From Akkermansiaceae bacterium (GTDB lineage Bacteria; Verrucomicrobiota; Verrucomicrobiia; Verrucomicrobiales; Akkermansiaceae), in NCBI GenBank assembly GCA_018402445.1, contig JAGYIT010000007.1, positions 992,001 through 1,056,000 of the forward strand: 64,000 nt of DNA. The letters run 5' to 3'. The translations under genes and the position numbers were made by a program. A model generated the notes under the pieces. It made no database searches. It was not told the origin of the DNA and saw only the letters and a list, made by a program, of their open reading frames with translations. Each line of letters opens with the position of its first letter. Position 1 is the stretch's first letter. This document shows positions 1 to 64,000 of this stretch, piece after piece.

Positions 1-240
1 GACCCCGTCCGGGTAAACGGTGTGGCGGGTCTTGAAATCCGGCCCGGCATACCAATACGGCCCGCTGAGGATGTCGGCCTTGCCATCGCCGTTCACGTCG
101 GCCACGCACGCACCTTCCGCCCAGAAATAGTTACTGATCTTGTGCTTCACCCATTTCCCCGTCGGCTCGGGAGGCTTGGTGGAAATGACCGCAGTGGCGG
201 CACCGGCGGCGGCAAGAAGGGGTAGGAGGATGGGTTTCAT
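1..240 (-). CDS. Secreted FG-GAP/VCBS repeat protein, N-terminal part only
   Basis: This is the first 80 codons of a gene that runs off the left edge of the window. The ATG at 240 opens a short signal peptide (MKPILLPLLAAAGAATA), so the product is exported. After it comes WVKHKISNYFWAEGACVADV, then the calcium-binding loop DVNGDGKADILSGPYWY, which is the FG-GAP/VCBS pattern of integrin-like beta-propellers. Secreted proteins of this kind are common in Verrucomicrobiota and Planctomycetota, often with unknown ligands. The start is preceded by an AT-rich tract phased in 7-nt units. The substrate cannot be inferred from this fragment. Confidence 0.75.
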   Translation of the reverse strand, partial: MKPILLPLLAAAGAATAVISTKPPEPTGKWVKHKISNYFWAEGACVADVNGDGKADILSGPYWYAGPDFKTRHTVYPDGV

Positions 241-242
241 AA

Positions 243-270
243 AATTCAAATTTCAAAATTCAACTCTCAA
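243..270. repeat. Heptanucleotide-phased leader repeat
   Basis: Four successive 7-nt units, AATTCAA, ATTTCAA, AATTCAA and CTCTCAA, lie 2-30 nt upstream of the minus-strand start codon at 240. They are followed by GGAAGAGG. The same 7-nt period occurs at five other places in the window, each time at a gene start. Confidence 0.7.
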
Positions 271-301
271 GGAAGAGGGCTGCGGGTGAGCAGTGGAATT
301 T

Positions 302-407
302 AACCACAGATGGACGGGATGGACGCAGATGGACTTTGGAATGGGTTCAGAGACTGCGGTTTCTGGATCATTTTCTTCATCTGCTTACATCCCGTCCGTC
401 TGTGGTT
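302..407. repeat. Intergenic inverted repeat (RAYT/REP-like)
   Basis: AACCACAGATGGACGGGATG (302-321) faces its near-perfect reverse complement at 388-407, with one mismatch. The transcript could fold into a long hairpin. It lies between the 3' end of aroB and the secreted FG-GAP gene and may end aroB transcription. Layout matches the inverted repeats at 20531-20636 and 36126-36231, but the arm sequence is a different subfamily. Confidence 0.7.
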
Positions 408-433
408 CATAACTTCTTTGCAAGGGGTATAGC

Positions 434-1510
434 TCAGCTCCGCAGGTGTTCGATGGCTGTTTCGAGATCGGTGGGGGTGATGGTTTCGATGACTTGTGCA
501 TGGCCGATTTCGGAAAGCGTGACGAAACGGATCCGGCCGGATTTGAATTTTTTGTCGCGGGCGAGTTTTTCCATGATGGTGGCGGTGGGGATGGAAGCGG
601 GCAGCGTGAGCGGCAGGTGGAAATGGCGGAGCGCGGCGAGGATTTTTTCCGAAGCGGCGGCCGGGAGGGCGGAGTGTTTTCCGGAAAGGAACAGCGCGGC
701 ACGGATGCCTAGCGCGATGGCCTCGCCGTGGAGCATTTGGCCGTAGGGCAGCGAGGCTTCGATGCCGTGGCCGATGGTGTGGCCGAAGTTGAGGAGGGCG
801 CGGATATCCTTGGACTCGTATTCGTCTGCCTCGACGATGCGGGCCTTGATCGCGATGTTGCGGGCGAGTAGGTCGGCGGGGACGTCGCGCGTTTCGGGAT
901 CGATGGCCATCAGCTCCGCTAGCAACGCGGCGTCGCGGATGGCAGCGTGCTTGATCGCCTCGGCGAAGCCTTCGTGGAACTCGCGCGGGGGGAGGGTGGC
1001 GAGCGTTTGCGGATCGACAATGACTAGCTTAGGCTGATGGAAAGCGCCCAACAGGTTTTTTCCCTCCGCCACGTTCACGCCGGTTTTCCCGCCCACTGAG
1101 GAATCGACCTGCGAGACGATGGTGGTGGGGATCTGCACGAAGGGGATGCCGCGGTAGAAAATGGAGGCGACGAAGCCCGCGAGATCACCGACGACCCCGC
1201 CACCCAGCGCGATGATCAGCGATCGGCGGTCGTGCCCGGCGCGGATCATTTCCCGGCAAAGGTTTTCCGCATACGAAAGGGATTTCGAAGCCTCCCCTGC
1301 GGGGACAGTGTGCAGGGTGGGACGGTTTTCGCCGAAGGATGCGAGCAGGGTTTCCGCATGGTGCGCGGCGACCGTCTCATCGGAAATGACGGCAGGGCGG
1401 AACCCCGAAAGCCCGTAATCCGAGAGAAGTTTCGCGGTTTCCGAAAGTAAGCCGCTGCCGACGACCACCGGATAAGAGCGGTCGGCAAGGGCAACGTGGA
1501 CGGTGAGCAT
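434..1510 (-). CDS. aroB: 3-dehydroquinate synthase
   Basis: Second step of the shikimate pathway: DAHP to 3-dehydroquinate, using NAD+ and a divalent metal, in the cytosol. The ATG at 1510 gives 358 residues, the usual AroB length. Longer readings add a 61-residue leader with no family similarity, so I rejected them. Visible signatures are the NAD-binding loop ALGGGVVGDLAGFVAS (about 101-116), the substrate loop VDSSVGGKTGVN (about 135-146), the metal-ligand region GFAEAIKHA (181-189) and the histidine motif LNFGHTIGHGIEA. The gene is complete. Its downstream side ends in an inverted repeat that may serve as terminator. Confidence 0.95.
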   Translation of the reverse strand: MLTVHVALADRSYPVVVGSGLLSETAKLLSDYGLSGFRPAVISDETVAAHHAETLLASFGENRPTLHTVPAGEASKSLSYAENLCREMIRAGHDRRSLIIALGGGVVGDLAGFVASIFYRGIPFVQIPTTIVSQVDSSVGGKTGVNVAEGKNLLGAFHQPKLVIVDPQTLATLPPREFHEGFAEAIKHAAIRDAALLAELMAIDPETRDVPADLLARNIAIKARIVEADEYESKDIRALLNFGHTIGHGIEASLPYGQMLHGEAIALGIRAALFLSGKHSALPAAASEKILAALRHFHLPLTLPASIPTATIMEKLARDKKFKSGRIRFVTLSEIGHAQVIETITPTDLETAIEHLRS

Positions 1511-1693
1511 GGGCGAAGACTTGATTTCCGGCGAGGAAACATCAAGGAAGAAGGAGTGGGAGATCTTTGGGGTCAGCTGCATCGCAATATTTCTGCTGGA
1601 GGATATCTGGAGCAGGCGTAGCAGGAATGCATTTTCGGCGGGGTGAAGGTTATTTGATTCCGCGCTGCCATTTAGGGTTAGACCTTTTGCCAA

Positions 1694-1828
1694 AAGTTCG
1701 TGCGTGAAAAGGTGACAACAAAGTAGCGTGCGCCGCAGGCTCTGGACTGCTGTGATGCTTCATGCACAGCTCTCAAGGGCGGCTTTGTTTTGCGGGACGA
1801 CGGGTTGCTACCGGGTTGCTTTCCAAAT
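1694..1828. other. Intergenic gap with possible dispersed repeat
   Basis: There is no coding gene here. On the minus strand the middle part reads CAAAGCCGCCCTTGAGAGCT and then GCAGTCCAGAGCCTGCGGCG. This resembles intergenic filler repeats that I recall from Verrucomicrobiaceae genomes, but no second copy lies in this window, so repeat status is unproven. Confidence 0.3.
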
Positions 1829-2950
1829 TCAGTAACCTTTGGCGCTACGGATCGTGTGTGCCAAGCGGGCGGCGGCGTTTTCCAGGAGTTTGGGGGCGTT
1901 GGTAATGGCTTCTTCGAGGGTCATCGGGGCATTGACGAGGGAGGCGATGCCATCAAAATGGGGCAGCAGGATTTCCTCGTCGGCGAGGCGCCCGGCCAAG
2001 GCATAGACGGGTTTGCGGTGCTTGCGGGCTAGCTGAGAAACTCCATGCGGGGTTTTACCTTCGAGCGTTTGCGCATCGAGCGAGCCCTCGGCGGTGATGA
2101 CCAGATCGGCGTTGGCGATCCTTTCCTCGGCGCCGAGCGCCTTGGCGATGCAGTAGAAGCCGGACTCGAGGTGTGCGTTGCAAAAGGTCATCAGACCGTA
2201 GCCGAGCCCGCCCGCCGCGCCGGCTCCGGGTGTTTCGGTGTAATCCGTTTGGAAATGGTCGTTGGCGAGACTGGCGAGGTGGCGAAGGGCGGCTTCCGTT
2301 TCATCGGCCCGTTCTGGTAGCAGGCCTTTTTGCGGGCCATAGATGCGGGTGGCACCGCGCTCGCCGAGAAGCGGGTTGGCGACATCGCAGGCGACCGTAA
2401 TGGGGGGGAGCTTAGGTATCTTCGAGGAATCGATGCTCGCGATGCGGAGGATGTTCGCGGGGATGGGCGCGACAGTTTTCCCATCCGTATCGAGGAATAC
2501 ACAGCCGAGGGCGGAGGCGAGGCCTAGGGCGGCGTCGTTGGTGGCGCTACCGCCGATGCCGATGAGGATTTCTTCCGCGCCCGCCGCGATGGCGGCGAGG
2601 ATGAGTTGGCCGACTCCGAAAGTGCTAGCGCGGGAGAGGTCGCGCTCGGATTGGGATATCAGGTAGAGGCCGTTTGCTTGCGAGGATTCGATCACGGCGG
2701 TTTTTCCGGTAAGGAGGAACTCGGCCCGCACCTCCCGCCCTAGCGCGTTTTTCACCGAGACGACCTGAGTTTTCGCATCAGTCACGCTAGGCGAGAACGC
2801 CTTGAGGATGCCTTCGCCGCCATCGGCGAAGGGGAGGATGTCGAATGTCGCCTCCGGGAAAACGCGGGCGAAGCCGGCGCGGATTGCGTTGGCGGCTTCG
2901 TTGGCGGAGAGGGAGCCTTTAAATTTGTCTGGGGCGATGACGATGTGCAC
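1829..2950 (-). CDS. Glycerate kinase (glycerate 2-kinase family)
   Basis: Phosphorylates D-glycerate with ATP, feeding photorespiratory or glycolate/tartronate carbon into glycolysis; cytosolic. The GTG at 2950 makes the protein begin VHIVIAPDKFKGSLSANEAA, aligned with the usual family N-terminus, and gives 373 residues, the normal length. A TTG start at 3019 would add 23 unrelated residues. Family features include the glycine-rich FADGGEG motif (about 63-69), IGIGGSATNDAALG and the PGAGAAGGLGYGL segment. It stands alone, divergent from rplY, sharing the roughly 170-nt gap that holds the rplY promoter. GarK/GlxK subfamily cannot be decided from sequence alone. Confidence 0.88.
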   Translation of the reverse strand: MHIVIAPDKFKGSLSANEAANAIRAGFARVFPEATFDILPFADGGEGILKAFSPSVTDAKTQVVSVKNALGREVRAEFLLTGKTAVIESSQANGLYLISQSERDLSRASTFGVGQLILAAIAAGAEEILIGIGGSATNDAALGLASALGCVFLDTDGKTVAPIPANILRIASIDSSKIPKLPPITVACDVANPLLGERGATRIYGPQKGLLPERADETEAALRHLASLANDHFQTDYTETPGAGAAGGLGYGLMTFCNAHLESGFYCIAKALGAEERIANADLVITAEGSLDAQTLEGKTPHGVSQLARKHRKPVYALAGRLADEEILLPHFDGIASLVNAPMTLEEAITNAPKLLENAAARLAHTIRSAKGY

Positions 2951-3023
2951 GGGGGCTGTTTTGGGCGGTTCGGGTGGCGAGGTCGAGAAAACGACGCTGT
3001 TTTGCGCGAAGGCGAACAATTTT

Positions 3024-3050
3024 TTGACAAGAGCTGGATTGGCGTATAAA
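3024..3050 (+). promoter_or_regulatory. Sigma70-type promoter of rplY
   Basis: TTGACA at 3024-3029 is followed by TATAAA at 3045-3050 (15-nt spacer) or TAAAGA at 3047 (17-nt spacer). The rplY start codon lies about 70 nt downstream. It is a strong match to the housekeeping consensus in otherwise GC-rich DNA. Confidence 0.6.
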
Positions 3051-3119
3051 GACCGCGTCCCCGCAAAGGCAAGACGCTTTCCGCGGTCACCTCAAATCCA
3101 CGACCAACCACATCTTTTT

Positions 3120-3740
3120 ATGGCCAAGAACACCACACTCAAAGCGGCGCCCCGCCTCCGCAGCGGCTCGGGCAAACTCAAGCAAATGCGCCGCGAAGGC
3201 TGGCTCCCCTCCGTGGTTTACGGACGCGGTGTCGTGAACGAGAACCTGAAGGTGGATGCAAAGACCTTCTCCGAGCTCATGGCGCGCAGCACCTCGGACA
3301 ACATCCTCATCAACCTCGACATCGAAGGGGAGGGCAGTCGCTCCGTTTTCCTCAAGACGATTCAGCACGACCCGCTGACCGGTCACGCGCTGCACGTGGA
3401 TTTCCTTGCCGTTAACGACAAGACCGAGATCACCGCGAACATCCCCGTCCATCTCCTCGGTGAGGCCAAGGGCGTGAAGGCCGGTGGCATCCTCGAGCAG
3501 TATGCCCACACATTGGAAATCGTCTGTCTTCCTAACGATCTTCCGGAAGTGATAGAAAAGGACATTACCCACCTTCAGGAGGGTGACTCCCTTCACATCG
3601 GTGAACTCGATCTTCCCGCCGGAGTCAAGGCTACCCATGCGGATGATGTCGTGGTTGCCCACATCGGCAAGCCAGCTGCGCTCGTCTCTGAGCAGGCGTC
3701 TGCCACTCCCGAGGCGGCTGCGGCACCCGCTGCCGAGTAG
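3120..3740 (+). CDS. rplY: 50S ribosomal protein L25 (long, Ctc/TL5 type)
   Basis: Binds 5S rRNA in the large subunit. The ATG at 3120 gives 206 residues: an N-terminal L25 beta-barrel (about 1-95, with RREGWLPSVVYGRG typical), the C-terminal TL5 domain (about 100-185, with DLPEVIEKDITHLQEGDSLH) and a low-complexity Ala/Pro/Glu tail. Annotated starts further upstream at 2802 would run through the promoter and are wrong. The gene leads the cluster rplY-pth-rpsF-ssb and is followed by its own hairpin terminator. Confidence 0.95.
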   Translation: MAKNTTLKAAPRLRSGSGKLKQMRREGWLPSVVYGRGVVNENLKVDAKTFSELMARSTSDNILINLDIEGEGSRSVFLKTIQHDPLTGHALHVDFLAVNDKTEITANIPVHLLGEAKGVKAGGILEQYAHTLEIVCLPNDLPEVIEKDITHLQEGDSLHIGELDLPAGVKATHADDVVVAHIGKPAALVSEQASATPEAAAAPAAE

Positions 3741-3770
3741 TACTGTCCGGACTTCCCAATCATCCTCTCA

Positions 3771-3805
3771 AACGCCCCGAGCCAGTAGCTCCGGGCGTTT
3801 TTGTT
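3771..3805 (+). terminator. Rho-independent terminator after rplY
   Basis: AACGCCCCGAG and CTCCGGGCGTT form a stem of about ten pairs around a short CAGTAG loop, with the run TTTTTGTTT behind. It sits 30 nt after the rplY stop codon. Confidence 0.8.
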
Positions 3806-3843
3806 TGATGGGAAATGGGACGGCGTTAAGACATCGGAAAGTA

Positions 3844-4497
3844 ATGGCAATTCCCCTAATCATCGGCCTCGGAAATCCCGGTAGGCAATACGAGGAGACC
3901 CGGCACAACGTGGGTTTCATGCTTCTCGACCGCATCGCCGCGAGGGAAGGGGTTGTTTTCAAAACGGAGCCGAAGTGGCAGGCTCACCTCGCGAAGCTGC
4001 CCGACGGCACCCTCCTGATGAAACCGCAGACCTTCATGAACCTCAGCGGGCGCTCGGTGCGGCAGTTGGTCGCTTTCCATAAATGGGAGATCGGCGACAT
4101 CCTAGTTGCCTACGATGACGTCGCACTGCCGCTGGGGCATTTACGTTTCCGGGAAAAAGGATCTGCGGGCGGGCACAACGGGATCAAGTCGATCATCGAG
4201 CACCTCGGCGGTGATGGCTTTCCTCGCCTGAAAATGGGAATCGGAGCCGCAAACGGATCGGGCGGGATGACCGGGCACGTCCTCGGGAAGTTCGCGCCGG
4301 ACGAACGGGAAAGCCTTGAAAACATGCTTGCCATGGCCTGCGATGCAGTTCATGTTTCGCGCTCCCAAGGTATCGCCTTGGCATCGAACCGATTCAACAC
4401 ACCAAGAACTAAACCAACCCCGAAACACGAAGATGAGCCGCAAATACGAAGGTCTGATTGTCCTGACAACGAAGAGCCAAGAGGGCAGCATGGATGA
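3844..4497 (+). CDS. pth: Peptidyl-tRNA hydrolase
   Basis: Releases tRNA from peptidyl-tRNA dropped off ribosomes; essential in most bacteria and cytosolic. From the ATG at 3844 the protein shows all family signatures: IIGLGNPGRQYEETRHNVGF (about 6-25, with the catalytic His), MKPQTFMNLSG (about 60-70), YDDVALPLG and SAGGHNGIKSI (catalytic and substrate Asn/Asp region). It is 217 residues, about 25 longer than typical, because its hydrophilic tail continues through the beginning of rpsF. The overlap is 65 nt in another frame, which suggests translational coupling, or a lost earlier stop codon. Confidence 0.93.
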   Translation: MAIPLIIGLGNPGRQYEETRHNVGFMLLDRIAAREGVVFKTEPKWQAHLAKLPDGTLLMKPQTFMNLSGRSVRQLVAFHKWEIGDILVAYDDVALPLGHLRFREKGSAGGHNGIKSIIEHLGGDGFPRLKMGIGAANGSGGMTGHVLGKFAPDERESLENMLAMACDAVHVSRSQGIALASNRFNTPRTKPTPKHEDEPQIRRSDCPDNEEPRGQHG

Positions 4498-4720
4498 CCT
4501 GGTCACCGCCATCACCAAGGACATCGAGTCCGCGGGCGCGAAGGTCGAGAAGATCGACAATATGGGGCGGAAAGATTTCGCCTACACGCCGCGCAAGGTC
4601 AGCGGTGCGCATTTCGTGACCTACACGATCACCGGCGGCCCCGAGTGCATCTTGGAAATCAAGGCGAAGCTCGCGCTCAACACCGCCGTTTACCTCAATC
4701 AGTTCAACCGCGTCGCCTAA
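4433..4720 (+). CDS. rpsF: 30S ribosomal protein S6
   Basis: Binds the central domain of 16S rRNA with S18. It is 95 residues, the normal length. MSRKYEGLIVLT starts the family fold, and DNMGRKDFAYTPRKVSGAHF is the conserved rRNA-contact region. The start lies inside the 3' part of pth. The next gene is ssb, as in many genomes, but rpsR and rplI, which often follow, are absent here. Confidence 0.95.
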   Translation: MSRKYEGLIVLTTKSQEGSMDDLVTAITKDIESAGAKVEKIDNMGRKDFAYTPRKVSGAHFVTYTITGGPECILEIKAKLALNTAVYLNQFNRVA

Positions 4721-4759
4721 GCATCGGGCGACAATCTGTCCATTTTCCTCTTCTTTGGA

Positions 4760-4780
4760 ATTTAAAATTTAAAATTTTCT
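4760..4780. repeat. Heptanucleotide-phased leader repeat before ssb
   Basis: Units GGAATTT, AAAATTT and AAAATTT run up to 10 nt before the ssb ATG. The tract is preceded by CCTCTTCTTT, resembling the reverse complement of the GGAAGAGG seen beside two other tracts. Confidence 0.55.
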
Positions 4781-4787
4781 CACCGCC

Positions 4788-5246
4788 ATGGCCAATCTCA
4801 ACAAAGTAATGCTCATCGGAAATCTGACCCGCGATCCGGAGCTACGCCATACGCCGAAGGGCTCGGCCGTCGCCGACCTCGGCCTGGCTGTGAACCGCAA
4901 GGTGCAGGACGGCAACGGCGGCTGGAAGGAGGAGGTCACCTTCGTGGATGTCACGGTCTGGGGAAGCAGCGCGGAAAACGCCCAGAAATACCTCACGAAA
5001 GGCCGCGGTGTGTTCATCGAAGGCCGCCTCCAGATGGATGTGTGGGACGACAAGGCCACCGGCCAGAAACGTAGTAAGCTCAAGGTCGTGGCAGACATAC
5101 TCCAATATTTGCCTGACGGCAAGGGCGGTGCCCCCCGCCAATTCTCCGACAATTCTACCGGCGGTGAAGATGGCGGTGGCTCGCGCCAAGGCGGTTCCGC
5201 CGCGCCAGCCGACGACTACCAGGAAGAGGACGATATCCCGTTCTGA
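4788..5246 (+). CDS. ssb: Single-stranded DNA-binding protein
   Basis: Coats single-stranded DNA during replication, repair and recombination and recruits partners through its acidic tip. It is 152 residues. The N-terminal OB fold (about 1-110) contains MANLNKVMLIGNLTRDPELR and WGSSAENAQKYLTKGRGVFI. A Gly/Ser-rich linker follows, then the tip EEDDIPF at the extreme C-terminus. A second copy of the last 36 nt of this gene lies at 13561-13596. A hairpin with a T-tract follows about 30 nt after the stop. Confidence 0.96.
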   Translation: MANLNKVMLIGNLTRDPELRHTPKGSAVADLGLAVNRKVQDGNGGWKEEVTFVDVTVWGSSAENAQKYLTKGRGVFIEGRLQMDVWDDKATGQKRSKLKVVADILQYLPDGKGGAPRQFSDNSTGGEDGGGSRQGGSAAPADDYQEEDDIPF

Positions 5247-5277
5247 TATACCCGGTCGCCGCCATTTGATATCTAAC

Positions 5278-5315
5278 GACCCCGTTGCTTTTAGGCATTG
5301 GGGTCTTTGCTTTTT
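5278..5315 (+). terminator. Probable terminator after ssb
   Basis: GACCCC (5278-5283) pairs with GGGGTC (5300-5305) around a 16-nt loop. TTTGCTTTTT follows. The stem is short, so confidence is moderate. Confidence 0.55.
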
Positions 5316-5376
5316 GTGACAAGCTCGTCACACCGAACGGATTGTTACGGAGATATGCTCCCGGCGATTTTGCTGT

Positions 5377-7851
5377 GTGTTCAGAACGTGGCGCGTATGC
5401 ATCGTTTTCCTATCCCTCGCAGCGGGCGTCCGCGGGCAGAGCGATGATCTTTTTGACGGGATTGTCACGCCGGGACTGAGGTTCCTGGGTCGTGAGGCGA
5501 GGGAACTGATGGTTTACGAAGAGCCATGGCTGGGGAGGTCTCCGGCGGCGGATGTGAAATGGCGGGTCGATTACGACGAGCGCGACCAACGGCGACGGGC
5601 GGCGGATTCCTATGAAGTCTCGCAGGCCGAACTCTTCAAGCGCCGCATCGGCGGGAGGGTCGATGTGCCGTTGCGCACGGATGACAGTCTGGACGGCGAG
5701 TGGTTCGACCTGAAAACCTATGCGGCTTGGTTCTCGCGGCGCGATGACGAGCTTTCCTGGCAATCCCGGATCCGTTTCAAGGTCGAGATCCCCGACCACG
5801 ACGCCGGTATCATGTTCTATTACCGCCACCGCGAGCGCAACGACCGCTCCGTGAGCGAGCGTACGAAGTGGGCGGGTGCGCAGAACATGCCGGACGGCGC
5901 GGACATCGCCTTCATCGACGAGCACGAGCTGAGATCCAGCCCCGAGGACGAGATCATGGACGAGGTGGCGGCGGTGCTGAGGTGGAATTTCACGCCGGGA
6001 TCGCGGCTGCTGCTGGGCGGGACATACCGGAAACAGGAGGATCACCTGATGGAGCAGCGCCTGGAATACGACACCCGGGCGGGGACGGTGGAGCTGCCGG
6101 GATCGGCTCCGCGCCGGGGCTATCCCTATCAGAGTGATACGGATGTGGTCAGCGGGGGAATCGTCACGGAGGGAACCCTGATCCCGGGAGTGGGTCGGTT
6201 GGAGAAACAGCTCAAGGACGAGGTGGAGAACAAGGAGCGCTGGGCGGGCTTCCTCGATTTCCGTCACGAATACGGGGAGCGGAGCTGGGTGGATGTGCGG
6301 GCGGATTACTCGAAACGGACGAACCGCGAACCCGACCGCCAGGACACGGAGTTCTCGGAGCGCCCCGATGCGATGTGGAGCTACCGGCTCGTGGGCGGCA
6401 GGCCGGTTTTCGAGGCGACGCCATTGCCCCAGAACACCTTCGGAGTGCGCAAGATCGAGCTGGAGAACAACATCAAGCAGACCGAATACGCCTATGCCCA
6501 GGCGCTGATCCACCATGAGGTCTCGCCCGGCCACGCGGTGGAGGCGGGCGGCTTCGCGCAGCGATACTCCGACAAGCGCGACATCAATTTCACCCGCTTC
6601 GAGCCGCCGGTTGCGGCGGCGAACGGCTTCGACGAGGTGGCGGGCGGGCCGGTGGATTCCATCTTCGGCATCCACATCGGCAACGGCATCGATCCGGGGA
6701 GGGCGCGGGCGTTCTTCGCGAACAACGGCGGTGCGCTTTCCCTCCGCCCGGCGGAATCGTTTTTCAAAACCTTCGGAGAGGACTACGACATGGAGCGCGA
6801 AATCGCGGGCGGGCACGCGCTCTACCGCTTCGACCATGAGAAATGGCGCGTCCACGCGGGCGCGAGGTTCGAGTCCGCCCACACTTCCGGCACGGCGTTC
6901 GACGCGCAATGGACGGGCAACGAATCCCCGATCCGCCCGCCCCGTGTGGAGGCGGCGGTGCGGCCGACGTCGATGTCAAAACGGGAAGACGACCTGCTGC
7001 CGGCCCTCCTCGTGGAATACCAGCCGGAGAAGAACTGGCATTTCTCCGCAAACCTCAGGCAGACCCTCCAGCGCCCGGAACTCCGCGAGTCCGCGCCGTC
7101 GCGCTATTTCAACGAGGATGACGGGGTGACGCCGGTGGCGAGATTGGGAAATCCGAACCTCGACTCCTCGCGGCAGACGCAACTGGTGCTGACCGGCAAC
7201 CACGCCTTCGCGCCCGGCTCCATGATCCGCGTGCGGGCGGAGGCATGGCAGCTTGAGAAACCGCTGACCTCGGCGGGATGGTTCGCGCCGATGGCCCTCG
7301 ACAACACCGACATCACCAACCGCCCGCTGCGGAACTACCGCTTCGAGCAATCCCTCAACGCCGATGACGGCGAGCTTTTCCGCCTCGGCCTCCACTACGC
7401 GCAGACCCTGCATTTCCTGCCGCACCCGTTCGATCAGGTGGGGCTGTTCTCCTTCTTCGATTTCACCCACAGCAGCCAGCAGGTCACGGTGGACGGGAAC
7501 CGCCGCGAGACCTCCCTCGCCTACCAGCCGGACATTCGCGGCGGCGCGGGCATCTTCTACCGCAGCAGTAAATGGGACGCCATGCTCTTCGCGGACATCT
7601 ACGACAAATACCTCATCTCCGTCGGCGAGCAGGCGAACGGACTTTCGGGCACGGGGGATCTCTACGTGGACGACCGCATCACGCTCAACGCGAGCGTCAC
7701 CTACCGCATCACGGAGAACCTCGAGGTTTACACCGAACTCCACAACCTCACCGATTCCGAGATCCGGCTCTACGAGGGCAGCGCCCAGCGCCAGATCCTC
7801 CGGGAAAAGGAAGGGCGCAGCGTGCGGCTGGGGCTGCATTGGTTTTTCTAA
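5377..7851 (+). CDS. TonB-receptor-like outer-membrane beta-barrel lacking a plug domain
   Basis: An 824-residue exported protein. The first 20 residues look like a signal peptide ending near GVRGQ. From about residue 50 it is barrel-like throughout, with alternating aromatic strands such as WQSRIRFKVEI. The late segment LPALLVEYQPEKNWHFSANL, then RQTLQRPELRESAPSRYF and LGNPNLDSSRQTQLVL, is the classic TonB-dependent receptor barrel pattern. The chain ends in Phe-Phe, as barrels do. I see no TonB box and no plug domain; upstream DNA to ssb has no room for one. The GTG at 5377 is the only usable start in frame. An out-of-frame ATG at 5355 also encodes a hydrophobic start, so a frameshift near the 5' end is possible. 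It heads the cassette with the two frameshifted secreted genes downstream. Confidence 0.72.
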   Translation: MFRTWRVCIVFLSLAAGVRGQSDDLFDGIVTPGLRFLGREARELMVYEEPWLGRSPAADVKWRVDYDERDQRRRAADSYEVSQAELFKRRIGGRVDVPLRTDDSLDGEWFDLKTYAAWFSRRDDELSWQSRIRFKVEIPDHDAGIMFYYRHRERNDRSVSERTKWAGAQNMPDGADIAFIDEHELRSSPEDEIMDEVAAVLRWNFTPGSRLLLGGTYRKQEDHLMEQRLEYDTRAGTVELPGSAPRRGYPYQSDTDVVSGGIVTEGTLIPGVGRLEKQLKDEVENKERWAGFLDFRHEYGERSWVDVRADYSKRTNREPDRQDTEFSERPDAMWSYRLVGGRPVFEATPLPQNTFGVRKIELENNIKQTEYAYAQALIHHEVSPGHAVEAGGFAQRYSDKRDINFTRFEPPVAAANGFDEVAGGPVDSIFGIHIGNGIDPGRARAFFANNGGALSLRPAESFFKTFGEDYDMEREIAGGHALYRFDHEKWRVHAGARFESAHTSGTAFDAQWTGNESPIRPPRVEAAVRPTSMSKREDDLLPALLVEYQPEKNWHFSANLRQTLQRPELRESAPSRYFNEDDGVTPVARLGNPNLDSSRQTQLVLTGNHAFAPGSMIRVRAEAWQLEKPLTSAGWFAPMALDNTDITNRPLRNYRFEQSLNADDGELFRLGLHYAQTLHFLPHPFDQVGLFSFFDFTHSSQQVTVDGNRRETSLAYQPDIRGGAGIFYRSSKWDAMLFADIYDKYLISVGEQANGLSGTGDLYVDDRITLNASVTYRITENLEVYTELHNLTDSEIRLYEGSAQRQILREKEGRSVRLGLHWFF

Positions 7852-7863
7852 CAGATTTTTTTT

Positions 7864-9408
7864 ATGGGATACGGCAAAATCATCATCGGCGGCGCGGCGT
7901 GTTTCCTGGCCATGGGAAAACTCTCGGCGCTGGAGTTCGTGGGCGAGGCGCGGCTGCCGGCAGGCTCCGCGGAAATCCTGGCCTACGAACCGGCCACCAA
8001 GCTCATCTACAGCACGCGGGGTTCCTCCATGGCGAAAGGGTTGGTGGTCATCTCGCTGGCGGAGCCGCACAAGCCACAGGTCGTCGGCGAGATCGACCTG
8101 CGGAAAATCCATCACAGGGGCGTGGATTCCGTCTCCTCCGTGGCCGCCGATCCGTTGGGGCGGGGGATCATCGCGGCCTCGATCATCCCGAAGCATCCCA
8201 CCGAGTTCACCGGCAGGGTTGCGCTGATCGACGCCCGCAGCCGCGAGATCGTCCATGTCGTGGATGTCGGCTGGCATCCGGATTGCCTCAGCTTTTCCGA
8301 GGACGGCCGCTATCTCCTTGCCGCCTGCGAGGGCGAGTATGCGAAGGGGAAAACCAACAGGCCCGGCTCGCTCGGCGTCGCGAATTTCTCCAAGGTGAAA
8401 TCGGCGGCGGATCTGGGTTCCGTGCATTTCAAGGATCATCCTCTCGGCCCGAGGGAGGCCGTCAAAGGCGTCCGTTTCCCCTACGAGACCGACCCCTCGC
8501 GGCTCCACCTCGACTTCGAGCCGGAATACGTGACCTCCGACGGAAAGAACGCCTACGTTTCCCTCCAGGAAAACAACGCGCTCGGGGTCTTCGATCTCGC
8601 GGGCGGGTATTGGAAAAAATCATCCCCTTCGGCGCGTGGCCGGTGCGGGCGGATGTATCGGATCGCGACGGGCCGTGGGGCAGGCGCTCGATCAAGGTCA
8701 CCGACGAGGTGCTGGGTATGCCCATGCCGGATACCATCGACATGCTCAAGGTCGGCGGGCGTCCCCTGATTTTCACCGCGAACGAAGGCGACGGCGACAA
8801 CATCGCGCGGGTGAAACACCTCGGCAAAGTCATCGCCCTCGCTTTGCCCGGAATACCGCGCGGAACTCAAGGCGATCTACGGCATCGATCCCCAGCAGGA
8901 TGCCGGGCTGGGCCGGCTACAGGTCTCGCAGGTGGACGGCCTGAACGAACGCGGCCAGATCGAGAAACTCCACATGATGGGCACCCGTTCCTTTTCCATC
9001 TGGGATCCGGCGACCGGGAAACGGGTCTATGACTCGGGATCCTTTTTCGAGGATCACGCCGCGCAGCACGACCGCGAATCGTTCAACCACAACCGCGGCT
9101 CGCTGGCGCAATGGGACCGCCGCTCCGACAACCGCGGCCCGGAAACCGAGGCCATCTGCACGGCGATGGTGCGCGGCGTGCCGATGGTGTTCGTGGCCAA
9201 CGAGCGCCAGAACGGACTCTACGCCTTCAACATCTCCAACCCGTCCTCGCCCAAGCTGCGGGGCTACTACTGCGGCGGGCGGCACCGCCACATCTATCCC
9301 GAGTGCATCCTTTTCCTGCCCAAAGACGCTACCCCGCTCGGCCGCGAAGCCATCGTGACCGCCTGGGAAGCTTCCTCCTCCATCACCATCCACATTCCCA
9401 CACCATGA
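7864..9408 (+). pseudogene. Choice-of-anchor I-like secreted propeller protein, two frameshifts
   Basis: It starts 12 nt after the barrel gene with a signal peptide (about 1-20, ending LSA). The first frame (7864 to about 8614) encodes propeller-like repeats such as VDVGWHPDCLSFSEDGRYLL and FEPEYVTSDGKNAYVSLQEN. The frame is lost at a run of six A at 8614-8619, where seven would restore it. It resumes as RPLIFTANEGDGDNIARVK, a signature of choice-of-anchor I family proteins. It is lost again near 8845 and resumes to the stop at 9408 with LYAFNISNPSSPKLRGYYCG. All three pieces are collinear parts of one protein of about 514 residues. Sequencing error or real decay are both possible. The function of the family is not settled; some members sit beside phosphatase-like genes. 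Confidence 0.65.
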
Positions 9409-12400
9409 AATCCATCATCACACTCCTCCTCGCCTGCGCCACCCTGGCCACCGCCAACACCGTCCTCATCACCGAGGTGAACTCGAACGCCTCCGGCGGC
9501 GACTTCTTCGAACTCCACAACTACGGCGCAAGCCCCGTGAACATCAACGGCTGGAGATGGACGGACGATCAGGCCAACTTCCAGGGAGACAAGATCGTGA
9601 CCTTCGGAGATGTGACGATTCCCGCAGGTGGCATCCTCGTCGTCGTCCAGGCTGCGGATGATATCGGTTTTCCGCGCCGCCTGGAATGATCTCGATCCCG
9701 CCATCGCCACCGCCGCCATCGGCGGCCCCGGTCTCGGCCAAAACGATGCGGTCGTCCTCTTCGATGCGGACGGCGATTTTGTCACAGGGTTCAATTACAA
9801 GGCGGGCAATGTCACTGTCACACAGGGGGACACCACCACCGTCACGCTCCCGCCCATGACCAGGATCGACGGCAACCCATCCGGCGGCGGGCACGCGGGA
9901 ATCGCCGCGGGCGGCACGATAGGCACCGTCTCCGCCGTTTGGGATCCGAACTCCGGCACGACCGAACCCCGCTACACTTTCGCGGCGCTCGGAAGCCTCT
10001 CCGCCTATGCACAAACCGGCAGTCGCCGCCAGCATCGGCTCACCCGGCCTGGTAGGCACCGGTGTGGTCGGGAACGCCCCACCCGTCTTTTCCAGCAGCC
10101 CGCGCACTTTCGGCGTGGAGGGCTTCGATCTCTCCAACTCCCAGTTCTTCGTCACCGCCAGCGACCCGAATCCCGGCGATGTCGTCACCCTCAGTGTGGT
10201 GGAAAAGCCCGAGTGGCTGAACGTGAACCTCACCAGCGGAGCGGTCACAGGCACGCCGCCTGCAAAGGGCGATTACACGTTCGTCATGCGCGCCACCGAC
10301 AACGCCGCGCCCCCGCTCTTCACCGAGCAGACCATCACCATCACCGTATTCCCGGAAAGCTCGAGCGTCCTGCTCAACGAATATAACGCCGTTTCCGCCA
10401 CGAACTTTCCCGGCGGCGGCACTTTGGAAAGCCCCACCACCTCGGACACCTTCTTCGGGCGCATCCTCGGAAACGGCGGCGAGTGGTTCGAGCTGGTCGT
10501 CGTCGGTGACGGCACGGCCGGTTCCACGGTGGATATGCGGGGCTGGAAAGTCGAGGTGCTCGGCGATCTCGGCCTGCGCTCGATGGTTCTCTCGCAAGAC
10601 CCCTACTGGGCCAACGTCGCGGCGGGCACCCTCCTCACCTTCATCACCAACAACGCGGCCAACGGCGGCGCGGACACGGAAATCCACAAGTCCAGCGCGC
10701 TCCATAACGATGGCTTCCTGTGGTCGAACATCTGGCTTTTCGATCCGGTCTTCATCGACCAGGCGGCATCCGATTTCAACAACCGCCTCGGCATCAGCAA
10801 CAGCGACACGAACATCCTCATCCGCGACGCGAGCGGCGAGATCATCTTCGGCCCCGCCGGCGAGGGCATCGCCACCGGCGGTGAGCCTCCGAACCCTGTG
10901 GGTGTCAGCTCCACCGAGGTGCTGAAACTGGAGACCAACCCCGAGCCGTTCATCGACCCCTTTTACAGCCCCTACAACGACGGCTCCACCTCCACCTTCG
11001 GCGGGCCGAACGTCTGGTCGGGCGGCGCGAACTCGCAATCCTTCGCGGCCTACCAGTCCGCGAACTCGCCGCCTCAATTCACCTCAACGCCCGTGACCCG
11101 CGCCTACGGCTCCTATAGCTACGCGATCACCACCAGCGATCCGAACAGCCACTCCGTGACCCTGTCCGCCACGGAGCTCCCGGATTTCCTCACGCTCACA
11201 CCCGGCGCGGGCGGCACCGCGACCCTGGAGCTGAACCGCGCGCTGACTTTGGCGGATGCCGGTTTCCACACCGTGCGCCTCGTCGCCAATGACGGCCAGC
11301 CCGCCAACAACCTCACCCCGCAGGCTTTCCTTCTGACCGTTTTCCACGACGCCCCCACCGTGATCCTCAACGAATACAACGCCGTCTCCGCGGAAAACTT
11401 CCTCGGCGGAGATGACAGCGGAAGCGGTGGACACCCACTTCGGCCGCGTGCCGGGCAACGGCGGGGACTGGGTGGAGTTCGTGGTCGTCGGAAACGGCGG
11501 CCCCGGCACCGTGGACATGCGCGGCTGGGCCATCGAGATCGGCACCTCCCGCGCCGGGACTCTTTTTGAAACCTCCAACACGCTGACCCTCAGCCAGGAC
11601 GCGGCGTGGTCAGCAGTACGCACGGGAACCATCCTCACCTTCACCGCCGCGAACACCGCGGGCGGCGGCCTCGATACCGGCTTCAACCTGCGCGACCGCT
11701 CCACCACCCTCGGCGATTCATGGAGCAATGTCTGGATGGGCGATTCGCAATACGTCTCCGTCAGCGGCGCGACCGTCGATGGAAACACCGTAACGGACAT
11801 CCGCATCAGCGCGGACGACACCCAGTTCATGGTGAAAAACGCGCTCGGACACATCGTCAACGGCCCGGTGGGCGAGGGGATCGCGCCGCTTTCCGGCATT
11901 TCTTCCACGGAAATCTTCGAGCTGGAGGGCGATCCTTCGCCTTCCGTCCCTCCTTTCATCGCTTCGGATGACACCGTGGAGCCACCCGTGGAAGGCTACG
12001 ACGATGGCTCCACCGGCTCCACCTTCGGCTCGCCCAACGAGTGGAAAATCGGAGCGGGCGGAGATCCGACCTCGCAGGATTTCACCCCCTACATCAGCGC
12101 AGAGCCGGAAGATCCGTTTCGACACCTGGATCTCCGCTTTCAACCCGCCGCCATCCGACCTCACCAAGCTCGGCGATCCCGATGGCGACGGCCGCTCGAA
12201 CTACGAGGAATACGCCCTCGGCGGCGATCCCCGCTTCCACGACGCGCCGCCCGCCCAGACCGTCAACCGCACCGGCGCGGACATCGTCTGGAGCTTCGCC
12301 GTGCGCGACGATGCCGGCATCGATTACACGCCAAAGCGCTCCCCGGATCTCACGCAGTGGTTCGAGTTCACCGCGCCGCAGATCCAGAGCGTGCCACATC

Positions 12401-12495
12401 CGGATCTGGCTGACTTCCTACTCATCACCATCACCGCCACCGCCGTTGCCACGGACGGCAAGGAGTTCGTGCGGGTGGAGTTTGTGATCCCGTGA
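9405..12495 (+). pseudogene. Large secreted lamin-tail-like multidomain protein, four frameshifts
   Basis: The ATG overlaps the previous stop (ATGA). A signal peptide (MKSIITLLLACATLATA) leads into a lamin-tail-like domain (VLITEVNSNASGGDFFELHN). Frames change near 9665, 10020, 11410 and 12117, but the pieces join into one protein of about 1,030 residues. Order: lamin-tail-like domain, a cadherin/Ig-like domain (ASDPNPGDVVTLSVVEKPEW), domain copy A beginning VLLNEYNAVSATNF, another Ig-like domain, then copy B beginning VILNEYNAVSAENF. The C-terminus carries the calcium-loop-like GDPDGDGRSNYEEYALGGDP and a beta-rich tail. The tail type is frequent at the end of secreted verrucomicrobial proteins. 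The product probably acts at the cell surface together with the barrel. No catalytic motif is visible. Confidence 0.62.
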
Positions 12496-12649
12496 AACGC
12501 CAGACCTCCGGATAAGCAAAAGGAATCCCCAACGTGAAGAAAACGTCACTGTTTCGGGATTCAAAAGGACAGTGATTTCCGAGATACGAATGCGGCTCGT
12601 TCATGCAACGCTACGCCCGATTCCCCAGAACAACATTACGATAAACATC

Positions 12650-13462
12650 ATGAAACAAACCAAGACATTGCTCGCATTCATCTCCCTTGCCCTCGCCTCG
12701 CAGGCGTCCGGTGCGCTCATACTTAACGAATACAACGCCGTCCGTGCGGATCGCTGGCTTGATGCGGATGGACTCGCAGCCTCTACAGCAAGCGACACCT
12801 TTTTCGGTCGCATCGTTGGAAATGGCGGTCGCTGGTTCGAGACTCTGGTTGTCGGAAACTCAAGCGTACCGGGAGCAACCATAGATATCCGCGGCTGGTC
12901 TTTCGGGTGGACAAGCACCGATGTGGCAAGCGGCAGCTTCACTCTTACCAACAATGCCGCGCTCAGTGCGGTTCATCGTGGCACACTCCTGACATTTTTT
13001 TCCCAGGATGCAAGCGGTCCGAATGTCGAGACGAATTTCAACACTTACGATCCTACGAACGGTAACTGGTGGCTGAACATTAACCTTGCCGACGGCGCTT
13101 ACATCGCATCTGGAACGCTCGATACTGGCAATGGCAACTGGCAGCTCACTATAAGGGACGCATCGAATGCCGTTGTCTTCGGACCTGCGGGTGAAGGTGT
13201 GGGCACTTTCAGCGGTGTCAGTTCCCGTGAGGTTGGCAAACTTGAGGCCTTCACCTCCGCGACTATCACCGAATGGCAGGGCATCACTCCAAACTCCATT
13301 GAGTATGAGGACGGCACAAGCAGCACCTTCGGATCCGCAAACCTGTGGAGCGGCGCTTCCAACCAACAGGACTTCAGCTCCCTGCGCGTCATCCCCGAAC
13401 CCTCCACCGCCCTGCTCGGCGGACTTGGCCTTCTCGCGCTGCTTCGCCGAAGCCGTAAGTAA
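12650..13462 (+). CDS. PEP-CTERM protein with a single lamin-tail-like domain
   Basis: A 270-residue exported protein. The signal peptide (MKQTKTLLAFISLALASQAS) is followed by one copy of the domain found twice in the upstream gene: LILNEYNAVRADRW, then DTFFGRIVGNGGRWFETLVV, IDIRGWSFGW and VVFGPAGEGVGTFSGVSSRE. The C-terminus VIPEPSTALLGGLGLLALLR, then RSRK, is a textbook PEP-CTERM sorting signal, recognised by exosortase (EpsH-type), which is not in this window. The ATG at 12650 was chosen because it starts the signal peptide; the frame is open from 12572. The protein likely ends up in the envelope or extracellular matrix. A hairpin terminator follows. Confidence 0.85.
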   Translation: MKQTKTLLAFISLALASQASGALILNEYNAVRADRWLDADGLAASTASDTFFGRIVGNGGRWFETLVVGNSSVPGATIDIRGWSFGWTSTDVASGSFTLTNNAALSAVHRGTLLTFFSQDASGPNVETNFNTYDPTNGNWWLNINLADGAYIASGTLDTGNGNWQLTIRDASNAVVFGPAGEGVGTFSGVSSREVGKLEAFTSATITEWQGITPNSIEYEDGTSSTFGSANLWSGASNQQDFSSLRVIPEPSTALLGGLGLLALLRRSRK

Positions 13463-13491
13463 GGCGGATTGAGATTTCCGTTCATCGCAAG

Positions 13492-13527
13492 CCCGCCATG
13501 TGCTCCCGCGTGTGGCGGGTTTTCTTT
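13492..13527 (+). terminator. Terminator after the PEP-CTERM gene
   Basis: CCCGCCA (13492-13498) pairs with TGGCGGG (13513-13519), followed by TTTTCTTT. It lies 30 nt after the stop codon. Confidence 0.75.
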
Positions 13528-13542
13528 GACCAGGCATGGAGC

Positions 13543-13596
13543 GGCGGATCGGAATCCGCCGACGACTAGCAGGAAGAGGACGACATCCCGTTCTGA
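13543..13596 (+). pseudogene. Displaced copy of the ssb 3' end
   Basis: Positions 13561-13596 match the last 36 nt of ssb (5211-5246) with two differences. The reading frame gives D-D-stop-Q-E-E-D-D-I-P-F-stop, so the acidic SSB tip is preserved but a Tyr codon TAC has become TAG. Just before it, GGCGGATCGGAATCCGCC can fold back on itself. There is no ssb sequence further upstream, so this is a fragment, not a gene. Confidence 0.7.
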
Positions 13597-13628
13597 TTTC
13601 CACTCTGCGGCTTCAATGGCCGCAGAAT

Positions 13629-13679
13629 ACGGGCGACAGGATGTCCCCCGGACGGACTGGGACTGCAAGTCCCAGCCAC
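13629..13679. repeat. 51-nt hairpin repeat, copy 1
   Basis: This block recurs at 50738-50788 with a single mismatch. It contains the perfect stem TGGGACT-GCA-AGTCCCA. It sits just downstream of pyrB (minus) and after the ssb remnant. Confidence 0.85.
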
Positions 13680-13685
13680 TAATCC

Positions 13686-14600
13686 CTACTCCGGCTTGAG
13701 GTAGTAGAGCACGGCCATGCGGGCGGCGATGCCGTTCTCGACTTGGTCGTTGATGAGGGAGCGCTCGTAGTCCATGACGGCGTCGCAGAGTTCCACGCCG
13801 CGGTTCACGGGGCCGGGGTGCATGAGGTAGAGGCCGCGTTGGCGGATCTCCCCAAGGCGGGTGTCGGAGATGCCGTAGAGCTTGTGGTATTCGCGGACGG
13901 AGGGGAAAAAGGGTGCGTCCTGCCGCTCCATCTGGACGCGGAGAAGATAGACGATGTCCGGCTCCCATTTCATCGCGTCGTTATAATCGGTGAAGCGGGT
14001 GATGTTCTCCGGGCCGTTCTTCGGCAGCAGCGAGCCGGGGCCGAGGAAGGCGACGTTCACGCCGAGTTTCTTGAGGATGCAAGAGGTGGAGCGGGCAACG
14101 CGGGAGTGCAGGATATCTCCGATGATGAGGACTTTTTTCCCGGCGGGATCGGGGAATTTTTCCTTGATCGTGAAGGCGTCGAGCAGCGCCTGGGTGGGGT
14201 GGGCGTGTGCGCCGTCACCGGCGTTTATGACGGAGGCTTTCGTTTGAGCGGCGATGGCGGCGGGCAGGCCGGAGCGGGAGTGACGGACGATGATGTAGTC
14301 CGTGCGCATCGCCTGCAGGGTCTCGACGGTTTCGCGGACGGACTCGCCCTTCGTGACCGAGGAGTGACCGACATCGAAGTTCGTGACATCCGCCGAGAGG
14401 CGTTTCGCGGCGACCTCGAAGGAGGAGAGCGTGCGGGTGGATGGCTCGTAGAAAAGGGTTAGGACGGATTTCCCCTTGAGGGCGGGGACTTTCTTCACGG
14501 AGCGTGTGAAGAGTTCCTTGAACGGCACGGACTGATGAAGGAGGAGATCGATCTCTTCCCTTCCGAGCGATGCGATATCAAGCAGGTCTTTACGGGCCAT
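13686..14600 (-). CDS. pyrB: Aspartate carbamoyltransferase catalytic subunit
   Basis: Joins carbamoyl phosphate and aspartate, the first committed step of pyrimidine synthesis, in the cytosol. The ATG at 14600 gives 304 residues, normal for PyrB; a GTG at 14630 would add ten. Signatures: FYEPSTRTLSSFEVAAKRLS (carbamoyl-phosphate binding, about 54-73), INAGDGAHAHPTQALLD and LMHPGPVNRGVE. The start overlaps the upstream membrane-protein gene by 11 nt, in the order purD-pyrR-membrane protein-pyrB. No pyrI regulatory subunit is present. Regulation by PyrR from the same operon is likely but no attenuator could be confirmed. Confidence 0.95.
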   Translation of the reverse strand: MARKDLLDIASLGREEIDLLLHQSVPFKELFTRSVKKVPALKGKSVLTLFYEPSTRTLSSFEVAAKRLSADVTNFDVGHSSVTKGESVRETVETLQAMRTDYIIVRHSRSGLPAAIAAQTKASVINAGDGAHAHPTQALLDAFTIKEKFPDPAGKKVLIIGDILHSRVARSTSCILKKLGVNVAFLGPGSLLPKNGPENITRFTDYNDAMKWEPDIVYLLRVQMERQDAPFFPSVREYHKLYGISDTRLGEIRQRGLYLMHPGPVNRGVELCDAVMDYERSLINDQVENGIAARMAVLYYLKPE

Positions 14601-15276
14601 GTTGGAAAAGCGGGGCGTAGTGGATTGCACTAAGAACGAGTGTCAGTAAAACCACGATAAAAAGCAAGGCCGCGTGATGGCGGGAGCGGGGTTTCCGCAG
14701 GGCGATAAAAAGCGTGATGGTCGCAGCAAGGCCGAGCAGGACGGCCGGGGTGATGTAATGCACGTGCTGATAGGCGGTGACTGCGGCGGCGATGGCCAGC
14801 AGGTGTCCGGAAGCGTAAAGGAAAGGGGAGGCCGTCTGCCTGCGGAGGTGGGCGGCGGGGTCGGCGCTTTGCTGGTGCTGGAGGGCAGCAAGAGCCTCGC
14901 GCTTGCGGATCTGGGCCACGTCGCGGGGATCGTGGCGGTGGGTGGGGAGAGTGGTTTTCTGTGTGACAGGTGGCGCGGGTGCGAGGGGGAGTTCGTGCTT
15001 GCGCAGAGTATGGATGGGCTTGGGTTCCGCTTTTACCGGGCGCGCGGGCAGGGGCGGGAGGTCGAGGTGGATGACCGGTTCCCCTTCCACGATAGGAGTG
15101 GGAAGCGGTTTCTCCGGTTCCACGGTAGGCAGCGGCGGGGTGGGTTGGGCGGGCTGGGCGGGCTGGGTGGGTTGGGCGGGCTGGGCGGGCTGGGCGGGAG
15201 CGGGAGCGGGAGGGACGCCCAGCCCCTCGCGCAGGGCGGCGATCTCCTCAGGGGTCTTTTTTTTCTCCGGGATCAT
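14590..15276 (-). CDS. Unrecognised proline-rich membrane protein between pyrR and pyrB
   Basis: A 228-residue protein with no family that I recognise. Residues about 20-50 are a low-complexity PAQPAQ/PTQ repeat. A charged linker with RHDPRDVAQIRKREALAALQ follows. The C-terminal third has three hydrophobic helices (LLAIAAAVTAYQHVHYI, TPAVLLGLAATITLFIAL, AALLFIVVLLTLVLSAI), so it is an inner-membrane protein with a long soluble N-terminus. The start overlaps the pyrR stop by ATGA and its end overlaps the pyrB start, so it is tightly coupled within the pyrimidine operon. The repeat tract in the DNA (GCGGGCTGG-like units at 15145-15210) may be slippage-prone. Confidence 0.7.
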   Translation of the reverse strand: MIPEKKKTPEEIAALREGLGVPPAPAPAQPAQPAQPTQPAQPAQPTPPLPTVEPEKPLPTPIVEGEPVIHLDLPPLPARPVKAEPKPIHTLRKHELPLAPAPPVTQKTTLPTHRHDPRDVAQIRKREALAALQHQQSADPAAHLRRQTASPFLYASGHLLAIAAAVTAYQHVHYITPAVLLGLAATITLFIALRKPRSRHHAALLFIVVLLTLVLSAIHYAPLFQHGP

Positions 15277-15806
15277 GGCAGGGGCGGCGGGCTGACGACG
15301 CGGATAAGATCCTCGCCGTCCGTTCCCTCAAGGGAAACATAAACATGATCGAGCCGCGAGGTTTCCAGCGCGATGCCGGTGTAATCGGCGTGGATGGGAA
15401 GCTCGCGGTGGCCGCGGTCGATGAGCGCGGCGAGTTGCACCTTTGCGGGGCGGCCGTAGTCGGAAAGGGCGTCGAGCGCGGCGCGGATGGTGCGGCCGGT
15501 GAAGAGCACGTCATCGACGAGGATGATGTGTGCGCCATCGACAGGGAAGGGGATGTCGCTTTCCTGGAGCTTGGGGTTTGAGTGGAGGTGCTCGAAGTCG
15601 TCGCGGTAGAGCGAGATGTCGAGCACGCCGAAGTTCAGCTCGCGGTCGTCTGCGGACAGGTGGGTGAGCAGGCGTTCCGCGACCTCGTCGCCGCGCGAAC
15701 GGATGCCGACGAGCGCGATGGTTCCGTCGGGGTTTGCGGCGCGGATGGACTCGGCAAGGTTCGCGATGCCCGCCGCGATGTCGTCCGGGGTGAGGGTGAT
15801 TTTCAC
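15273..15806 (-). CDS. pyrR: Bifunctional pyr operon regulator / uracil phosphoribosyltransferase
   Basis: PyrR-type phosphoribosyltransferase of 177 residues from a GTG at 15806. The PRPP loop IILVDDVLFTGRTIRAALDA is intact, and IALVGIRSRGDEVAERLL is the usual N-terminal part. Family members bind pyr mRNA in response to UMP and may salvage uracil. Its place in an operon with pyrB fits. The reading frame is also open upstream into the purD C-terminus, with no stop between. It may therefore be fused to PurD, or purD may end at the TGA that overlaps this GTG (GTGA) if one more base error is assumed. Confidence 0.88.
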   Translation of the reverse strand: MKITLTPDDIAAGIANLAESIRAANPDGTIALVGIRSRGDEVAERLLTHLSADDRELNFGVLDISLYRDDFEHLHSNPKLQESDIPFPVDGAHIILVDDVLFTGRTIRAALDALSDYGRPAKVQLAALIDRGHRELPIHADYTGIALETSRLDHVYVSLEGTDGEDLIRVVSPPPLP

Positions 15807-17083
15807 GGATTCCGGCGCATGGGATTTCGCCTCGGGGAAATGAAGGATGCCGATGTCGCGGCGGCGCTGGAGGCCGTCGAAGCGAGATCTCATCGGCGAG
15901 CGGCGTGGGCGGCGGCAACGGTGGAGCTGCGCGCTCCGGACCGGTGGCCACGCAGGCGAGCACGCGCCCGCCGTTCGTCTGCCATTCGGTGCCCGTGAGT
16001 TTCGTGCCGGAGTGGAAAACCCGCGCGCCGGTTTCATCGAGGCCGGAGATCACATCGCCGGAGCGGGAGCTTTCCGGATAGCCGTGCGAGGCGAGGATCA
16101 CGCACACCGACCAATCGTCGGAAAAGGAGATTAGCTCCCGTTTCAGCGCGCCCATCGCGCCGGCGAGGCAGAAGGCCGCGAGGTCGCCGCTGAGCAGCGG
16201 CATCACCGCCTGGCACTCGGGATCGCCGAAGCGGCAGTTGTATTCGATTACCTTCGGGCCGTCCGGCGTGAGCATGAGGCCGAAGTAAAGGAAGCCGCGG
16301 TAAGGCAATCCTTCTTTCCGCAGGGCGGCCACGGTCGGCGCGACGATGGACTCGTCAATGGTCGTCAGCAGCTCGGAGGAAATGAGTTTCCGCGAGGCCA
16401 CCGCGCCCATGCCGCCAGTGTTCGGGCCGGTGTCGCCATCGCCAAGGCGTTTGTAATCCCGCGCCGGGGTGAGGATCATGTAATCGTCGTCCACGATGGC
16501 GGCGAAAATGGAAACCTCCGGCCCGACGAGGCATTCCTCGACGAGCAGGCGGCCGGGGCCGAAACGTTTTTCCGTGAAGACCTCGTTGAGGAAATCGAGC
16601 GCGGATTTCTCATCCGCGCAGACAGCCACGCCTTTCCCGGCGGCCAGTCCGTCAAATTTCAGGACGGTCGGGTAATTCCCCGCGATGGCGGTGACGGCCT
16701 CGTCGAGAGACTGACAGGCGCTTGCGGCGGCGGTGGGGATCTGGTTTCGGACCAGGAAGTCCTTGGCGAACTCCTTGCTCGCCTCAAGCTGCGCGGATTC
16801 CTTCGGCGGCCCCCAGCAAGGGATGCCGTTCGCCGAGCAGAGGTTCGCGAGGCCATCGCCCGTGACGAGATAGGATTCCTCGCCCGCGATGCAGAGGTCG
16901 ATGCCGTGATCCTTTCATCCAGGCGATCAGCGAGGGCAGGTCGGTGGCGGTGGTAGGCTGCGCGATGCGGAAGATCGCGTCGCTTCCCGGGAAGGAAAAG
17001 ATCGCGGGCTTCGAGGGGGATAGAGAGAGGGTATGGATTAGCGCGTGCTCGCGCCCGCCTTTTCCTACGACAAGTATTTTCAT
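15807..17083 (-). CDS. purD: Phosphoribosylamine-glycine ligase, frameshifted
   Basis: GAR synthetase, the second step of purine synthesis (ATP-grasp, cytosolic). The ATG at 17083 opens MKILVVGKGGREHALIHTLS. The frame breaks at about 16917, where removing one G (ATGAAAGGATCAC to ATGAAAGATCAC) restores DHGIDLCIAGEESYLVTGDG. The main part then shows LLVEECLVGPEVSIFAAIVD, GPNTGGMGAV and YNCRFGDPECQAVMPLL. Near the 3' end the frame changes again (about 15885-15940) before the family terminus FDGLQRRRDIG. As purD is needed for purine synthesis, these are most likely assembly errors. The 3' boundary is therefore approximate. It leads the purD-pyrR-membrane protein-pyrB operon. Confidence 0.85.
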
Positions 17084-17185
17084 CCGCAGGTGTTTTCCCG
17101 CAAAAGCGCCGGATGGGCAAGGATGGAGATGGGGAAGTGATGCACCGCGAAGCCGGTGATGTCGGGGATTGCGATGTGTTAGATA

Positions 17186-17410
17186 GTGCCTGTGGTGCTG
17201 CCGGTGATGGGTTTGGCGCGTGCGCCGGTGCCGTGGTGGTGGCCATTCGTTCAGGCGCTGGCGCTGTCTGCGGTGACCTTCCGGCTCTATGCCTATGACA
17301 AGCGGCTGGCGATGAAAGGCGGCTGGTAGGGGCCGGAGACGAGCTTCCATCCGGAGGAAATCGCGGGCGCTTGGCCGGGGGTATTGCAGCGTGTTCGCCG
17401 GTTAGCCGGT
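17186..17410 (+). pseudogene. DUF1294 small membrane protein remnant with an internal TAG
   Basis: A GTG at 17186 starts a hydrophobic stretch ending LSAVTFRLYAYDKRLAMKGG, then W and a TAG at 17327. After the stop, the same frame continues GPETSFHPEEIAGAWPGVLQ. Together this matches the DUF1294 pattern (DK..A....WR.PE..LH.....GGWPG). The stop falls at the usual Arg position. No HKT-type ending is visible, so it is probably decayed. Similarity was judged by eye. Confidence 0.45.
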
Positions 17411-17411
17411 C

Positions 17412-17738
17412 TCAGAGCGGCTTGGGCGGGAGGAGACCGCCGTCGAGTTCGCCGTCTTGAATCTTGGGAAGTTCGGGTTCCTTGAAGTTGCCGGGGATAA
17501 AAGACCAGAAGGATTTCTTGCGCTCGAAGGCGAGGGCGCGATCCTTGCCGAGTGGCATTTCCTTGAGATCTTTTTCGCGGACTTCGACGACATCGATCTT
17601 CGAGGGGCGCAGATCGGCGAGGGAGAACTTGCTGATGCCGGAGGTGGCCTTGTCGGTGGTGGATTTGACAGCGTCCACAGCCCCGCAGGAGGCCAGGAGG
17701 AAGGATGCGGCGCAACCGCAGAGGAGGGGATTCTTCAT
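17412..17738 (-). CDS. Small predicted lipoprotein
   Basis: A 108-residue protein with a clear lipoprotein signal: MKNPLLCGCAASFLLASC, with the lipobox Cys at about 18. The remainder (VDAVKSTTDKATSGISKFSL, then a basic and acidic middle part) has no domain that I recognise. It ends with a Pro/Lys-rich tail GGLLPPKPL. It lies between the purD operon and the glycosidase-like lipoprotein, all minus strand, but separate by spacing. It is likely anchored to the outer or inner membrane. Confidence 0.7.
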   Translation of the reverse strand: MKNPLLCGCAASFLLASCGAVDAVKSTTDKATSGISKFSLADLRPSKIDVVEVREKDLKEMPLGKDRALAFERKKSFWSFIPGNFKEPELPKIQDGELDGGLLPPKPL

Positions 17739-17827
17739 GGCTGGTAGAAGGGTTGGGATTTAAAGCGCAAAGTCATCCTCTCTCATCAATCGACATTTGT
17801 CCAGAATCCGTTTTGGTGGCGGTTCCG

Positions 17828-18667
17828 TCACCTCGGCATTAAGATGAGGAAATTGCGGACGGGGCGGTTGAGGATGCCGCGGCGCTCGATCGGGCCGCCG
17901 GGGATTTCTGGGGAAACGAAAAGATCGGAGGAGCGTCCGCCGTCGAGGTTGAGAGCGGTGCGGGCGGGCCATGGCGCGGGGGAGGATGAGGCGAGGGCAT
18001 CGCCGAGGGCGGCGAGGCTGCAGGGGGAAGTTTTGCCGATCCACCAGAGGTGGCCTCCATCGGTCATGAGGAGAGAGCGGACGGCGATTTTTTCCCGGTC
18101 GAGGCCGCCGACGGCGCTGCCGTTCTCGACGAGCAGAGGGCCGGCCTGGAGGAGTTCGCGGGCAGCGGAGAAGGCAGAGGGGGAGCTGCGGCGGGAGAGG
18201 GAAAGTCGGCCGGAGGTGCTTTCCGTGAAGACACCGGAGCCGAGGGAGGAGGCGGAGTTCCACGCGCCGGAGCGTTTCCCGGCGCTGACGACGAGGCCGA
18301 GGGGTTCGCCCTCGGGGGTGAAGAAGCCAGCGTTCATCGCGGTGAGCGCACGGTGTGCTGCGGCGGCCTCGCGCGAAGTGCCGTAGGTGGAGCCGGGGCC
18401 GAGAGCTTGGTCGATGACGCGGAGGCGATGGTTGCGGGAATCGAAAGAGACACCCTCGAAGAATATGCCGCGGATGGTTTTCCGGGCGAGGGCGGGGGCT
18501 TTTGCGGGGGGTGAGGGAAGGGGGATGGGCGGGGTTCCGGTGACGGGTGGGAGGGAAAGCAGAGGAGCTGTGGGCGGGGGAGCTATTTTTTCCCGGAGCG
18601 CACCCAGCGGAGGCGCGGGCTGGCAGGCACAGAGCGCGAGGCTCACGGGGATGATGGGAAAACGCAT
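17828..18667 (-). CDS. Phosphodiester glycosidase (NAGPA-like) lipoprotein
   Basis: A 279-residue exported protein. MRFPIIPVSLALCAC gives a lipobox with Cys near 15; then comes a Pro-rich linker (about 20-60). The domain starts about residue 62 with IFFEGVSFDSRNHRLRVID. It shows the NAGPA family marks: TAMNAGFFTPEGEPLGLVVS, LLMTDGGHLWWIG and TALNLDGGRSSDLFV. Members hydrolyse sugar-phosphodiester or related links, and many bacterial ones are uncharacterised. The ATG at 18667 was chosen because it begins the signal; longer readings to 19261 are antisense to the next gene. Confidence 0.8.
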   Translation of the reverse strand: MRFPIIPVSLALCACQPAPPLGALREKIAPPPTAPLLSLPPVTGTPPIPLPSPPAKAPALARKTIRGIFFEGVSFDSRNHRLRVIDQALGPGSTYGTSREAAAAHRALTAMNAGFFTPEGEPLGLVVSAGKRSGAWNSASSLGSGVFTESTSGRLSLSRRSSPSAFSAARELLQAGPLLVENGSAVGGLDREKIAVRSLLMTDGGHLWWIGKTSPCSLAALGDALASSSPAPWPARTALNLDGGRSSDLFVSPEIPGGPIERRGILNRPVRNFLILMPR

Positions 18668-18748
18668 CGGGAAGAGCAAACGGCGTAAAGCGGAGCCTGG
18701 CAAGCTTGGCGGTTGCGGGTGCGGCGCGGCGGTGCGATCCTCACGGCG

Positions 18749-19359
18749 ATGACCGGTTTGAATCTTCCGAAAGAGTGCGGCGTGATGCTGCTTCCCGATT
18801 GCACATTGTTTCCCCAAGGCGGGCTGCCGCTGTTCATTTTCGAAGAACGCTACCGGCTCATGCTGGCCGACGCGCTGGCGGGCGACTGTGTGTTCGCCGT
18901 CGGGCGGATCCGCGATGACGGGGATAGCGAGACCATCGCGCCGGTGGGCACGGCGGGGCTGATCCGAGCATCCAGGGAGCGCGAGGACGGCACTTCCGAG
19001 TTGCTGCTCCATGGCGTGATCCGCGTGAGGTTTCTGGAATGGCTGGAGGATAAGCCCTATCCCTGCGCCCTCATCGAGCCGGTGCTCCCCGCGTCGATGG
19101 AGGACGGGAAGGGCGCGGCGGCTATGAAAACCCTCCGGGGTGCCGTCGAGGACGCGATCGCCCATTTGCCGGACGAGGTGCGCGTGGGGCTGATGACTCT
19201 GCTCGACCAGACGGATGAACCCGCGCTGATGGCGGATGTAGTGGCTCAGCAATTCGTCCACGATCCGGATCTGCGCCAGGAGCTTTTGGAGGCCGAATCC
19301 CCCGGGGAAAGGATCAGCAAGCTCTGCGTATTTTCGACAAACTCAACACCGATGACTAA
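18749..19359 (+). CDS. LON substrate-binding domain protein, frameshifted near the end
   Basis: Stand-alone Lon N-terminal (LAN/PUA-like) domain without ATPase or protease parts. It reads VMLLPDCTLFPQGGLPLFIF, then EERYRLMLADALAG at the N-terminus, which is the family hallmark. At about 19322 one base seems missing: in the given frame the protein runs on to 19435 with unrelated residues. Adding a base gives KLRIFDKLNTDD and a stop at 19359. The corrected product is about 203 residues. The family has no agreed function; a protein-binding role is usual. Confidence 0.8.
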
Positions 19360-19427
19360 GCGGTCGCGGCCGTCGCGCAGGGTATTGGGTTGCGCAACGG
19401 AGGAAAACGCGGAGAGTGGGCGCCTAC

Positions 19428-20456
19428 ATGATTAGCGCGGACGAGATCAGGGAGCTTTTGAAACAGGTGAGGTATCCGGGTTTTTCACGGGACATCGTAT
19501 CCTTCGGATTGGTGAAGACAGTGGAGGTGGCGGGCGGGGATGTGATCGTGCGTATCGAGGTGGCGACAAAGGACGCGCAGGTGCCGCAAACGATTTTCAG
19601 GGATGTTCACTCCGTGCTGGAAAGGATCGAGGGCATCGGCCACGCGAAGGTCGATATTGAGGTCAAAGACGCCCCGGAAGCGGCGGGCGGAGCGGCGGGG
19701 AAAAGCTCCATTCCCGGAGTGAAACGCATCATCGCGGTGGCGTCCGGAAAGGGCGGGGTCGGAAAATCCACGGTCGCCGCGAATCTCGCCGTCGCGCTTT
19801 CCGCAAGGGGGCTGAAAGTGGGGCTATGCGATTGCGATCTCTACGGACCGTCCGTCGCCCAGATGTTCGGCACCACCGAGCGCCCGGACGCGAATGAGCA
19901 GGACGAGATCATTCCCATTGAGGCGCACGGACTGAAGCTGATGTCTATGGGTTTCCTGCTGGAGGATAAATCACCGGTGATCGTCCGCGGCCCGATGGCG
20001 ACGCGCTACACGCAGCAATTCCTCCGCCAGGTGGCGTGGGGCGATCTGGACGTGCTGGTGCTCGACCTCCCGCCGGGCACGGGCGATATCCAGCTGACCA
20101 TCGTGCAGACCGTGGCGGTGGATGGGGCGGTGATCGTGACCACTCCGCAGGAAGTCGCGCTGATCGACGCGCGCAAGGCGGTGGCGATGTTCGCGAAGGT
20201 CAATGTGCCCATCCTCGGCTTGATCGAGAACATGGCTTGGTTCGAGGGGGACGACGGGAAGCGATACTACATTTTCGGCGAGGGCGGCGGTGTCCGCGAG
20301 GCAGAGGACATGAACGTCCCGTTGCTGGCGCGCATCCCCATCGACCTCCCCACCGGTCGTGGCGGCGACGAGGGGCGGCCTGTGGCGCTGATCCCGCCTT
20401 CGGAAAACAAAGTCTCTGCCGCGTTCCACGCGATGGTTGCGGGGCTCAACGTCTAG
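19428..20456 (+). CDS. Mrp/ApbC-type iron-sulfur cluster carrier ATPase
   Basis: 342 residues from the ATG at 19428. An N-terminal DUF59/MIP18 domain (about 1-85, with IRELLKQVRYPGFSRDIVSF) is followed by a ParA/MinD-like ATPase with the deviant Walker A GKGGVGKST (about 107-115), DLYGPSVAQMFG, and LVLDLPPGTGDIQLTIVQT. The usual CxxC near the end of the domain, which binds the cluster, is missing: between ENMAWF and YYIFGEGGG the residues are EGDDGKR. Similar Cys-less forms are known from Bacteroidetes. It acts in cytosolic Fe-S assembly or delivery. Confidence 0.9.
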   Translation: MISADEIRELLKQVRYPGFSRDIVSFGLVKTVEVAGGDVIVRIEVATKDAQVPQTIFRDVHSVLERIEGIGHAKVDIEVKDAPEAAGGAAGKSSIPGVKRIIAVASGKGGVGKSTVAANLAVALSARGLKVGLCDCDLYGPSVAQMFGTTERPDANEQDEIIPIEAHGLKLMSMGFLLEDKSPVIVRGPMATRYTQQFLRQVAWGDLDVLVLDLPPGTGDIQLTIVQTVAVDGAVIVTTPQEVALIDARKAVAMFAKVNVPILGLIENMAWFEGDDGKRYYIFGEGGGVREAEDMNVPLLARIPIDLPTGRGGDEGRPVALIPPSENKVSAAFHAMVAGLNV

Positions 20457-20530
20457 CAGGGAAAATCCCGCGTGGTCGCCTTCCCTGCGCGTCGGCGGGT
20501 GTCAGGGCGAGCAAGCTGGGGGAGAAGAGG

Positions 20531-20636
20531 AACCGCGAAGGAACGCGAATCTTGGGTTGGTTGGTCACATCCGCCGCATCCCATTTTCCGAAGCCACATC
20601 CATCTGATTCGCGTTTATTGGAGTTCATTCGCGGTT
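20531..20636. repeat. Intergenic inverted repeat (RAYT/REP-like)
   Basis: Left arm AACCGCGAAGGAACGCGAAT (20531-20550) and right arm 20607-20636, whose reverse complement begins AACCGCGAATGAACTCCAAT. The AACCGCGAAT and ACGCGAAT blocks recur at 36126-36231. It fills part of the 400-nt gap between the Mrp-type gene and the glycosyltransferase. The rest of that gap (20637-20857) shows only a possible TTGACA at about 20720 and no gene. Confidence 0.7.
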
Positions 20637-20857
20637 GAATCATCCGGAATTTGGACAGGTTTCTCTCTGGCCTGATGGCCCTGCGGCGGGTGCTTGACTT
20701 CCGGGCCGGACTTCCGGGCTTGACATGGTTTGCGCGCTCTGCTGATCTCCGCGCGGGGATGTTAATCGCCCTGCGCGCCCTTGTTTTCCGTGGGTATTCC
20801 GTTACCGGGTGTCCGGTTTCCACTCAGCAAGCACTTCCACCATCATTCCCAAGCACC

Positions 20858-22372
20858 ATGGACATCACATCTCCTCTCTGGTATTTCGCGTATATCACCG
20901 TCCTCATAGGCCTGGCCGGTTACGGCTCGCACCGCCTGACGATCATTTTCCTCTACCTGAAGCACTCCCGCAACAAGCCCGTGCCGCTTCGCGAGTTCCA
21001 GGAACTGCCGCTGGTGACCATTCAGCTCCCGGTTTTCAACGAGATGCACGTGGTGGACCGGCTCCTTGATTCGGTCTCGAAAATCGACTACCCCAAGGAC
21101 AAGATCCAGATCCAGCTTCTCGACGACTCCACGGACGACACCGTGGAAATCTGCCGCGAGGGGATCGCGCGCCTCGTCGCACAAGGCTTTGATGCTGAGC
21201 ACATCCACCGCACCGACCGCACCGGCTACAAGGCGGGCGCGTTGGAAAACGGCACCCATTCCGCGAAGGGTGAGTATCTTTTCATCCTAGATGCTGATTT
21301 CGTCCCGAACGCCGACGTCCTGAAAAAGACGATCCACTACTTCTCCGACGACAAGATCGGCATGATCCAGACCCGCTGGGGTCACCTCAACCGCACCTAT
21401 AACGTTCTCACCCGCATCCAGGCGATGTTCCTCGACGGGCACCTTGAGCTTGAGCAAACCGCGCGCAACCGCTCCGGACGCTTCTTCACCTTCAACGGCA
21501 CCGCCGGCATCTGGAGGAAATCCTGCATCGCCGATGCCGGCGGCTGGGAGCACGATACCCTCACCGAGGACATGGATCTCAGCTACCGCGCGCAGCTCAA
21601 GGGCTGGCGCTTCATTTTCCTCAACGACGTGGAAACGCCCGCAGAGCTGCCCGTGGACATGGACGGATTCAAGAGCCAGCAGCACCGCTGGACGAAAGGT
21701 TCCATCCAGGTCTGCAAAAAGGTGCTTCCCGCCATCTGGAGGAGCGATGTGCCGTTTTTCGTGAAGATGGAGGCCACCGCCCACCTCACCTCGAACTTCG
21801 CCTACCTGCTCCTGATCTGCCTCTGCTTCCTGATTTATCCCAGCCAGCACGCCCACCCGGATTTCGGGCCGCTCACCTACTACATCGTTAACATCCCGAT
21901 CTTCTTCTTCGCCTCGGTCTCGGTGCTGCTTTTCTACCTGACCTCCCAGAAAGCACTCCGCCCGGACACATGGTGGAAGGAAATCCCTTACCTGCCGCTG
22001 CTACTTGCGCTCGGAATCGGGATGTCGATCACTAACGCCAAGGCCGTGATCGAAGCGCTCTGCAACCACCAGACCGCCTTCATCCGCACCCCGAAATACG
22101 GAACCGAACTCAAGAATTCCGATTGGAAAAAGAGCAGCTACAAGGCGATCAAATCGCTCACCCCCGTGGTCGAGTTCCTGTTCGGTTGCTTCTTCCTCTT
22201 TGTGGTTGTCGAGGCGGCGATGCAGGGCCGCTGGTCTTCCGCGATTCTTTTGCTTCCATTCCCGGTTGGATTCTTCTATACTTCTTTTTCATCGTTGGCA
22301 CGAATGCTGCCATCCGTCTCCAGTCCCAAGACGATCAAAACGCCAGCCGCGAACCCGTCCGACTCGATCTGA
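20858..22372 (+). CDS. GT2 membrane glycosyltransferase (cellulose synthase/CslA-like)
   Basis: 504 residues from the ATG at 20858. One N-terminal membrane helix (about 8-33) precedes a GT-A domain with PVFNEMHVVDRLLDSVSKID, LLDDSTDD (88-95), ILDADFVP (143-150), the acceptor motif TEDMD (236-240) and QQHRW (274-278), that is, the QxxRW of processive beta-glycan synthases. Four to six C-terminal helices follow. It likely polymerises a hexose from a nucleotide sugar and extrudes the chain. No PilZ domain is seen. It is followed after 3 nt by an L,D-transpeptidase. Product (glucomannan-like or other) is unknown. Starts upstream at 20651 lie in repeat-bearing DNA. Confidence 0.88.
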   Translation: MDITSPLWYFAYITVLIGLAGYGSHRLTIIFLYLKHSRNKPVPLREFQELPLVTIQLPVFNEMHVVDRLLDSVSKIDYPKDKIQIQLLDDSTDDTVEICREGIARLVAQGFDAEHIHRTDRTGYKAGALENGTHSAKGEYLFILDADFVPNADVLKKTIHYFSDDKIGMIQTRWGHLNRTYNVLTRIQAMFLDGHLELEQTARNRSGRFFTFNGTAGIWRKSCIADAGGWEHDTLTEDMDLSYRAQLKGWRFIFLNDVETPAELPVDMDGFKSQQHRWTKGSIQVCKKVLPAIWRSDVPFFVKMEATAHLTSNFAYLLLICLCFLIYPSQHAHPDFGPLTYYIVNIPIFFFASVSVLLFYLTSQKALRPDTWWKEIPYLPLLLALGIGMSITNAKAVIEALCNHQTAFIRTPKYGTELKNSDWKKSSYKAIKSLTPVVEFLFGCFFLFVVVEAAMQGRWSSAILLLPFPVGFFYTSFSSLARMLPSVSSPKTIKTPAANPSDSI

Positions 22373-22375
22373 AAC

Positions 22376-22963
22376 ATGAAAAAAGGTATCACCCACCTGC
22401 TCCTACCCATACTCTGCATCATCCCGTTCCTGAACAGTTGCGGTCCCACGGTGGACAACCGTAACAAAATGCTCGTGAGCGTCCGCGACCAGAAAATGCT
22501 GCTCCTCCGCGACGGCAAGCCGGTCAAGGCCTACAAAATTTCCACTTCGAAATTCGGACTCGGCGACCAGCCCGGCTCCAACCGCACGCCTCTCGGTAAA
22601 ATGAAGGTTGCGAAAAAGATCGGATGCGGTCATCCGCCAGGAGCCGTGTTCAAGAGCCGCCGCCCCACCGGCGAGGTGCTCAAGCCGAACGCTCCCGGCC
22701 GAGATCCCATCGTCAGCCGTATCCTTTGGCTGTCCGGCACCGATCCATACAACCGCAATGCCTACCGCCGTTACATCTACATCCATGGCACGCCCGAGGT
22801 GAACCGGCTCGGCACTCCCGCATCATACGGCTGCATCCGTATGGGTACCCGCGATGTCGTGGATCTATACAACCGCGTCGGAACAGGTGCCGATGTCTAT
22901 GTGATGCGCGGCCCCTTGCCGAAATCGGTGTCGCCAAGATCAAATAACATCGTCGCCCGCTAA
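22376..22963 (+). CDS. L,D-transpeptidase (YkuD) lipoprotein
   Basis: 195 residues. The signal peptide ends in the lipobox FLNSC (Cys 22). The YkuD catalytic domain carries the motif HGTPEVNRLGTPASYGCIRM, with His 137 and nucleophile Cys 153 (HxxN...SxGCxR). Such enzymes make 3-3 cross-links in peptidoglycan or attach lipoproteins to it. It starts 3 nt after the glycosyltransferase stop, so they form one operon, which suggests envelope building. Confidence 0.92.
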   Translation: MKKGITHLLLPILCIIPFLNSCGPTVDNRNKMLVSVRDQKMLLLRDGKPVKAYKISTSKFGLGDQPGSNRTPLGKMKVAKKIGCGHPPGAVFKSRRPTGEVLKPNAPGRDPIVSRILWLSGTDPYNRNAYRRYIYIHGTPEVNRLGTPASYGCIRMGTRDVVDLYNRVGTGADVYVMRGPLPKSVSPRSNNIVAR

Positions 22964-22987
22964 GTTCGGTTTTCCGTAAACATCAGC

Positions 22988-23017
22988 TTGACAGAAATAC
23001 CCGAACCCTCCTAGCTT
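22988..23017 (+). promoter_or_regulatory. Probable promoter of rpsT
   Basis: TTGACA at 22988-22993 and TAGCTT at 23012-23017 are separated by 18 nt. The rpsT start is about 50 nt downstream. Confidence 0.5.
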
Positions 23018-23068
23018 CCCGCCCCCTGAGCCGGAAGCCGGATCAGATACAACAAATTTCCCAATACC

Positions 23069-23332
23069 ATGGCCAACCACAAATCCGCAATCAAGCGCAA
23101 CCGTCAGACCGTCGTCCGCACCGAGCGCAACCGCGCCGAGAAGAGCCGGATGAAGACCATCCGTAAAAAAGCCATTGCCGCGATCAGCTCTGGTGACAAG
23201 GACGCCGCCGCCAAGGCCGCTTCCGAGTTCTCCTCCGTCGTGGACAAGGCCGCCAAGCGCAACCTCATCCATCCCAACAAGGCGGCGAACCTCAAGAGCA
23301 AGACCGCCAAGGCGCTTGCCGCGATCGCCTGA
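23069..23332 (+). CDS. rpsT: 30S ribosomal protein S20
   Basis: An 87-residue very basic protein with the S20 pattern: MANHKSAIKRNRQTVVRTER at the start, and KAAKRNLIHPNKAANLKSKT near the end. It binds the 5' and 3'-minor domains of 16S rRNA. It is monocistronic, with a TTGACA-type promoter upstream and a hairpin terminator right behind. Confidence 0.96.
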   Translation: MANHKSAIKRNRQTVVRTERNRAEKSRMKTIRKKAIAAISSGDKDAAAKAASEFSSVVDKAAKRNLIHPNKAANLKSKTAKALAAIA

Positions 23333-23370
23333 CCGACATCTCCGGCTCCGGGATTTTCCCGACGAATGAT

Positions 23371-23400
23371 AAGCGGGCCGGCCATCCGGTGCCGCTTTTT
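23371..23400 (+). terminator. Terminator after rpsT
   Basis: AAGCGGGCCGG and CCGGTGCCGCTT form a stem with one bulge around CCAT, ending in TTTTT. It sits 39 nt after the rpsT stop. Confidence 0.75.
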
Positions 23401-23414
23401 CCGTGCCCGTACCC

Positions 23415-23642
23415 ATGCAAACACCTTCAACCAACCGCGCGGAAACGGCCGCCAAGATCGCCTCGAATCCCGCGAACTACAAGGTTTGCGAGGGCTGCGA
23501 CTCGATCGTGGGGAAAGCCACCGCAATCTGCCCGAACTGCCACAGCTTCCGTTTCGACGCTGAGCCACACACGGTCGTCAGCCAGGCCGTTTTGCTCGGC
23601 AACCGCGAACAGCGCTCCGTGACTGCGGACGATCTCGCATGA
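23415..23642 (+). CDS. Small zinc-ribbon protein
   Basis: 75 residues from the ATG at 23415 (a GTG 12 nt upstream is in frame). The core is YKVCEGCDSIVGKATAICPN, then CHSFRFD: two CxxC pairs spaced as in a zinc ribbon. The rest is hydrophilic. It is not L32 and not another ribosomal protein that I know. Its closeness to rpsT and its size suggest a nucleic-acid or ribosome-linked role, but that is a guess from context. Confidence 0.75.
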   Translation: MQTPSTNRAETAAKIASNPANYKVCEGCDSIVGKATAICPNCHSFRFDAEPHTVVSQAVLLGNREQRSVTADDLA

Positions 23643-23712
23643 CGCGGGGTTCACGTTTCTAACAAGCTTTTTCGGTTGCTTCGGGCGTGCGGCGGGCGAG
23701 GATCATCTTCAT

Positions 23713-25110
23713 ATGAAACTCAAATTTTGCGGGGCGGCGGGGACCACCACGGGTTCCCAACACCTGCTGGAAATCAACGGCAAGCGCATCCTGCTCGATT
23801 GCGGGCTCTATCAGGGTAGGCGCAAGGACGCGTATGAGATCAACTGCTGTTTTCCTCATTTTGACCCCGCGTCCGTGGATGTCGTGGTGCTCTCCCACGC
23901 GCACATCGACCACAGCGGAAACCTACCGAACCTTTCCAAGAAGGGTTTCAAAGGCTCGATCTTCACCACGAACGCCACCCGCGATCTCTGCCAGATCATG
24001 CTCCGCGACTCCGCTCGTATCCAGGAAGGCGATATCGACTGGCTCAACAAGCACCGCAAGCGCAAGGGGCTTGAGCCAGCGGAGCCGCTTTACAATGAGA
24101 TCGATGCGGAGAAGTGCCTGAGGCAATTCGTCACCCTCGGTTATGACCGACCGATCACGATCTCCGAGGGGGTGGAGCTCACCTTCGTGGACGCCGGGCA
24201 CATCCTCGGCAGCGCGCAGGTGGTGCTGGATGTGATGGATCATTCCGATGCGAAGAAAAAACGTTTCCTGTTTTCCGGGGATGTCGGCAGGGGCAACAAC
24301 GAGGTGCTCCGGGATCCGGTGGCGGTGGCGGATGTCGATTTCCTCCTGATGGAATCGACCTACGGCGGGCGTGAGCACGATATGGCGCCGGGCTTCGACG
24401 ACCGCTTTGGTGAGATCATCCGCGAGGCGGTGGAACGCGGCGGGAAAATACTGATCCCGTCGTTCGCCGTCGAGCGGACGCAGCAAGTTCTCTATTTCCT
24501 GCACGACCTGCTCGTGAAAAACGAAATCCCGCCTATCCCCGTGTATGTGGACAGCCCCCTCGCTGTTAGTGCCACGGAGATCTACCGGCTGCACCCGGAT
24601 TCTTTCAGCGAGGAGGTTTATCACACGCTCTTCGAGATACAGAACCCGTTCGGATTCGAGGAACTCACGCTTGTTCGCAGTGTGAAAGCGTCGAAAGCGC
24701 TCAATGATATCGAGGGTGTGGCGATCATCATTTCCGCCTCCGGCATGTGCGAGGCGGGACGCATCCTTCACCACCTCCGCAACAACATCGGCAACCCGCG
24801 CACGACCGTCCTTTTTGTCGGCTACTGCGCAGAGGGGACTCTGGGTCGGAAAATCCGGGACGGGGCGAAGGATGTGAATATCCTCGGCGATACCTTCCCC
24901 GTGCGGGCGCACATCGAGTCCATCGATTCCTTTTCCGGCCACGCCGACCATTCGGAACTCGTCGATTACTTCCATCGCATCACCGGCCCGAAAACCCGCA
25001 CGTGGCTCGTCCACGGCGAGGCCGAATCCGCCCAAAGCCTCCAATCCGTCCTTAACGCCGCAGGTGGCAACGTGGAGATCGGAATCCTCGGCAAGGAAGC
25101 CGTCTTCTGA
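23713..25110 (+). CDS. Beta-CASP metallo-beta-lactamase-fold RNase-like protein
   Basis: 465 residues, complete. N-terminal MBL fold with the zinc motif SHAHIDHSGNLP (His 62, His 64, Asp 66, His 67), LTFVDAGHILGSAQVVLDVM, and FLFSGDVGRGNNEVLRDP. The beta-CASP insert includes LIPSFAVERTQQVLYFLHDL, and the C-terminal part carries FSGHADHSELVDYF and TWLVHGEAES. This is the CPSF/Ysh1-type architecture shared by RNA-processing nucleases. The substrate in bacteria of this subgroup is not established. The start ATG is 70 nt past the zinc-ribbon gene. Confidence 0.9.
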   Translation: MKLKFCGAAGTTTGSQHLLEINGKRILLDCGLYQGRRKDAYEINCCFPHFDPASVDVVVLSHAHIDHSGNLPNLSKKGFKGSIFTTNATRDLCQIMLRDSARIQEGDIDWLNKHRKRKGLEPAEPLYNEIDAEKCLRQFVTLGYDRPITISEGVELTFVDAGHILGSAQVVLDVMDHSDAKKKRFLFSGDVGRGNNEVLRDPVAVADVDFLLMESTYGGREHDMAPGFDDRFGEIIREAVERGGKILIPSFAVERTQQVLYFLHDLLVKNEIPPIPVYVDSPLAVSATEIYRLHPDSFSEEVYHTLFEIQNPFGFEELTLVRSVKASKALNDIEGVAIIISASGMCEAGRILHHLRNNIGNPRTTVLFVGYCAEGTLGRKIRDGAKDVNILGDTFPVRAHIESIDSFSGHADHSELVDYFHRITGPKTRTWLVHGEAESAQSLQSVLNAAGGNVEIGILGKEAVF

Positions 25111-25134
25111 GGCTATGAGTCTGTGAATGCGTGA

Positions 25135-25857
25135 ACAAAAGGGATTCGTTTCCGGGCGGCGGGGGAGGGGACGGGGCCAAGCCTTGCGTCCGCATTCGCT
25201 TCGACGGTCTCCCTTATCAGCGTCCCGCCCGGCGAAACCACCGTTCCTGTCACGTGGATCTACACAAACCGCTTGGACTTCCCCTTGGTTGTAGAGCGCA
25301 TCGAGGAATCCTGCGGCTGCCTCAGCGCAGGCATCGCAAAGGGAGATGATGCGATACATCAGGTCGCTCCCGGCACGTCCGGAAAAATCGAGGCCCGTTT
25401 CACGGCGGGTGGCCATCGCGGCCTTTTGCGCAAGTCGATCCATGTCCGTTTCGTCGGCCACGACAAGCCCGTCGAGCTGGTGGCCGAAGCCACGATCCCT
25501 TCCCATGTGGAAATTTCCTCGCAGGATCTGGCTTGGGAAGCGGCCGATGCCGGTCTCCCGAAAACCGTCACTCTCACCAGCGGCACAGGGAAAAGCTTTG
25601 CCATCACCGCCCTCCATGCCGCCGATGCGCATGCCCTCGCCGCCGCCCGCGACCTCGCCGCCGACCTTTCGCAGCCCGTCCTCCTCCGCAAAGCCGCCAT
25701 CGCCCTCATCGGCCAGCACGGCGGCGAAAACGACATCGCCAGCCTTGAAACCTACGCCGGGGAAAATTTCCGCCTCGCCCAAGCCGCCGACCCCGCCCGC
25801 ACCGCCATCCAACACCGCCTCGCCAACCCCGACGCCCCAAAGCCGGTTCCCTTTTGA
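25135..25857 (+). CDS. DUF1573-like protein, 5' end unclear
   Basis: The reading frame is open from 25135, and from about 25198 it looks like exported DUF1573 (Ig-like) protein: VSLISVPPGETTVPVTWIYT, then ERIEESCGCLSAGIA with the family CGC motif, and RKSIHVRFVGHDKPVELVAE. No standard start codon precedes the conserved part in this frame; the only one is TTG at 25273, inside the domain. The stretch 25150-25180 is a run of G-rich DNA, so a frameshift there probably hides the signal peptide. About 70 C-terminal residues are Ala/Asp-rich. Similar proteins sit in cell envelopes; function unknown. Confidence 0.55.
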   Translation, partial: TKGIRFRAAGEGTGPSLASAFASTVSLISVPPGETTVPVTWIYTNRLDFPLVVERIEESCGCLSAGIAKGDDAIHQVAPGTSGKIEARFTAGGHRGLLRKSIHVRFVGHDKPVELVAEATIPSHVEISSQDLAWEAADAGLPKTVTLTSGTGKSFAITALHAADAHALAAARDLAADLSQPVLLRKAAIALIGQHGGENDIASLETYAGENFRLAQAADPARTAIQHRLANPDAPKPVPF

Positions 25858-25861
25858 TAAT

Positions 25862-25931
25862 CAGGAGTCAGTAAACAGGAGTCAGGAATCAACAATCTTC
25901 AATCCACAATCTTCAATCCTCTATCCACCAT
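25862..25931. repeat. Ten-unit heptanucleotide tract running into a start codon
   Basis: Ten consecutive 7-nt units: CAGGAGT, CAGTAAA, CAGGAGT, CAGGAAT, CAACAAT, CTTCAAT, CCACAAT, CTTCAAT, CCTCTAT and CCACCAT. The last unit supplies AT of the ATG at 25930. The period is exact; the sequence is degenerate. Confidence 0.85.
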
Positions 25932-26100
25932 GAACCTCCGCAGCATCCTAACCGCCCTCATCGCCTCAACCGCTGCTTTGCACGCCCAGCAGCCCGGCAT
26001 CACCGCCGAGACATGGACAGGCCTCACCCCCGGGAAATCCATCCTCATCCTCCGCAAGGAACATTGCAAGATTCCCGGAAAATTATCAGAAATCCTTTGA
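25930..26100 (+). pseudogene. Truncated secreted protein, cut by the transposase unit
   Basis: The ATG at 25930 starts a good signal peptide (MNLRSILTALIASTAALHAQ) and a mature beginning ITAETWTGLTPGKSILILRK. After about 42 codons the sequence changes character and ends at 26100 in an unrelated tail (KIPGKLSEIL). The transposase gene starts 30 nt on. The rest of the gene is not found after the transposase, so it has been deleted or lies elsewhere. Confidence 0.6.
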
Positions 26101-26130
26101 CTACGTGGAATCGTTCGGCAAGGTGGGGGC

Positions 26131-27222
26131 ATGTCAGGCAAGAAAGGAACGAAGCGTTGGCTCACTCCGTGGGCGGAATCGGAGGACAAAGCGTCCGTTT
26201 ACCATCTTACATCACGGGTTGTTGACCGGCGGTTCGTGTTCGGGGATGAGGAGCGGGGGAAATTCCGGATGTTCATGCGGATGATGGAGAATTTCAGCGG
26301 CTGCCGGGTGCTGTCCTACTGCGTGATGTCGAACCACTTCCATATCCTGCTTGAGGTTCCACCGATGCCGAAGGCTGGTTTGAGCGATGCGGAGCTTCTC
26401 AAGCGGCTGGGTGTGCTCTATGCCGAGAATTTCGTGAAAAGCGTGGCCGATGAGCTTGCCGCCGCACGGGAGGAAGGCGATGGCGAGGGGGAAGACGCGG
26501 ATGCTGTTTCTGAGATCCACGGTCGTTTCACCCCCCGGATGCATGATTTGAGCGATTTCATGAAGACGCTTTTGCAAAGGTTCACGCGCTGGTTCAACCG
26601 GGAGCACAACCGCACGGGAACGCTTTGGGAGGATCGTTTCAAGAGCGTGATCGTGGAGAGCGGAACGGCGGCAAGGACGATCGCTGCGTACATCGACTTG
26701 AATCCGGTGCGTGCCGGTATGGTATCCGATCCTGCGGATTACCGCTGGAGCAGCTACGGCGAGGCAGTCGGCGGAGGTGCGAAAGGCAACGGGAAGAAGG
26801 CGCGGGAAGGGCTTGTGCGCGCGTGTATGAGCCACAAGGGCATCGGTTTCGAGGCGGAGAAATGGAAGGAGGTTTCAAGGATCTACCGCCGTGCCATGGG
26901 CATGGCACTCGGCAGAAAAAGCGGGAGGGCGGAGGTTGGCGGGGCGCGACAGGCGACCAAGAACGAGGAAGAGATGCTTGCGTCGAAGGACAACGAAACC
27001 GTCCTGCCAGACCTCGGCATGGCCGGTATGTTGATGAAGCGGGTGCGATATTTCACTGACGGGGCGGTGATAGGGAGCAAGGAGTTCGTGAACGAGGCGT
27101 TCGCGGGGGCGCGGGAGAGGTTCACGGAGAGGAGGAAGGACGGGGCGCGGCGAATGCGAGGAAGCGGGGAGGCAGCAAACGGTATGCTCTGGAGCATCAG
27201 GGATCTGCGGGTGAGGGTTTGA
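26131..27222 (+). mobile_element. REP-associated tyrosine transposase (RAYT, Y1/HUH family)
   Basis: 363 residues. The HUH motif is SNHFHILLEVP (His 69 and His 71), with the upstream strand GCRVLSYCVM. The helix AAYIDLNPVRAGMVSDPADY, then RWSSYG, is the RAYT signature and carries the likely nucleophile Tyr 187. There is a family-specific insertion of acidic residues (about 110-130) and a long basic C-terminal extension that includes VRYFTDGAVIGSKEFV. These domesticated single-copy transposases are linked to REP-type palindromes, of which at least three candidates lie in this window. The start ATG is followed immediately by the basic MSGKKGTKRW. Confidence 0.88.
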
Positions 27223-27224
27223 TT

Positions 27225-27275
27225 CAAGGATGGCGACCGGAGATCGCCACCACGGTTCATCGCCACCCGAATCTA
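27225..27275. repeat. Short palindrome downstream of the RAYT gene
   Basis: GGCGACCGGAGATCGCC can fold on itself (GGCGA / TCGCC stem); CATCGCCACC follows nearby as a second GCGAT-like element. The position directly after the transposase stop is where a cognate REP-type site would be expected. Confidence 0.4.
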
Positions 27276-27381
27276 CGAGGCTACCCGGGATGTCTTACGT
27301 TCCACGAACAGGACAAAGTCGGGCTTGATATGCGGAGCTGATCCGAAGCAGACTCCCGCCCCTTTCGCGGGGAAAAACATC

Positions 27382-28323
27382 ATGTCAGCCAACCAGGAAA
27401 TCCGGGTCTTCGCCCCCGCCACCGTCGCCAACGTCGCCTGCGGCTATGACGTTTTAGGCTTCGCCATCGACTCTCCGGGCGATGAGATCGTCGTCCGCAA
27501 CTCCAGCAAACCCGGCCTCCATATCACCAAGATCACTGGCGACGGCGGGAAGCTTCCCAAAAGCCCCAGCGAGAACACGGCGGGCGTGGCTGCGCTGGAT
27601 CTCCTGAAACATCTCGGCATGTTGGATCGCGGCATCGAAATGGAGATCCACAAGAAAATGCCCTTCGGCTCCGGCCTCGGCTCCTCCTCCGCCTCGGCGG
27701 TGGCGGGTGCCTATGCGGTCAACAAGCTCATCGGCGAGCCGCTTTCGAAACGCCAGCTCCTGCCTTTCGCGATGGCTGGGGAAGCTTCTGCGGACGGCGC
27801 ATGGCACGCGGACAACGTCGGCCCCTGCCTGCTGGGCGGGATCGTTTTCATCCGCTCCAACGAGGAACTCGACATCGCCCAAATCCCCGCGCCCGCCAAC
27901 CTCTGGGCCGCCGTCGTTCATCCAGACATTGAGATCCTGACCAAGGTCGCGCGTGAGATCCTTCCCAAGGAAATCCCGCTGGTGAACGCCACCCAGCAGA
28001 TCGGGAACCTCGGCGGCCTCATCCTCGGCCTGATCCAGGAAGACTACGGCCTCATTTCCCGCTCCATCCACGACGTGATCGCCGAGCCGCGCCGCCAGAA
28101 GCTCATCCCCGATTTTTACAAAGCGAAACGCGCCGCCCTCGGCGCCGGTGCGCTTGGTTTCTCCATCTCGGGAGCCGGCCCCTCCGTCTTCGCGCTCTGC
28201 GAAGGCGAGGAAATTGCCCGCAAGGTCGGAGCCGCGGTGGAAAAGGTCTTCACTGCTATCCCCGTGAATTGCCAGGTTCACGTATCCCGGATCAACCCAC
28301 ACGGGGTGCATGTGGTGAAGTGA
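27382..28323 (+). CDS. thrB: Homoserine kinase
   Basis: GHMP-family kinase that phosphorylates homoserine in threonine synthesis. From the ATG at 27382 it has 313 residues. Signatures: FAPATVANVACGYDVLGFAI (about 10-29), the ATP loop MPFGSGLGSSSASAVAGA (93-110) and the C-terminal GAGALGFSISGAGPSVFAL. It overlaps thrC by one base (TGATG), so the two are translated together. Earlier in-frame starts at 27325 are less likely, as the protein begins at MSANQEIRVFAP. Confidence 0.95.
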   Translation: MSANQEIRVFAPATVANVACGYDVLGFAIDSPGDEIVVRNSSKPGLHITKITGDGGKLPKSPSENTAGVAALDLLKHLGMLDRGIEMEIHKKMPFGSGLGSSSASAVAGAYAVNKLIGEPLSKRQLLPFAMAGEASADGAWHADNVGPCLLGGIVFIRSNEELDIAQIPAPANLWAAVVHPDIEILTKVAREILPKEIPLVNATQQIGNLGGLILGLIQEDYGLISRSIHDVIAEPRRQKLIPDFYKAKRAALGAGALGFSISGAGPSVFALCEGEEIARKVGAAVEKVFTAIPVNCQVHVSRINPHGVHVVK

Positions 28324-29627
28324 TGAAATACCACTCCACCAACAACCCCGGCCATCAGGTCGATCTCAAGGAAGCGATTCTTCGTTCCCTGCCGCCGGAT
28401 AACGGGCTCTACATGCCGAACACGCTGCCGGTTCTCGGTGCGGATTTTTGGGGGAAATGGCGGGAGCTTTCGTTCGGGGAAATCGGTTTCGCCGTGGCGG
28501 ATGCGTTTTTCGGGGAGGACGTGCCGGAGGCGAACCTGCGGGAAATCGTGGAAGGCACGCTAGCCTTCGACGCGCCCGTCGTAACCCTCGCGCCCGGCGA
28601 TCACATCCTTGAGCTTTTCCATGGGCCGACGCTGGCCTTCAAGGACTTCGGTGCGCGCTTCATGGCGCGGTTGATGGCGCACCTCACGCGGGGCGAAGAC
28701 CGCGAACTCACCGTCCTTGTCGCCACTTCCGGAGATACCGGCGGCGCGGTGGCGTCCGCTTTCCTCAATGTGCCGGGCACCCGAGTCATCATCCTGTATC
28801 CGAAGGGCAAGGTCTCCGGACTCCAGGAAAAGCAGCTCACCGCCCTCGGCGGCAACATCACGGCGCTGGAGATCGAGGGCACCTTCGACGATTGCCAGGC
28901 GCTGGTGAAGAAAGCCTTCCTTGAGCGCGAAGTCGCGGAGCGAATGAACCTTACCTCCGCGAACTCGATCAACCTATCCCGCCTCGTCCCGCAAAGCTTC
29001 TACTATATCCATAGTGCCCGGCAGCTTGCGGAAGGGACGGAACCTGTCTTCGTCGTGCCCTCAGGCAACTTCGGTAACCTCACCGCCGGTCTGCTCGCGA
29101 AGCAGTTAGGGCTGCCCGTCCGCCATTTTGTCGCCGCCACGAACCGCAACGACGTGGTGCCCGCCTATCTGGAATCCGGCACCTACACGCCGCGCCCCAG
29201 CGTCGCGACGATCTCGAACGCGATGGACGTCGGTGCGCCTTCGAACTTCGTCCGCATGTCCGCCCTTTTCGGGAACTCATGGGAAAATTTCCGCGGCTGC
29301 GTGAGCGGCATGAGTTTTACCGACGAGGAAACGCGCGCGGCGATCCGTGAGGCCAAAACGCTCCATGGCTACGAAGTCTGCCCCCACACCGCCGTCGGCT
29401 GGCTTGCGGGGAAACGGTGGCACGCCACCCATCCGGGCAGCTCCACGATCACCTTGGCGACCGCACATCCCGCGAAATTTCCGGATGTCATGGATGCCGA
29501 ACTTGGCGCGGGCGCGGTGAAAATTCCCGGGCGCCTCGCCGTGCTCGCCGACAAGGAAAAGGTGGCCACGGGTTTGCCGAAGGACTGGGAAACGTTCCGC
29601 GGGTGGCTCGCCGCGAACATCGCGTGA
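28323..29627 (+). CDS. thrC: Threonine synthase
   Basis: PLP enzyme converting O-phosphohomoserine to threonine. 434 residues, of the longer threonine synthase class. The PLP lysine lies in HGPTLAFKDFGARFMARL (Lys 107); VLVATSGDTGGAVASAFL and VVPSGNFGNLTAG are the phosphate and substrate loops. Its TGATG junction with thrB marks an operon. It ends 8 nt before the convergent recJ stop, with no obvious terminator between. Confidence 0.95.
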   Translation: MKYHSTNNPGHQVDLKEAILRSLPPDNGLYMPNTLPVLGADFWGKWRELSFGEIGFAVADAFFGEDVPEANLREIVEGTLAFDAPVVTLAPGDHILELFHGPTLAFKDFGARFMARLMAHLTRGEDRELTVLVATSGDTGGAVASAFLNVPGTRVIILYPKGKVSGLQEKQLTALGGNITALEIEGTFDDCQALVKKAFLEREVAERMNLTSANSINLSRLVPQSFYYIHSARQLAEGTEPVFVVPSGNFGNLTAGLLAKQLGLPVRHFVAATNRNDVVPAYLESGTYTPRPSVATISNAMDVGAPSNFVRMSALFGNSWENFRGCVSGMSFTDEETRAAIREAKTLHGYEVCPHTAVGWLAGKRWHATHPGSSTITLATAHPAKFPDVMDAELGAGAVKIPGRLAVLADKEKVATGLPKDWETFRGWLAANIA

Positions 29628-29634
29628 TCCGCCG

Positions 29635-31344
29635 TCACATCTCCGGGCGGATGTCCTGGATGATGATCTGGAGAGTGGTTTTGCCCTTGAACGTGTTGCG
29701 GTCGATGGTGAAAGCGATGTCCCAGGGTGGGTTCGGAAGTTCGTGTTCGCCGCCGCCGAAGAACACGGCGTCCTGCTCGTGGTAGCCTTGGCGGAGCATG
29801 AGACGCAGGTGCTTATTCTTCATGTGGAAGGGCGGGCGGCTCAGCGCAATCCCGCGCGCGACGAACACCGGCTGGGGGTTGCCGTTTCCGAAGGGATGGA
29901 GCAGCTCGTAGCTCGACAGGAAATCCAGGGAGAGCTGCGCGAAGGTGATTTCCGCGTCATAGACCAGCCTAGGCAGGCGTTCCTCCTCGGTGCTGTTTTC
30001 CAGGACGTAATCAGAAAAATGTTTCCGGAAATCCGCCATGTTTTCCTCACGGATCGAGAGTCCGGCGGCCATGGCGTGGCCGCCGCCGGCCAGAAGGTCG
30101 CCGGAGCAGGCGCGGATCGCCTCAACAAGCGATACGCCGGGAATGGAGCGGCCCGAACCCTTGCCGATACCATTTTCATCGATCGCGATCACGAAGGTGG
30201 GCTTGTGGTATTGCCGCATCAGCCGCGAGGCGACGATGCCGACCACGCCGTGGTGCCAATCCCGCGATCCGAGTACGATCACCGGATCGTGATCCATATT
30301 GGGGTCTTCGGAAATCTCGGCCGCCGCCTCTTTGCGGATTCGGGTCTCCACATCCTGCCGCCTGCGGTTGTAGGCGTCGAGTTTCTGCGCCAGCTCTCCG
30401 GCAGTGCGGCGGCATTCGGTGTTCAGCGCGGCCAGCGCGTCCTCGGGGAAATCCATACGCCCGGCGGCGTTGATGCGCGGCCCGATGCGGAAGCCGACAT
30501 CGCCCGCCGTTGGGTTTCCGTTCAAGCCCGTGATTTCCTGCAGTGCGCGCAGCCCCGGGTTCAGAGTGCCGGGCAGTGCCCTCAGCCCGTGGCGCACGAG
30601 CAGCCGGTTTTCCCCCACCAGCGGCACGATGTCTGAAATAGTGGCCACCGCCACAAGATCGAGCAGCCCCTTGAGATCAAGGCCTACGGGCCGCTCTTTC
30701 ATCAGCGCGTGGCCGATCTTGAATACGACCCCCGCCGCGCAGAGATAGGTGAAATCCTCGCCGCACTTGGGGTTCACGATCGCGGCGCAATCCGGCCTTC
30801 CCGTCGGATCCGGCTCGTGGTGATCCGCAATGATCACATCGATACCCATTTCCCTCAGATGCGCGACCTCGGCGGTGGAGACCGTCCCGCAATCCACCGA
30901 GATGAGCAGATCCGGCTTCGTGCCCTCCGCGAGGCAGCGGGCGATGGCGGCGAAGCTCAACCCGTAGCCCTCGGCTCCGCGGCGCGGCACGAAAGGCCTC
31001 GGCTCGAGTCCGTAGGCGCGGAGAATTTTCGTCATCAGGGTGATTGAGGAGATTCCGTCCACATCGTAGTCGCCGAAGATGCAGACGCTCTCTTTCCGGT
31101 CTGCCGCCTCAAGGATGCGCGTGACGGCGGCTCGCATGTCGGGCATCAGGAAAGGGTCGCTCAGATCCTTGAGCTTCGGGTGCAGGAATGTCTCCAGCGC
31201 CTCGCCCTCCGGGATGCCGCGTTGGCGCACGAGGTGGCGGAGGATTTCCGGGAAACCCTCGTCCGCGGCGCGCCCGTTCGGTAAAAAGGGTTCGCCGCGC
31301 ATCACCCATTGGAAAGCCGTCGCGCGCATCAACGCGCGCACCAT
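29635..31344 (-). CDS. recJ: Single-stranded-DNA-specific exonuclease RecJ
   Basis: 5'-3' exonuclease for recombination and mismatch repair; cytosolic. The ATG at 31344 gives 569 residues, the usual length. DHH-family motifs: CIFGDYDVDGISSITLM (about 88-104), LISVDCGTVSTAEV (148-160) and VIIADHHEPDPTGRPD (170-185). The DHHA1 domain shows LLAGGGHAMAAGLSIRE, and the C-terminal OB fold ends at the stop. The gene reads convergent to thrC. It is probably single, as the glucosidase stop lies 120 nt upstream. Confidence 0.93.
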   Translation of the reverse strand: MVRALMRATAFQWVMRGEPFLPNGRAADEGFPEILRHLVRQRGIPEGEALETFLHPKLKDLSDPFLMPDMRAAVTRILEAADRKESVCIFGDYDVDGISSITLMTKILRAYGLEPRPFVPRRGAEGYGLSFAAIARCLAEGTKPDLLISVDCGTVSTAEVAHLREMGIDVIIADHHEPDPTGRPDCAAIVNPKCGEDFTYLCAAGVVFKIGHALMKERPVGLDLKGLLDLVAVATISDIVPLVGENRLLVRHGLRALPGTLNPGLRALQEITGLNGNPTAGDVGFRIGPRINAAGRMDFPEDALAALNTECRRTAGELAQKLDAYNRRRQDVETRIRKEAAAEISEDPNMDHDPVIVLGSRDWHHGVVGIVASRLMRQYHKPTFVIAIDENGIGKGSGRSIPGVSLVEAIRACSGDLLAGGGHAMAAGLSIREENMADFRKHFSDYVLENSTEEERLPRLVYDAEITFAQLSLDFLSSYELLHPFGNGNPQPVFVARGIALSRPPFHMKNKHLRLMLRQGYHEQDAVFFGGGEHELPNPPWDIAFTIDRNTFKGKTTLQIIIQDIRPEM

Positions 31345-31464
31345 GCATCCCGTATTCCCATCGGACAAGGGCGGATGTGAAGGTATTGGGGCGGCTTGAC
31401 TGTTCACGGAGACGGCTTCCCCACGACCAACGCGGGCGGGAAGGATGCCCCACATTCCATCCGC

Positions 31465-34154
31465 TCAGGAGAACTCGCTCTGGAGAAGTTTTTCCCGGCG
31501 CTCGCGGACGAGGCGGACGACGAGGGCCGTCCATCCAGTCTGGTGGGAGGCTCCGAGTCCTTCGCCGGTCTCGCCGTGGAAGTATTCGTGGAAGAGGAGG
31601 AGGTTTTGCCAGTGCGGGTTGTCGGAATAGCGTTTGGAGACCTCGCTGTCGCCGAAGCAGGGGCGGTATCCATCTTTGTTTTTGGTGAAGAGGGAGATGA
31701 GGCGGTCGCAGATATCGATAGCGATTTCGCGGAGGGTTAATTCGTTGCCGGAACCTGTGGGGTATTCGACTTTGAAGGAATCTCCGTAGAAGTAGTAGTA
31801 GCGTTCGAGAGCCTCGATGAGGATGAAGTTGGTAGGAAACCAAATGGGGCCGCGCCAGTTGGAGTTTCCGCCGAACATATCGGTGTTCGATTCACCGGGG
31901 GTGTATTGCACTTCATGGGTTGCACCGGCGTATTGGAATACGAAGGGGTGTTCACCGTGCGCCTTGGAGAGGGATCGGATACCGAAATCGGAGAGGAATT
32001 CTTTGGTGTCGAGCATGTAGCTGAGGCTTTGACGGAGGCGTTCCTCGGATGGGATGGCGAGTAGGACGCGGCCGGAGTTTTTCTTTCCGGGGATGCGGTT
32101 GACGGTGACGTATTTTAGGAGGTCGGGTTTATTGACGAGGAACCAGTCCATACGTTTTCGGAAGCCGGGGAGGGCATCGATGGTTTTTTGTTTGAGGACG
32201 GTCACAGCAGAAAGGGGAAGGAGTCCGACGAGGGAGCGGATGCGGAGAGGGATGGGTGGTTCGTCGCCGACGATGAGTTGGTCGTAGTAGAAGCGGTCTT
32301 GGACGTCCCAGAGGCCGTTGCCGCCGAGGGAGTTGATGGCGTCGCAGATGTTGACGAAGTGTTCGAAGAACTTGGAAGCGATGTCCTCGTAGGCGGGCTT
32401 GGTGAGGGCGAGTTCGAGCGCCATGGAAAGCATAGTTAGGCAGTAAAAGCCCATCCACGCGGTTCCGTCGGCTTGTTGGAGATATCCGCCGCCTGGGAGT
32501 GAGTGGGAGCGATCGAAGACGCCGATGTTGTCGAGGCCGAGGAAGCCGCCGCCGAACACGTGTCGTCCATCCAAATCCTTGCGGTTGACCCACCATGTGA
32601 AGTTGAGCAGGAGTTTCTGGAAAGCTTTCTCTAAGAAGAGGATGTCGCGATTTCCTTTTTTATCGGCGATTTTATAGACGCGCCAGACGGCCCATGCGTG
32701 GACGGGTGGGTTGACGTCGGAGAAATTCCACTCGTAGGCGGGGAGTTGTCCGTTGGGGTGCATGTACCACTCACGCAGGAGGAGTAGGAGCTGGTGTTTG
32801 GTGAAGAGCGGAGTCGATTCGCGCAGAAGGGGAGCATGTGGAAGGCGGTGTCCCATGCTGCGAACCATGGGTATTCCCATTTGTCGGGCATGGAGAGGAT
32901 ATCCTTGGCGTGGAAGTGGGGCCAATCGTGGTTGCGTCCGGTGAGGCGGTTGTTGGGGGGGTGGGGGATTTCCTTGTCACCGTCGAGCCATGTATCGACG
33001 ACGTAGTGAAAAAACTGTTTGGTCCAGAGGAGGCCTGCGTAGCCTTGGCGGCAGATGAGAGTTTCCTCGTCGGAGATGCCTTTTGGAATGGTGTCTGCGT
33101 AGAATTCATCGGCTTCGCGGATGCGTTCATCAAGGGTTTCGGAGAATTCTGAGAGGCCTTGGATGCCGTTGTCCTCGTCGATGTGGTGGAGGCGGCAGCG
33201 GATGGTAGCGGATTCTCCTGCGGGGATGTTGAGAATGAAATGCGCCGCGGCCTTGGTGCCGGTGAGTTCCGGATTTACCGCGTCGTTTTCCGCGTGGATG
33301 ATGTGTCTGTGGAAAGCGTCTTTGGTGAAAGGTGAGGCGTTCTTGGTTTCGCCGAGGGTTTCGTGATTCGTATCGTTTTCGGTGAATAGCCAGTCTGGTT
33401 TTGAGTGCGCTACGATGGGCTCGGTGTGGAAACGGAAAGTGCCGAGGGTGCCGTGCTCGATGAATAGGGAGTCTCCGTCGAGGCGGATGTTAGGTTTTTC
33501 GAGGGGAGCTTCGGGATCTATACCCCATGACCAGGTGTTGCGGAGCCAGACGGTGGGGAGGATGTGGATGGGGGCTGCGTCGGGGCCGCGGTTGGTTACG
33601 GTGATGCGCCAGAGAATGTCTTGGGGGCTGCGCTTGGCTGTTTCTTGGAGGATATCGAAGTAGCGGTCGTCACCGAATATGCCCATGTCGGCGAGTTCGA
33701 GTTCCGGGCCGAGGCGGCCGAGGCGTTCGTTTTCCAGGCGGATTTCGGTATATGGGTATTTCGCTTGAGGGTATTTGTAGAGGGCCTTGGTGTAGGAATG
33801 TGTGGGGGTGGAATCGAGGTAGTAGTAGCATTCTTTGACGTCCTCGCCGTGGTTGCCCTCGTTTCCGCCGAGGCCGAAGAGGCGCTCTTTGAGGATGGAG
33901 TCGTTACCGTTCCAGAGGGCGGGTGCGAAGCAGAGTCGGCAGCCGCGGTCGCACCAGCCTTGGAGTCCGTCCTCTCCCCAGCGGTAGGCGCGTCGGCGAG
34001 CTTGATCGTGACTGAATGCGGCCCAGGCGTTGCCATGGTCCGAGTAATCTTCACGGACGGTGCCCCACTGTCTTTCGGAGAGGTAGGGTCCCCAGCGTTT
34101 CCAGTCCTTTGCTCGGGAAGCTTCTTCTGTAAGTCTGATCGATTCCTGGGTCAT
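31465..34154 (-). CDS. MGH1-like glycoside hydrolase (glucosidase), frameshifted once
   Basis: A protein of about 895 residues in two frames that join at about 32825. The N-terminal part (32631-34154 frame) begins MTQESIRLTEEASRAKDWKR and carries LSERQWGTVREDYSDHGNAW and YLDSTPTHSYTKALYKYPQ. The C-terminal part holds the catalytic (alpha/alpha)6-type region: DKWEYPWFAAWDTAFHMLPF at the joint, REWYMHPNGQLPAYEWNFSD, and NSNWRGPIWFPTNFILIEAL. This is the GH63-related 'glucosidase' family of about 900 residues, probably cytosolic, as I see no signal peptide. The single indel is probably an assembly error. Substrate unknown; likely alpha-linked glucosides. Confidence 0.82.
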
Positions 34155-34664
34155 GATGGGCGTGGGTGAAGGCTAGCAAGTTGCGTGCGAAACACGAACG
34201 CTTTCCCGCTAGAGAGCAATATCCGAATCTCCGATTTCCATTTTAGGGTAATCAAGGAACGAGTCAAAAAACCTGACTTCTTGCGATACTTTCATGGCAG
34301 TTTTTTACGGACGATGGTCTTTATTCCCAACCCCAGATTTTCCGTTGGGTGCCGCGTAGGAGCACATTCCAAATGAGGAAGGGATGGCAATATGGCCGCC
34401 CCCCACACCTCCATTCCGCGTCCGTAAAGCATCGTTAGCGCGCGAACGGAACGGAATTACTGGCATTCCTCTCCGTTGAGGATCACGCGTCGCTTCTTGC
34501 GGTCGAAGCAGAGGGTGTTTTCCCACTAACCTTTCTTGCGGCGCATGCTGAACCATTTCTCGGCGTCCTCGGGTGCGGTGAGCTACCGGTAGGGCTTGAA
34601 GATGATGGAGGCCTCGAAATCAGGCACCGCTTAGAGTGGCAATCGGAGCGTAAGGGGCTAGGGT
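34155..34664 (-). pseudogene. Gap with a decayed coding remnant
   Basis: The 5' half (34155-34440) shows nothing that I can name. On the minus strand from about 34610 to 34455 a coding-like frame reads FEASIIFKPYR, TAG, LTAPEDAEKWFSMRRKKG, TAG, WENTLCFDRKKRRVILNGEE and ends CQ with TAA. The composition and amphipathic pattern look like protein, but two TAG codons interrupt it. A Tyr codon TAC at each place would restore the frame. I do not recognise the family. Confidence 0.4.
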
Positions 34665-36137
34665 GTGGGCGTGCATGTTCTTGTCAGCGGAGCGAATGGC
34701 TATATCGGCTTGCGCCTGATTCAGGCGTTGCTGGATGGTGGCCATGAGATTACGGCGGTGGTGAGGGACAGGCGGCGCTTTCCCGTCGCGAACTTCGGAG
34801 TAGGGGAATCGCGGCTTCGCGTGGTGGAGGGGGATTTCCTAGAGGCGGGGAGCCTACGGAATCTTCCGGATGGGGCGGACGCGGCCTATTACCTGATCCA
34901 CTCGATGGGTTCCGGCGGTGACTTCGCGCTCAAGGAAGAGGAGTGCGCGGCGAATTTCTCGGAGGCGGCGAAGGCACGCGGATGGAAACGGATCATCTAT
35001 CTGGGAGGGTTGGCGGCGGATGACGAGCCGCTTTCCGAGCACCTTGCTTCGCGCCGCAGGGTCGAGGAGAGGCTGCGCGGATCCACTGTGCCGCTTACGG
35101 CGCTGAGGGCTTCGATCATCGTGGGGTCGGGTTCGGCCTCGTTCGAGATCATCCGTGACCTGGCGGAGAAGCTGCCGATGCTGGTTACGCCGCGTTGGGT
35201 TCACACGAACTGCCAACCCATCGCGATACGCAATGTGCTGGACTATCTGACCGGAATTTTGGGGCACCCGGAAACGGCGGGTGCTTCCTACGACATCGGC
35301 GGGCCGGAGGTGATGAGTTACCTCGATCTGATCAAGGGTTATTGCGAGGTGCGCGGCTTACGGCGAATTTTCCTGCCTACCCGTTTGTTGAGTCCGCGGC
35401 TTTCATCGGGATGGTTGTGTCTGCTCACTTCCACATCTTTTCCGCTGGCGCGGAGCCTGGTGGATTCGCTGACGCACGAGACTGTCTGCCATGATGAAAA
35501 GATCCGGCAAATTATTCCGTTGGAGTTGCTGAGCTACCGGGAGGCGGTGGAGCGGGCGCTGGCGCGGATCGCGCAGAACCATGTGCCGTCGAGCTGGATC
35601 GGCTCGCTGGCGGCGGGGACGCTCTCGCCGAGGTTGTTCGATGCGATCAAGGTGCCGGAGCATGGGGTTCTAACCGATTCGCAGATGGTGCCGCTGACCG
35701 CGCCGCGCGATGAGGTGGTAGCGCGCATCTGGGCAATAGGCGGCGGGGCAGGGTGGCCCTCGATGAACTGGGCGTGGGGCTTGCGCGGGATGGCGGATAA
35801 GCTGATGGGTGGGATCGGTATCAGGCGCGGGCGGCGTCATCCGAAGGAGCTGCACGCGGGCGATGCGCTGGATTTCTGGCGGGTGCTGCTGGCGGATCGG
35901 GCGAGGGGGCGTCTGATGCTTTACGCGGAGATGAAACTGCCGGGCGAGGCGTGGCTGGAGTTTGCGATCGAAGATGCGGAGGGTGGTGGGCAAACGCTGC
36001 GGCAGACGGCGACCTTCCGGCCACAGGGTTTGTTGGGGAGGTTTTATTGGTTCGCGGTGCTGCCGTTCCACTGGATGCTGTTTCCGCAGATGGCGAGGAA
36101 GCTCGCGGCGGGGAGTGAGATTTCCAACTGCGAATAG
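34665..36137 (+). CDS. SDR-family oxidoreductase with C-terminal DUF2867
   Basis: 490 residues from a GTG at 34665 (34671 is also possible). The Rossmann start HVLVSGANGYIGLRLIQALL carries the nucleotide-binding glycine pattern, and AYYLIHSMGSGGDFALKEEE is typical of this NmrA/YbjT-like branch. From about 345 the DUF2867 part shows NWAWGLRGMADKLMGGIGIR and FYWFAVLPFHWMLFPQMARK. It is probably an NAD(P)-dependent protein of unknown substrate. The stop codon TAG lies inside an arm of the inverted repeat that follows. Confidence 0.85.
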   Translation: MGVHVLVSGANGYIGLRLIQALLDGGHEITAVVRDRRRFPVANFGVGESRLRVVEGDFLEAGSLRNLPDGADAAYYLIHSMGSGGDFALKEEECAANFSEAAKARGWKRIIYLGGLAADDEPLSEHLASRRRVEERLRGSTVPLTALRASIIVGSGSASFEIIRDLAEKLPMLVTPRWVHTNCQPIAIRNVLDYLTGILGHPETAGASYDIGGPEVMSYLDLIKGYCEVRGLRRIFLPTRLLSPRLSSGWLCLLTSTSFPLARSLVDSLTHETVCHDEKIRQIIPLELLSYREAVERALARIAQNHVPSSWIGSLAAGTLSPRLFDAIKVPEHGVLTDSQMVPLTAPRDEVVARIWAIGGGAGWPSMNWAWGLRGMADKLMGGIGIRRGRRHPKELHAGDALDFWRVLLADRARGRLMLYAEMKLPGEAWLEFAIEDAEGGGQTLRQTATFRPQGLLGRFYWFAVLPFHWMLFPQMARKLAAGSEISNCE

Positions 36138-36231
36138 ACGCGAATAGACGCGAATGAAGAGGTTTCCAGAAACCCTGACCCTGAGAATTCATTTCCCAAT
36201 ATTGGCGTTCATTCGCGTCCATTCGCGGTTT
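36126..36231. repeat. Inverted repeat, AACCGCGAAT type
   Basis: Left arm 36126-36156 starts AACTGCGAATAGACGCGAAT. The right arm 36204-36231, reversed and complemented, begins AAACCGCGAATGGACGCGAA. The arms flank 47 nt. This is the same family as 20531-20636. The left arm provides the last codons and the stop of the upstream gene. Confidence 0.75.
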
Positions 36232-36234
36232 GAC

Positions 36235-37194
36235 CTAAGGCACCTTGTTTTCCAGCCACTTGGCGGGGATTCCGTTCGCCGCTCCTAACAGGGCGCCTAC
36301 GACGGCTCCGCGGTGGCAGTTGTCGCCGCCGCACATGGCGTTGGCGATGATGCCGGACTCGAAATCATCGTGGTATTTCCAGGCGAGGTAAAGCGAGGCG
36401 GGCATGGACTCGGCGATGTAGCAGGCGGGGCTGAAGCGTTGGCCGATGACATGGGTGTCGGGCTGGGATGTCCAGGTGTCCGCCTTGTTTCCCGAGATCC
36501 AATCACCGGCCTCGTTGCGGATGGCTTCGTGGAGTGTGAGTCCCTCGCGGATCCGGAACAGGAGCCGGGCGAGGGTGTCGGCGGCGCGGAGCACGTTCGG
36601 GTGGGCGTGGGTGAGGCCGACGTGTTCCTTCACGGCGGCGCGGAGGGTGGGGAGATCGGCGTCGCGCAGGACGAAGCAAAGGGCGGGCACCTGGGCGAGT
36701 CCACCGATGTGCTCGTCCTGGATGGCGCATTTCCGGGGAGGCTTGCCCATGGCGTAGCGAGTGAAAAATCCGCGATGGTATTCCTCCAGGTAGGTGTCGC
36801 GGTGCTTGCCGGGGGTGAGCATGAAACCGATGTAATGTGCGAGCCATTCATCGGGATCGTAGCCGCCGGAGGTTTTGCAGAGGCGCACGAGTTCGGCGGC
36901 GAGCTGGAAATTGAGGGTGTTTTCCCCGGCTTTCAGGAACTGGTGGTAATGGATGCCGCGCTGACCCCAATACTGCGCCTGGTCGTGGAGGATCTCGCCT
37001 TTTTCGTTGGGCGGGGTGTATTGCGAGCGCCAGAGGATGGAGCCGGTGTGGGGGTTCTTCGGCGCGAGGTAGCCGGTGATCTCGCCGTATTCCGCGCGCA
37101 GCGCCTCGCGGTCGTAATACCAGTGGACGGGCATGGCTACGGCATCCGCGGCGAGCGCGCCGAGGTAGGCGCTTTGGAAGATATCGGGGTGCAT
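36235..37194 (-). CDS. ADP-ribosylglycohydrolase-family protein
   Basis: 319 residues from the ATG at 37194 (longer readings enter proA). The fold is shown by MHPDIFQSAYLGALAADAVA with an early Asp, NPHTGSILWRSQY, and CGGDNCHRGAVVGALLGAAN near the end. Classic enzymes (DraG, ARH) bind two Mg2+ through GDxxG and GGDTDT motifs; here the second site reads GGDNCHRG, so one Asp is replaced. It may hydrolyse a different ADP-ribose link or be a crystallin-like non-enzyme. It follows proA by 38 nt on the same strand and is likely co-transcribed with proBA. Confidence 0.82.
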   Translation of the reverse strand: MHPDIFQSAYLGALAADAVAMPVHWYYDREALRAEYGEITGYLAPKNPHTGSILWRSQYTPPNEKGEILHDQAQYWGQRGIHYHQFLKAGENTLNFQLAAELVRLCKTSGGYDPDEWLAHYIGFMLTPGKHRDTYLEEYHRGFFTRYAMGKPPRKCAIQDEHIGGLAQVPALCFVLRDADLPTLRAAVKEHVGLTHAHPNVLRAADTLARLLFRIREGLTLHEAIRNEAGDWISGNKADTWTSQPDTHVIGQRFSPACYIAESMPASLYLAWKYHDDFESGIIANAMCGGDNCHRGAVVGALLGAANGIPAKWLENKVP

Positions 37195-37232
37195 GTGTTC
37201 GCGATGATAGACCGGGATGCGTGGGGCGCAAA

Positions 37233-38495
37233 TTACGCCTTCGTCTGGCCGTTTCCTCGCACCCGGTATTGGTAGCTGGTGAGTTCGCGGAGGCCCATGG
37301 GGCCGCGGGCGTGGAGCTTGTCGGTGGAGATGCCGATCTCGGCGCCGAAGCCAAACTCGCCGCCGTCGGCAAAGCGGGTGGAGACGTTGTGGAACACGCA
37401 GGCGGAATCCACGGCGCGGAGGAAATGTTCGGCCACGGCGTGATCCGCTGTGACGATGCAATCGGTGTGGTGGGAGCCGTGGGTGTTGATGTGATCTACT
37501 GCTTCTGTAGTAGAACCGACGATCTTGATGGCGAGGATGAGGTCGAGGTATTCCGCACTCCAGTCCCCCTTGGTGGCGGGGATGGCGTCTGTTAGAATCG
37601 CTAGCGTTTCGGCGCAGCCGCGCAGCTCGACGCCTTTCGCGCGGAGTGCGTTGGCGGCCATGGGGAGAAATGCTTCCGCTACGGGGCGGTGGACGAGGAG
37701 GGTTTCGAGCGCGTTACAGACGCCGGGTTTCTGGGTCTTGGAATCGACGGCGAGTTTCACGGCCATTTCGAGATCGGCCTTTTCGTGGACGAAGAGGTGG
37801 CAGATGCCGTCGTAGTGCTTGATGACGGGCATGCGGGCGAGGGAGACGACGGTCTCGATCAGGCCTTTTCCGCCGCGCGGGATGATGAGGTCGAGCCACT
37901 GATCCATGCCGGCCATCGCGGCGACGCTTTCGCGGTCGGTGAAGGGGACGAGCTGGATCGAGTGCTCGGGGAGGCCGGCTTTTTCGCCGGAGGTCTGGAG
38001 GGCGGAGGCGATGGCGCGGTTTGAGTGGATGGCCTCGCTGCCGCCGCGCAGGATGGTGGCGTTGCCGGTTTTGAAACAGAGGGCGGCGGCGTCGGCGGTG
38101 ACGTTGGGGCGGCTTTCGAAAATGATGCCGATGGTGCCGATGGGGACGCGCACCTGTTCGATGCGGATGCCGTTGGGGCGGTGCCAATCGTCGAGAATTT
38201 GTCCGACGGGATCGGGGAGGGTGGCGACGTGTTCGAGCGCGGCGGCGATGGCTTCGAGGCGGTTCTCGTCGAGGCGGAGGCGGTCGAGCATGGCGGAGGA
38301 AAGGCCTTTTTCCTGACCGGCGGCGATGTCTTTGGCGTTGGCAGCGAGGATTTCGGCGGAGGCGTCGCGGAGGCCTCGGGCCATCGCTTTGAGGATGGCG
38401 TTTTTCGTTTCCGAGGAGAGCTGGGAAAGTTGGTGGGCGGCGGCGCGTGCCTGGCGACCCATCTCGTGGATGCGCGTGGTGATGGGATCGCTCAT
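37233..38495 (-). CDS. proA: Gamma-glutamyl phosphate reductase
   Basis: NADPH-dependent second step of proline synthesis; cytosolic. 420 residues. The catalytic Cys is in DSKTQKPGVCNALETLLVH (Cys 260); GTIGIIFESRPNVTADAAAL and LDLIIPRGGKGLIETV are family segments. Its ATG overlaps the proB stop (ATGA), which shows translational coupling. Confidence 0.95.
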   Translation of the reverse strand: MSDPITTRIHEMGRQARAAAHQLSQLSSETKNAILKAMARGLRDASAEILAANAKDIAAGQEKGLSSAMLDRLRLDENRLEAIAAALEHVATLPDPVGQILDDWHRPNGIRIEQVRVPIGTIGIIFESRPNVTADAAALCFKTGNATILRGGSEAIHSNRAIASALQTSGEKAGLPEHSIQLVPFTDRESVAAMAGMDQWLDLIIPRGGKGLIETVVSLARMPVIKHYDGICHLFVHEKADLEMAVKLAVDSKTQKPGVCNALETLLVHRPVAEAFLPMAANALRAKGVELRGCAETLAILTDAIPATKGDWSAEYLDLILAIKIVGSTTEAVDHINTHGSHHTDCIVTADHAVAEHFLRAVDSACVFHNVSTRFADGGEFGFGAEIGISTDKLHARGPMGLRELTSYQYRVRGNGQTKA

Positions 38496-39259
38496 GAGCT
38501 AGTGGGGATGAATTTCGTGGAAATGCCCTTTCCGGCTAAGATGTCGGCGAGGCGTTCGGGGTGGCGGCCGTTGGCGATGTGGGTTTCGATCCCGGCCTCG
38601 ACGGCGAATTTCACGGCCTCCAGTTTCGATGACATGCCGCCCATGGAAAATTTTCCCTTGTCCTCGCGGACGTGGCGGAAGACGGCATCGATGTCATCCA
38701 CGGTGGGGATGAGTGATTTGGATTCGGGATCGAGGAGGCCATCGACGCTGGTGAGGAGGATGACACGTTTCGCGCCGAGGAGTTTCGCGACGCGGACGGA
38801 GAGCATGTCGTTGTCGCCGAAGCTGAGTTCGCGGATGGCGACGGAGTCGTTCTCGTTGATGACGGGGAGGATGCGCGGATCGACGAGGAGGCGACCGAAG
38901 GTGGTGAGGAGGTTGGCGGCGCGGCCTTCGTTCTGGATGTCCTCGGCGGTGAGGAGGATCTGGGCGACGGTGATTTCGAAGTTGGAAAAGAGGGAGCTGT
39001 AGGTGCTCATCAGGCGCGCTTGGCCGACGGCGGCGCAGGCCTGGCGGGTGCCGATGTCCTTGGGATACTCGCTGAGGCCGAGGGCGGAAACGCCCGATCC
39101 GACGGCTCCCGACGAGACAAAGAGGCAGCGTTGGCCGGAGTGGATGAGTCCGGAAATGGCGGCGACGAGATGAACCAGCGCGGCGCGATCGATGGTGCCG
39201 TCGGAGGTTTTCGTTAGGACGCCGGTGCCGGCCTTGATGATGGTGAGGTCTGTGGACAT
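38492..39259 (-). CDS. proB: Glutamate 5-kinase, short form without PUA domain
   Basis: First step of proline synthesis. From the ATG at 39259 it has 255 residues, the amino-acid kinase domain only: LTIIKAGTGVLTKTSDGTID, CLFVSSGAVGSGVSALGLSE, PVINENDSVAIRELSFGDND and FSMGGMSSKLEAVKFAVEAG. The usual enzyme has a PUA domain of about 100 residues after it. Here proA starts at the stop, so there is none. Feedback by proline resides in the kinase domain in other short forms. Confidence 0.93.
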   Translation of the reverse strand: MSTDLTIIKAGTGVLTKTSDGTIDRAALVHLVAAISGLIHSGQRCLFVSSGAVGSGVSALGLSEYPKDIGTRQACAAVGQARLMSTYSSLFSNFEITVAQILLTAEDIQNEGRAANLLTTFGRLLVDPRILPVINENDSVAIRELSFGDNDMLSVRVAKLLGAKRVILLTSVDGLLDPESKSLIPTVDDIDAVFRHVREDKGKFSMGGMSSKLEAVKFAVEAGIETHIANGRHPERLADILAGKGISTKFIPTSS

Positions 39260-39537
39260 GCGGTTTCCGGCGATGGCCGGGGGCGAAGGGATAAACCGAA
39301 GCGGCGGGACTTGCCAACGCAAAGCTTGGGGGCAGGGGCGTGTGATTTTCGTCCTGATTCCGTTGACAGGTGCGGAAAGCTTATGAAGATTCGCGCCCGA
39401 CTCGAGGGGCGTATGTTCCTGCTTGTATCCGTCATCATGATTTTCCGCCGAAAGCCATCCACAAGTCGTCGCCCGGAGTCCGGGGCGGTTCAGCTCGCAA
39501 CCGTCTTCTCCCACTGACCTTTTCCCTCCGGAAAGAA
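39260..39537. other. Divergent gap between proB and the Mrp operon
   Basis: 278 nt. TTGACA at about 39363 on the plus strand is a possible -35 element with a weak AAGATT at 17-nt spacing. A GGAAAG element 7 nt before the mrpA ATG acts as ribosome-binding site. Nothing else is visible. Confidence 0.35.
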
Positions 39538-41856
39538 ATGACTTTATCCGCCCCCATCCTCTTCCTGCTTCTGCTTGCCGTGGTATCTCCGTGGTGGGTG
39601 GCGCGTTCGCGGATGTCGTTCGTGGTCGCGGGCGGGTTGCTGCATCTGGGGATCGCCGGGCATTACATCCTGCTGCTGTCCGGAGTGGCTGGCGGGGGAG
39701 GGATGCCTGCGGAAAACGGAGCTGATTTTTTCCCCACCGATCTGATCGAGTGGAGTTTCCTCGGGACGGCGTGGGGGCTGATGTTCGCGGCGCTGGTTTC
39801 GGGGATCGGGCTGCTGGTTTTCCTCTACTCCGCCGGGTATTTCGGCGCGACTCCGAAAGGGATCCGGTTTTTCCTGCCGCTGCTCGCGTTCGAGGCGGCG
39901 ATGCTGGGGGTGGTGCTCGCGGATCATTCGATCCTGCTGTTCCTGTTCTGGGAGCTGACGAGCATCAGTTCGTTTTTCCTGATCGGCTTCCTGCATAGCG
40001 AAACGACCTCGCGCTGGAACGCGCAGCAGGCGCTGTTGGTGACGGGCACGGGCGGGATGTGCCTGTTGGCGGGTTTCCTGATGGTTGGGACGGAATGGGG
40101 CACGCACTCGCTGGAGGCATGGCGGGGCATGGCGGTCGCGGGGCGGGAAATCCCGATGGTCGCGCTAGCGCTGATGCTGGCGGGTGCGGCGACGAAATCC
40201 GCTTTGTTCCCGTTTTTCTTCTGGCTGCCCAACGCGATGAGCGCGCCGACGCCGGTGAGCAGCTACCTGCATTCCGCGACGATGGTGAAGGCGGGCATTT
40301 TCCTGATCGGGGCGCTGTTCCCGCTGTTCGCTTCCTCGGCGGGGATCATGGGCGTGATCGTGGGAATGGGCGCGGCGACGGCGGTCACGGGGCTGGCTTT
40401 GGGTTGGGTGCAGACGGATCTGAAAAAGATTTTGGCTTATACGACATTGAGCGTGCTCGGGTTGCTGGCGTTTCTGTTAGGGCTCGGCACGGTGGAGTCG
40501 GTGCGGGTGGCGGTGCTGCTGCTGCTGGGTCACGCGTGCTACAAGGCCGGCCTGTTCATGGCGGCGGGGGCGGTGGATAAGGCGACGGGCACCCGCGACC
40601 TGCGCGCCCTGGCGGGTCTCGCAAAGGCCATGCCCGCGCTGTGGATCGTCTGCCTGTTGCTGGGGCTTTCAGCGGTGGGTTTTCCTCCGCTGTTAGGTTT
40701 CCTCGGGAAGGAATACGGATACGGCCTCGCGCTGCCTAATAAGGGACTCTCGCTCGGCCTGTCCGCGTTCCTTTTCCTCGCGAACCTCACGATGATGGTG
40801 CTGATCCTGCGGGTGGCGGTGAAACCTTTCCGGCCCGACGCAGCGCTGGAGGCTCCCGGCGTGAAGGCGATTCCGAAACTGATGATGCTGGGGCCGGCTG
40901 TGCTGGCGCTGGCGGGCGTGTTTCTGGGTCTTACCTCACCGTTTTTGCTCTCGCCGATGGTCGGGGCGGTGGTTTCCGGGATCGCGGGGGATGGGGCGGA
41001 TTACAAGCTCGCGCTGTGGCACGGCTTCAAACCCGCCCTTTATATGAGCGTCGCGACCCTGGTGGGCGGTTGGTTCCTTTACAAAGTGGCGGTGACCTAC
41101 GGGAAACAGAACGTCGTCACGCGCAGGCTGGGCTTCGCGGAAAATACCTACACGGCGATGGTGAAGGGGCTGATGGTCGGCGCGGCGGCGACGACCGGTT
41201 TCCTCCAGAGCGGCGACCTGCGGAGGTATCTGCATCTTTTCTTCGGCGGCATCCTGTTGCTGGTTGTGGGAAACTGGTGGGTCTCGGGCTTCGGGGTCGC
41301 GCGGCTGTTCGCGAGCATGGAGCCGGTGCCGCTGCTTGAGGCTTTGTTGGTGGCGGCGATGGCGTTCGGGATTCTGCTGGTGGTGCTGACGATGTCGCGC
41401 ATTACGGCGGTGCTGGGGCTGGCGATCATCGGGCTGGGGATGGCGTTCCTTTTCGCGCGGCTCGGCGCGCCGGATCTGGCGCTGACCCTGATGCTCGTCG
41501 AGTCGCTGACGGTCGTGCTTTTCATCTACATCGTCCACGGGCTGCCGAAGATCCGGAACATCACCAAGCCGCCCGGACGCATCTTCGACGCATGCCTCTC
41601 CCTCGGTGTGGGCGGCGTGATGGCGCTGCTGGCCATGAAAGCGCAGAGCGTGCAGTTGCATCCGTCCATTTCCGGGACGCTGAACGAGTGGAGCTACACC
41701 CTCGCGAAAGGCAAGAACGTGGTGAACGTGATCCTGGTCGATTTCCGGGCGCTGGATACCATGGGTGAGATCACGGTGATCGCGCTGGCGGCGCTGGGCG
41801 TGCGGCTGGTCTGGCTGCGCAAATCCGAGATGAAAGCGAAAGGGGGCAAGCCATGA
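39538..41856 (+). CDS. mrpA: Na+/H+ antiporter subunit A
   Basis: Large subunit of the multi-subunit Mrp (Mnh) antiporter, related to complex I subunits. 772 residues, about twenty membrane helices. The proton-channel part contains VLADHSILLFLFWELTSISS, then FFLIGFLHSE, AGAATKSALFPFFFWLPNAM and HSATMVKAGIFLIGALFPLF, with the conserved Glu and Lys residues. The C-terminal part includes DUF4040/MbhE-like helices (ALTLMLVESLTVVLFIYIVH). It has a GGAAAG Shine-Dalgarno. It is first of the ordered operon A-B-C-D-E-F-G, overlapping mrpB by ATGA. Role: sodium/pH homeostasis. Confidence 0.95.
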   Translation: MTLSAPILFLLLLAVVSPWWVARSRMSFVVAGGLLHLGIAGHYILLLSGVAGGGGMPAENGADFFPTDLIEWSFLGTAWGLMFAALVSGIGLLVFLYSAGYFGATPKGIRFFLPLLAFEAAMLGVVLADHSILLFLFWELTSISSFFLIGFLHSETTSRWNAQQALLVTGTGGMCLLAGFLMVGTEWGTHSLEAWRGMAVAGREIPMVALALMLAGAATKSALFPFFFWLPNAMSAPTPVSSYLHSATMVKAGIFLIGALFPLFASSAGIMGVIVGMGAATAVTGLALGWVQTDLKKILAYTTLSVLGLLAFLLGLGTVESVRVAVLLLLGHACYKAGLFMAAGAVDKATGTRDLRALAGLAKAMPALWIVCLLLGLSAVGFPPLLGFLGKEYGYGLALPNKGLSLGLSAFLFLANLTMMVLILRVAVKPFRPDAALEAPGVKAIPKLMMLGPAVLALAGVFLGLTSPFLLSPMVGAVVSGIAGDGADYKLALWHGFKPALYMSVATLVGGWFLYKVAVTYGKQNVVTRRLGFAENTYTAMVKGLMVGAAATTGFLQSGDLRRYLHLFFGGILLLVVGNWWVSGFGVARLFASMEPVPLLEALLVAAMAFGILLVVLTMSRITAVLGLAIIGLGMAFLFARLGAPDLALTLMLVESLTVVLFIYIVHGLPKIRNITKPPGRIFDACLSLGVGGVMALLAMKAQSVQLHPSISGTLNEWSYTLAKGKNVVNVILVDFRALDTMGEITVIALAALGVRLVWLRKSEMKAKGGKP

Positions 41857-42278
41857 AGTCCCACCTGCTGCTCGTCGCGTCGCGTTTCCTCTCGTGGCCG
41901 TTCTTCATCCTCTCGATTTGGATACTGTATCGCGGGCACAACCTGCCGGGCGGCGGCTTCATCGGCGGGCTGGTCGGGGCGAGCGGTTTCCTTTTCTATG
42001 ATCTCTCCGGATACGGGCGGCCGAAACAGGGGTTCTTCTCGCTGAAACCGTTTTCCTTCCTGACGGCGGGGCTCGGGACGGCGGTGCTGAGCGGGCTGCC
42101 GGGCTTGTTGGCGGGAAAAGGTTTCATGACGGCGTTCTGGTTGCCCGGGTTCAAGCTGCCGCTGCTGGGTTCCGTGCATCTGGGCACGCCGCTGGTATTT
42201 GACATCGGCGTTTATCTGACGGTGATCGGTTTCATTTTGTTGCTGGCCGATACCTTGGCGGAGGAGGAAAAATTATGA
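41853..42278 (+). CDS. mrpB: Na+/H+ antiporter subunit B
   Basis: 141 residues, four helices. ILYRGHNLPGGGFIGGLVGA is the MnhB signature (GHnxPGGGF). Overlaps both neighbours by ATGA. Confidence 0.93.
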   Translation: MKSHLLLVASRFLSWPFFILSIWILYRGHNLPGGGFIGGLVGASGFLFYDLSGYGRPKQGFFSLKPFSFLTAGLGTAVLSGLPGLLAGKGFMTAFWLPGFKLPLLGSVHLGTPLVFDIGVYLTVIGFILLLADTLAEEEKL

Positions 42279-42625
42279 TCACGGTGCTTTGCATACTCAT
42301 CGGCCTGATTTTCGCGGGGGCGACCTTCTGCCTCCTGCGGAGAAGCCTGATGCGCGTGCTCATCGGCATCCTGCTGCTCGGCCACGGCGTGAACCTGCTG
42401 CTGCTGGCCTCGAGCGATCCGATTTCGCGCAACGTGGCGATCCTTGGCGAGGACGGCCTGCCCACCGCCGCGGGATCGGCCGATCCTTTGCCGCAGGCGC
42501 TGATCCTCACGGCGATCGTGATCGGCTTCGGGCTGAGCGTTTTCACGCTGGTGCTGGCGAGATCCGCCTACATGCGCGGCGGTTCGGATGACATGAGGGA
42601 ACTGGAAAGGGAGGAGGAGGTATGA
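42275..42625 (+). CDS. mrpC: Na+/H+ antiporter subunit C
   Basis: 116 residues, NuoK-like with three helices. LMRVLIGILLLGHGVNLLLL and DPLPQALILTAIVIGFGLSV are the family segments. Starts and ends with ATGA overlaps. Confidence 0.93.
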   Translation: MITVLCILIGLIFAGATFCLLRRSLMRVLIGILLLGHGVNLLLLASSDPISRNVAILGEDGLPTAAGSADPLPQALILTAIVIGFGLSVFTLVLARSAYMRGGSDDMRELEREEEV

Positions 42626-44115
42626 ACGATCTGATGGTCATCGCCCCAATTTTGCTGCCGCTGATGACGCTGATCCTCTGCCTCGGGCTGGAGATGAGCG
42701 GAAAAAGGACGGGCATGGTCTCGCTCATCAGCGTGGGGGTGACCCTTGCGGTGGCCACCGGGCTGGTGATGCGGGTGGCCTCGGGCGGCACGCTGACCAT
42801 GGCGGTGGGCGGGTGGCAGCCGCCGTTCGGCATTGTCATCGTCGCGGATCTGCTGGCGGCGCTGATGGTGTGGATCAGCGCGTTCGTGGTGCTGGCGGTG
42901 ATGGTTTACGGGGTGAAAGGGCGCGGTCACGGCCATCAGAGCGGCCATGCTCAAGTCCTCATCCAAGGCCTGTTGCTCGGCGTGAACGGCTCTTTCCTCA
43001 CCGGCGACCTCTTCAACCTCTACGTCTGGTTCGAGGTGATGCTGATCTCCTCGTTCGTCCTGATGGTCCGGGAAAAGGGCATCAAGCAGCTCGGCGGCGG
43101 GCTGATTTACGTGATCCTGAACCTGCTGGCCTCCGCGATGTTCCTTTGCGGCGCGGGGATGCTTTACGGGGAGCTCGGGACGCTGAACTTCGCGGACATG
43201 GCGGTGAAACTGAGCGCCGTGGACGATCCGGCATTCGTGAACACCACTGGCTCGCTGCTGTTCGTGGCCTTCGCCGCAAAGGCGGGCCTGTTCCCGTTCT
43301 TCTTCTGGCTGCCGGCCTCCTACCACCGCGCAGATCCGGCGCTCTCCGCGCTGTTCGCGGGGCTGCTCACCAAGGTCGGGGTTTACGCGCTGCTGCGGAC
43401 TTTCTCGCTGGTGTTCACCGACGCCAACGGCTTTTCCAGCGACATCATCCTGTATATCTCGATGGCGACGATGATCGTCGGTGTGCTCGGCGCGGTGGCG
43501 CAATACAACGTGCGGCGGCTGCTGGCCTTCCACATCATCAGCCAGATCGGATACATGGTCGCGGGCATCGCGATCGGCACGCCGCTGGCGCTGGCCTCGG
43601 TGATTTTCTACACGCTGCATCACATCGCGGTGAAAACCTGCCTGTTCCTCGTCGGCGGGGTGCTGGAGATGCGCACGGGGAGCCCGGACATCCGCACGCA
43701 CGGCGGCTTCTACAAGACCGACCCATGGCTCGCCGTCGGCTTCCTGATCCCCGCGCTCTCGCTCGGCGGCATCCCTCCGCTTTCGGGATTCTGGGCGAAG
43801 CTCAACCTGATGCAGGCCGGTGTGGACACCAAGGAATGGCTGTTCATCGGCGTGGGCCTGGGAGTCGGTATCCTGACCCTTTTCTCGATGGTGAAAATCT
43901 GGAACGAATCGTTCTGGAAAGACGCGCCGGAGGGCATGGAGCGGAACTCGCTATGGCCGGGCAAGCCCTACGCCGCGATCTTCGGTTTCTGCTGCCTCAC
44001 CCTGGTTTTCAGCTTCTACGGGAAATTCGTGTTCGGGCTTTGCGAGGACGCCGCGGACGCGCTGCACGATCCCCGCGTTTACATCGAATCGGTCATGGGA
44101 GGTGAGGACAAATGA
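42622..44115 (+). CDS. mrpD: Na+/H+ antiporter subunit D
   Basis: 497 residues, NuoN/NuoM-like proton channel. FNLYVWFEVMLISSFVLMVR carries the essential Glu of helix 5, AFAAKAGLFPFFFWLPASYH the Lys of helix 7, and TLHHIAVKTCLFLVGG the later His/Lys pair. It ends ALSLGGIPPLSGFWAKLNLM and a C-terminal helix set. Overlaps mrpE by ATGA. Confidence 0.95.
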   Translation: MNDLMVIAPILLPLMTLILCLGLEMSGKRTGMVSLISVGVTLAVATGLVMRVASGGTLTMAVGGWQPPFGIVIVADLLAALMVWISAFVVLAVMVYGVKGRGHGHQSGHAQVLIQGLLLGVNGSFLTGDLFNLYVWFEVMLISSFVLMVREKGIKQLGGGLIYVILNLLASAMFLCGAGMLYGELGTLNFADMAVKLSAVDDPAFVNTTGSLLFVAFAAKAGLFPFFFWLPASYHRADPALSALFAGLLTKVGVYALLRTFSLVFTDANGFSSDIILYISMATMIVGVLGAVAQYNVRRLLAFHIISQIGYMVAGIAIGTPLALASVIFYTLHHIAVKTCLFLVGGVLEMRTGSPDIRTHGGFYKTDPWLAVGFLIPALSLGGIPPLSGFWAKLNLMQAGVDTKEWLFIGVGLGVGILTLFSMVKIWNESFWKDAPEGMERNSLWPGKPYAAIFGFCCLTLVFSFYGKFVFGLCEDAADALHDPRVYIESVMGGEDK

Positions 44116-44459
44116 GGCAACGCCTGTCATTACCGGCCCGGGCGTGGGGATGGACCTGCTTCGCCGCTTTCTACATCAAGGAAGTGATCCTCTCGAATTT
44201 CTACATCCTCTGGGACGTGCTCACGCCAGGAGATAGGTCGCGCCCGGGCATCATCGCGCTCGATCTGCCTACCGAAATGACGGACAACCAGGTGCTGCTC
44301 GTCTCGAACCTGATCACCATGACGCCCGGCACATTGAGCCTGGAACTCACGGAGGACAGGGCGAAGCTCCTGATCCACGTGCTTTACCTGCATGACGTGG
44401 AGGGCACCCGCAACCACATGATGGAAAACTATGTTCACCGCGTCCTCAATCTCTCCTGA
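44112..44459 (+). CDS. mrpE: Na+/H+ antiporter subunit E, short
   Basis: 115 residues. The cytosolic half is typical: VLLVSNLITMTPGTLSLELT, then LIHVLYLHDVE. The usual N-terminal helices are reduced to one (AWGWTCFAAFYIKEVILSNF). MrpE elsewhere is about 160 residues, so this is a short version. Its 3' end overlaps mrpF by 29 nt. Confidence 0.85.
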   Translation: MRQRLSLPARAWGWTCFAAFYIKEVILSNFYILWDVLTPGDRSRPGIIALDLPTEMTDNQVLLVSNLITMTPGTLSLELTEDRAKLLIHVLYLHDVEGTRNHMMENYVHRVLNLS

Positions 44460-44739
44460 CCTGCCCGTGCCGGAATGGGTTGTCGTGGCATCCGCCGTGA
44501 TGCTGGGGCTGGCGGTGCTGTGCTGCTTCATCCGCTTCTCGCTCGGGCCGCGCACGCCGGACAGGATCGTGGCCTTCGACCTTCTCGCCAGCCTCACGAT
44601 CGCCTCGCTGCTGATCACCGGCATCGCCACCGGCAGCGGATTTTATATGCAGACGGTGCTGGGATTCTCGCTGGTGCTCTTCCTCGGCACGGTGGCGCTG
44701 TCCCGATATCTCGACAGGCCGGGCGGCGGGGAGGAGTGA
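44431..44739 (+). CDS. mrpF: Na+/H+ antiporter subunit F
   Basis: 102 residues, three helices. RFSLGPRTPDRIVAFDLLAS is the MrpF signature. It starts within mrpE. Confidence 0.92.
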   Translation: MFTASSISPDLPVPEWVVVASAVMLGLAVLCCFIRFSLGPRTPDRIVAFDLLASLTIASLLITGIATGSGFYMQTVLGFSLVLFLGTVALSRYLDRPGGGEE

Positions 44740-44751
44740 CTTTTTACGCTT

Positions 44752-45111
44752 ATGGAACTCATCATGAAAATCCTGATCTCGGCGGGCCTGCTTGGCGGCA
44801 GTTTCTTCTGTCTCGTCTCGGCCTTCGGCTGCCTCCGCATGAGGGATTCCTACGCGCGGATGCACGTCGCCACGAAGGCGGTCGCCTTCGGGGGATCCAT
44901 TCTTGTCATCACCTATTTCCTCGCGCAACCGACCCTGACAAATCTCTTGATCGGCGGCTTGATCATCGGATTTTTCTACATGACCCTGCCGCTGGCCGGT
45001 CATTTCCTCGGCCGCGCGATCTACCGCGGCGGGATCAAGCCACGGGTGCCCTTCGTGGTTAACGAGGCGGAAGGTGTGCTGCCGCGACACAAGATCGAGG
45101 GCGATCCCTGA
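44752..45111 (+). CDS. mrpG: Na+/H+ antiporter subunit G
   Basis: 119 residues, three helices, with FGCLRMRDSYARMHVATKAV as the MnhG signature. ATG at 44752 or 44764. It is the last gene of the operon and ends 3 nt before the convergent OmpA-like gene, without a visible terminator. Confidence 0.92.
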   Translation: MELIMKILISAGLLGGSFFCLVSAFGCLRMRDSYARMHVATKAVAFGGSILVITYFLAQPTLTNLLIGGLIIGFFYMTLPLAGHFLGRAIYRGGIKPRVPFVVNEAEGVLPRHKIEGDP

Positions 45112-45114
45112 GGA

Positions 45115-46317
45115 TTACTTCCGCCGGATGCGCCAGACCTCGCAGATCTGGTTGCGCTCCGGGATGCGGCTGCTAAAGCGATCCGTTTGTCCGAGATACA
45201 CGGCCTGCACGCGCTGGCCTTCGCGTTTCCTCGCAGCGAAATACTCAGCCGCCGCCGTGGCGCGATCCGAGGAGAGCTGCTGGTTGGCATCCAGGCTCCC
45301 GGTTTCCGAGGCGTAGCCGATGATCAGGGTGAGGTCGCCGTCCGGTACCTCCTCGGCGATGATGAGGTCGAGCCGCCGCATATCCTCTTCGGTGAGTTCG
45401 CTGGAGCCTGTCGCGAAATCGAGCGCATGCAGCACGTTCGCGCCGAGATCCACACCGAGCTTGCTGTATTCGGTGGTAAGGTCGGAGTCCTTCATACCCT
45501 CGAGTTTCCGCAGCCTGCGGAAAAGCTCCACGGCGGCGGGGAGCAGGGCTTCCTCGCTTTCCGCGAAAAGATCCGCCTTGGGCGCGGCGTTCTCCAGTTG
45601 CCTGACGCGCTCCTCGAAAAACTCCTTCGCGCGCAGTGTCTCCTCGTAGCGGCGCTGGAGATCCGCGAACTCATCCCCGCTGACGCCGCCGGAGTGCCCG
45701 GCGAGTTCCTGCCTGGCCGCCTCCAGCTCACGGGCGAGGGCGTCCCGCTGAGCCTGCGAGTCCAGCAGCATCGTTTTCAACCTGTCCGTTTCCGAGGCGC
45801 TGATGAGGGCCCGCTGGAGTTCGTTTTGAAGTCGTGCGTTCTCATGGGAGACATCCTGCCGCAGTTTTTCCAGGCGCAGCGTCTCGGCGTTGCCCTGGGA
45901 GATGAACGTGTCCTTCTCCGCGAGCATCTGTTGAAACTTCCCGGAAATCCCGGCCAGTGTGTCGGCGTCCGCCTTGAGCCGTTTCGCGATGTCCTCGACA
46001 GGTTCCGAAGCTCCTTCGAGCGGCGGCAGTCCCATGGAGATGCGCTGCCGGTTCAAATCCGACCGCCGCGCCTCCAGATCCGCCTTGATCGCGGCCAAGG
46101 TTGGGTTGTCCGATGTTCCGTCCGCACCTTTTCCCGTACGCAGGGAGATGACCGCGAGCACGATGAGCATCGCGAGGATCATGAACAACAGTAAGGCAAC
46201 GGAATTCATCTGCCCGGTGAACCTGCCGTCTGTTCTAGCTTTCGCCGGTTCGCGATGAACGTGCTCCACGTCGTCGTGGCCTTCCTCGTTTTCCTCCTGT
46301 TGCTTGTCCTGTGACAT
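45115..46317 (-). CDS. MotB/OmpA-like envelope protein with a long coiled coil
   Basis: 400 residues from the ATG at 46317. A charged cytosolic N-terminus (His/Glu/Lys-rich, 1-38) is followed by one helix, MNSVALLLFMILAMLIVLAV (37-56). A long coiled coil follows (about 75-260, with LEAARQELAG and LQRRYEETLRAKEFFEERVR). The C-terminal part is OmpA-like: ALDFATGSSELTEEDMRRLD, LIIGYASETGSLDANQQLSS and the paired Arg near the end. Such proteins bind peptidoglycan from the inner membrane. It resembles stator or ZorB-type subunits in layout, but no MotA-like partner is adjacent. It ends 3 nt from mrpG. Confidence 0.8.
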   Translation of the reverse strand: MSQDKQQEENEEGHDDVEHVHREPAKARTDGRFTGQMNSVALLLFMILAMLIVLAVISLRTGKGADGTSDNPTLAAIKADLEARRSDLNRQRISMGLPPLEGASEPVEDIAKRLKADADTLAGISGKFQQMLAEKDTFISQGNAETLRLEKLRQDVSHENARLQNELQRALISASETDRLKTMLLDSQAQRDALARELEAARQELAGHSGGVSGDEFADLQRRYEETLRAKEFFEERVRQLENAAPKADLFAESEEALLPAAVELFRRLRKLEGMKDSDLTTEYSKLGVDLGANVLHALDFATGSSELTEEDMRRLDLIIAEEVPDGDLTLIIGYASETGSLDANQQLSSDRATAAAEYFAARKREGQRVQAVYLGQTDRFSSRIPERNQICEVWRIRRK

Positions 46318-46449
46318 GGCCGAACCGTGTCCGATGTCCCGCTGTCCTGTCAATGCGGCGTTATGCGGTACGCGTTTTGCCTGTTGTGCAGAGGCGCCCG
46401 AACATATCAGCGCATATACGGTTTTCACCGTTTCTGCGGTCTTTGCCGG

Positions 46450-47892
46450 TCACTTGGGGATCTCGTTGAGCGTGTAGAACGCGTCGGGGTGCCAGAGGGT
46501 GAGACCGGAGGCGGATTTCACGCCGGGGGCCTTGAGGTGGTGGACGTGGCCGCGGACGAGGCCCTCGATGACGAGGCGGACGGATTTCCCATCGGCTGCG
46601 ACGGATGCGGATTTGATAATGGGCGTGGCCTTGTCCACTTCGGGGGAGCCGTAGCCTTTTTGAAGGATGTAGGTCCATGCCTCCATGGAGTAGGAGGCGG
46701 GGTTGGCGGCGGAGGCGGGATCAAGCGGTTCGGTGAAGGTGAGGGTGAAGCCGTCCGGCTGGGCGCTCATGGTGAGGATCTCGAAAGGGGTTTTTCCGGT
46801 CCATTTGATACGGTCGAAGTTGAAGGGTTGGTTGCCTCGGGAGGCCCATCCGCGGTTGGAGCCGCCGACGAAGAGGACGCCGCGCTCATCGAGCTTGGCG
46901 GGGATGATGCCGCACTGGAATCCTTCGAGGAACAGGAAGACGGCGCCTTGGTAGATGCCGTTGACCTTTTCGAGGAAAACCCGCTGCACCTGGGAGTGGG
47001 TCTGTTCCCCGATGTAAACCTGCCCGGCCCAGGGGCCGAATTTACCGCCGCTGAGGTCGGGTTCGATGGCGGTGGGGGATTGGCCGACCTTACCATGTGG
47101 AAGGACGACGGCGGGCGGGATGTAGTCGGGGAATTTCAGGTGCTCGGCGAGGACGCGGGATTTGTCCTGCGGCTCAGGAGGGGCGGGGAGGTTGGCGAGC
47201 TTGTGGTATTTGTTGCCGGTGGGGTTGCCCTGAAAGGAGCCGGGCTTGAGCCATTTCAGAGAGGAAGAGCCGTTCCAGAGACCCTGGTTGTCGGTGTAGA
47301 AAACGTCGCCCTCGGCGTTGAAGCCGATGCCGCCGGGGGAACGAATGCCGGAGCAGGTGGGGATCATTTTCCCGTCCGGGGTGATGCGGACAGTCCATCC
47401 GCGCCAGTCGGAGGCCGCGCCGCCGGAACCTGTCAGGCAGAGGGTGATCCAGACGTCGCCGTTCTTGTCGGGCGGGGTGCCGAAGGCGTATTCGTGGTAA
47501 TCGCCGTTGATGCCCCAGTCGGAGTTGATAGTCTCGAAGACATCGGCGGTGCCGTCGCCGTTGGAGTCCTGGAGGCGGGAAAACTCGGGGCGCTGGGTAA
47601 GGTAGAGCGATCCGTCTTTCCAATACATGCCGAGCGGCTCGTGGAGGCCGTGGGCGAAGCGAGTCCATTTCACCTTCGAAAGGTCGTCCCCGTAGGCGCC
47701 CTCGCAGATCCACAGATCGCCGCGGCGGGTGGTGACGGCGACCTTGTCATCCGGCATCAGGGCGATGGAGCCGATCTCCATGATCTCGCCGGGAGGCAGG
47801 GGGATGGGCTCGATGGTGTAGAATTCGGACTGCTTCTGCGTTTGGGCAAACGAGGTGGCGGTGAGGGCGGTGAGGAAAAGGAGAGGGCGCAT
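46450..47892 (-). CDS. Secreted glucose/sorbosone-dehydrogenase-like beta-propeller
   Basis: 480 residues with a signal peptide (MRPLLFLTALTATSFA). Propeller repeats are evident: EIMEIGSIALMPDDKVAVTT, then RRGDLWICEG, RLQDSNGDGTADVFETINSD (Ca-binding loop) and IRSPGGIGFNAEGDVFYTDN. The C-terminus (from about 385, GFTLTFTEPLDPASAANPAS) is an added beta-sandwich. It is of the PVC type found next to cytochromes, and starts 51 nt after the c-type cytochrome gene, so the two are probably one operon. Reaction unknown; oxidation of a sugar is a family-based guess. Confidence 0.82.
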   Translation of the reverse strand: MRPLLFLTALTATSFAQTQKQSEFYTIEPIPLPPGEIMEIGSIALMPDDKVAVTTRRGDLWICEGAYGDDLSKVKWTRFAHGLHEPLGMYWKDGSLYLTQRPEFSRLQDSNGDGTADVFETINSDWGINGDYHEYAFGTPPDKNGDVWITLCLTGSGGAASDWRGWTVRITPDGKMIPTCSGIRSPGGIGFNAEGDVFYTDNQGLWNGSSSLKWLKPGSFQGNPTGNKYHKLANLPAPPEPQDKSRVLAEHLKFPDYIPPAVVLPHGKVGQSPTAIEPDLSGGKFGPWAGQVYIGEQTHSQVQRVFLEKVNGIYQGAVFLFLEGFQCGIIPAKLDERGVLFVGGSNRGWASRGNQPFNFDRIKWTGKTPFEILTMSAQPDGFTLTFTEPLDPASAANPASYSMEAWTYILQKGYGSPEVDKATPIIKSASVAADGKSVRLVIEGLVRGHVHHLKAPGVKSASGLTLWHPDAFYTLNEIPK

Positions 47893-47902
47893 GAGAAGAA
47901 GT

Positions 47903-47930
47903 GGCTGGTGATCAGTGATCGGTGATCGGT
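47903..47930. repeat. Heptanucleotide tract between cytochrome and propeller genes
   Basis: Units GGCTGGT, GATCAGT, GATCGGT and GATCGGT lie 11 nt upstream of the minus-strand start codon at 47892, and continue into GGAAGAA. Confidence 0.7.
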
Positions 47931-47943
47931 GGAAGAAGTTTCC

Positions 47944-49359
47944 TTACTTGAGGTGATAGGTGACGGTGACGGGCTTACCGGGGGCGAGGCTCACTGATTT
48001 CACGGGAGTGACCGAGGGGTTGTCGCCCAGAGGGATTTCAAGGACGGACGCGCCGCCGGAGAGGGTGAGGGTGCGGATGAGCGTGCCATCGGGGCCGGGC
48101 GCGAAGGCGTCGCTGAGAAGCTGCCCGTCGAGCTTGATGTGGAAAGTGGGGTTGCCGTTGGGATCGAGGCTGTAGCCCTTGAAGCGGGCGGAAGGCGCGA
48201 GGATGGGTTGCTTGGTGAGGGTGACGACCTCATCCGCGAGGGGCGGCTGAAAGCCCTGGCCTCGGTTCGTCCAATGGCGGCCGGCGTCGATGAAACCGCC
48301 CGACCACATCAGCTCGGGCGCGAGGTGATCGGCGGAATAGACCATATTTACCGCGCCGGGGAAACCGAAGCCGATGCCGCGGGCCGTGCTGCCTTCGATG
48401 AAATTGCGGTAGATGACGGTCTTGCCGTCCTGTGGGGTGAGCGGGATGGGCGGGGTGCCTGGCTTCGATTTCGGGGTTTGCGCGGAGACCCACTGCCACT
48501 CCTTAGCACCGGTCAGTTTCCAGCCGAGGGAGATTCCCTGCTCGCCCTTGCCTTGGAAGTATTCGATGCGGACGGGGTTCGCGCCCGCCTTGAGCACGGC
48601 TTTCCCCTTGGAGATGCGCTTGCCGCTGCCCATCGGTCCGAGGCCTTTCACCTCGGCGACGGGCTGGCCGTTGAGGATGAGCCGCGCGCCGTCATCGGCG
48701 TCGAGGATGAAGAGGTGTTCGCCGTCCACCGGAGCCATGAAATCGCCTTCCCAGACGATGCCGAAGTCCTCCTTCATGGCCGCGAGCGCGGTGTCGAGTA
48801 TGCCTTTGTGCTCCTCCTCGACGTTCTCGGCCTGGATCTTGTTGAAATCGGGCATCAGGTTCCACTGTCCCTTGTAAACACGCGAGGTCAGGTTCGCGAG
48901 GGCGGTGTCCTGTTTCTCTAGGGGGAAAAGCTTCAGCAGCTCGGGAGCCGTCCATGGGGTGGTGCGCGACTCGAACTCGGCGCGGGTGACGCGGACGAGG
49001 TCGCGCTTTACTTCCTGCCCCGTATTGCCCCAGGCGTTGTGGACGAAATTGAGGATCGCGCCGATCTGATCGTCGGTGAGTGCGTCGCCTTGCGGGGGCA
49101 TTTCAAGATTATAGGATTTTCCGCTCACCTCGATGGGTCCGGTGAGCCCCTTGAGGATGATGGCGACGGAGCGCTTCGGATTTCCGTGGATCCACTCACT
49201 GCCGGCGAGAGGTGGGAATGCGCCGCCGGTGGCTCCTTTGCCGTCGGGCGCGTGGCAGGCGGCGCAGTAAAGGCCGTAGAGCTGCTCGCCGTCCTGCGCC
49301 CGGAGATGGGTGGGCAGGAGGGAGAGGCAGAAAAGAAGCGTATATCTCAGCGGAATCAT
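47944..49359 (-). CDS. Secreted c-type cytochrome with PA14-like middle part
   Basis: 471 residues. The signal peptide ends near LRAQ. One haem c motif CAACH (Cys 32, Cys 35, His 36) is in a class I cytochrome domain (LYGLYCAACHAPDGKGATGG, with the Met ligand probably in NLEMPPQGDALTDDQIGAIL). A PA14-like region follows (WEGDFMAPVDGEHLFILDAD and SLGWKLTGAKEWQWVS). The C-terminal third is unassigned. It is likely an electron acceptor or sugar-binding partner of the propeller protein behind it, in the periplasm. The upstream 240 nt (49360-49598) show nothing I can name. Confidence 0.82.
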   Translation of the reverse strand: MIPLRYTLLFCLSLLPTHLRAQDGEQLYGLYCAACHAPDGKGATGGAFPPLAGSEWIHGNPKRSVAIILKGLTGPIEVSGKSYNLEMPPQGDALTDDQIGAILNFVHNAWGNTGQEVKRDLVRVTRAEFESRTTPWTAPELLKLFPLEKQDTALANLTSRVYKGQWNLMPDFNKIQAENVEEEHKGILDTALAAMKEDFGIVWEGDFMAPVDGEHLFILDADDGARLILNGQPVAEVKGLGPMGSGKRISKGKAVLKAGANPVRIEYFQGKGEQGISLGWKLTGAKEWQWVSAQTPKSKPGTPPIPLTPQDGKTVIYRNFIEGSTARGIGFGFPGAVNMVYSADHLAPELMWSGGFIDAGRHWTNRGQGFQPPLADEVVTLTKQPILAPSARFKGYSLDPNGNPTFHIKLDGQLLSDAFAPGPDGTLIRTLTLSGGASVLEIPLGDNPSVTPVKSVSLAPGKPVTVTYHLK

Positions 49360-49598
49360 GGGAGGAGAAACGGGGTTGGCGGGCGAGATGTTTCAGCCGA
49401 ACGAAAGAAATGGAAACATAATTCCCCGCCTCTCACGGCTGCATCCGGATGCCGAAGGAGTTCGTGCCTACGCTTTCGTTGTGTGTGGCGCTCCCCCGTG
49501 CGCGGGTGGTCGCAAATGGAATTCTCCGATGGGTGGAATGATTTTGTAGATCCGACCAAGCTCCTATATCGCCTAGCCGGGTGGAGGGGCGGCTCTTC

Positions 49599-50687
49599 TC
49601 AAAGCACGGCGTCGAGCACTTCGAGCGCCCTTTCGTTTTCCGCGGCGGTGCCGATGGAGATGCGGACCCAAGCGGGGAGCTTGTAGCCGGACATGGCGCG
49701 GACGATGACGCCTTGCTTGAGCATGTCGCGGAAGACGCGGTCGCCCTCGCCGACTTCGACAAGGATGAAGTTGGCGACGGAGGGAACATATTTCAGGCCA
49801 CGCTCCGCGAACGCGGCTTCGTAGAAGGCGAGACCCTCGCGGTTCACGGCTTTCGTCTTCTCGATGTGATCGGCGTCGTCGAGGGCGGCGAGGGCGGCGG
49901 CCTGGGCCATGGCGTTGGTGTTGAAAGGTTGGCGGGCTTTCTGGAGCAGGGCGGCGATGGGTTCCGGGGCGATGCCGTAGCCGATGCGCAGGGCGGCGAG
50001 TCCGTGGATCTTGGAGCAGGTGCGGAGGACGACTACGTTTTTCCCGGCGTGAACGTGCTTGAGGACATCGGGCGGGGTATCGAGGAACTCGAAGTAGGCC
50101 TCGTCGAAGACGGCGATCACGTGCGGCGGCAGGCGGTCGATGAAACGGTCGATGGCCTCCTGGGTGACATGGGTGCCTGTGGGATTGTTTGGGTTCGCGA
50201 CGAAAACGAGGCGGGTGTTTTCCGTGACGGCATCGGCCATGGCATCGAGGTCGTGGATGAAATCGGGATCGTTGACCTCGACGTATTTGGCGCCGAAGAG
50301 GGTGGCCATGAGTTTATAGACGACGAAGGCGTGTTTGGCGGCGATGAGTTCGGCGTCGCGGTTGAGGAAGGTGTGGCAGAGGAGCTCGATGATCTCGTTG
50401 GAGCCGTTGCCGAGGATGATGTTGGGGAGGCCGAATCCGAGTTTTTCTGCGATGGCGGTGCGGAGTTTGAATCCGCCGCCGTCTGGGTAGATGTGAGCTT
50501 GGTCGATGGCACCGGCCATGGCCTTTTTGGCGAGGGGCGAGGGGCCGAGGGGATTTTCGTTGGAGGCGACCTTGACGATGGCAGCGGGGTCGAGGCCGAG
50601 CTCGCGGGCGGTTTCCTCGATAGGTTTACCGGGTTCGTAGGCGATGAGGTCACAGACGAAGGAGTTGGCGAAATCGGAGATGGGCAT
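49599..50687 (-). CDS. hisC: Histidinol-phosphate aminotransferase
   Basis: PLP aminotransferase of histidine synthesis. The ATG at 50687 gives 362 residues. PLP features: VANPNNPTGTHVTQEA, AVFDEAYFEFLD and the lysine motif VVLRTCSKIHGLAALRIGYG (Lys 226). The longer reading to 50777 runs into the 51-nt repeat and is rejected. The other his genes are not in the window. Confidence 0.92.
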   Translation of the reverse strand: MPISDFANSFVCDLIAYEPGKPIEETARELGLDPAAIVKVASNENPLGPSPLAKKAMAGAIDQAHIYPDGGGFKLRTAIAEKLGFGLPNIILGNGSNEIIELLCHTFLNRDAELIAAKHAFVVYKLMATLFGAKYVEVNDPDFIHDLDAMADAVTENTRLVFVANPNNPTGTHVTQEAIDRFIDRLPPHVIAVFDEAYFEFLDTPPDVLKHVHAGKNVVVLRTCSKIHGLAALRIGYGIAPEPIAALLQKARQPFNTNAMAQAAALAALDDADHIEKTKAVNREGLAFYEAAFAERGLKYVPSVANFILVEVGEGDRVFRDMLKQGVIVRAMSGYKLPAWVRISIGTAAENERALEVLDAVL

Positions 50688-50737
50688 GGCGGGCGGAAAG
50701 TGGTGCGGGGGAGGGAATTTGTCGAGGGGAAGAGTGG

Positions 50738-50788
50738 ACGGGCGACAGTATGTCCCCCGGACGGACTGGGACTGCAAGTCCCAGCCAC
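50738..50788. repeat. 51-nt hairpin repeat, copy 2
   Basis: Second copy of the block at 13629-13679; they differ at one base. It lies between arsC-like and hisC. The stem TGGGACT-GCA-AGTCCCA is perfect. Confidence 0.85.
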
Positions 50789-50795
50789 GGTCTTT

Positions 50796-51152
50796 TCAAA
50801 TCAGTGACTCGGACCATTTCTGCGGATCGAAGCCCGCGAGGGCGAGATCGCCTTTGATGAGGAAGGGACGTTTGATGAGGTTGCCGTTGGAGGCGAGGAG
50901 GGCGAGGGCCTCGGCTTCGGGCATGGATGGGAGGGTGTCCTTGAGGTTGAGGGCGCGGTAGTCCTGTCCGGAGGTGTTGAAGCGTTTGCGGATGTCGCCG
51001 TTGGCGGATTTGAGGGCGAGCTGGAGTTCGGCGAGGGTGGGAGGCCTTTCGCGGATGGGGATTTCCTCGAAGGGGATGTTATTATCGCGGAGCCATTTCA
51101 CGGCCTTGCGGCAGGTGTCGCAGGTTTTGAGGATGTAAATTTTAACTTTCAA
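50796..51152 (-). CDS. ArsC/Spx-like thioredoxin-fold protein
   Basis: 118 residues. The redox pair Cys 11/Cys 14 in YILKTCDTCRKAVKWL and the end NGNLIKRPFLIKGDLALAGF match the ArsC/Spx/YffB family. True arsenate reductase needs a single Cys near the start plus three Arg; here a CxxC is present, as in YffB-like or Spx-type proteins, so the function is open. The start TTG at 51152 lies in a TTGAAAG-type heptad repeat, which makes the exact start uncertain. Confidence 0.8.
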   Translation of the reverse strand: MKVKIYILKTCDTCRKAVKWLRDNNIPFEEIPIRERPPTLAELQLALKSANGDIRKRFNTSGQDYRALNLKDTLPSMPEAEALALLASNGNLIKRPFLIKGDLALAGFDPQKWSESLI

Positions 51153-51167
51153 CTTTCAACTTTCAAG
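51140..51167. repeat. Heptanucleotide tract at the ArsC-like start
   Basis: AACTTTC occurs three times in tandem (51144-51164), preceded by AAATTTT and followed by AAGGAAGAGG. On the minus strand the unit is GAAAGTT, and the TTG start codon lies inside it. Confidence 0.8.
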
Positions 51168-51177
51168 GAAGAGGAAA

Positions 51178-51876
51178 TCATAATCCCCAGGCTCCGATTT
51201 CCTTGGATTTCGCGGTGCGCTGGAGATTCAACAAGCGGTCTTTCTGCTCGCGTAGCGGGGTGCCGTCGGGGAGGGGGGCTCCTTTTGTGTGGATGCGGGC
51301 GAGGCCGTTTCCGACGAGGAGTTCGTGGAGGAAACGCTTTTCTCCGTTGTAGGTGAGTTCGACGAAGGCGTGGTAGCGGCGGTCGCCGAAGGGGTCGTCC
51401 CATTCGGTGTGAAGAGTGAAAGGGGCTGCGGCGAGGAGGGCGAGCGCGTAGGTTTTCGCCTGATTGCCGATCTCCACCGCCTGCTGCGGGGTGATGCCGC
51501 CCAGATCCGCAGCCTGCTGGGCGATTCGTTTGTAATTATTGCGGCCGCCGCCGTAGGATTTGAAGGCGCTCTCCGGCGCATCGACGAAGTAGAGCCGGAT
51601 GATCTCGGACCTCCTGCCGGGCACTTTCACGCGAAAGCTGTCGCCGTCATTGCCGCGGTCATCGGCCAGGGTGCAGTCGTGGAAGACTTCGTAGCGTTCG
51701 GAAGTGGCGGCGCGGGATGGTTCGGAAGCGGGGGAGGCTTGCCCGGAGATGGGCGGAGCTTGCCTGCTTTTCGGTGCGGCGGGAGCGGACTCCCGATAGA
51801 CATCGAAGATCCAGACCACGACCGCTGCTAGGAGGATCAGGATCGGGACGACGGATGTCTTGGCGCGAACAGCCAT
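51178..51876 (-). CDS. Membrane-anchored thermonuclease (SNase) domain protein
   Basis: 232 residues. One N-terminal helix (VVPILILLAAVVVWIFDVYR, 9-28) and a Pro/Ser-rich linker lead to the nuclease domain: GNDGDSFRVKVPGRRSEIIR, LYFVDAPESAF and GLARIHTKGAPLPDG. The family acid and Arg residues (DGD, RLYFVDAPE) are visible. It probably cuts nucleic acid at the outer side of the membrane. It follows the M23 gene by 60 nt. Confidence 0.85.
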   Translation of the reverse strand: MAVRAKTSVVPILILLAAVVVWIFDVYRESAPAAPKSRQAPPISGQASPASEPSRAATSERYEVFHDCTLADDRGNDGDSFRVKVPGRRSEIIRLYFVDAPESAFKSYGGGRNNYKRIAQQAADLGGITPQQAVEIGNQAKTYALALLAAAPFTLHTEWDDPFGDRRYHAFVELTYNGEKRFLHELLVGNGLARIHTKGAPLPDGTPLREQKDRLLNLQRTAKSKEIGAWGL

Positions 51877-51907
51877 CGTGGGAAATGCGAGGTTAAGTCC
51901 AGCGGAA

Positions 51908-51942
51908 CTTGAATGTTGAATTTTGAAAGTTGAAATTTAAAG
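51908..51942. repeat. Heptanucleotide tract between M23 and nuclease genes
   Basis: Units CTTGAAT, GTTGAAT, TTTGAAA, GTTGAAA and TTTAAAG. The last unit contains the TAA stop of the M23 gene. The tract lies upstream of the nuclease start. Confidence 0.75.
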
Positions 51943-52605
51943 TCCCTTGAATCCGGCGTATTCTTGGTAAGTGCCCGTGGGAATTGCGACGCCGCGCCAT
52001 TCGCGGTTAAGGCGGCGGTATTTGTTGATGAACTGGGTGGGGTCCGCCCAGTTTGTGAGGTCGGCAGGGATGCCCCTGCGTCCCATGCCGATGTGGATGT
52101 TGTGGCGCATCTCGAAGTGGAGATGGGCGGTATACATGCCGCGATTCGTGCCGATGGTGCCGACCTGTTGGCCACGCTTCACGCCCTGGCCGGTTTTGAC
52201 CATCATCTTGTCGAGGTGGCCGTAGAGGGAGTCGATGAACTTCACCTGGCCACTTTGGGGGTCGCGGTAAGCGTGGCGGATGAGGACAACGTTGCCCCAG
52301 CCCTTGCGGACATCGTGGGCGAAGGTGACGACGCCGTCGGCGACGGTGTAAACGGGATCTCCGAGGTCGGTGTTGCCGCCGCCGCGCCCGTTCCAATCCT
52401 CGCCGAAGTGCTGGGGTGAGCGCAACCGCAGGCCGCGCGCCTTGTAATAGCCTTTGGCATCGGGTTTTCCGACAGGGAAATCGAAGCCGTCCGCCAGGTT
52501 CACTTTTACCGACGCGCCTGCAGGAACGGCGAACAACAGGGCACACAGCGCGGCGAAAACTGCGGTGAGCGTCTTGAAAACCTGTTTGATCCGATTTTTT
52601 TCCAT
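51937..52605 (-). CDS. M23-family metallopeptidase
   Basis: 222 residues with a signal peptide (cleavage near VPAGAS). LytM-type domain with zinc residues HFGED (His 66, Asp 70) and HLHFEMRH (His 161, His 163), VYTVADGVVTFAHDVRKGWG between. It cuts peptidoglycan cross-bridges or stem peptides in the periplasm. The ATG at 52605 was preferred, as it starts MEKNRIKQVFKTLTAVFAAL. The gene reads into the nuclease gene. Confidence 0.92.
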   Translation of the reverse strand: MEKNRIKQVFKTLTAVFAALCALLFAVPAGASVKVNLADGFDFPVGKPDAKGYYKARGLRLRSPQHFGEDWNGRGGGNTDLGDPVYTVADGVVTFAHDVRKGWGNVVLIRHAYRDPQSGQVKFIDSLYGHLDKMMVKTGQGVKRGQQVGTIGTNRGMYTAHLHFEMRHNIHIGMGRRGIPADLTNWADPTQFINKYRRLNREWRGVAIPTGTYQEYAGFKGL

Positions 52606-52642
52606 CCGCACACACTTCACTCCCGCTAACAATACGGGGCAA

Positions 52643-52681
52643 GGGAAAAAGAAAACGGCACACCCTTTGCAGGGTGCGCCG
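52643..52681 (-). terminator. Terminator after the MFS gene
   Basis: On the minus strand CGGCGCACCCT pairs with AGGGTGTGCCG around a 4-nt loop and runs into TTTTCTTTTT. It is 20 nt past the MFS stop. Confidence 0.85.
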
Positions 52682-52701
52682 TAGGAGAGGCGAAGGTGAG
52701 C

Positions 52702-54282
52702 TTATTGTTGCTCGTCCACCTTGAGCGGACGGTAGCCGCCGATGGATTTGAAGTAGAAAATTAGGAAGAGGAAGATACCTGCCATAGTGAGCGGGATGAT
52801 GGAATCGACACGCAGGGTCTGGCGGTTGCCGACGATGTCGGCGTCCACCACGGTTTGTTCGGTGGCGGTTCTTTCTTTCGAGTTTTTCGCGGCTTCAAGC
52901 CTCACGGGATCGATGGTGGAGACTTCCTGGAAGGCGAGGAACTTGCTGGTGTTCTCACCCGTCCATTCGGCGTGGATGGCCGAATCCTTTTTGGCGAGGT
53001 CCTCAGCGGCGAAGCGATCTTTGAAATAACCAAGTCCGGGGCCGCCGATGAGACCGGCGGACATCATGCCGACGCCGCCCATGAGGGAGATGGCGATGCC
53101 GCCCGTGCGGGGGAAGCGGTCGGAAACCACGGCGAGCATGGTAGGCCAGAAGAAGGTTTTGCCGAAGGCATAAACAAGGAGGGCGCCGAGGGCGGGGCCG
53201 AAGGCGGAAACCGCGCTGACGAGGTTCAGGCCGAGTATCGCCATGAGCGAGCAGACGAAGAGCAGGCCGACAGGTTTCAGCCCGCACTTGGTCTCGATGA
53301 AGTGGGCGCAGAAGCGCAGCCCGAACATCATGAGCGAGGTGAAGACGAAGAGGATCTTGCCTTGGGTCGGGTTGAGGATCGCGCCGGTGATGTTCTGGAT
53401 CCAGCCGTCCGTGCCGAGTTCGACGGCGCCGACGAGGGCGTGTGCGATGAAGAGGAGGGCGAGCATCCAGTGGCCGATGGCGAAACCGGTTACGGTTGCG
53501 ATGGAAGCGAGAACCGCGATCGCGATGAGCGAGGCGAGGATGGTGCCGACAACAGGTGTTTCAAAGAAGGGTGTGAGCAGGCCCTTGAAGAAGAGGTAGA
53601 GCATGAAGCTGACGACCGCACCGCCAAGAAGGCCGACGTCCTTGAGCATCTCGCCGAACTTGAGGCCTTTTTCGGTGGCTTCGGATTTGGGATATTTCTG
53701 GCCGAAGAACATCGCCCCATAGATGACTGTGGGAATGAGGTAGAGGGAGAGCTGGGCTTTCCAGCTCCAGTTGAAGGTATCGCCTAGCACCCAGCCGATG
53801 ACTCCACCGAACACCATTCCGAGTGGCCAGGAGGCGTGGAGGATGTTGAGGTAGTGGTTGCGATTATTGGGGAAAAGGGTGGCGACGAGCGGGTTGGAAA
53901 CAGCCTCGAGCACGCCGTTGGCGGCACCGAAGGCGAACATTCCCCAGAATAGGAACTGGTAGGCGACTGCTTGGCTTTGTCCGGCCGTGGCGCCAAATGT
54001 CACGAAGGCCGAGATCACGTGGAGGGCGAAGGCGGCGAAGACGAGCTTGCCGTATCCGAATTTATCCACCAGCACGCCGCCGATCATGATGCCAAAGCAG
54101 AAGCTGGTGAAACCGGCTCCGCCGATCATCCCGAGCTGTGCGCCCGTGAATCCGAAGTCGGCGGCCCAGGTTCCGAAGATGCCTCCCCGGACTCCGAATC
54201 CTACTCCGGCTGCCAGGATGGCGGTGAATCCGGCCCATAGGAGCCGCTTGGCGTTTGGTGCGATTGCGTCTGTGTTGTTCAT
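52702..54282 (-). CDS. MFS transporter
   Basis: 526 residues with about twelve helices, of the FucP/sugar-permease style: LLWAGFTAILAAGVGFGVRG in helix 1 and GIMIGGVLVDKFGYGKLVFA at the 2-3 loop (G-D-KFG motif). A 90-residue soluble insertion before the last helix (VSTIDPVRLEAAKNSKERTA) is unusual for the family. The ATG at 54282 has GGAAAACCT just before it. A TTGCCA / TAATCC pair 17 nt apart at about 54340-54310 on the minus strand may be the promoter. Substrate unknown. Confidence 0.85.
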   Translation of the reverse strand: MNNTDAIAPNAKRLLWAGFTAILAAGVGFGVRGGIFGTWAADFGFTGAQLGMIGGAGFTSFCFGIMIGGVLVDKFGYGKLVFAAFALHVISAFVTFGATAGQSQAVAYQFLFWGMFAFGAANGVLEAVSNPLVATLFPNNRNHYLNILHASWPLGMVFGGVIGWVLGDTFNWSWKAQLSLYLIPTVIYGAMFFGQKYPKSEATEKGLKFGEMLKDVGLLGGAVVSFMLYLFFKGLLTPFFETPVVGTILASLIAIAVLASIATVTGFAIGHWMLALLFIAHALVGAVELGTDGWIQNITGAILNPTQGKILFVFTSLMMFGLRFCAHFIETKCGLKPVGLLFVCSLMAILGLNLVSAVSAFGPALGALLVYAFGKTFFWPTMLAVVSDRFPRTGGIAISLMGGVGMMSAGLIGGPGLGYFKDRFAAEDLAKKDSAIHAEWTGENTSKFLAFQEVSTIDPVRLEAAKNSKERTATEQTVVDADIVGNRQTLRVDSIIPLTMAGIFLFLIFYFKSIGGYRPLKVDEQQ

Positions 54283-54493
54283 AGGTTTTCCAATGTGTTT
54301 GTGGGGATTATCGGGTGAATGGGTGCTTGGCAAGCATTCGGGTGAAAAAATCAGTTTTTTGTGTGGGAAGCTCAGGAATGGAGGGAAGTCGTGATACGGC
54401 GGGGAGTGATGGGATTTATCTCAAAAAATCGTTTTAAAAAACCGACTGCGGCTTAGGGTGGAAACTCGTTGCGGCGAAGCCATCGCGAAAGAT

Positions 54494-55885
54494 ATGCCAC
54501 CTAACAGGATCCCACTTTTGATCACCCCTGCATTTTTGCTGCTGGTATCCTGTCCGTCGCTTCCAGGCCCGCAGGCGCTTGGCTGGCCTGACGGGGCTGG
54601 CGATTCCGGCGGATTACAATGGGGGACGGGAGTCGGTGCCGGAGCTGGTGGGTAGCCTTTCGGAACTTTTCAATGATGCGGGTTTGAGGAAACAGATCAC
54701 GCTCTCGCAATCGGGGAATCCGGACATCGCGGCGGCGGCGGCGCGGCTGGAGGAGGCGGGGTTCCATACGCGGAGTGTGCGGTCGGTTTTTTTTCCCACG
54801 CTGGATTTCAATGCTTCGGGGAGCCGGTCGCAGTTCAACTCGGCGGGCGGCGGGAACAATTTCGGTTCGGTGATCTCGGATCGATATGCTGCATCGCTCG
54901 ACGCGCAGTGGGAGGTGGATGTATGGGGGCGGGTGAGGGCGGGGTGGCGGCTTCGGACTCTAACAGGGATGCGGCGGCGGCGGATTTCGCGGCGGCGAGG
55001 CAGTCGATCGCGGCGCAGACGGCGCAGGCATATTTCGATCTCGTGGCGGCGACGCGGCTGCGGGATCTCGCGGCGGATCGGCTGGAGTCTTTCCAGGGAA
55101 CTTTTGATCTGGTGAACCGCCGCTTCGGTCTCGGGACGGCGGATCTGGGTGAGCTGGATCTGGCGCGGACAGATGTGGAGAACGCGAAATCGGAGATCAA
55201 TGCGCGGAAGGACGCGCGGGATCAGGCGGCGCGGCGGCTTGCTACGCTGACCGGGCGCTATCCCGACGCGAACTTGGCGGCGAACTCCTGGCCTTCGTTG
55301 CGGCGGGCGGTGGCGGCGGGGATTCCTTCCACCTTGATGGAGGTGCGCCCGGACATCTGCGCGGCCTATCTGCGCATCCTTGCGGCGGATTCGAATGTGA
55401 AAGTGGCGCACGCCGATCTTTTCCCGAGGTTCAGCCTGACGGGAGGCGGCGGGCAGCAATCGGCGGCGCTGAGTGATCTGGCGAAATCGAATTTCACCGT
55501 ATGGGCCATCGCGGCGAACCTCACCGCGCCGGTCACCGACGGCGGCCGTCGCCGTGCGGAGCTGGGAGCCGCGAACGCGCGGGCGAAGCAGGCGCTGGCT
55601 TCCTATCGCTCGACCGTGCTGAACGCATTCCGCGAGGTCGAGAATGCGCTCGGCTCCGAGTCTTATCTGAGGAAACAGGAAGAGGCCACGGCGCGCGCGC
55701 TGGAAGCGGCTCGGAGCGCGGAGGAGCGGGCCTTGCGGAGTTATGAGTCCGGCTTATTGGAAATCCTCACCGTCCTCGACACGACGCGCCGCCGTTTTGA
55801 CGCCGAGGAAAACCTGATCCGCCTGAAGAACCTGCGCTTCCAGAACCGGGTGGTGCTTGCCCTTGCGCTGGGCAAGGCTCACTGA
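54494..55885 (+). CDS. RND efflux outer-membrane factor (OprM/NodT type), two frameshifts
   Basis: Outer-membrane channel lipoprotein. The ATG at 54494 starts a lipoprotein signal (LLITPAFLLLVSC). The frame breaks at about 54575 and again at about 54945, where GGGG should be GGGGG to read GRVRAGVAASDSNRDAAAAD. Joined, the protein has about 464 residues with the TolC repeats: FDLVAATRLRDLAADRLESF, DLVNRRFGLGTADLGELDLA and LTAPVTDGGRRRAELGAANA. It is first of the efflux operon, 5 nt before the adaptor. The two indels are probably assembly errors. Confidence 0.83.
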
Positions 55886-55890
55886 ACGCC

Positions 55891-57009
55891 ATGAAGACCG
55901 CCCTCAAGATCATCATCCCGCTCGTCATCATCGCGCTCGCGTTGCTGGGCTTCCGTTTCCTCGGCACCCTGAAACCCGAGCCGAGGACGATGGTGCCGCC
56001 GCCGGTGGTGCCCGCCATGGAAGTGATCACGGTGGCTCCCGAAAACCACGCGCCGCCGGTGATGAGCTACGGCACGGTGGCCAGTTATTTTGAAACGGAT
56101 CTCACGCCGCAGGTGAGCGGGCGGATCACGTTCGTCTCGCCGAAATTCCGCGTCGGCGAGACGGTGGATACCGAGCATCTGCTCGTTCAGATCGACCCCA
56201 CCGACTACCGCGCCGCGCTGGCCACGGAGGAGGCGAACCTGACCGTGGCCGAGCGGACTTTCGAGGAGGAGAAGATCCGCGCGGAGCAGGCGGAGGGGGA
56301 TTGGGTGGCTTCCGGCCGGGCGCTTTCGGCGGCGACGGATTTCGTGCTTAGGAAACCGCAGCTAGCTGCGGCGCGGGCGGGAATCGATTCGGCGAAGGCG
56401 GCCATTGAGAAAGCGCGGGCGGATCTGGAGCGGACGGAAATCCGCGCGCCGTTTCCCGCTGTCATTACGGCGCGGAACGCTTCGCCGGGGAATCAGGCGT
56501 CGCCGCAAGGTTCGTTGGGTTCGCTGGTTTCCACGGAGAAGGTGGAAATTCGTTTGCCGCTCACCGCGGATCAGGCAGCGAGGGTCGCGCTGCCGGCGAA
56601 GGCCGTCCTAACAAGCCCGCTGAAACCCGGCGCGAGCTGGGAAGCGGAGCTGGTGCGGATGGATCCGACCGTCGATACCCGCAACCAGGTGATCTATGCC
56701 GTCGCGGAAATCACTGATCCTTTCGCGGCAGGGAAAGAGCCGCTGCCGGTCGGCATTTTCGCGAACGCGGCGATCTCCGCGCAACCCATCGGCGCGAGCT
56801 ACCGGGTGCCCGAGGCGGCTTACGTGAATGACAGTTATCTGTGGAGTGTGGATGGGGAAAACAAGATCGCGCGGCTGGAGACGCAGCGGCTGTTCGCGTT
56901 CGAGGGGCACGTCTATCTGAAAGCACCCGACGGAGCGGAGACCGTGAGGATCATTTCCCGTCCGCTTAGCAATTTCAGGACAGGCATGAAAATCAAGAAA
57001 GCCGAGTGA
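55891..57009 (+). CDS. RND efflux periplasmic adaptor (HlyD/MFP)
   Basis: 372 residues. An N-terminal helix (KIIIPLVIIALALLGFRFLG, 6-25) anchors it. The lipoyl half-motifs (MSYGTVASYFETDLTPQVSG and IRAPFPAVITARNASPGNQA) flank a coiled coil (about 115-180). Membrane-proximal beta barrels follow. It links the inner-membrane pump to the outer-membrane channel. Its stop overlaps the pump GTG (GTGA). Confidence 0.92.
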   Translation: MKTALKIIIPLVIIALALLGFRFLGTLKPEPRTMVPPPVVPAMEVITVAPENHAPPVMSYGTVASYFETDLTPQVSGRITFVSPKFRVGETVDTEHLLVQIDPTDYRAALATEEANLTVAERTFEEEKIRAEQAEGDWVASGRALSAATDFVLRKPQLAAARAGIDSAKAAIEKARADLERTEIRAPFPAVITARNASPGNQASPQGSLGSLVSTEKVEIRLPLTADQAARVALPAKAVLTSPLKPGASWEAELVRMDPTVDTRNQVIYAVAEITDPFAAGKEPLPVGIFANAAISAQPIGASYRVPEAAYVNDSYLWSVDGENKIARLETQRLFAFEGHVYLKAPDGAETVRIISRPLSNFRTGMKIKKAE

Positions 57010-60000
57010 ACAAGCATCCTTTCATCACCTGGTTCGCATCGAACCCCGTCGTGGCGAACATCATGCTGTTCTCCATCCTCGGGGCGGGGATCTATACGGC
57101 GCTGACGGTGCGGAAAGAGGGTTTCCCGGCCTTCGCGGCGGAGACTGTGACGGTCACTGTGCCCATCCTCGGAGGGACGCCGGAAAACGTGGAGCGCGGG
57201 GTGGCGATCCAGATCGAGGAGTCGCTGCAGGGCGTCTCCGGCATCGACGAGGTGCGCTCGGTTTCCTCCGACAACCTCTCCACGGTCACGGTGCGCGCGC
57301 TCGAGGGTTACCCGATCACGCGTTTGCTGGACGATGTGAAGGTGCAGGTGGATGCGATCCCGAACCTGCCCGAGCAGGCGGAGAAACCCATCGTGAAGGA
57401 GAACAAGCGCCAGAGCCAGGTGCTGTGGGTGGAGATCTATGGCAGCGATGACGAGGTCTTGCGGAAAGAGACGGCGCGGCGGATGCGGGACATGCTTTTG
57501 GCGCAGCCCGCGATCTCCAAGGTGGAGACGTTCGGCGCGCGGGATTACGAGGTTGCCATCGAGCCATCCGAAGAGGCGTTGCGGAAATACGGACTGACTT
57601 TCGAGGAGGTCGCCGATGCGGTCTCGGAAAACTCCGTGGATCTCGGCGGCGGCGATGTCCGCTCGGCGCGCGGCAACATTTCCCTGCGGGCGCGCGACCA
57701 GGCCTACCGCAAGGCGGACTTCGAGAACATCCCGGTGCGGACGGACGCCGACGGCTCGCGGATTTTCATCCGGGACGTGGCGACGGTGCGCGACGGATTC
57801 ATCGGCCAGAAAATCCTGAACCGTTTCCGCGGCGAGCCGACCACGAGTTTGCAGGTCGTCACCGAGGGCGACGACGACATCATCGAGGCGGTCACGCAGG
57901 CGCGGCGGACGGTGGCGGAGTTCAAGGATCTGCCGGAGGGGATCAAGGTCGCGGAGTGGCTGGACGGATCGACGAGAATCCGCGACCGCCTGCACCTGCT
58001 CGGGAAAAACGGAGCGATCGGCGTGTGCCTTGTCCTCGTGGTGCTGATGCTTTTCCTGAACCTGCGGCTCGCGTTCTGGGTGGCGGTGGGCATTCCCGTT
58101 TCGCTGGCCGGCGCGGTGGCTTTGTTTCCGATTCCGGGCATCGATCTCTCGGTCAACGTCATCTCGGCCTTCGGTTTCCTCGTGGTGCTGGGGATCGTGG
58201 TGGACGATGCGATCGTGATCGGCGAGTCGATCTACTCGGAAAAGGAAGCGAAGGGCGATGGCGATGCTGACGCCATCGAGACCACGGTCGCGGGTGTGAG
58301 CCGGGTGGTGACGCCGGCGACCTTCGGCGTGCTTACGACCATCGCGGCCTTCCTGCCGCTCACGCAGGTCAGCGGGCGTTTGGGAAATGTCTTCGGCCAG
58401 ATCGCGACGGTGGTGGTGCTGTGCCTGATCTTTTCCCTGATCGAATCGAAGCTGATCCTGCCTGCGCACCTCGCCCATCTCAACGTCCACCGCAAGCCGG
58501 GCAACCCGGTCAGCAGGGCGTGGTCGCGTTTCCAGAAATCCATCGCCAACGGGCTGAACCGGTTCGTGGAGAAATGCTACACGCCCCTGATCGAGCGCAT
58601 GATCCCGTGGCGCTACGCGGTGCTCGCCGGGTTCGTGGCGGTGCTGATTTTGGTGATCGGGCTGTTCCCGGCGGGGAAGCTGCGGTTTGTTTTTTTCCCG
58701 AACATCTACAACGACGACATCAACGCGAGCCTGAGCCTCGCGCAGGGTCAATCGCCGGATTACCTCCACGCGCAGGCGCTGCGGATCGAGGAGACGGCCC
58801 GGCAGCTCGGCGAGAGATACCAGCAGGAGTTCGGGCACAATCCGTTCCTTGAGATCCAGCTGGCGGCGAGCACGAACACCGACGCCGCCGTCTCCGCGCA
58901 GCTCTCGCGCTCGTCCTCCCGGCCTTTTCTCCCCAGCGAGCAGATCGTCCTGGACTGGCGGAAAGCGGTGGGCAGCGTGGCGGGAGCGAGGTCGCTGTCA
59001 TTTTCCGCCACCGCCGGACCGCGCGGCGGGGATATCCAGATCAACCTGGAAAGCGACGACCTCGCGGAACTCGAAGCCGCCGCCGCAGAGCTGACCGATG
59101 AGATCGCCACCTATCCGGGTACCTTCGATGTCAGCGACAGCTTCGACTCGGGCAAGCCGGAGATCCTCTATTCGGTCACGCCGGAAGGGGAGGCGGCGGG
59201 CTTCACGCGGCGTGATCTTGCGGTGGCCGTGCGCGACGCGTATTACGGGCGCGAGGCGCAGCGGATGCAGCGCGGGCGCGACGAGGTGCGGGTGATGGTG
59301 CGTTATCCCGAGGAGCAGCGGAAATCACTGGAGACGCTGCGCGAAATGCGGGTGCGTGCGCCGGACGGAACCGCCGTGCCTTTCCCCGTGGTGGCGGACA
59401 CGAGCTACGGCCAGTCGCTGGCCTCCATCGAGCGCATCAACAACCGCCGCGTGGTCACCATCAACGCGGCGGTGAACAAGGCGACGACCACGCCGGACGA
59501 GGTCAACACACGGCTGGAGAGTGATTTTTTCCCGGAGTTTCTCGCGAGATATCCGGGCATCCGGATCACCGAGAGCGGCGAGGTGGAGCAGCGGATAAAA
59601 TCGGTGGAATCGCTGAAGCTGGGTTTCATTTTCAGCATCATTTTCATCTACGTGCTCATCGCGATCCCGCTGAAAAGCTACACCAAGCCGCTGATCATCA
59701 TGTCGGTGATCCCCTTCGGCATCATCGGTGCGCTGATGGGACATTTCATGATGGATATCCCGATCTCCATCCTCTCGGTGTTCGGCATCCTCGCTTTGTC
59801 CGGCGTGGTGGTGAACGATTCGCTGGTGCTTGTTTGCGAGGTGAACAACCTGCGCGGGGAGGGGAGATCGCTCTCCGATTCCGTGAAAATGGCCGGCGCG
59901 AGGCGTTTCCGCGCGATCCTGCTGACCACGCTCACCACCTTTTTCGGACTCGCGCCGCTGCTCATCGAGAAAGAGGTGGAAGCCCAGTTCCTGAAACCGA

Positions 60001-60131
60001 TGGCCGCGTCGTTGGCGTTCGGGATCGTGTTCGCGACGTTCATCACCCTGTTCCTGCTGCCGATGCTTTATCTCATCGTGAATGACCTGCGCAGCGGGAT
60101 GCGGGCGTATCTCGGCAAGGGGAAAGCGTGA
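57006..60131 (+). CDS. RND efflux pump, inner-membrane subunit (AcrB-like)
   Basis: 1,041 residues, with GTG at 57006 overlapping the adaptor stop. Two halves of about six helices each. NPVVANIMLFSILGAGIYTA starts helix 1, and helix 4 reads VVLGIVVDDAIVIGESIYSE with the proton-relay acids. The second half includes VFGILALSGVVVNDSLVLVC and ILLTTLTTFFGLAPLLIEKE. Proton-driven antiporter of the HAE/multidrug type; the exact substrates are unknown. A 641-residue antisense reading opposite it is a shadow. Confidence 0.93.
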   Translation: MNKHPFITWFASNPVVANIMLFSILGAGIYTALTVRKEGFPAFAAETVTVTVPILGGTPENVERGVAIQIEESLQGVSGIDEVRSVSSDNLSTVTVRALEGYPITRLLDDVKVQVDAIPNLPEQAEKPIVKENKRQSQVLWVEIYGSDDEVLRKETARRMRDMLLAQPAISKVETFGARDYEVAIEPSEEALRKYGLTFEEVADAVSENSVDLGGGDVRSARGNISLRARDQAYRKADFENIPVRTDADGSRIFIRDVATVRDGFIGQKILNRFRGEPTTSLQVVTEGDDDIIEAVTQARRTVAEFKDLPEGIKVAEWLDGSTRIRDRLHLLGKNGAIGVCLVLVVLMLFLNLRLAFWVAVGIPVSLAGAVALFPIPGIDLSVNVISAFGFLVVLGIVVDDAIVIGESIYSEKEAKGDGDADAIETTVAGVSRVVTPATFGVLTTIAAFLPLTQVSGRLGNVFGQIATVVVLCLIFSLIESKLILPAHLAHLNVHRKPGNPVSRAWSRFQKSIANGLNRFVEKCYTPLIERMIPWRYAVLAGFVAVLILVIGLFPAGKLRFVFFPNIYNDDINASLSLAQGQSPDYLHAQALRIEETARQLGERYQQEFGHNPFLEIQLAASTNTDAAVSAQLSRSSSRPFLPSEQIVLDWRKAVGSVAGARSLSFSATAGPRGGDIQINLESDDLAELEAAAAELTDEIATYPGTFDVSDSFDSGKPEILYSVTPEGEAAGFTRRDLAVAVRDAYYGREAQRMQRGRDEVRVMVRYPEEQRKSLETLREMRVRAPDGTAVPFPVVADTSYGQSLASIERINNRRVVTINAAVNKATTTPDEVNTRLESDFFPEFLARYPGIRITESGEVEQRIKSVESLKLGFIFSIIFIYVLIAIPLKSYTKPLIIMSVIPFGIIGALMGHFMMDIPISILSVFGILALSGVVVNDSLVLVCEVNNLRGEGRSLSDSVKMAGARRFRAILLTTLTTFFGLAPLLIEKEVEAQFLKPMAASLAFGIVFATFITLFLLPMLYLIVNDLRSGMRAYLGKGKA

Positions 60132-60154
60132 CCGTGGCGGCGGGGAAGGGGAGA

Positions 60155-61411
60155 TCACGCGGTGTTGAGCCCGCGCATCGTGCCTGACGAGGTGGCGAAG
60201 CGCTCCGTTTCCAAGCCGATGTTCTGGAGCATGCTGAGGTAGAGGTTCGGGAGCGGGTAGTTGTCGGTTTCCGAGAAAGCCAGATGCTGGCCGTGCCGGA
60301 AGCCGCCGCCGGCGAAGAGGACGGGCATGTTGCGGTTGTCGTGGGAGGACGCGTTGCCGAGGTTTGAGGTCAGGAGGATCATCGTGTCATCGAGGATTCC
60401 CTGCCGCTTGAGTTCGCGGAGAAAGTTACCCCAGTTGTCCACGGTGGTTTTTTCGACAATGGCAAGCTGTTCGAGTTTTTTCGGGTTTTTGCCGTGGTGG
60501 GAAAGCGAATGGTAGCCCTCTTCGACCCCGTCGAGAGCGCGGACGTTGTTGCCCGTGCAGTGGAGGGTGACGAAGCGGCTGGAATCGGTGCGCAGGGCGA
60601 GGGCGACGACATCCAGCATGGCGCGCATCTGGTCCGGGGCGTTGTTGTTGTCCGCCGCTGCGGGGGCGCCCCCGACCTTGGGTTTCGGTTTTGAAATCCA
60701 TTGTTCGTTGGCTTCGAGGCGTGTTTCGAGTTCACGCACCGAGTGGAGCCACTCGTCCATTTTCTCGCGGTCGGCATCGCCCAGTTCGCGCCCGAGGGAT
60801 TTGGTTTCGTCGCGCACGATGTCGAGGATCGACTGGCCGCGGCGGTTGATCTCGGCCTGGCGTTGCTTGGCCGAGGGGGTGTCCTCCATGAAGAGGCGGG
60901 CGAAGAGATCCCTGGCATCGTTGATCGCGGGGATCATCGCACCGTTTTCCGTGTAGGAGGGGGAGCGCGAGTGGCTGGTGTTCAGGACCAGGGAGGGGAA
61001 GCGCGTGTGGTGGCCGAGGTGCTTGGCCATGAGCTGGTCGATGGAGATCGTGTTGGTGCGGGCGGAATTCCGTTCCATCGGGCAGGCGGAGAAAATCGAT
61101 GCCTCGGCGGCGTGCCCGCCTTTCACGCCGGGGTGGGAGGTGCCGGAGATGACGGTGAAATCATCCCGGAGATCCTGAATGTCCTTCAGGTAGGGGGACG
61201 GGGTGTAATTCGCACCTTTGTCCTTGGGGACGAGCAGGGGGTTGTGAAGTCCGAGGGCGAGCGAGACGCCCACAAAGCGTCTCGGGTTCGGCCGGGACGG
61301 GGTGGCGGCGAAGGCCGGAATCATCGCATCGAGCAAGGGCAGGCAGAGGGCTACGCCGGCTTGTTTCAATACGGTGCGGCGTGAGAGCGTCCTATGGGTG
61401 GCGATGTGCAT
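60155..61411 (-). CDS. DUF1552 secreted protein
   Basis: 418 residues with a Tat-like signal (LSRRTVLKQAGVALCLPLLD). The family text is clear: FVGVSLALGLHNPLLVPKDK, LRDDFTVISGTSHPGVKGGH and SSRFVTLHCTGNNV. DUF1552 proteins are paired with DUF1592-type cytochromes throughout PVC bacteria; their role is unknown. It lies just behind that gene here (9 nt), so they form one operon. It converges on the RND pump. Confidence 0.93.
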   Translation of the reverse strand: MHIATHRTLSRRTVLKQAGVALCLPLLDAMIPAFAATPSRPNPRRFVGVSLALGLHNPLLVPKDKGANYTPSPYLKDIQDLRDDFTVISGTSHPGVKGGHAAEASIFSACPMERNSARTNTISIDQLMAKHLGHHTRFPSLVLNTSHSRSPSYTENGAMIPAINDARDLFARLFMEDTPSAKQRQAEINRRGQSILDIVRDETKSLGRELGDADREKMDEWLHSVRELETRLEANEQWISKPKPKVGGAPAAADNNNAPDQMRAMLDVVALALRTDSSRFVTLHCTGNNVRALDGVEEGYHSLSHHGKNPKKLEQLAIVEKTTVDNWGNFLRELKRQGILDDTMILLTSNLGNASSHDNRNMPVLFAGGGFRHGQHLAFSETDNYPLPNLYLSMLQNIGLETERFATSSGTMRGLNTA

Positions 61412-61420
61412 GGGTCGGAT

Positions 61421-63788
61421 CTATTTTTCCAAAAATGGCGGGCTGGTGAGCGTGGCTTTCAAAAGCGAGCGAAGGCCGTGGTTCCGGATACGGGTGCTTT
61501 CGGAGATAGTTTTCATCGCCTGCTTGTCGCTGAAGCGGATTTCCCCGCCGGTTCCGTAGCGGAGGAGCTGGCCGGCGAAGGCTTCGGCAAGCATGTCCGG
61601 TTGCGAGAGATGCAGATCCCGCCATTCCGGGTAGTTGCGGAAATCGTGGCCCTCGGGCGTGGTTCCGCTGGAATCGATTTTCGCGGATTTCCCCGGCCTG
61701 CCGTAAAACTCGCGGAGGTTACCGACAGGGTCGAACTCCTCCAGGGCGAATCCGGCCGGGTCGATCCTGGCGTGGCATGACGCGCAGGACATGGAATCGC
61801 GGTGTTTCTCCAGCTGTTCACGGATCGAAACCGCACCGCGGATATCCGGTTCGATCGCCGGGATATTTGGCGGCGGAGGATCGATGTGCTGGCCGAGAAA
61901 GCGTTCGTTGACGAAGACCCCGCGAACGACGGGAGAGGTGACCGAGCCATCGGCGGTGACTTTCAAAACGGCTCCCTGCGTCAACAGCCCCGACCGGGCA
62001 TCCGGCGGGAGTTTGACTTTGGCGAGACCGTTCCCGGCCACCAGATCCACGCCTTCGATGGAGTAATGCTCTTTCAGGCGGGTGTTGAGAAACGCGAAAT
62101 CGGATTGGAGGAAATGGGTGACGGAAAGATCTTCCCGGAACAGCTCGGCAACGAACGCGCGGGTTTCGGCGAGCATCGATTGTTGGACGATGGGATCGAA
62201 GGTTCGGAAGCGTTGCGGATCGGGTTGGGTGAAATCGATGTCGCGCAGCTCGAGCCACTCGTTGGTGAAAGATTCGATGAAGCGCGAGGATTTCGGATCG
62301 GCGAGCAGGCGGTCGATTTGGGCGGAAATGATCGGGGCGTCACGGAGTTTGCCCTGGTCTGCGAGCTGGCGGAGTTTCTGATCCGGGAGCGACTTCCAGA
62401 GCATGTAGCTGAGGCGCGAGGCGATGGCGTGGTCGTCGAGATCTCCGGGGGCTTCGACGAAGGTGAGGAAGTTCGGAGAGCAGAGGATCGCGTGATAGCC
62501 GTGGCGCATCGCCTCGGGAAACGCCTCGCCCGAGCTGAGCGCGGCGGCGACGAGTTTTTCATAGGGGGCGAGGGTTCCGGCGGACACCGGCCTGCGGAAT
62601 GCTCTGGCGGCAAATGTTTCCAAAAGGCGCTTCGCCTCCACGAGTGGTTTGGCGGGGCCTTCCTGGATCTCCTTGCGGGTCAGGCCGGGGAACAGGTTGT
62701 TGAAGACGACTGCTCGGTCTCCGTTGGGATGGATGCGTTGGATCGTGATGCCTGAGAAATGGAGGCCGTGATATCCCTGCTGCTCCAGATCCCGGCCTTC
62801 GAAAATCACCGTGCCGCCATCCTTGCCGACCACGTTCGAGGGAGCATATTTCGCCCCGCCTTCGGAGGGTTTCAGAATCAGGCAGTGGCCTTTCCGGATC
62901 CACGCGCGGTATGTCTGATCGGCAGCTTGCTCCGCGCCTTCGACAAGGCCGATGGGAAATTGCAACGGCTCGTTGGATTGTCCCGAGCCGGAGTTGAGCG
63001 TCGCCCACACCGCGCCGTCGTCTCCACGGTTGATGCCGCGCGCGTCGTGCACGGTCACCTGATACCAGCCGTCTTCGGGGATGATGGTTGCGGGGAGGCG
63101 TCCGTAAAACTGCACGCCCATCGCCCATGCGATCACCTCATTTCCGGCCGGCTCTGGGCCCCTGTAGTTGCCTTTTCCCAAGCCATCGGTGAGTTCCATT
63201 TTTCCATACCTCTTTTCGAAGGAAGGATCTTTTCCAAGTGCCCGCGAGAAAGCCTCTTCCAGCGCGGTGTCGGCCGCCTGCAGGTAGCTTTGGAGGTGGA
63301 AGTGGCTGAGCTGCTGGGATGAGGCTGTGTTGGCGAAGCCTTCATCGGAGTCGGCGGTCAGGATCTCCCCAAGCTTCACGCCGATCCCGAGCAGAGTCGT
63401 GGAGGGTGTGTTCGTATTCCTCCCGGGTGAGGCGGCGCGACGGCACACGACCCGATTTCTCGATCAGGGCGCGGTCCGTTTCGCGCAAAACCTTTCCCAA
63501 GCCCGTCAGGAATCCACCCAGTTCCGCGTCGGCAGGCCGTTTGTTTTCCTTGGGTGGCATGTCGCCGGAATCGACCTTTCTGAAAACCCTTTCCCAAGTC
63601 GCGAAGTTGGCGGGATCGGTCGGATCGAGCTTCGTGTTGAGCAGGTCGAGGTCGGCTTCCGGATCAAGGTCGTCATGGCATTCGTAGCAGTGCTTTTCGA
63701 GAAACGCATCGAAGTGAGCGCGTCCGGACTCCATGCCCGCGGCAAGAGTCGGCGCGGATAGGATGCAGGAAAGGAAGGCGCGGCGCAT
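61421..63788 (-). CDS. DUF1587/DUF1592/DUF1588/DUF1585 cytochrome-like protein, one frameshift
   Basis: About 788 residues. The N-terminal part (ATG at 63788) has a signal peptide, a cytochrome-like CYECH near 34-38 and LTREEYEHTLHD (DUF1587). At about 63396 one extra T (GACTCTGCTC versus GACCTGCTC) breaks the frame. It resumes LLGIGVKLGEILTADSDEGF and runs to the stop with IASRLSYMLWKSLPDQKLRQ (DUF1592), LTQGAVLKVTADGSVTSPVV, then RGVFVNERFLG (DUF1588), CASCHARIDPAGFALEEFDP (second CxxCH) and the DUF1585 end. It is secreted and presumably binds haem c. The partner DUF1552 gene follows. Confidence 0.85.
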
Positions 63789-63809
63789 GACAGGTAGTAG
63801 CGATACGAG

Positions 63810-63943
63810 ATACGAGCGGTGATGGCGGCTCTTTTCAAGAGTTTGGGCCTGATAAGTGAGGCAGCTCTCGCCTTTTTGGCCGGTTCATGCGGACTGAAGG
63901 CGTAGATGAACACGTTCGTGTCCATGAAATATTCAACGCTCAT
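63810..63943 (-). pseudogene. PIN-domain toxin, truncated
   Basis: The ATG at 63943 gives MSVEYFMDTNVFIYAFSPHE, with the first acidic PIN residue (DTNVFIYAF), then PAKKARAASLI. After that the similarity stops and unrelated residues follow, so only about 32 codons are left. It overlaps the upstream antitoxin end by 11 nt. The DUF1587 gene starts shortly after. Confidence 0.6.
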
Positions 63944-64000
63944 TCATGTCGTCCCGTGTGAATTTCCGGTCGAAGCTCAGATGCTTGGATAGGTTATTGA
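63933..64000 (-). CDS. Antitoxin C-terminus (edge of window)
   Basis: The last 21 codons, NNLSKHLSFDRKFTRDDMNE, then R and TGA, resemble the end of small AbrB/RHH-type antitoxins that precede PIN toxins. The gene begins outside the window. The stop overlaps the PIN start, the usual type II toxin-antitoxin layout. Confidence 0.45.
   Translation of the reverse strand, partial: NNLSKHLSFDRKFTRDDMNER

Follow-up and report, generated by a model that had tools for sequence, protein, structure and literature searches.

In the window, by which we mean the whole 64,000-nt stretch of DNA that was analysed, we found four plus-strand genes lying between ssb and pyrB (both named from their own sequences) and encoding proteins with sequence-based export signals (Table 1). 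The first is an uninterrupted reading frame with a signal-peptide-like start and encodes a barrel of the TonB-dependent receptor type. It is followed by the genes for a choice-of-anchor I propeller, for a large protein with lamin-tail (LTD) and Ig-like domains, and for a PEP-CTERM protein. The spacing from which an earlier note on this DNA had proposed an operon of the first three genes, a 12-nt gap followed by an ATGA overlap, is real at both junctions.

Table 1. Positions of the genes and repeats of the ssb-pyrB interval in the window.
Feature	Coordinates	Strand	Remarks
Left 40-bp direct repeat	5208..5247	+	ssb 3' end including the stop codon; 38/40 identity
Plug-less TonB-receptor-type barrel	5377..7851	+	Intact, 824 aa; PF00593 and TIGR01782 from residue 91
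N-terminal segment in the plug's place (residues 22-90)	5440..5646	+	Conservation within the protein is highest in residues 22-54
Choice-of-anchor I propeller gene	7864..9408	+	Broken; PF22494/NF038117 on the pieces; intact orthologue P0001
Gene for LTD, Ig-like (He_PIG) and two LNEYNAV domains and a C-terminal part	9405..12495	+	Broken; PF00932 and PF05345 on the pieces; intact orthologue P0002
PEP-CTERM protein, 270 aa, with one LNEYNAV (LTD-variant) domain	12650..13462	+	PF07589; alignment
Right 40-bp direct repeat	13558..13597	+	Displaced ssb 3' end with in-frame TAG, just past the fourth gene

Barrels of the receptor family are wide pores, kept shut by a plug that is moved by TonB. Profile searches matched the first gene's product to PF00593 (E 4.8e-10, 40.3 bits against a cut-off of 27; the orthologue in G063, another species in this genus, reaches 50.5 bits against the same cut-off) and to TIGR01782 (E 2.5e-52) over residues 91-824, up to the C terminus. 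The latter score, 178 bits, lies below the curated cut-off of 310, and on this evidence the barrel appears to be related to the Xanthomonas/Caulobacter receptor subfamily TIGR01782. The TIGR01782 match begins at residue 91 and model position 125 in the window protein and in its G063 relative alike, and residue 91 is the start of an IGG motif. In a full-length receptor from the same phylum group (L061), the Pfam Plug domain spans residues 148-254, with the equivalent IGG at residue 251; in a global profile alignment the IGG motifs of the plug-less barrel and of the full-length receptor coincide. The shared alignment of this motif, together with the start of the match, thus indicates that the resemblance of the protein to the receptor family breaks off at the junction between plug and barrel.

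What precedes the junction is not a recognisable plug. Residues 1-130 had no Pfam match at E<=10, either in the window protein or in its G063 orthologue, and the positive control L061 returned the Plug domain at 4.3e-13; a search of the whole genome with PF07715 likewise gave no plug at the cassette locus. The description of a receptor-like barrel without a plug is therefore confirmed, in two species. The accompanying claim that there is no TonB box fared less well: by eye neither protein has a canonical box, yet close to the predicted mature N terminus the two share an invariant VTPG stretch (IVTPG/LVTPG) that may represent a divergent TonB box, which leaves the claim insecure.

The place of the plug is occupied by 69 residues unrelated to it. 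Between the window protein and its G063 orthologue identity reaches 79% over residues 22-54, compared with 53% over residues 55-88 and 56-68% over stretches of the barrel. Since residues 22-54 are more conserved than the barrel itself, the N-terminal segment is under constraint and, judging from the sequences, likely functional. Two accounts of the missing plug could be rejected. Truncation of the barrel at its 5' end is at odds with the G063 relative, which has the same start and the same architecture. A separate plug encoded elsewhere was rejected for plugs visible to the profile: there are six plug matches in the window's own genome and fifteen in G063, each adjoins its own barrel with no orphan left over, and only the cassette barrel, of all barrel matches in the two genomes, lacks a plug immediately upstream (the pairing was read from coordinates). 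Across 39 relatives the summed totals are close, with 199 barrel matches and 212 plug matches.

The arrangement is kept in G063. There, a plug-less barrel of 825 aa, 63% identical to that of the window, is followed by a propeller (511 aa) and an LTD protein (1,032 aa), all intact and tightly spaced, and the overlap between the propeller and LTD genes is identical to that in the window. The earlier note had asked whether relatives carry a plug-bearing homologue at the same place or lack the neighbourhood; in this one same-genus relative the homologue is plug-less too and the order of the three genes is conserved. The window barrel is therefore no damaged or truncated copy. The case for conservation comes from this single relative, and it does not extend to the fourth gene, whose counterpart in G063 is not an orthologue.

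The barrel is rare: of 260 family genomes, 2 were found to carry it. Among 387 genomes of the phylum the matches beyond these two are distant receptors; seven of eight have a plug-like N terminus by eye (L061 being the one tested with the profile), and the eighth, L059 in genome G494, is plug-less. A wider search of genome contigs and a search of viral contigs returned no relatives of the barrel, and the plasmid matches listed are distant receptors only, with 22-27% identity. The propeller and the LTD-type protein each occur separately in other genomes that have no such barrel. Moreover, no receptor lies beside the propeller at any of seven loci where it occurs outside large fusions, nor at any of four plasmid loci.

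The fourth gene was correctly described as encoding a PEP-CTERM protein that shares a domain, LNEYNAV, with the LTD protein; the PF07589 motif at its C terminus scores 23.2 bits (cut-off 20.7). At the fourth position in G063 stands another PEP-CTERM protein, which carries an ordinary LTD domain and is not orthologous to that of the window. Profile comparison identifies LNEYNAV as a variant of the LTD domain (E 1.7e-6, probability 90%). Pfam LTD gave no match to P0005 at E<=1, and a structure model of LNEYNAV from three sequences was unusable (pLDDT 33.8). The domain was found in 8 of the 387 phylum genomes, often in tandem. Proteins with tandem LNEYNAV domains, in frames of 934 to 1,445 aa, are encoded in distant genomes (L113-L116, L120-L129).

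All four genes are bracketed by the two 40-bp copies of the ssb 3' end, which, as a sequence pattern, look like the scar of an insertion that brought the four genes in at the 3' end of ssb. We found no third copy of this repeat in the ~0.47 Mb of the genome that was read, no ssb-type repeat around the G063 cassette and no integrase between the borders, the four genes filling the interval. An empty ssb site was not met in the ~1.6 Mb of G004 that was read, where ssb itself was not encountered. A palindromic 17-mer, GGGACTGCAAGTCCCAG, occurs at 13659-13675 and again at 50768-50784; with about ten copies in ~0.47 Mb it is an interspersed repeat.

The second and third genes have the domains attributed to them, and their window copies are broken. 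The choice-of-anchor I identity of the propeller stood (PF22494 at 44 and 77 bits on the window pieces, and at 138 bits, above the cut-off and over profile positions 12-487 of 489, on the intact G063 protein, for which NF038117 stays below its cut-off, at 278 against 300), but the window copy has no continuous reading frame. Similarly, the third gene does encode lamin-tail and Ig-like domains (PF00932 at 39.6 bits on the window piece and 74.3 bits in G063, with a cut-off of 34.3), but the ~1,030-residue protein that the earlier note had described is intact only in the relative. From the three reading frames, codon-usage segmentation and alignment with the intact orthologues, we located frame changes in the propeller gene near 8614 (one base lost next to an A6 run) and near 8840 (net +1), and four in the LTD gene, each net +1, near 9660-9686, 10005-10013, 11410-11416 and 12100-12112. 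The alignments thus place six breaks within window positions 8611-12112, of which one removes a single base and the other five are net +1. No break is seen in the barrel gene or in the PEP-CTERM gene. With the same scoring, 348 kb of this genome gave a background of roughly one candidate every 10 kb, false positives included, so that the five scored breaks in 4.6 kb are an excess over the ~0.5 expected (Poisson ~2e-4, uncorrected for the number of places in which one might look). Other candidate breaks in the window, at 15884 (purD/pyrR region), 32825 and 54921, are not accompanied by a stop codon close by in the upstream frame.

We hypothesise, tentatively and with somewhat less than even confidence, that the plug-less receptor barrel functions as a port that has an N-terminal segment in place of the plug and works with secreted partners. 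In this proposal a barrel related to TIGR01782 would have lost its plug at the usual junction between plug and barrel and gained a short conserved N-terminal segment. The barrel could then serve as a dedicated port in the outer membrane, probably without further need of TonB, with the 69-residue segment lying in or over the periplasmic mouth, where it might act as a lid and limit leakage. The propeller and the lamin-tail/Ig protein would be dedicated partners, most likely engaged in capturing a substrate at the surface. Several observations count against a port with partners. The trio is found in two species only; the propeller and the LTD-type protein are also found in genomes that have no such barrel; and the VTPG stretch might still serve as a TonB box. 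Furthermore, the barrel is intact beside broken partner genes, which, should the breaks be genuine, is not what one would expect of an obligate complex. A model of the barrel from its single sequence (pLDDT 30.6) is too poor to use, and comparison with solved structures by sequence gave nothing useful. That the locus holds a TonB-independent port of an undescribed kind, made of a plug-swapped barrel, a propeller and a lamin-tail protein and passed from one species to another as a small cassette, is a stronger claim, and we regard it as rather doubtful.

The broken genes could instead point to a decaying insertion in the window's organism, in which the second and third genes have lately become pseudogenes, leaving the barrel without partners. 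The excess of breaks over background, the bracketing ssb repeat and the absence of the cassette from nearly all relatives would all fit such a history. However, constraint is not visibly relaxed: identity of the broken genes to their intact orthologues is mostly 54-69% by piece, much like the 63% of the barrel, which means that decay, if there is any, must have begun recently. Neither the barrel gene nor the PEP-CTERM gene is broken, and the same picture is expected from a local assembly error; real decay and assembly error look alike here. We consider a decaying insertion unlikely.

Another possibility, which we consider quite unlikely, is a secretion or display port, in which the plug-less barrel would pass or anchor the propeller, the LTD protein or both. 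Cargo-like exported proteins are encoded right behind the barrel, and there is a precedent in Oar of Myxococcus xanthus, a receptor-type barrel required for secretion of the PopC protease (PMC6434023). Oar, however, possesses both a plug and a TonB box (PMC11658791), and such a pore would be a tight fit for a folded propeller of ~500 residues. Finally, the version put forward in the earlier note, an open pore on which the secreted propeller, the LTD protein or both would sit as a cap, is very unlikely in our view: that two species keep the gene order and the close spacing is in its favour, but the constrained N-terminal segment offers an internal alternative, and the persistence of the barrel next to partners that are no longer intact, if the frame breaks are real, makes capping by neighbours less likely. 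On sequence conservation, residues 22-54 of the barrel are a better candidate for closing the pore than the secreted neighbours, and the latter may capture substrate for the barrel or pass through it.

A port with an N-terminal segment and partners resembles several known systems in part. TonB-dependent receptors (TIGR01782; PF00593 with PF07715) share its barrel over the whole stretch between the plug/barrel junction and the C terminus and differ in having a plug, whereas the window barrel has 69 unrelated residues instead and a score below the cut-off. The likeness to Oar is that a receptor-type barrel is tied to exported proteins and not to a small nutrient. The propeller and LTD domains recur in the choice-of-anchor I/LTD/5'-nucleotidase surface proteins of the same bacterial family, one of which (L057) holds propeller and LTD domains in a single polypeptide of 2,595 aa; in the cassette the two are on separate genes behind a barrel and the nucleotidase domain is absent. 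SusC/SusD pairs of Bacteroidota also encode a receptor-type barrel together with surface partners, but no SusD family appears among the profile matches of the four genes, and the cassette barrel has no plug.

No description of a naturally plug-less receptor was found in the literature searched, which lay mostly outside subscription journals and is thus weak evidence. A natural and conserved plug-less barrel, if true, would mean that the barrel of this family can be reused without its gate. At the same time, the window barrel provides a concrete protein with which to ask how leakage through the pore is prevented and whether TonB is still needed. A parallel in architecture is the plug-less L059 (820 aa, 3558-6020, minus strand), whose TIGR01782 match starts at model position 137 and in which a Plug match is absent. 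It differs from the window barrel in having another N terminus, in occurring in another family and in having no propeller nearby. Such a second barrel, of another sequence type, suggests that plug-less barrels form a class that can be surveyed. The L059 barrel is divergent from an adjoining full-size receptor-like gene.

Follow-up and report, generated by a model that had tools for sequence, protein, structure and literature searches.

What is the domain of about 230 residues that recurs three times in two adjacent genes of an Akkermansiaceae bacterium, and what could it be doing at the cell surface? The copies, designated A, B and C, lie within a stretch of 64,000 nucleotides (contig JAGYIT010000007.1 of assembly GCA_018402445.1; hereafter the window). 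The initial annotation, made from the sequence alone, likened them to the core of the lamin-tail domain (LTD), a fold known from the tails of nuclear lamins in animals, while regarding them as longer and distinct.

Three homologous repeats

The three copies proved to be real and homologous, both in a genome search with copy C and by alignment. A search of the window's own genome with copy C recovered copy A, 42% identical (E 2.0e-38), and copy B, 43% identical (E 9.4e-28), the remaining 17 of 20 rows being mainly matches to the PEP-CTERM tail; in the alignment, identity to C was 43% for A and 39% for B. A profile built from the three copies, a check proposed together with the initial annotation, recovered exactly three places in the genome, namely A, B and C, and the coordinates first assigned to them were correct to within a few residues (Table 1). 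The motifs by which the repeats had been recognized (LNEYNAV, W-x-E, DxRGW, GPxGEG and a closing STFG) are all present. We collected 100 copies and scanned 61 against Pfam; of 61 copies taken from many different genomes, every one has W-x-E, 60 have GPxGE, 54 S(T/S)FG and 44 DxRGW. The domain measures approximately 195-264 residues (median 238, 61 copies). Proteins that carry it, from Verrucomicrobiota and a small number of other MAGs, have between one and four copies, in most cases accompanied by Ig-like spacers.

Table 1. Features of the gene set, in coordinates of the window.
Feature	Position	Strand	Evidence
TonB-receptor-type outer-membrane barrel, 824 aa, no recognisable plug; first gene of the set	5377..7851	+	PF00593 E 4.8e-10
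Choice-of-anchor-I beta-propeller gene; second gene of the set	7864..9408	+	PF22494 E 1.5e-11 and 1.3e-21, in two parts
Large secreted multi-domain gene	9405..12495	+	ORF list, Pfam, intact relatives
Ordinary lamin-tail domain, first part, N-terminus of the large protein	9450..9656	+	PF00932 E 7.7e-10, 39.6 bits, above cut-off
He_PIG (Ig/cadherin-like) spacer before copy A	10139..10348	+	PF05345 E 3.4e-10, 2 stretches in ORF P0001, best 45-114
Copy A, enlarged lamin-tail domain	10361..11065	+	Genome search, alignment, three-copy profile
Copy B, enlarged lamin-tail domain	11363..12110	+	Same searches; straddles a frame change
C-terminal domain of the large protein, DPDGDG-type motif and beta-sandwich	12118..12492	+	Recurring tail in the genome
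Small gene: signal-like start, copy C, PEP-CTERM tail	12650..13462	+	ORF list, Pfam
Copy C, enlarged lamin-tail domain	12713..13390	+	Same searches; structure predicted
PEP-CTERM sorting tail	13391..13459	+	PF07589 23.2 bits, cut-off 20.7

An enlarged variant of the lamin-tail fold

Judged from a predicted structure and from profile comparison, the repeats are very probably an enlarged variant of the LTD fold. AlphaFold2 modelled copy C with a pLDDT of 89.0 and a pTM of 0.89, and comparison of this model with known folds, which had also been proposed at the outset, led to the lamin tail: the 14 best Foldseek matches in the PDB were all lamin tails, the best with a probability of 1.00 and E 1.6e-3, and that the E-values reach no lower counts against the fold evidence. 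By VIA, copy C aligned to lamin A/C with Z 9.7 and an rmsd of 2.4-2.5 over 106-107 residues, whereas unrelated folds reached 4.7 at most. When the family profile was compared with 13 ordinary LTDs using hhalign, the probability was 95.7% (E 9.8e-9) as against 0.3% for a control profile, and the W-x-E and D-x-x-G-W core strands were aligned with their counterparts in ordinary LTDs. No credible relative emerged when solved structures were searched by sequence.

None of the 61 scanned copies exceeded the Pfam cut-off for PF00932 (34.3 bits); 17 matched the model at E<=1, the best of them at E 0.0018 and below the cut-off, and the solo protein of genome G009 scored 21.4 bits. The enlarged LTD family still goes unrecognised by the main domain library. 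Both halves of the first description are borne out: the resemblance at greater length by a model with an Ig fold carrying large insertions and by a profile homologous to those of ordinary LTDs, and the distinctness by a profile that, on the Pfam threshold, does not fall wholly inside the existing family, even though the fold is clearly that of LTDs.

The domain is built on the lamin Ig-type beta-sandwich and shares with the bacterial members of PF00932 the fold, the two core strands, homologous profiles and, in related genomes, the same gene slot before a PEP-CTERM tail. Whereas the PF00932 model has 109 positions, the enlarged domain adds a long insertion between the first strands (after LNEYNAV), a further insertion in the middle, the GPxGEG motif and a C-terminal section closing with S-T-F-G-x-P-N. 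Secreted bacterial proteins with tandem LTDs have already been described (Mans et al., 2004, as cited in a passage of PMC6085458).

A second structural match was to DUF4876 (PF16215), of which BT_1938 (PDB 4q1z) matched the model of copy C with Z 9.6 over 175 residues, tied with the lamin rows, at a loose rmsd of 4.0; it was the sole high-scoring PDB match that aligned most of the whole model. PF16215 had no match in the window's genome at E<=1 and is absent from the 14 families listed for the 61 copies.

The large and the small gene

The large protein consists of a signal-like start, an ordinary LTD, a He_PIG domain (Ig-like), copy A, a second He_PIG further on in the same reading frame as the first, copy B and a C-terminal domain. 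Its gene passes through five successive frames, with changes near 9650, 10000, 11427 and 12118 according to the ORF list and comparison with genome G169, and copy B lies across one of them, the LNEYNAV start (first ~20 residues) in frame 2 and the rest from ~11427 in frame 3. This reading in five frames had gone unseen in the initial annotation, whose two adjacent genes stand if the large gene is one broken gene, as intact relatives with single ORFs of 996, 1031 and 1066 aa support, and do not stand otherwise. Decay of the large gene into a pseudogene in this genome, leaving copy C alone functional, appears unlikely. The four frame changes would fit such decay, as would two more in the choice-of-anchor-I gene, the middle of which (~8620-8930) lies in another frame in the ORF list, but the pieces align with the intact G169 protein along its whole length at 44-67% identity, and further nearby genes also look split by eye, as indel assembly errors would give.

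The C-terminal domain is of a type found at 19 places in the genome, and this copy belongs to no Pfam family. Its structure model (pLDDT 91.2) had no Foldseek match below E 0.001, and since the top rows were Ig-like folds of unrelated proteins, we claim no function for it. With this domain at its end and no PEP-CTERM, the large protein is unlike PEP-CTERM/exosortase surface proteins. The copy C gene is alike: as first reported, C is a lone domain in front of a PEP-CTERM tail, which scores above the PF07589 cut-off, and an exosortase is encoded elsewhere in the genome (PF09721, 160 bits, E 6.8e-47). The literature that we searched held nothing joining the lamin-tail domain with PEP-CTERM. In G169, G578, G588 and G388, the gene for the large protein is succeeded by one for an ordinary LTD with a PEP-CTERM-like tail behind it (Pfam-checked for G169), and by coordinates an ordinary LTD-PEP-CTERM gene likewise follows in G450.

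Descent of the copies

The initial proposal of a mobile module, moved between large and small anchors, is sustained only in part. Copy A groups with the copies that come first in the proteins of other species, and copy B with those that come last or stand alone; having positional orthologs in related species, A and B were inherited and not freshly moved, which tells against recent movement. Interchange receives some support, in that ordinary LTDs occupy the slot of C in related genomes. Copy C is a separate lineage. A single clade of A, B and C, as expected from recent duplication within the genome, was rejected (AU p 1.3e-8, 59 rows), mostly because A and B each have orthologs elsewhere, and so was a grouping of C with A alone (p 0.018). 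Grouping C with B alone came just short of rejection (p 0.058), and grouping it with three short solo PEP-CTERM forms was not rejected (p 0.26). A short solo form is also present in Haloferula sp. BvORR071. Spread by phage or plasmid was also rejected as a candidate: copy C had no match in 50,697 phage and 72,556 plasmid records, nor any in viral contigs, and a fold search of viral models returned nothing below E 0.001.

Barrel and propeller neighbours

The barrel encoded upstream matches NCBIfam TIGR01782 at E 2.5e-52 from profile position 125 onward, below the cut-off, shows weak matches to haem-receptor models and is 63% identical to the gene in the same place in G169. Neither the barrel gene of the window nor that of G169 had a match to the Plug domain (PF07715) at E<=0.01; Plug was placed six times in G000 and 15 times in G169, never at these two genes. 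Being without a plug, the barrel may not be a TonB-dependent importer.

The second gene encodes a choice-of-anchor-I domain, which we take to be a beta-propeller; its two parts score 44.3 and 77.4 bits against PF22494 (cut-off 32), and the protein is 56% identical to that of G169 over 496 aa. Choice-of-anchor-I (PF22494, NF038117) is a domain separate from the LTD, a neighbour in the window, G169 and L053. It is rare, 4 of 12 genomes having it, and G169 has no copy besides the one in this gene set; among the fetched genomes, the barrel occurs in three and choice-of-anchor-I relatives in four. The order barrel, choice-of-anchor-I, large LTD protein is common to the window, G169 and a Puniceicoccaceae MAG, whose barrel is 28% identical. 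In G490, a single ORF of 683 aa encodes the enlarged domain and, after it, a propeller resembling choice-of-anchor-I (E 2.7e-21 for NF038117, below cut-off), a fused relative to which the Pfam choice_anch_I model had no match. Nothing on the function of choice-of-anchor-I was found in the literature searched. The barrel and propeller set is present at few of the loci, and most family members, the 27 matching g29 genomes for example, are not known to share it; loci of the g29 type have other neighbours, among them thymidine phosphorylase in many.

A possible docking module at the cell surface

We suggest, with somewhat better than even confidence in the explanation as a whole, that the LTD variant belongs to a complex at the cell surface, as a module for docking or for binding a ligand. 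LTD and Ig domains would make the large protein a rod, the small PEP-CTERM protein would be the member sorted by exosortase, and both would act with the propeller and the outer-membrane barrel encoded upstream, the complex probably capturing an extracellular nutrient. Taken singly, these steps differ in strength: a binding or docking function of the enlarged domain is evenly balanced, joint action of the LTD proteins with propeller and barrel is a little more tentative, and nutrient capture outside the cell is clearly more doubtful. Surface binding by the repeats, part of the first proposal, is likewise something we infer. For the putative ligand, nucleotide/phosphate and iron are leads. Removal of the LTD left ExeM with much of its activity (according to a part of PMC6085458), which indicates that the role of an LTD can be an accessory one.

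A structural adhesin or matrix role, in which repeated LTD and Ig domains form only a stalk or coat beside incidental propeller and barrel neighbours, seems rather unlikely to us. The existence of large proteins with LTD and Ig domains in tandem, holding from one to four copies, would suit it, as would the lack of a propeller or barrel neighbour in most fetched loci; however, the gene order recurs in three genomes, and there is one choice-of-anchor-I-like fusion.

Scavenging of nucleic acids or of nucleotide/phosphate, with LTD variants holding extracellular DNA or a phosphate-releasing propeller at the surface, is also an unlikely explanation. LTDs occur in extracellular nucleases and DNA-degradation loci (passages in PMC6085458, PMC4486849 and PMC8289736). 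Thymidine phosphorylase adjoins the family gene in 10 loci, the solo gene of a Haloferula relative follows a phytase-like + LTD protein, and the genome's second choice-of-anchor-I ORF resembles, by eye, an ORF of G176 whose later part weakly matches a 5'-nucleotidase C-terminal domain (E 0.0038, below cut-off). The gene set of the window, however, encodes neither nuclease nor phosphatase, and the thymidine phosphorylase context is limited to a single group of related loci, with the gene divergent from the LTD gene.

An accessory protein of iron or haem uptake, like the DUF4876 proteins of Bacteroidetes, is improbable: those genes are strongly iron-induced under iron starvation and lie beside TonB receptors (from a part of PMC10434189), as the window's LTD genes lie near a barrel, and the BT_1938 and haem-receptor matches agree with such a role, but PF16215 lacks a sequence match, the barrel lacks a plug and the structural superposition is loose.

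Returning to the docking module, a more elaborate version, a surface apparatus not described before in which the plugless barrel exports or holds the propeller and the enlarged and ordinary LTDs on the rod and the PEP-CTERM protein are interchangeable docking modules keeping the propeller at the surface, strikes us as improbable.

The role of lamin-tail domains in bacteria is stated to be unknown in a passage of PMC6085458. In the locus described here, an environmental bacterium uses a stretched lamin-tail fold in two secreted proteins, beside genes for a beta-propeller and an outer-membrane barrel. The copies collected fill a gap in the domain library, whose LTD cut-off no scanned copy reaches, and the recurring partners of the variant (barrel, propeller, PEP-CTERM slot and one fusion) offer concrete targets for pull-down, giving it a role that can be tested.

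Three copies of an enlarged lamin tail domain

The initial annotation had recognized three copies of one domain (Table) resembling the lamin tail domain (LTD, Pfam PF00932) while being longer and distinct, and both points stand. Used as a query against its own genome (3.53 Mb, 17 contigs, completeness 88%), copy C recovers A (E 2.0e-38) and B (E 9.4e-28), and a profile of the three copies matches exactly these places with no fourth; the similarity is thus far above chance level, with A and B 43% and 39% identical to C in the three-copy alignment.

The suggested fold comparison was made with an AlphaFold2 model of copy C (pLDDT 89.0, pTM 0.89), for which 61 copies from the window and the named loci were aligned. 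The 14 best Foldseek matches in the PDB are lamin tails (lamin A/C, B1, B2 or mouse lamin; best E 1.6e-3), and lamin tails align to the model in VIA-align at Z 9.7 (rmsd 2.4-2.5 over 106-107 residues; unrelated folds <=4.7). A single other entry, BT_1938 (DUF4876 family), does as well, in an alignment that spans most of the model (Z 9.6, rmsd 4.0 over 175 residues), again a predicted structural likeness. Profile comparison with 13 ordinary LTDs gave a probability of 95.7% (E 9.8e-9; 0.3% for a control profile); in it the W-x-E motifs of both profiles coincide, and D-x-R-G-W lies opposite D-L-x-G-W/Y. Pfam LTD is matched weakly by 17 of the 61 copies (E<=1, best 0.0018), yet none reaches its cut-off. 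We conclude that the family is an enlarged LTD variant outside Pfam coverage: homologous to ordinary LTDs, it does not fall within the family as Pfam delimits it.

Features of the region and their coordinates (in the window unless a locus is named)
Feature	Position	Description
TonB-receptor-type barrel	5377-7851	without recognisable plug
TonB-receptor-type barrel, related species (locus L110)	3493-5970	without recognisable plug
Choice-of-anchor-I propeller gene	7864-9408	PF22494/NF038117
Large gene	9405-12495	ordinary LTD, He_PIG, A, He_PIG, B, C-terminal domain
Copy A	10361-11065	in large gene
Copy B	11363-12110	in large gene
C-terminal domain	12118-12492	in large gene
Copy C gene	12650-13462	signal-like start (by eye), domain, PEP-CTERM tail
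Copy C	12713-13390	in its own small gene

Gene structure

Copy C indeed stands alone before a PEP-CTERM tail, which passes the Pfam cut-off, and an exosortase gene is present elsewhere in the genome. The N-terminal ordinary LTD of the large gene is likewise above its Pfam cut-off (39.6 bits). Matches of the intact protein from G169, a relative's genome, place the large gene in five successive frames, changing near 9650, 10000, 11427 and 12118; in relatives the same arrangement is a single ORF (1066 residues in G169, 996 in G026, 1031 in G018). Most breaks lack a long homopolymer. As judged by eye, the upstream choice-of-anchor-I gene has two frame changes and further genes nearby also seem split, making assembly indels a likelier cause than decay. 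Frame changes are frequent across 8600-12130 and again at about 15511-17350.

The C-terminal domain of the large gene recurs at 18 other places in the genome, with a DPDGDG-type motif followed by a beta-sandwich ending in FFRV/FLRV. No Pfam family was found for the window copy, and the domain may be a sorting tail replacing PEP-CTERM.

Distribution

The profile search envisaged by the annotation found the domain (E<=1e-5) in 46 of the 260 genomes searched from this family, 41 with strong matches and five, all of one group (g22), with weak and partial ones only. A single group (g29) supplies 27 of the 46, with two copies in 26 of these. The class- and phylum-level samples gave 26 of 384 and 8 of 387 genomes; there is overlap between samples. 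Named records gave 30 loci, mostly from Akkermansiaceae and other Verrucomicrobiota MAGs; the 30 include loci from a Puniceicoccaceae, a planctomycete and a Cloacimonadota MAG, and a weak one from Desulfofundulus; the domain was not found in the viral contigs, phages and plasmids searched. There are one to four copies per protein, mostly spaced by about 330 residues; locus L140 (352-3600, in G692) has three back to back with small spacing.

Secreted proteins with tandem LTDs are described in part of PMC6085458, where the role of bacterial LTDs is called unelucidated. Within the library covered, our literature searches found no paper linking LTDs with PEP-CTERM and none on choice-of-anchor I.

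History of the copies

A quick tree was calculated from 75 of 100 collected copies; before the count, fragments of <150 residues had been removed, as had the copies of 12 loci belonging to one group. A pairs with the first and B with the second G169 copy (67% identity each), and further out A lies near first copies and B near second, last or only copies of other species, indicating that both are inherited positions. Copy C, on a long branch, groups with the single copies of L055, G478 and G490 (SH-aLRT 95). Holding C with A was rejected (p 0.018) and with B nearly so (p 0.058), while holding it with short solo PEP-CTERM forms is compatible with the data (p 0.26); C is at best weakly placed. 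The idea of a module recently moved between large and small anchors was accordingly not upheld.

Gene neighbourhood and possible function

The order barrel, choice-of-anchor-I propeller, large LTD protein is found in the window, G169 and a Puniceicoccaceae locus (L053). A search of 12 genomes found the propeller in 4, and the sole G169 copy is the one in this gene set. The generality of these associations is limited, with barrel neighbours in only three and choice-of-anchor-I relatives in four of the fetched genomes. In G490, one 683-residue ORF joins the enlarged domain to a following choice-of-anchor-I-like propeller (NF038117 E 2.7e-21, below its cut-off; no match to the Pfam choice-of-anchor-I model).

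Among 30 loci viewed, some overlapping, the large gene is followed in G169, G578, G588 and G388 by a small protein that combines an ordinary LTD with a PEP-CTERM-like tail (by Pfam in G169, otherwise by eye), and in G450 by a small LTD ORF. Copy C fills this slot in the window; no other observation hints as strongly that the enlarged and the ordinary form share a function. At the Haloferula locus, the solo gene lies downstream of a protein in which three LTDs are combined with an SdiA-regulated and a phytase-like domain. In the Cloacimonadota MAG (L070), the domain gene (2952-3983) precedes a CotH-kinase protein (4007-8284) with three ordinary LTDs. Many loci of one group (L060, L063, L071, L073 and others) have a two-copy gene divergent beside thymidine phosphorylase.

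Leads to a ligand point in two directions. For nucleotide or phosphate, parts of PMC6085458, PMC4486849 and PMC8289736 report LTDs in nucleases and DNA-degradation loci, another choice-of-anchor-I ORF has a weak nucleotidase match, and thymidine phosphorylase (cluster c2) neighbours the gene in 10 loci. For iron, the predicted fold's match to DUF4876 may be a lead, DUF4876 genes having iron-induced TonB neighbours according to part of PMC10434189.

The TIGR01782 match of the window barrel starts at profile position 125, and no Plug domain was detected in the barrel genes of the window and G169, none of the Plug places of either genome lying there. This makes simple import less likely, and a role in export or display may be considered as well. 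The predicted fold, repeats, gene order, fusion and tail are documented here; beyond them, the domain would bind either a further protein of the cell surface or a ligand outside the cell, and by such binding the propeller protein would be held beside the outer-membrane barrel.
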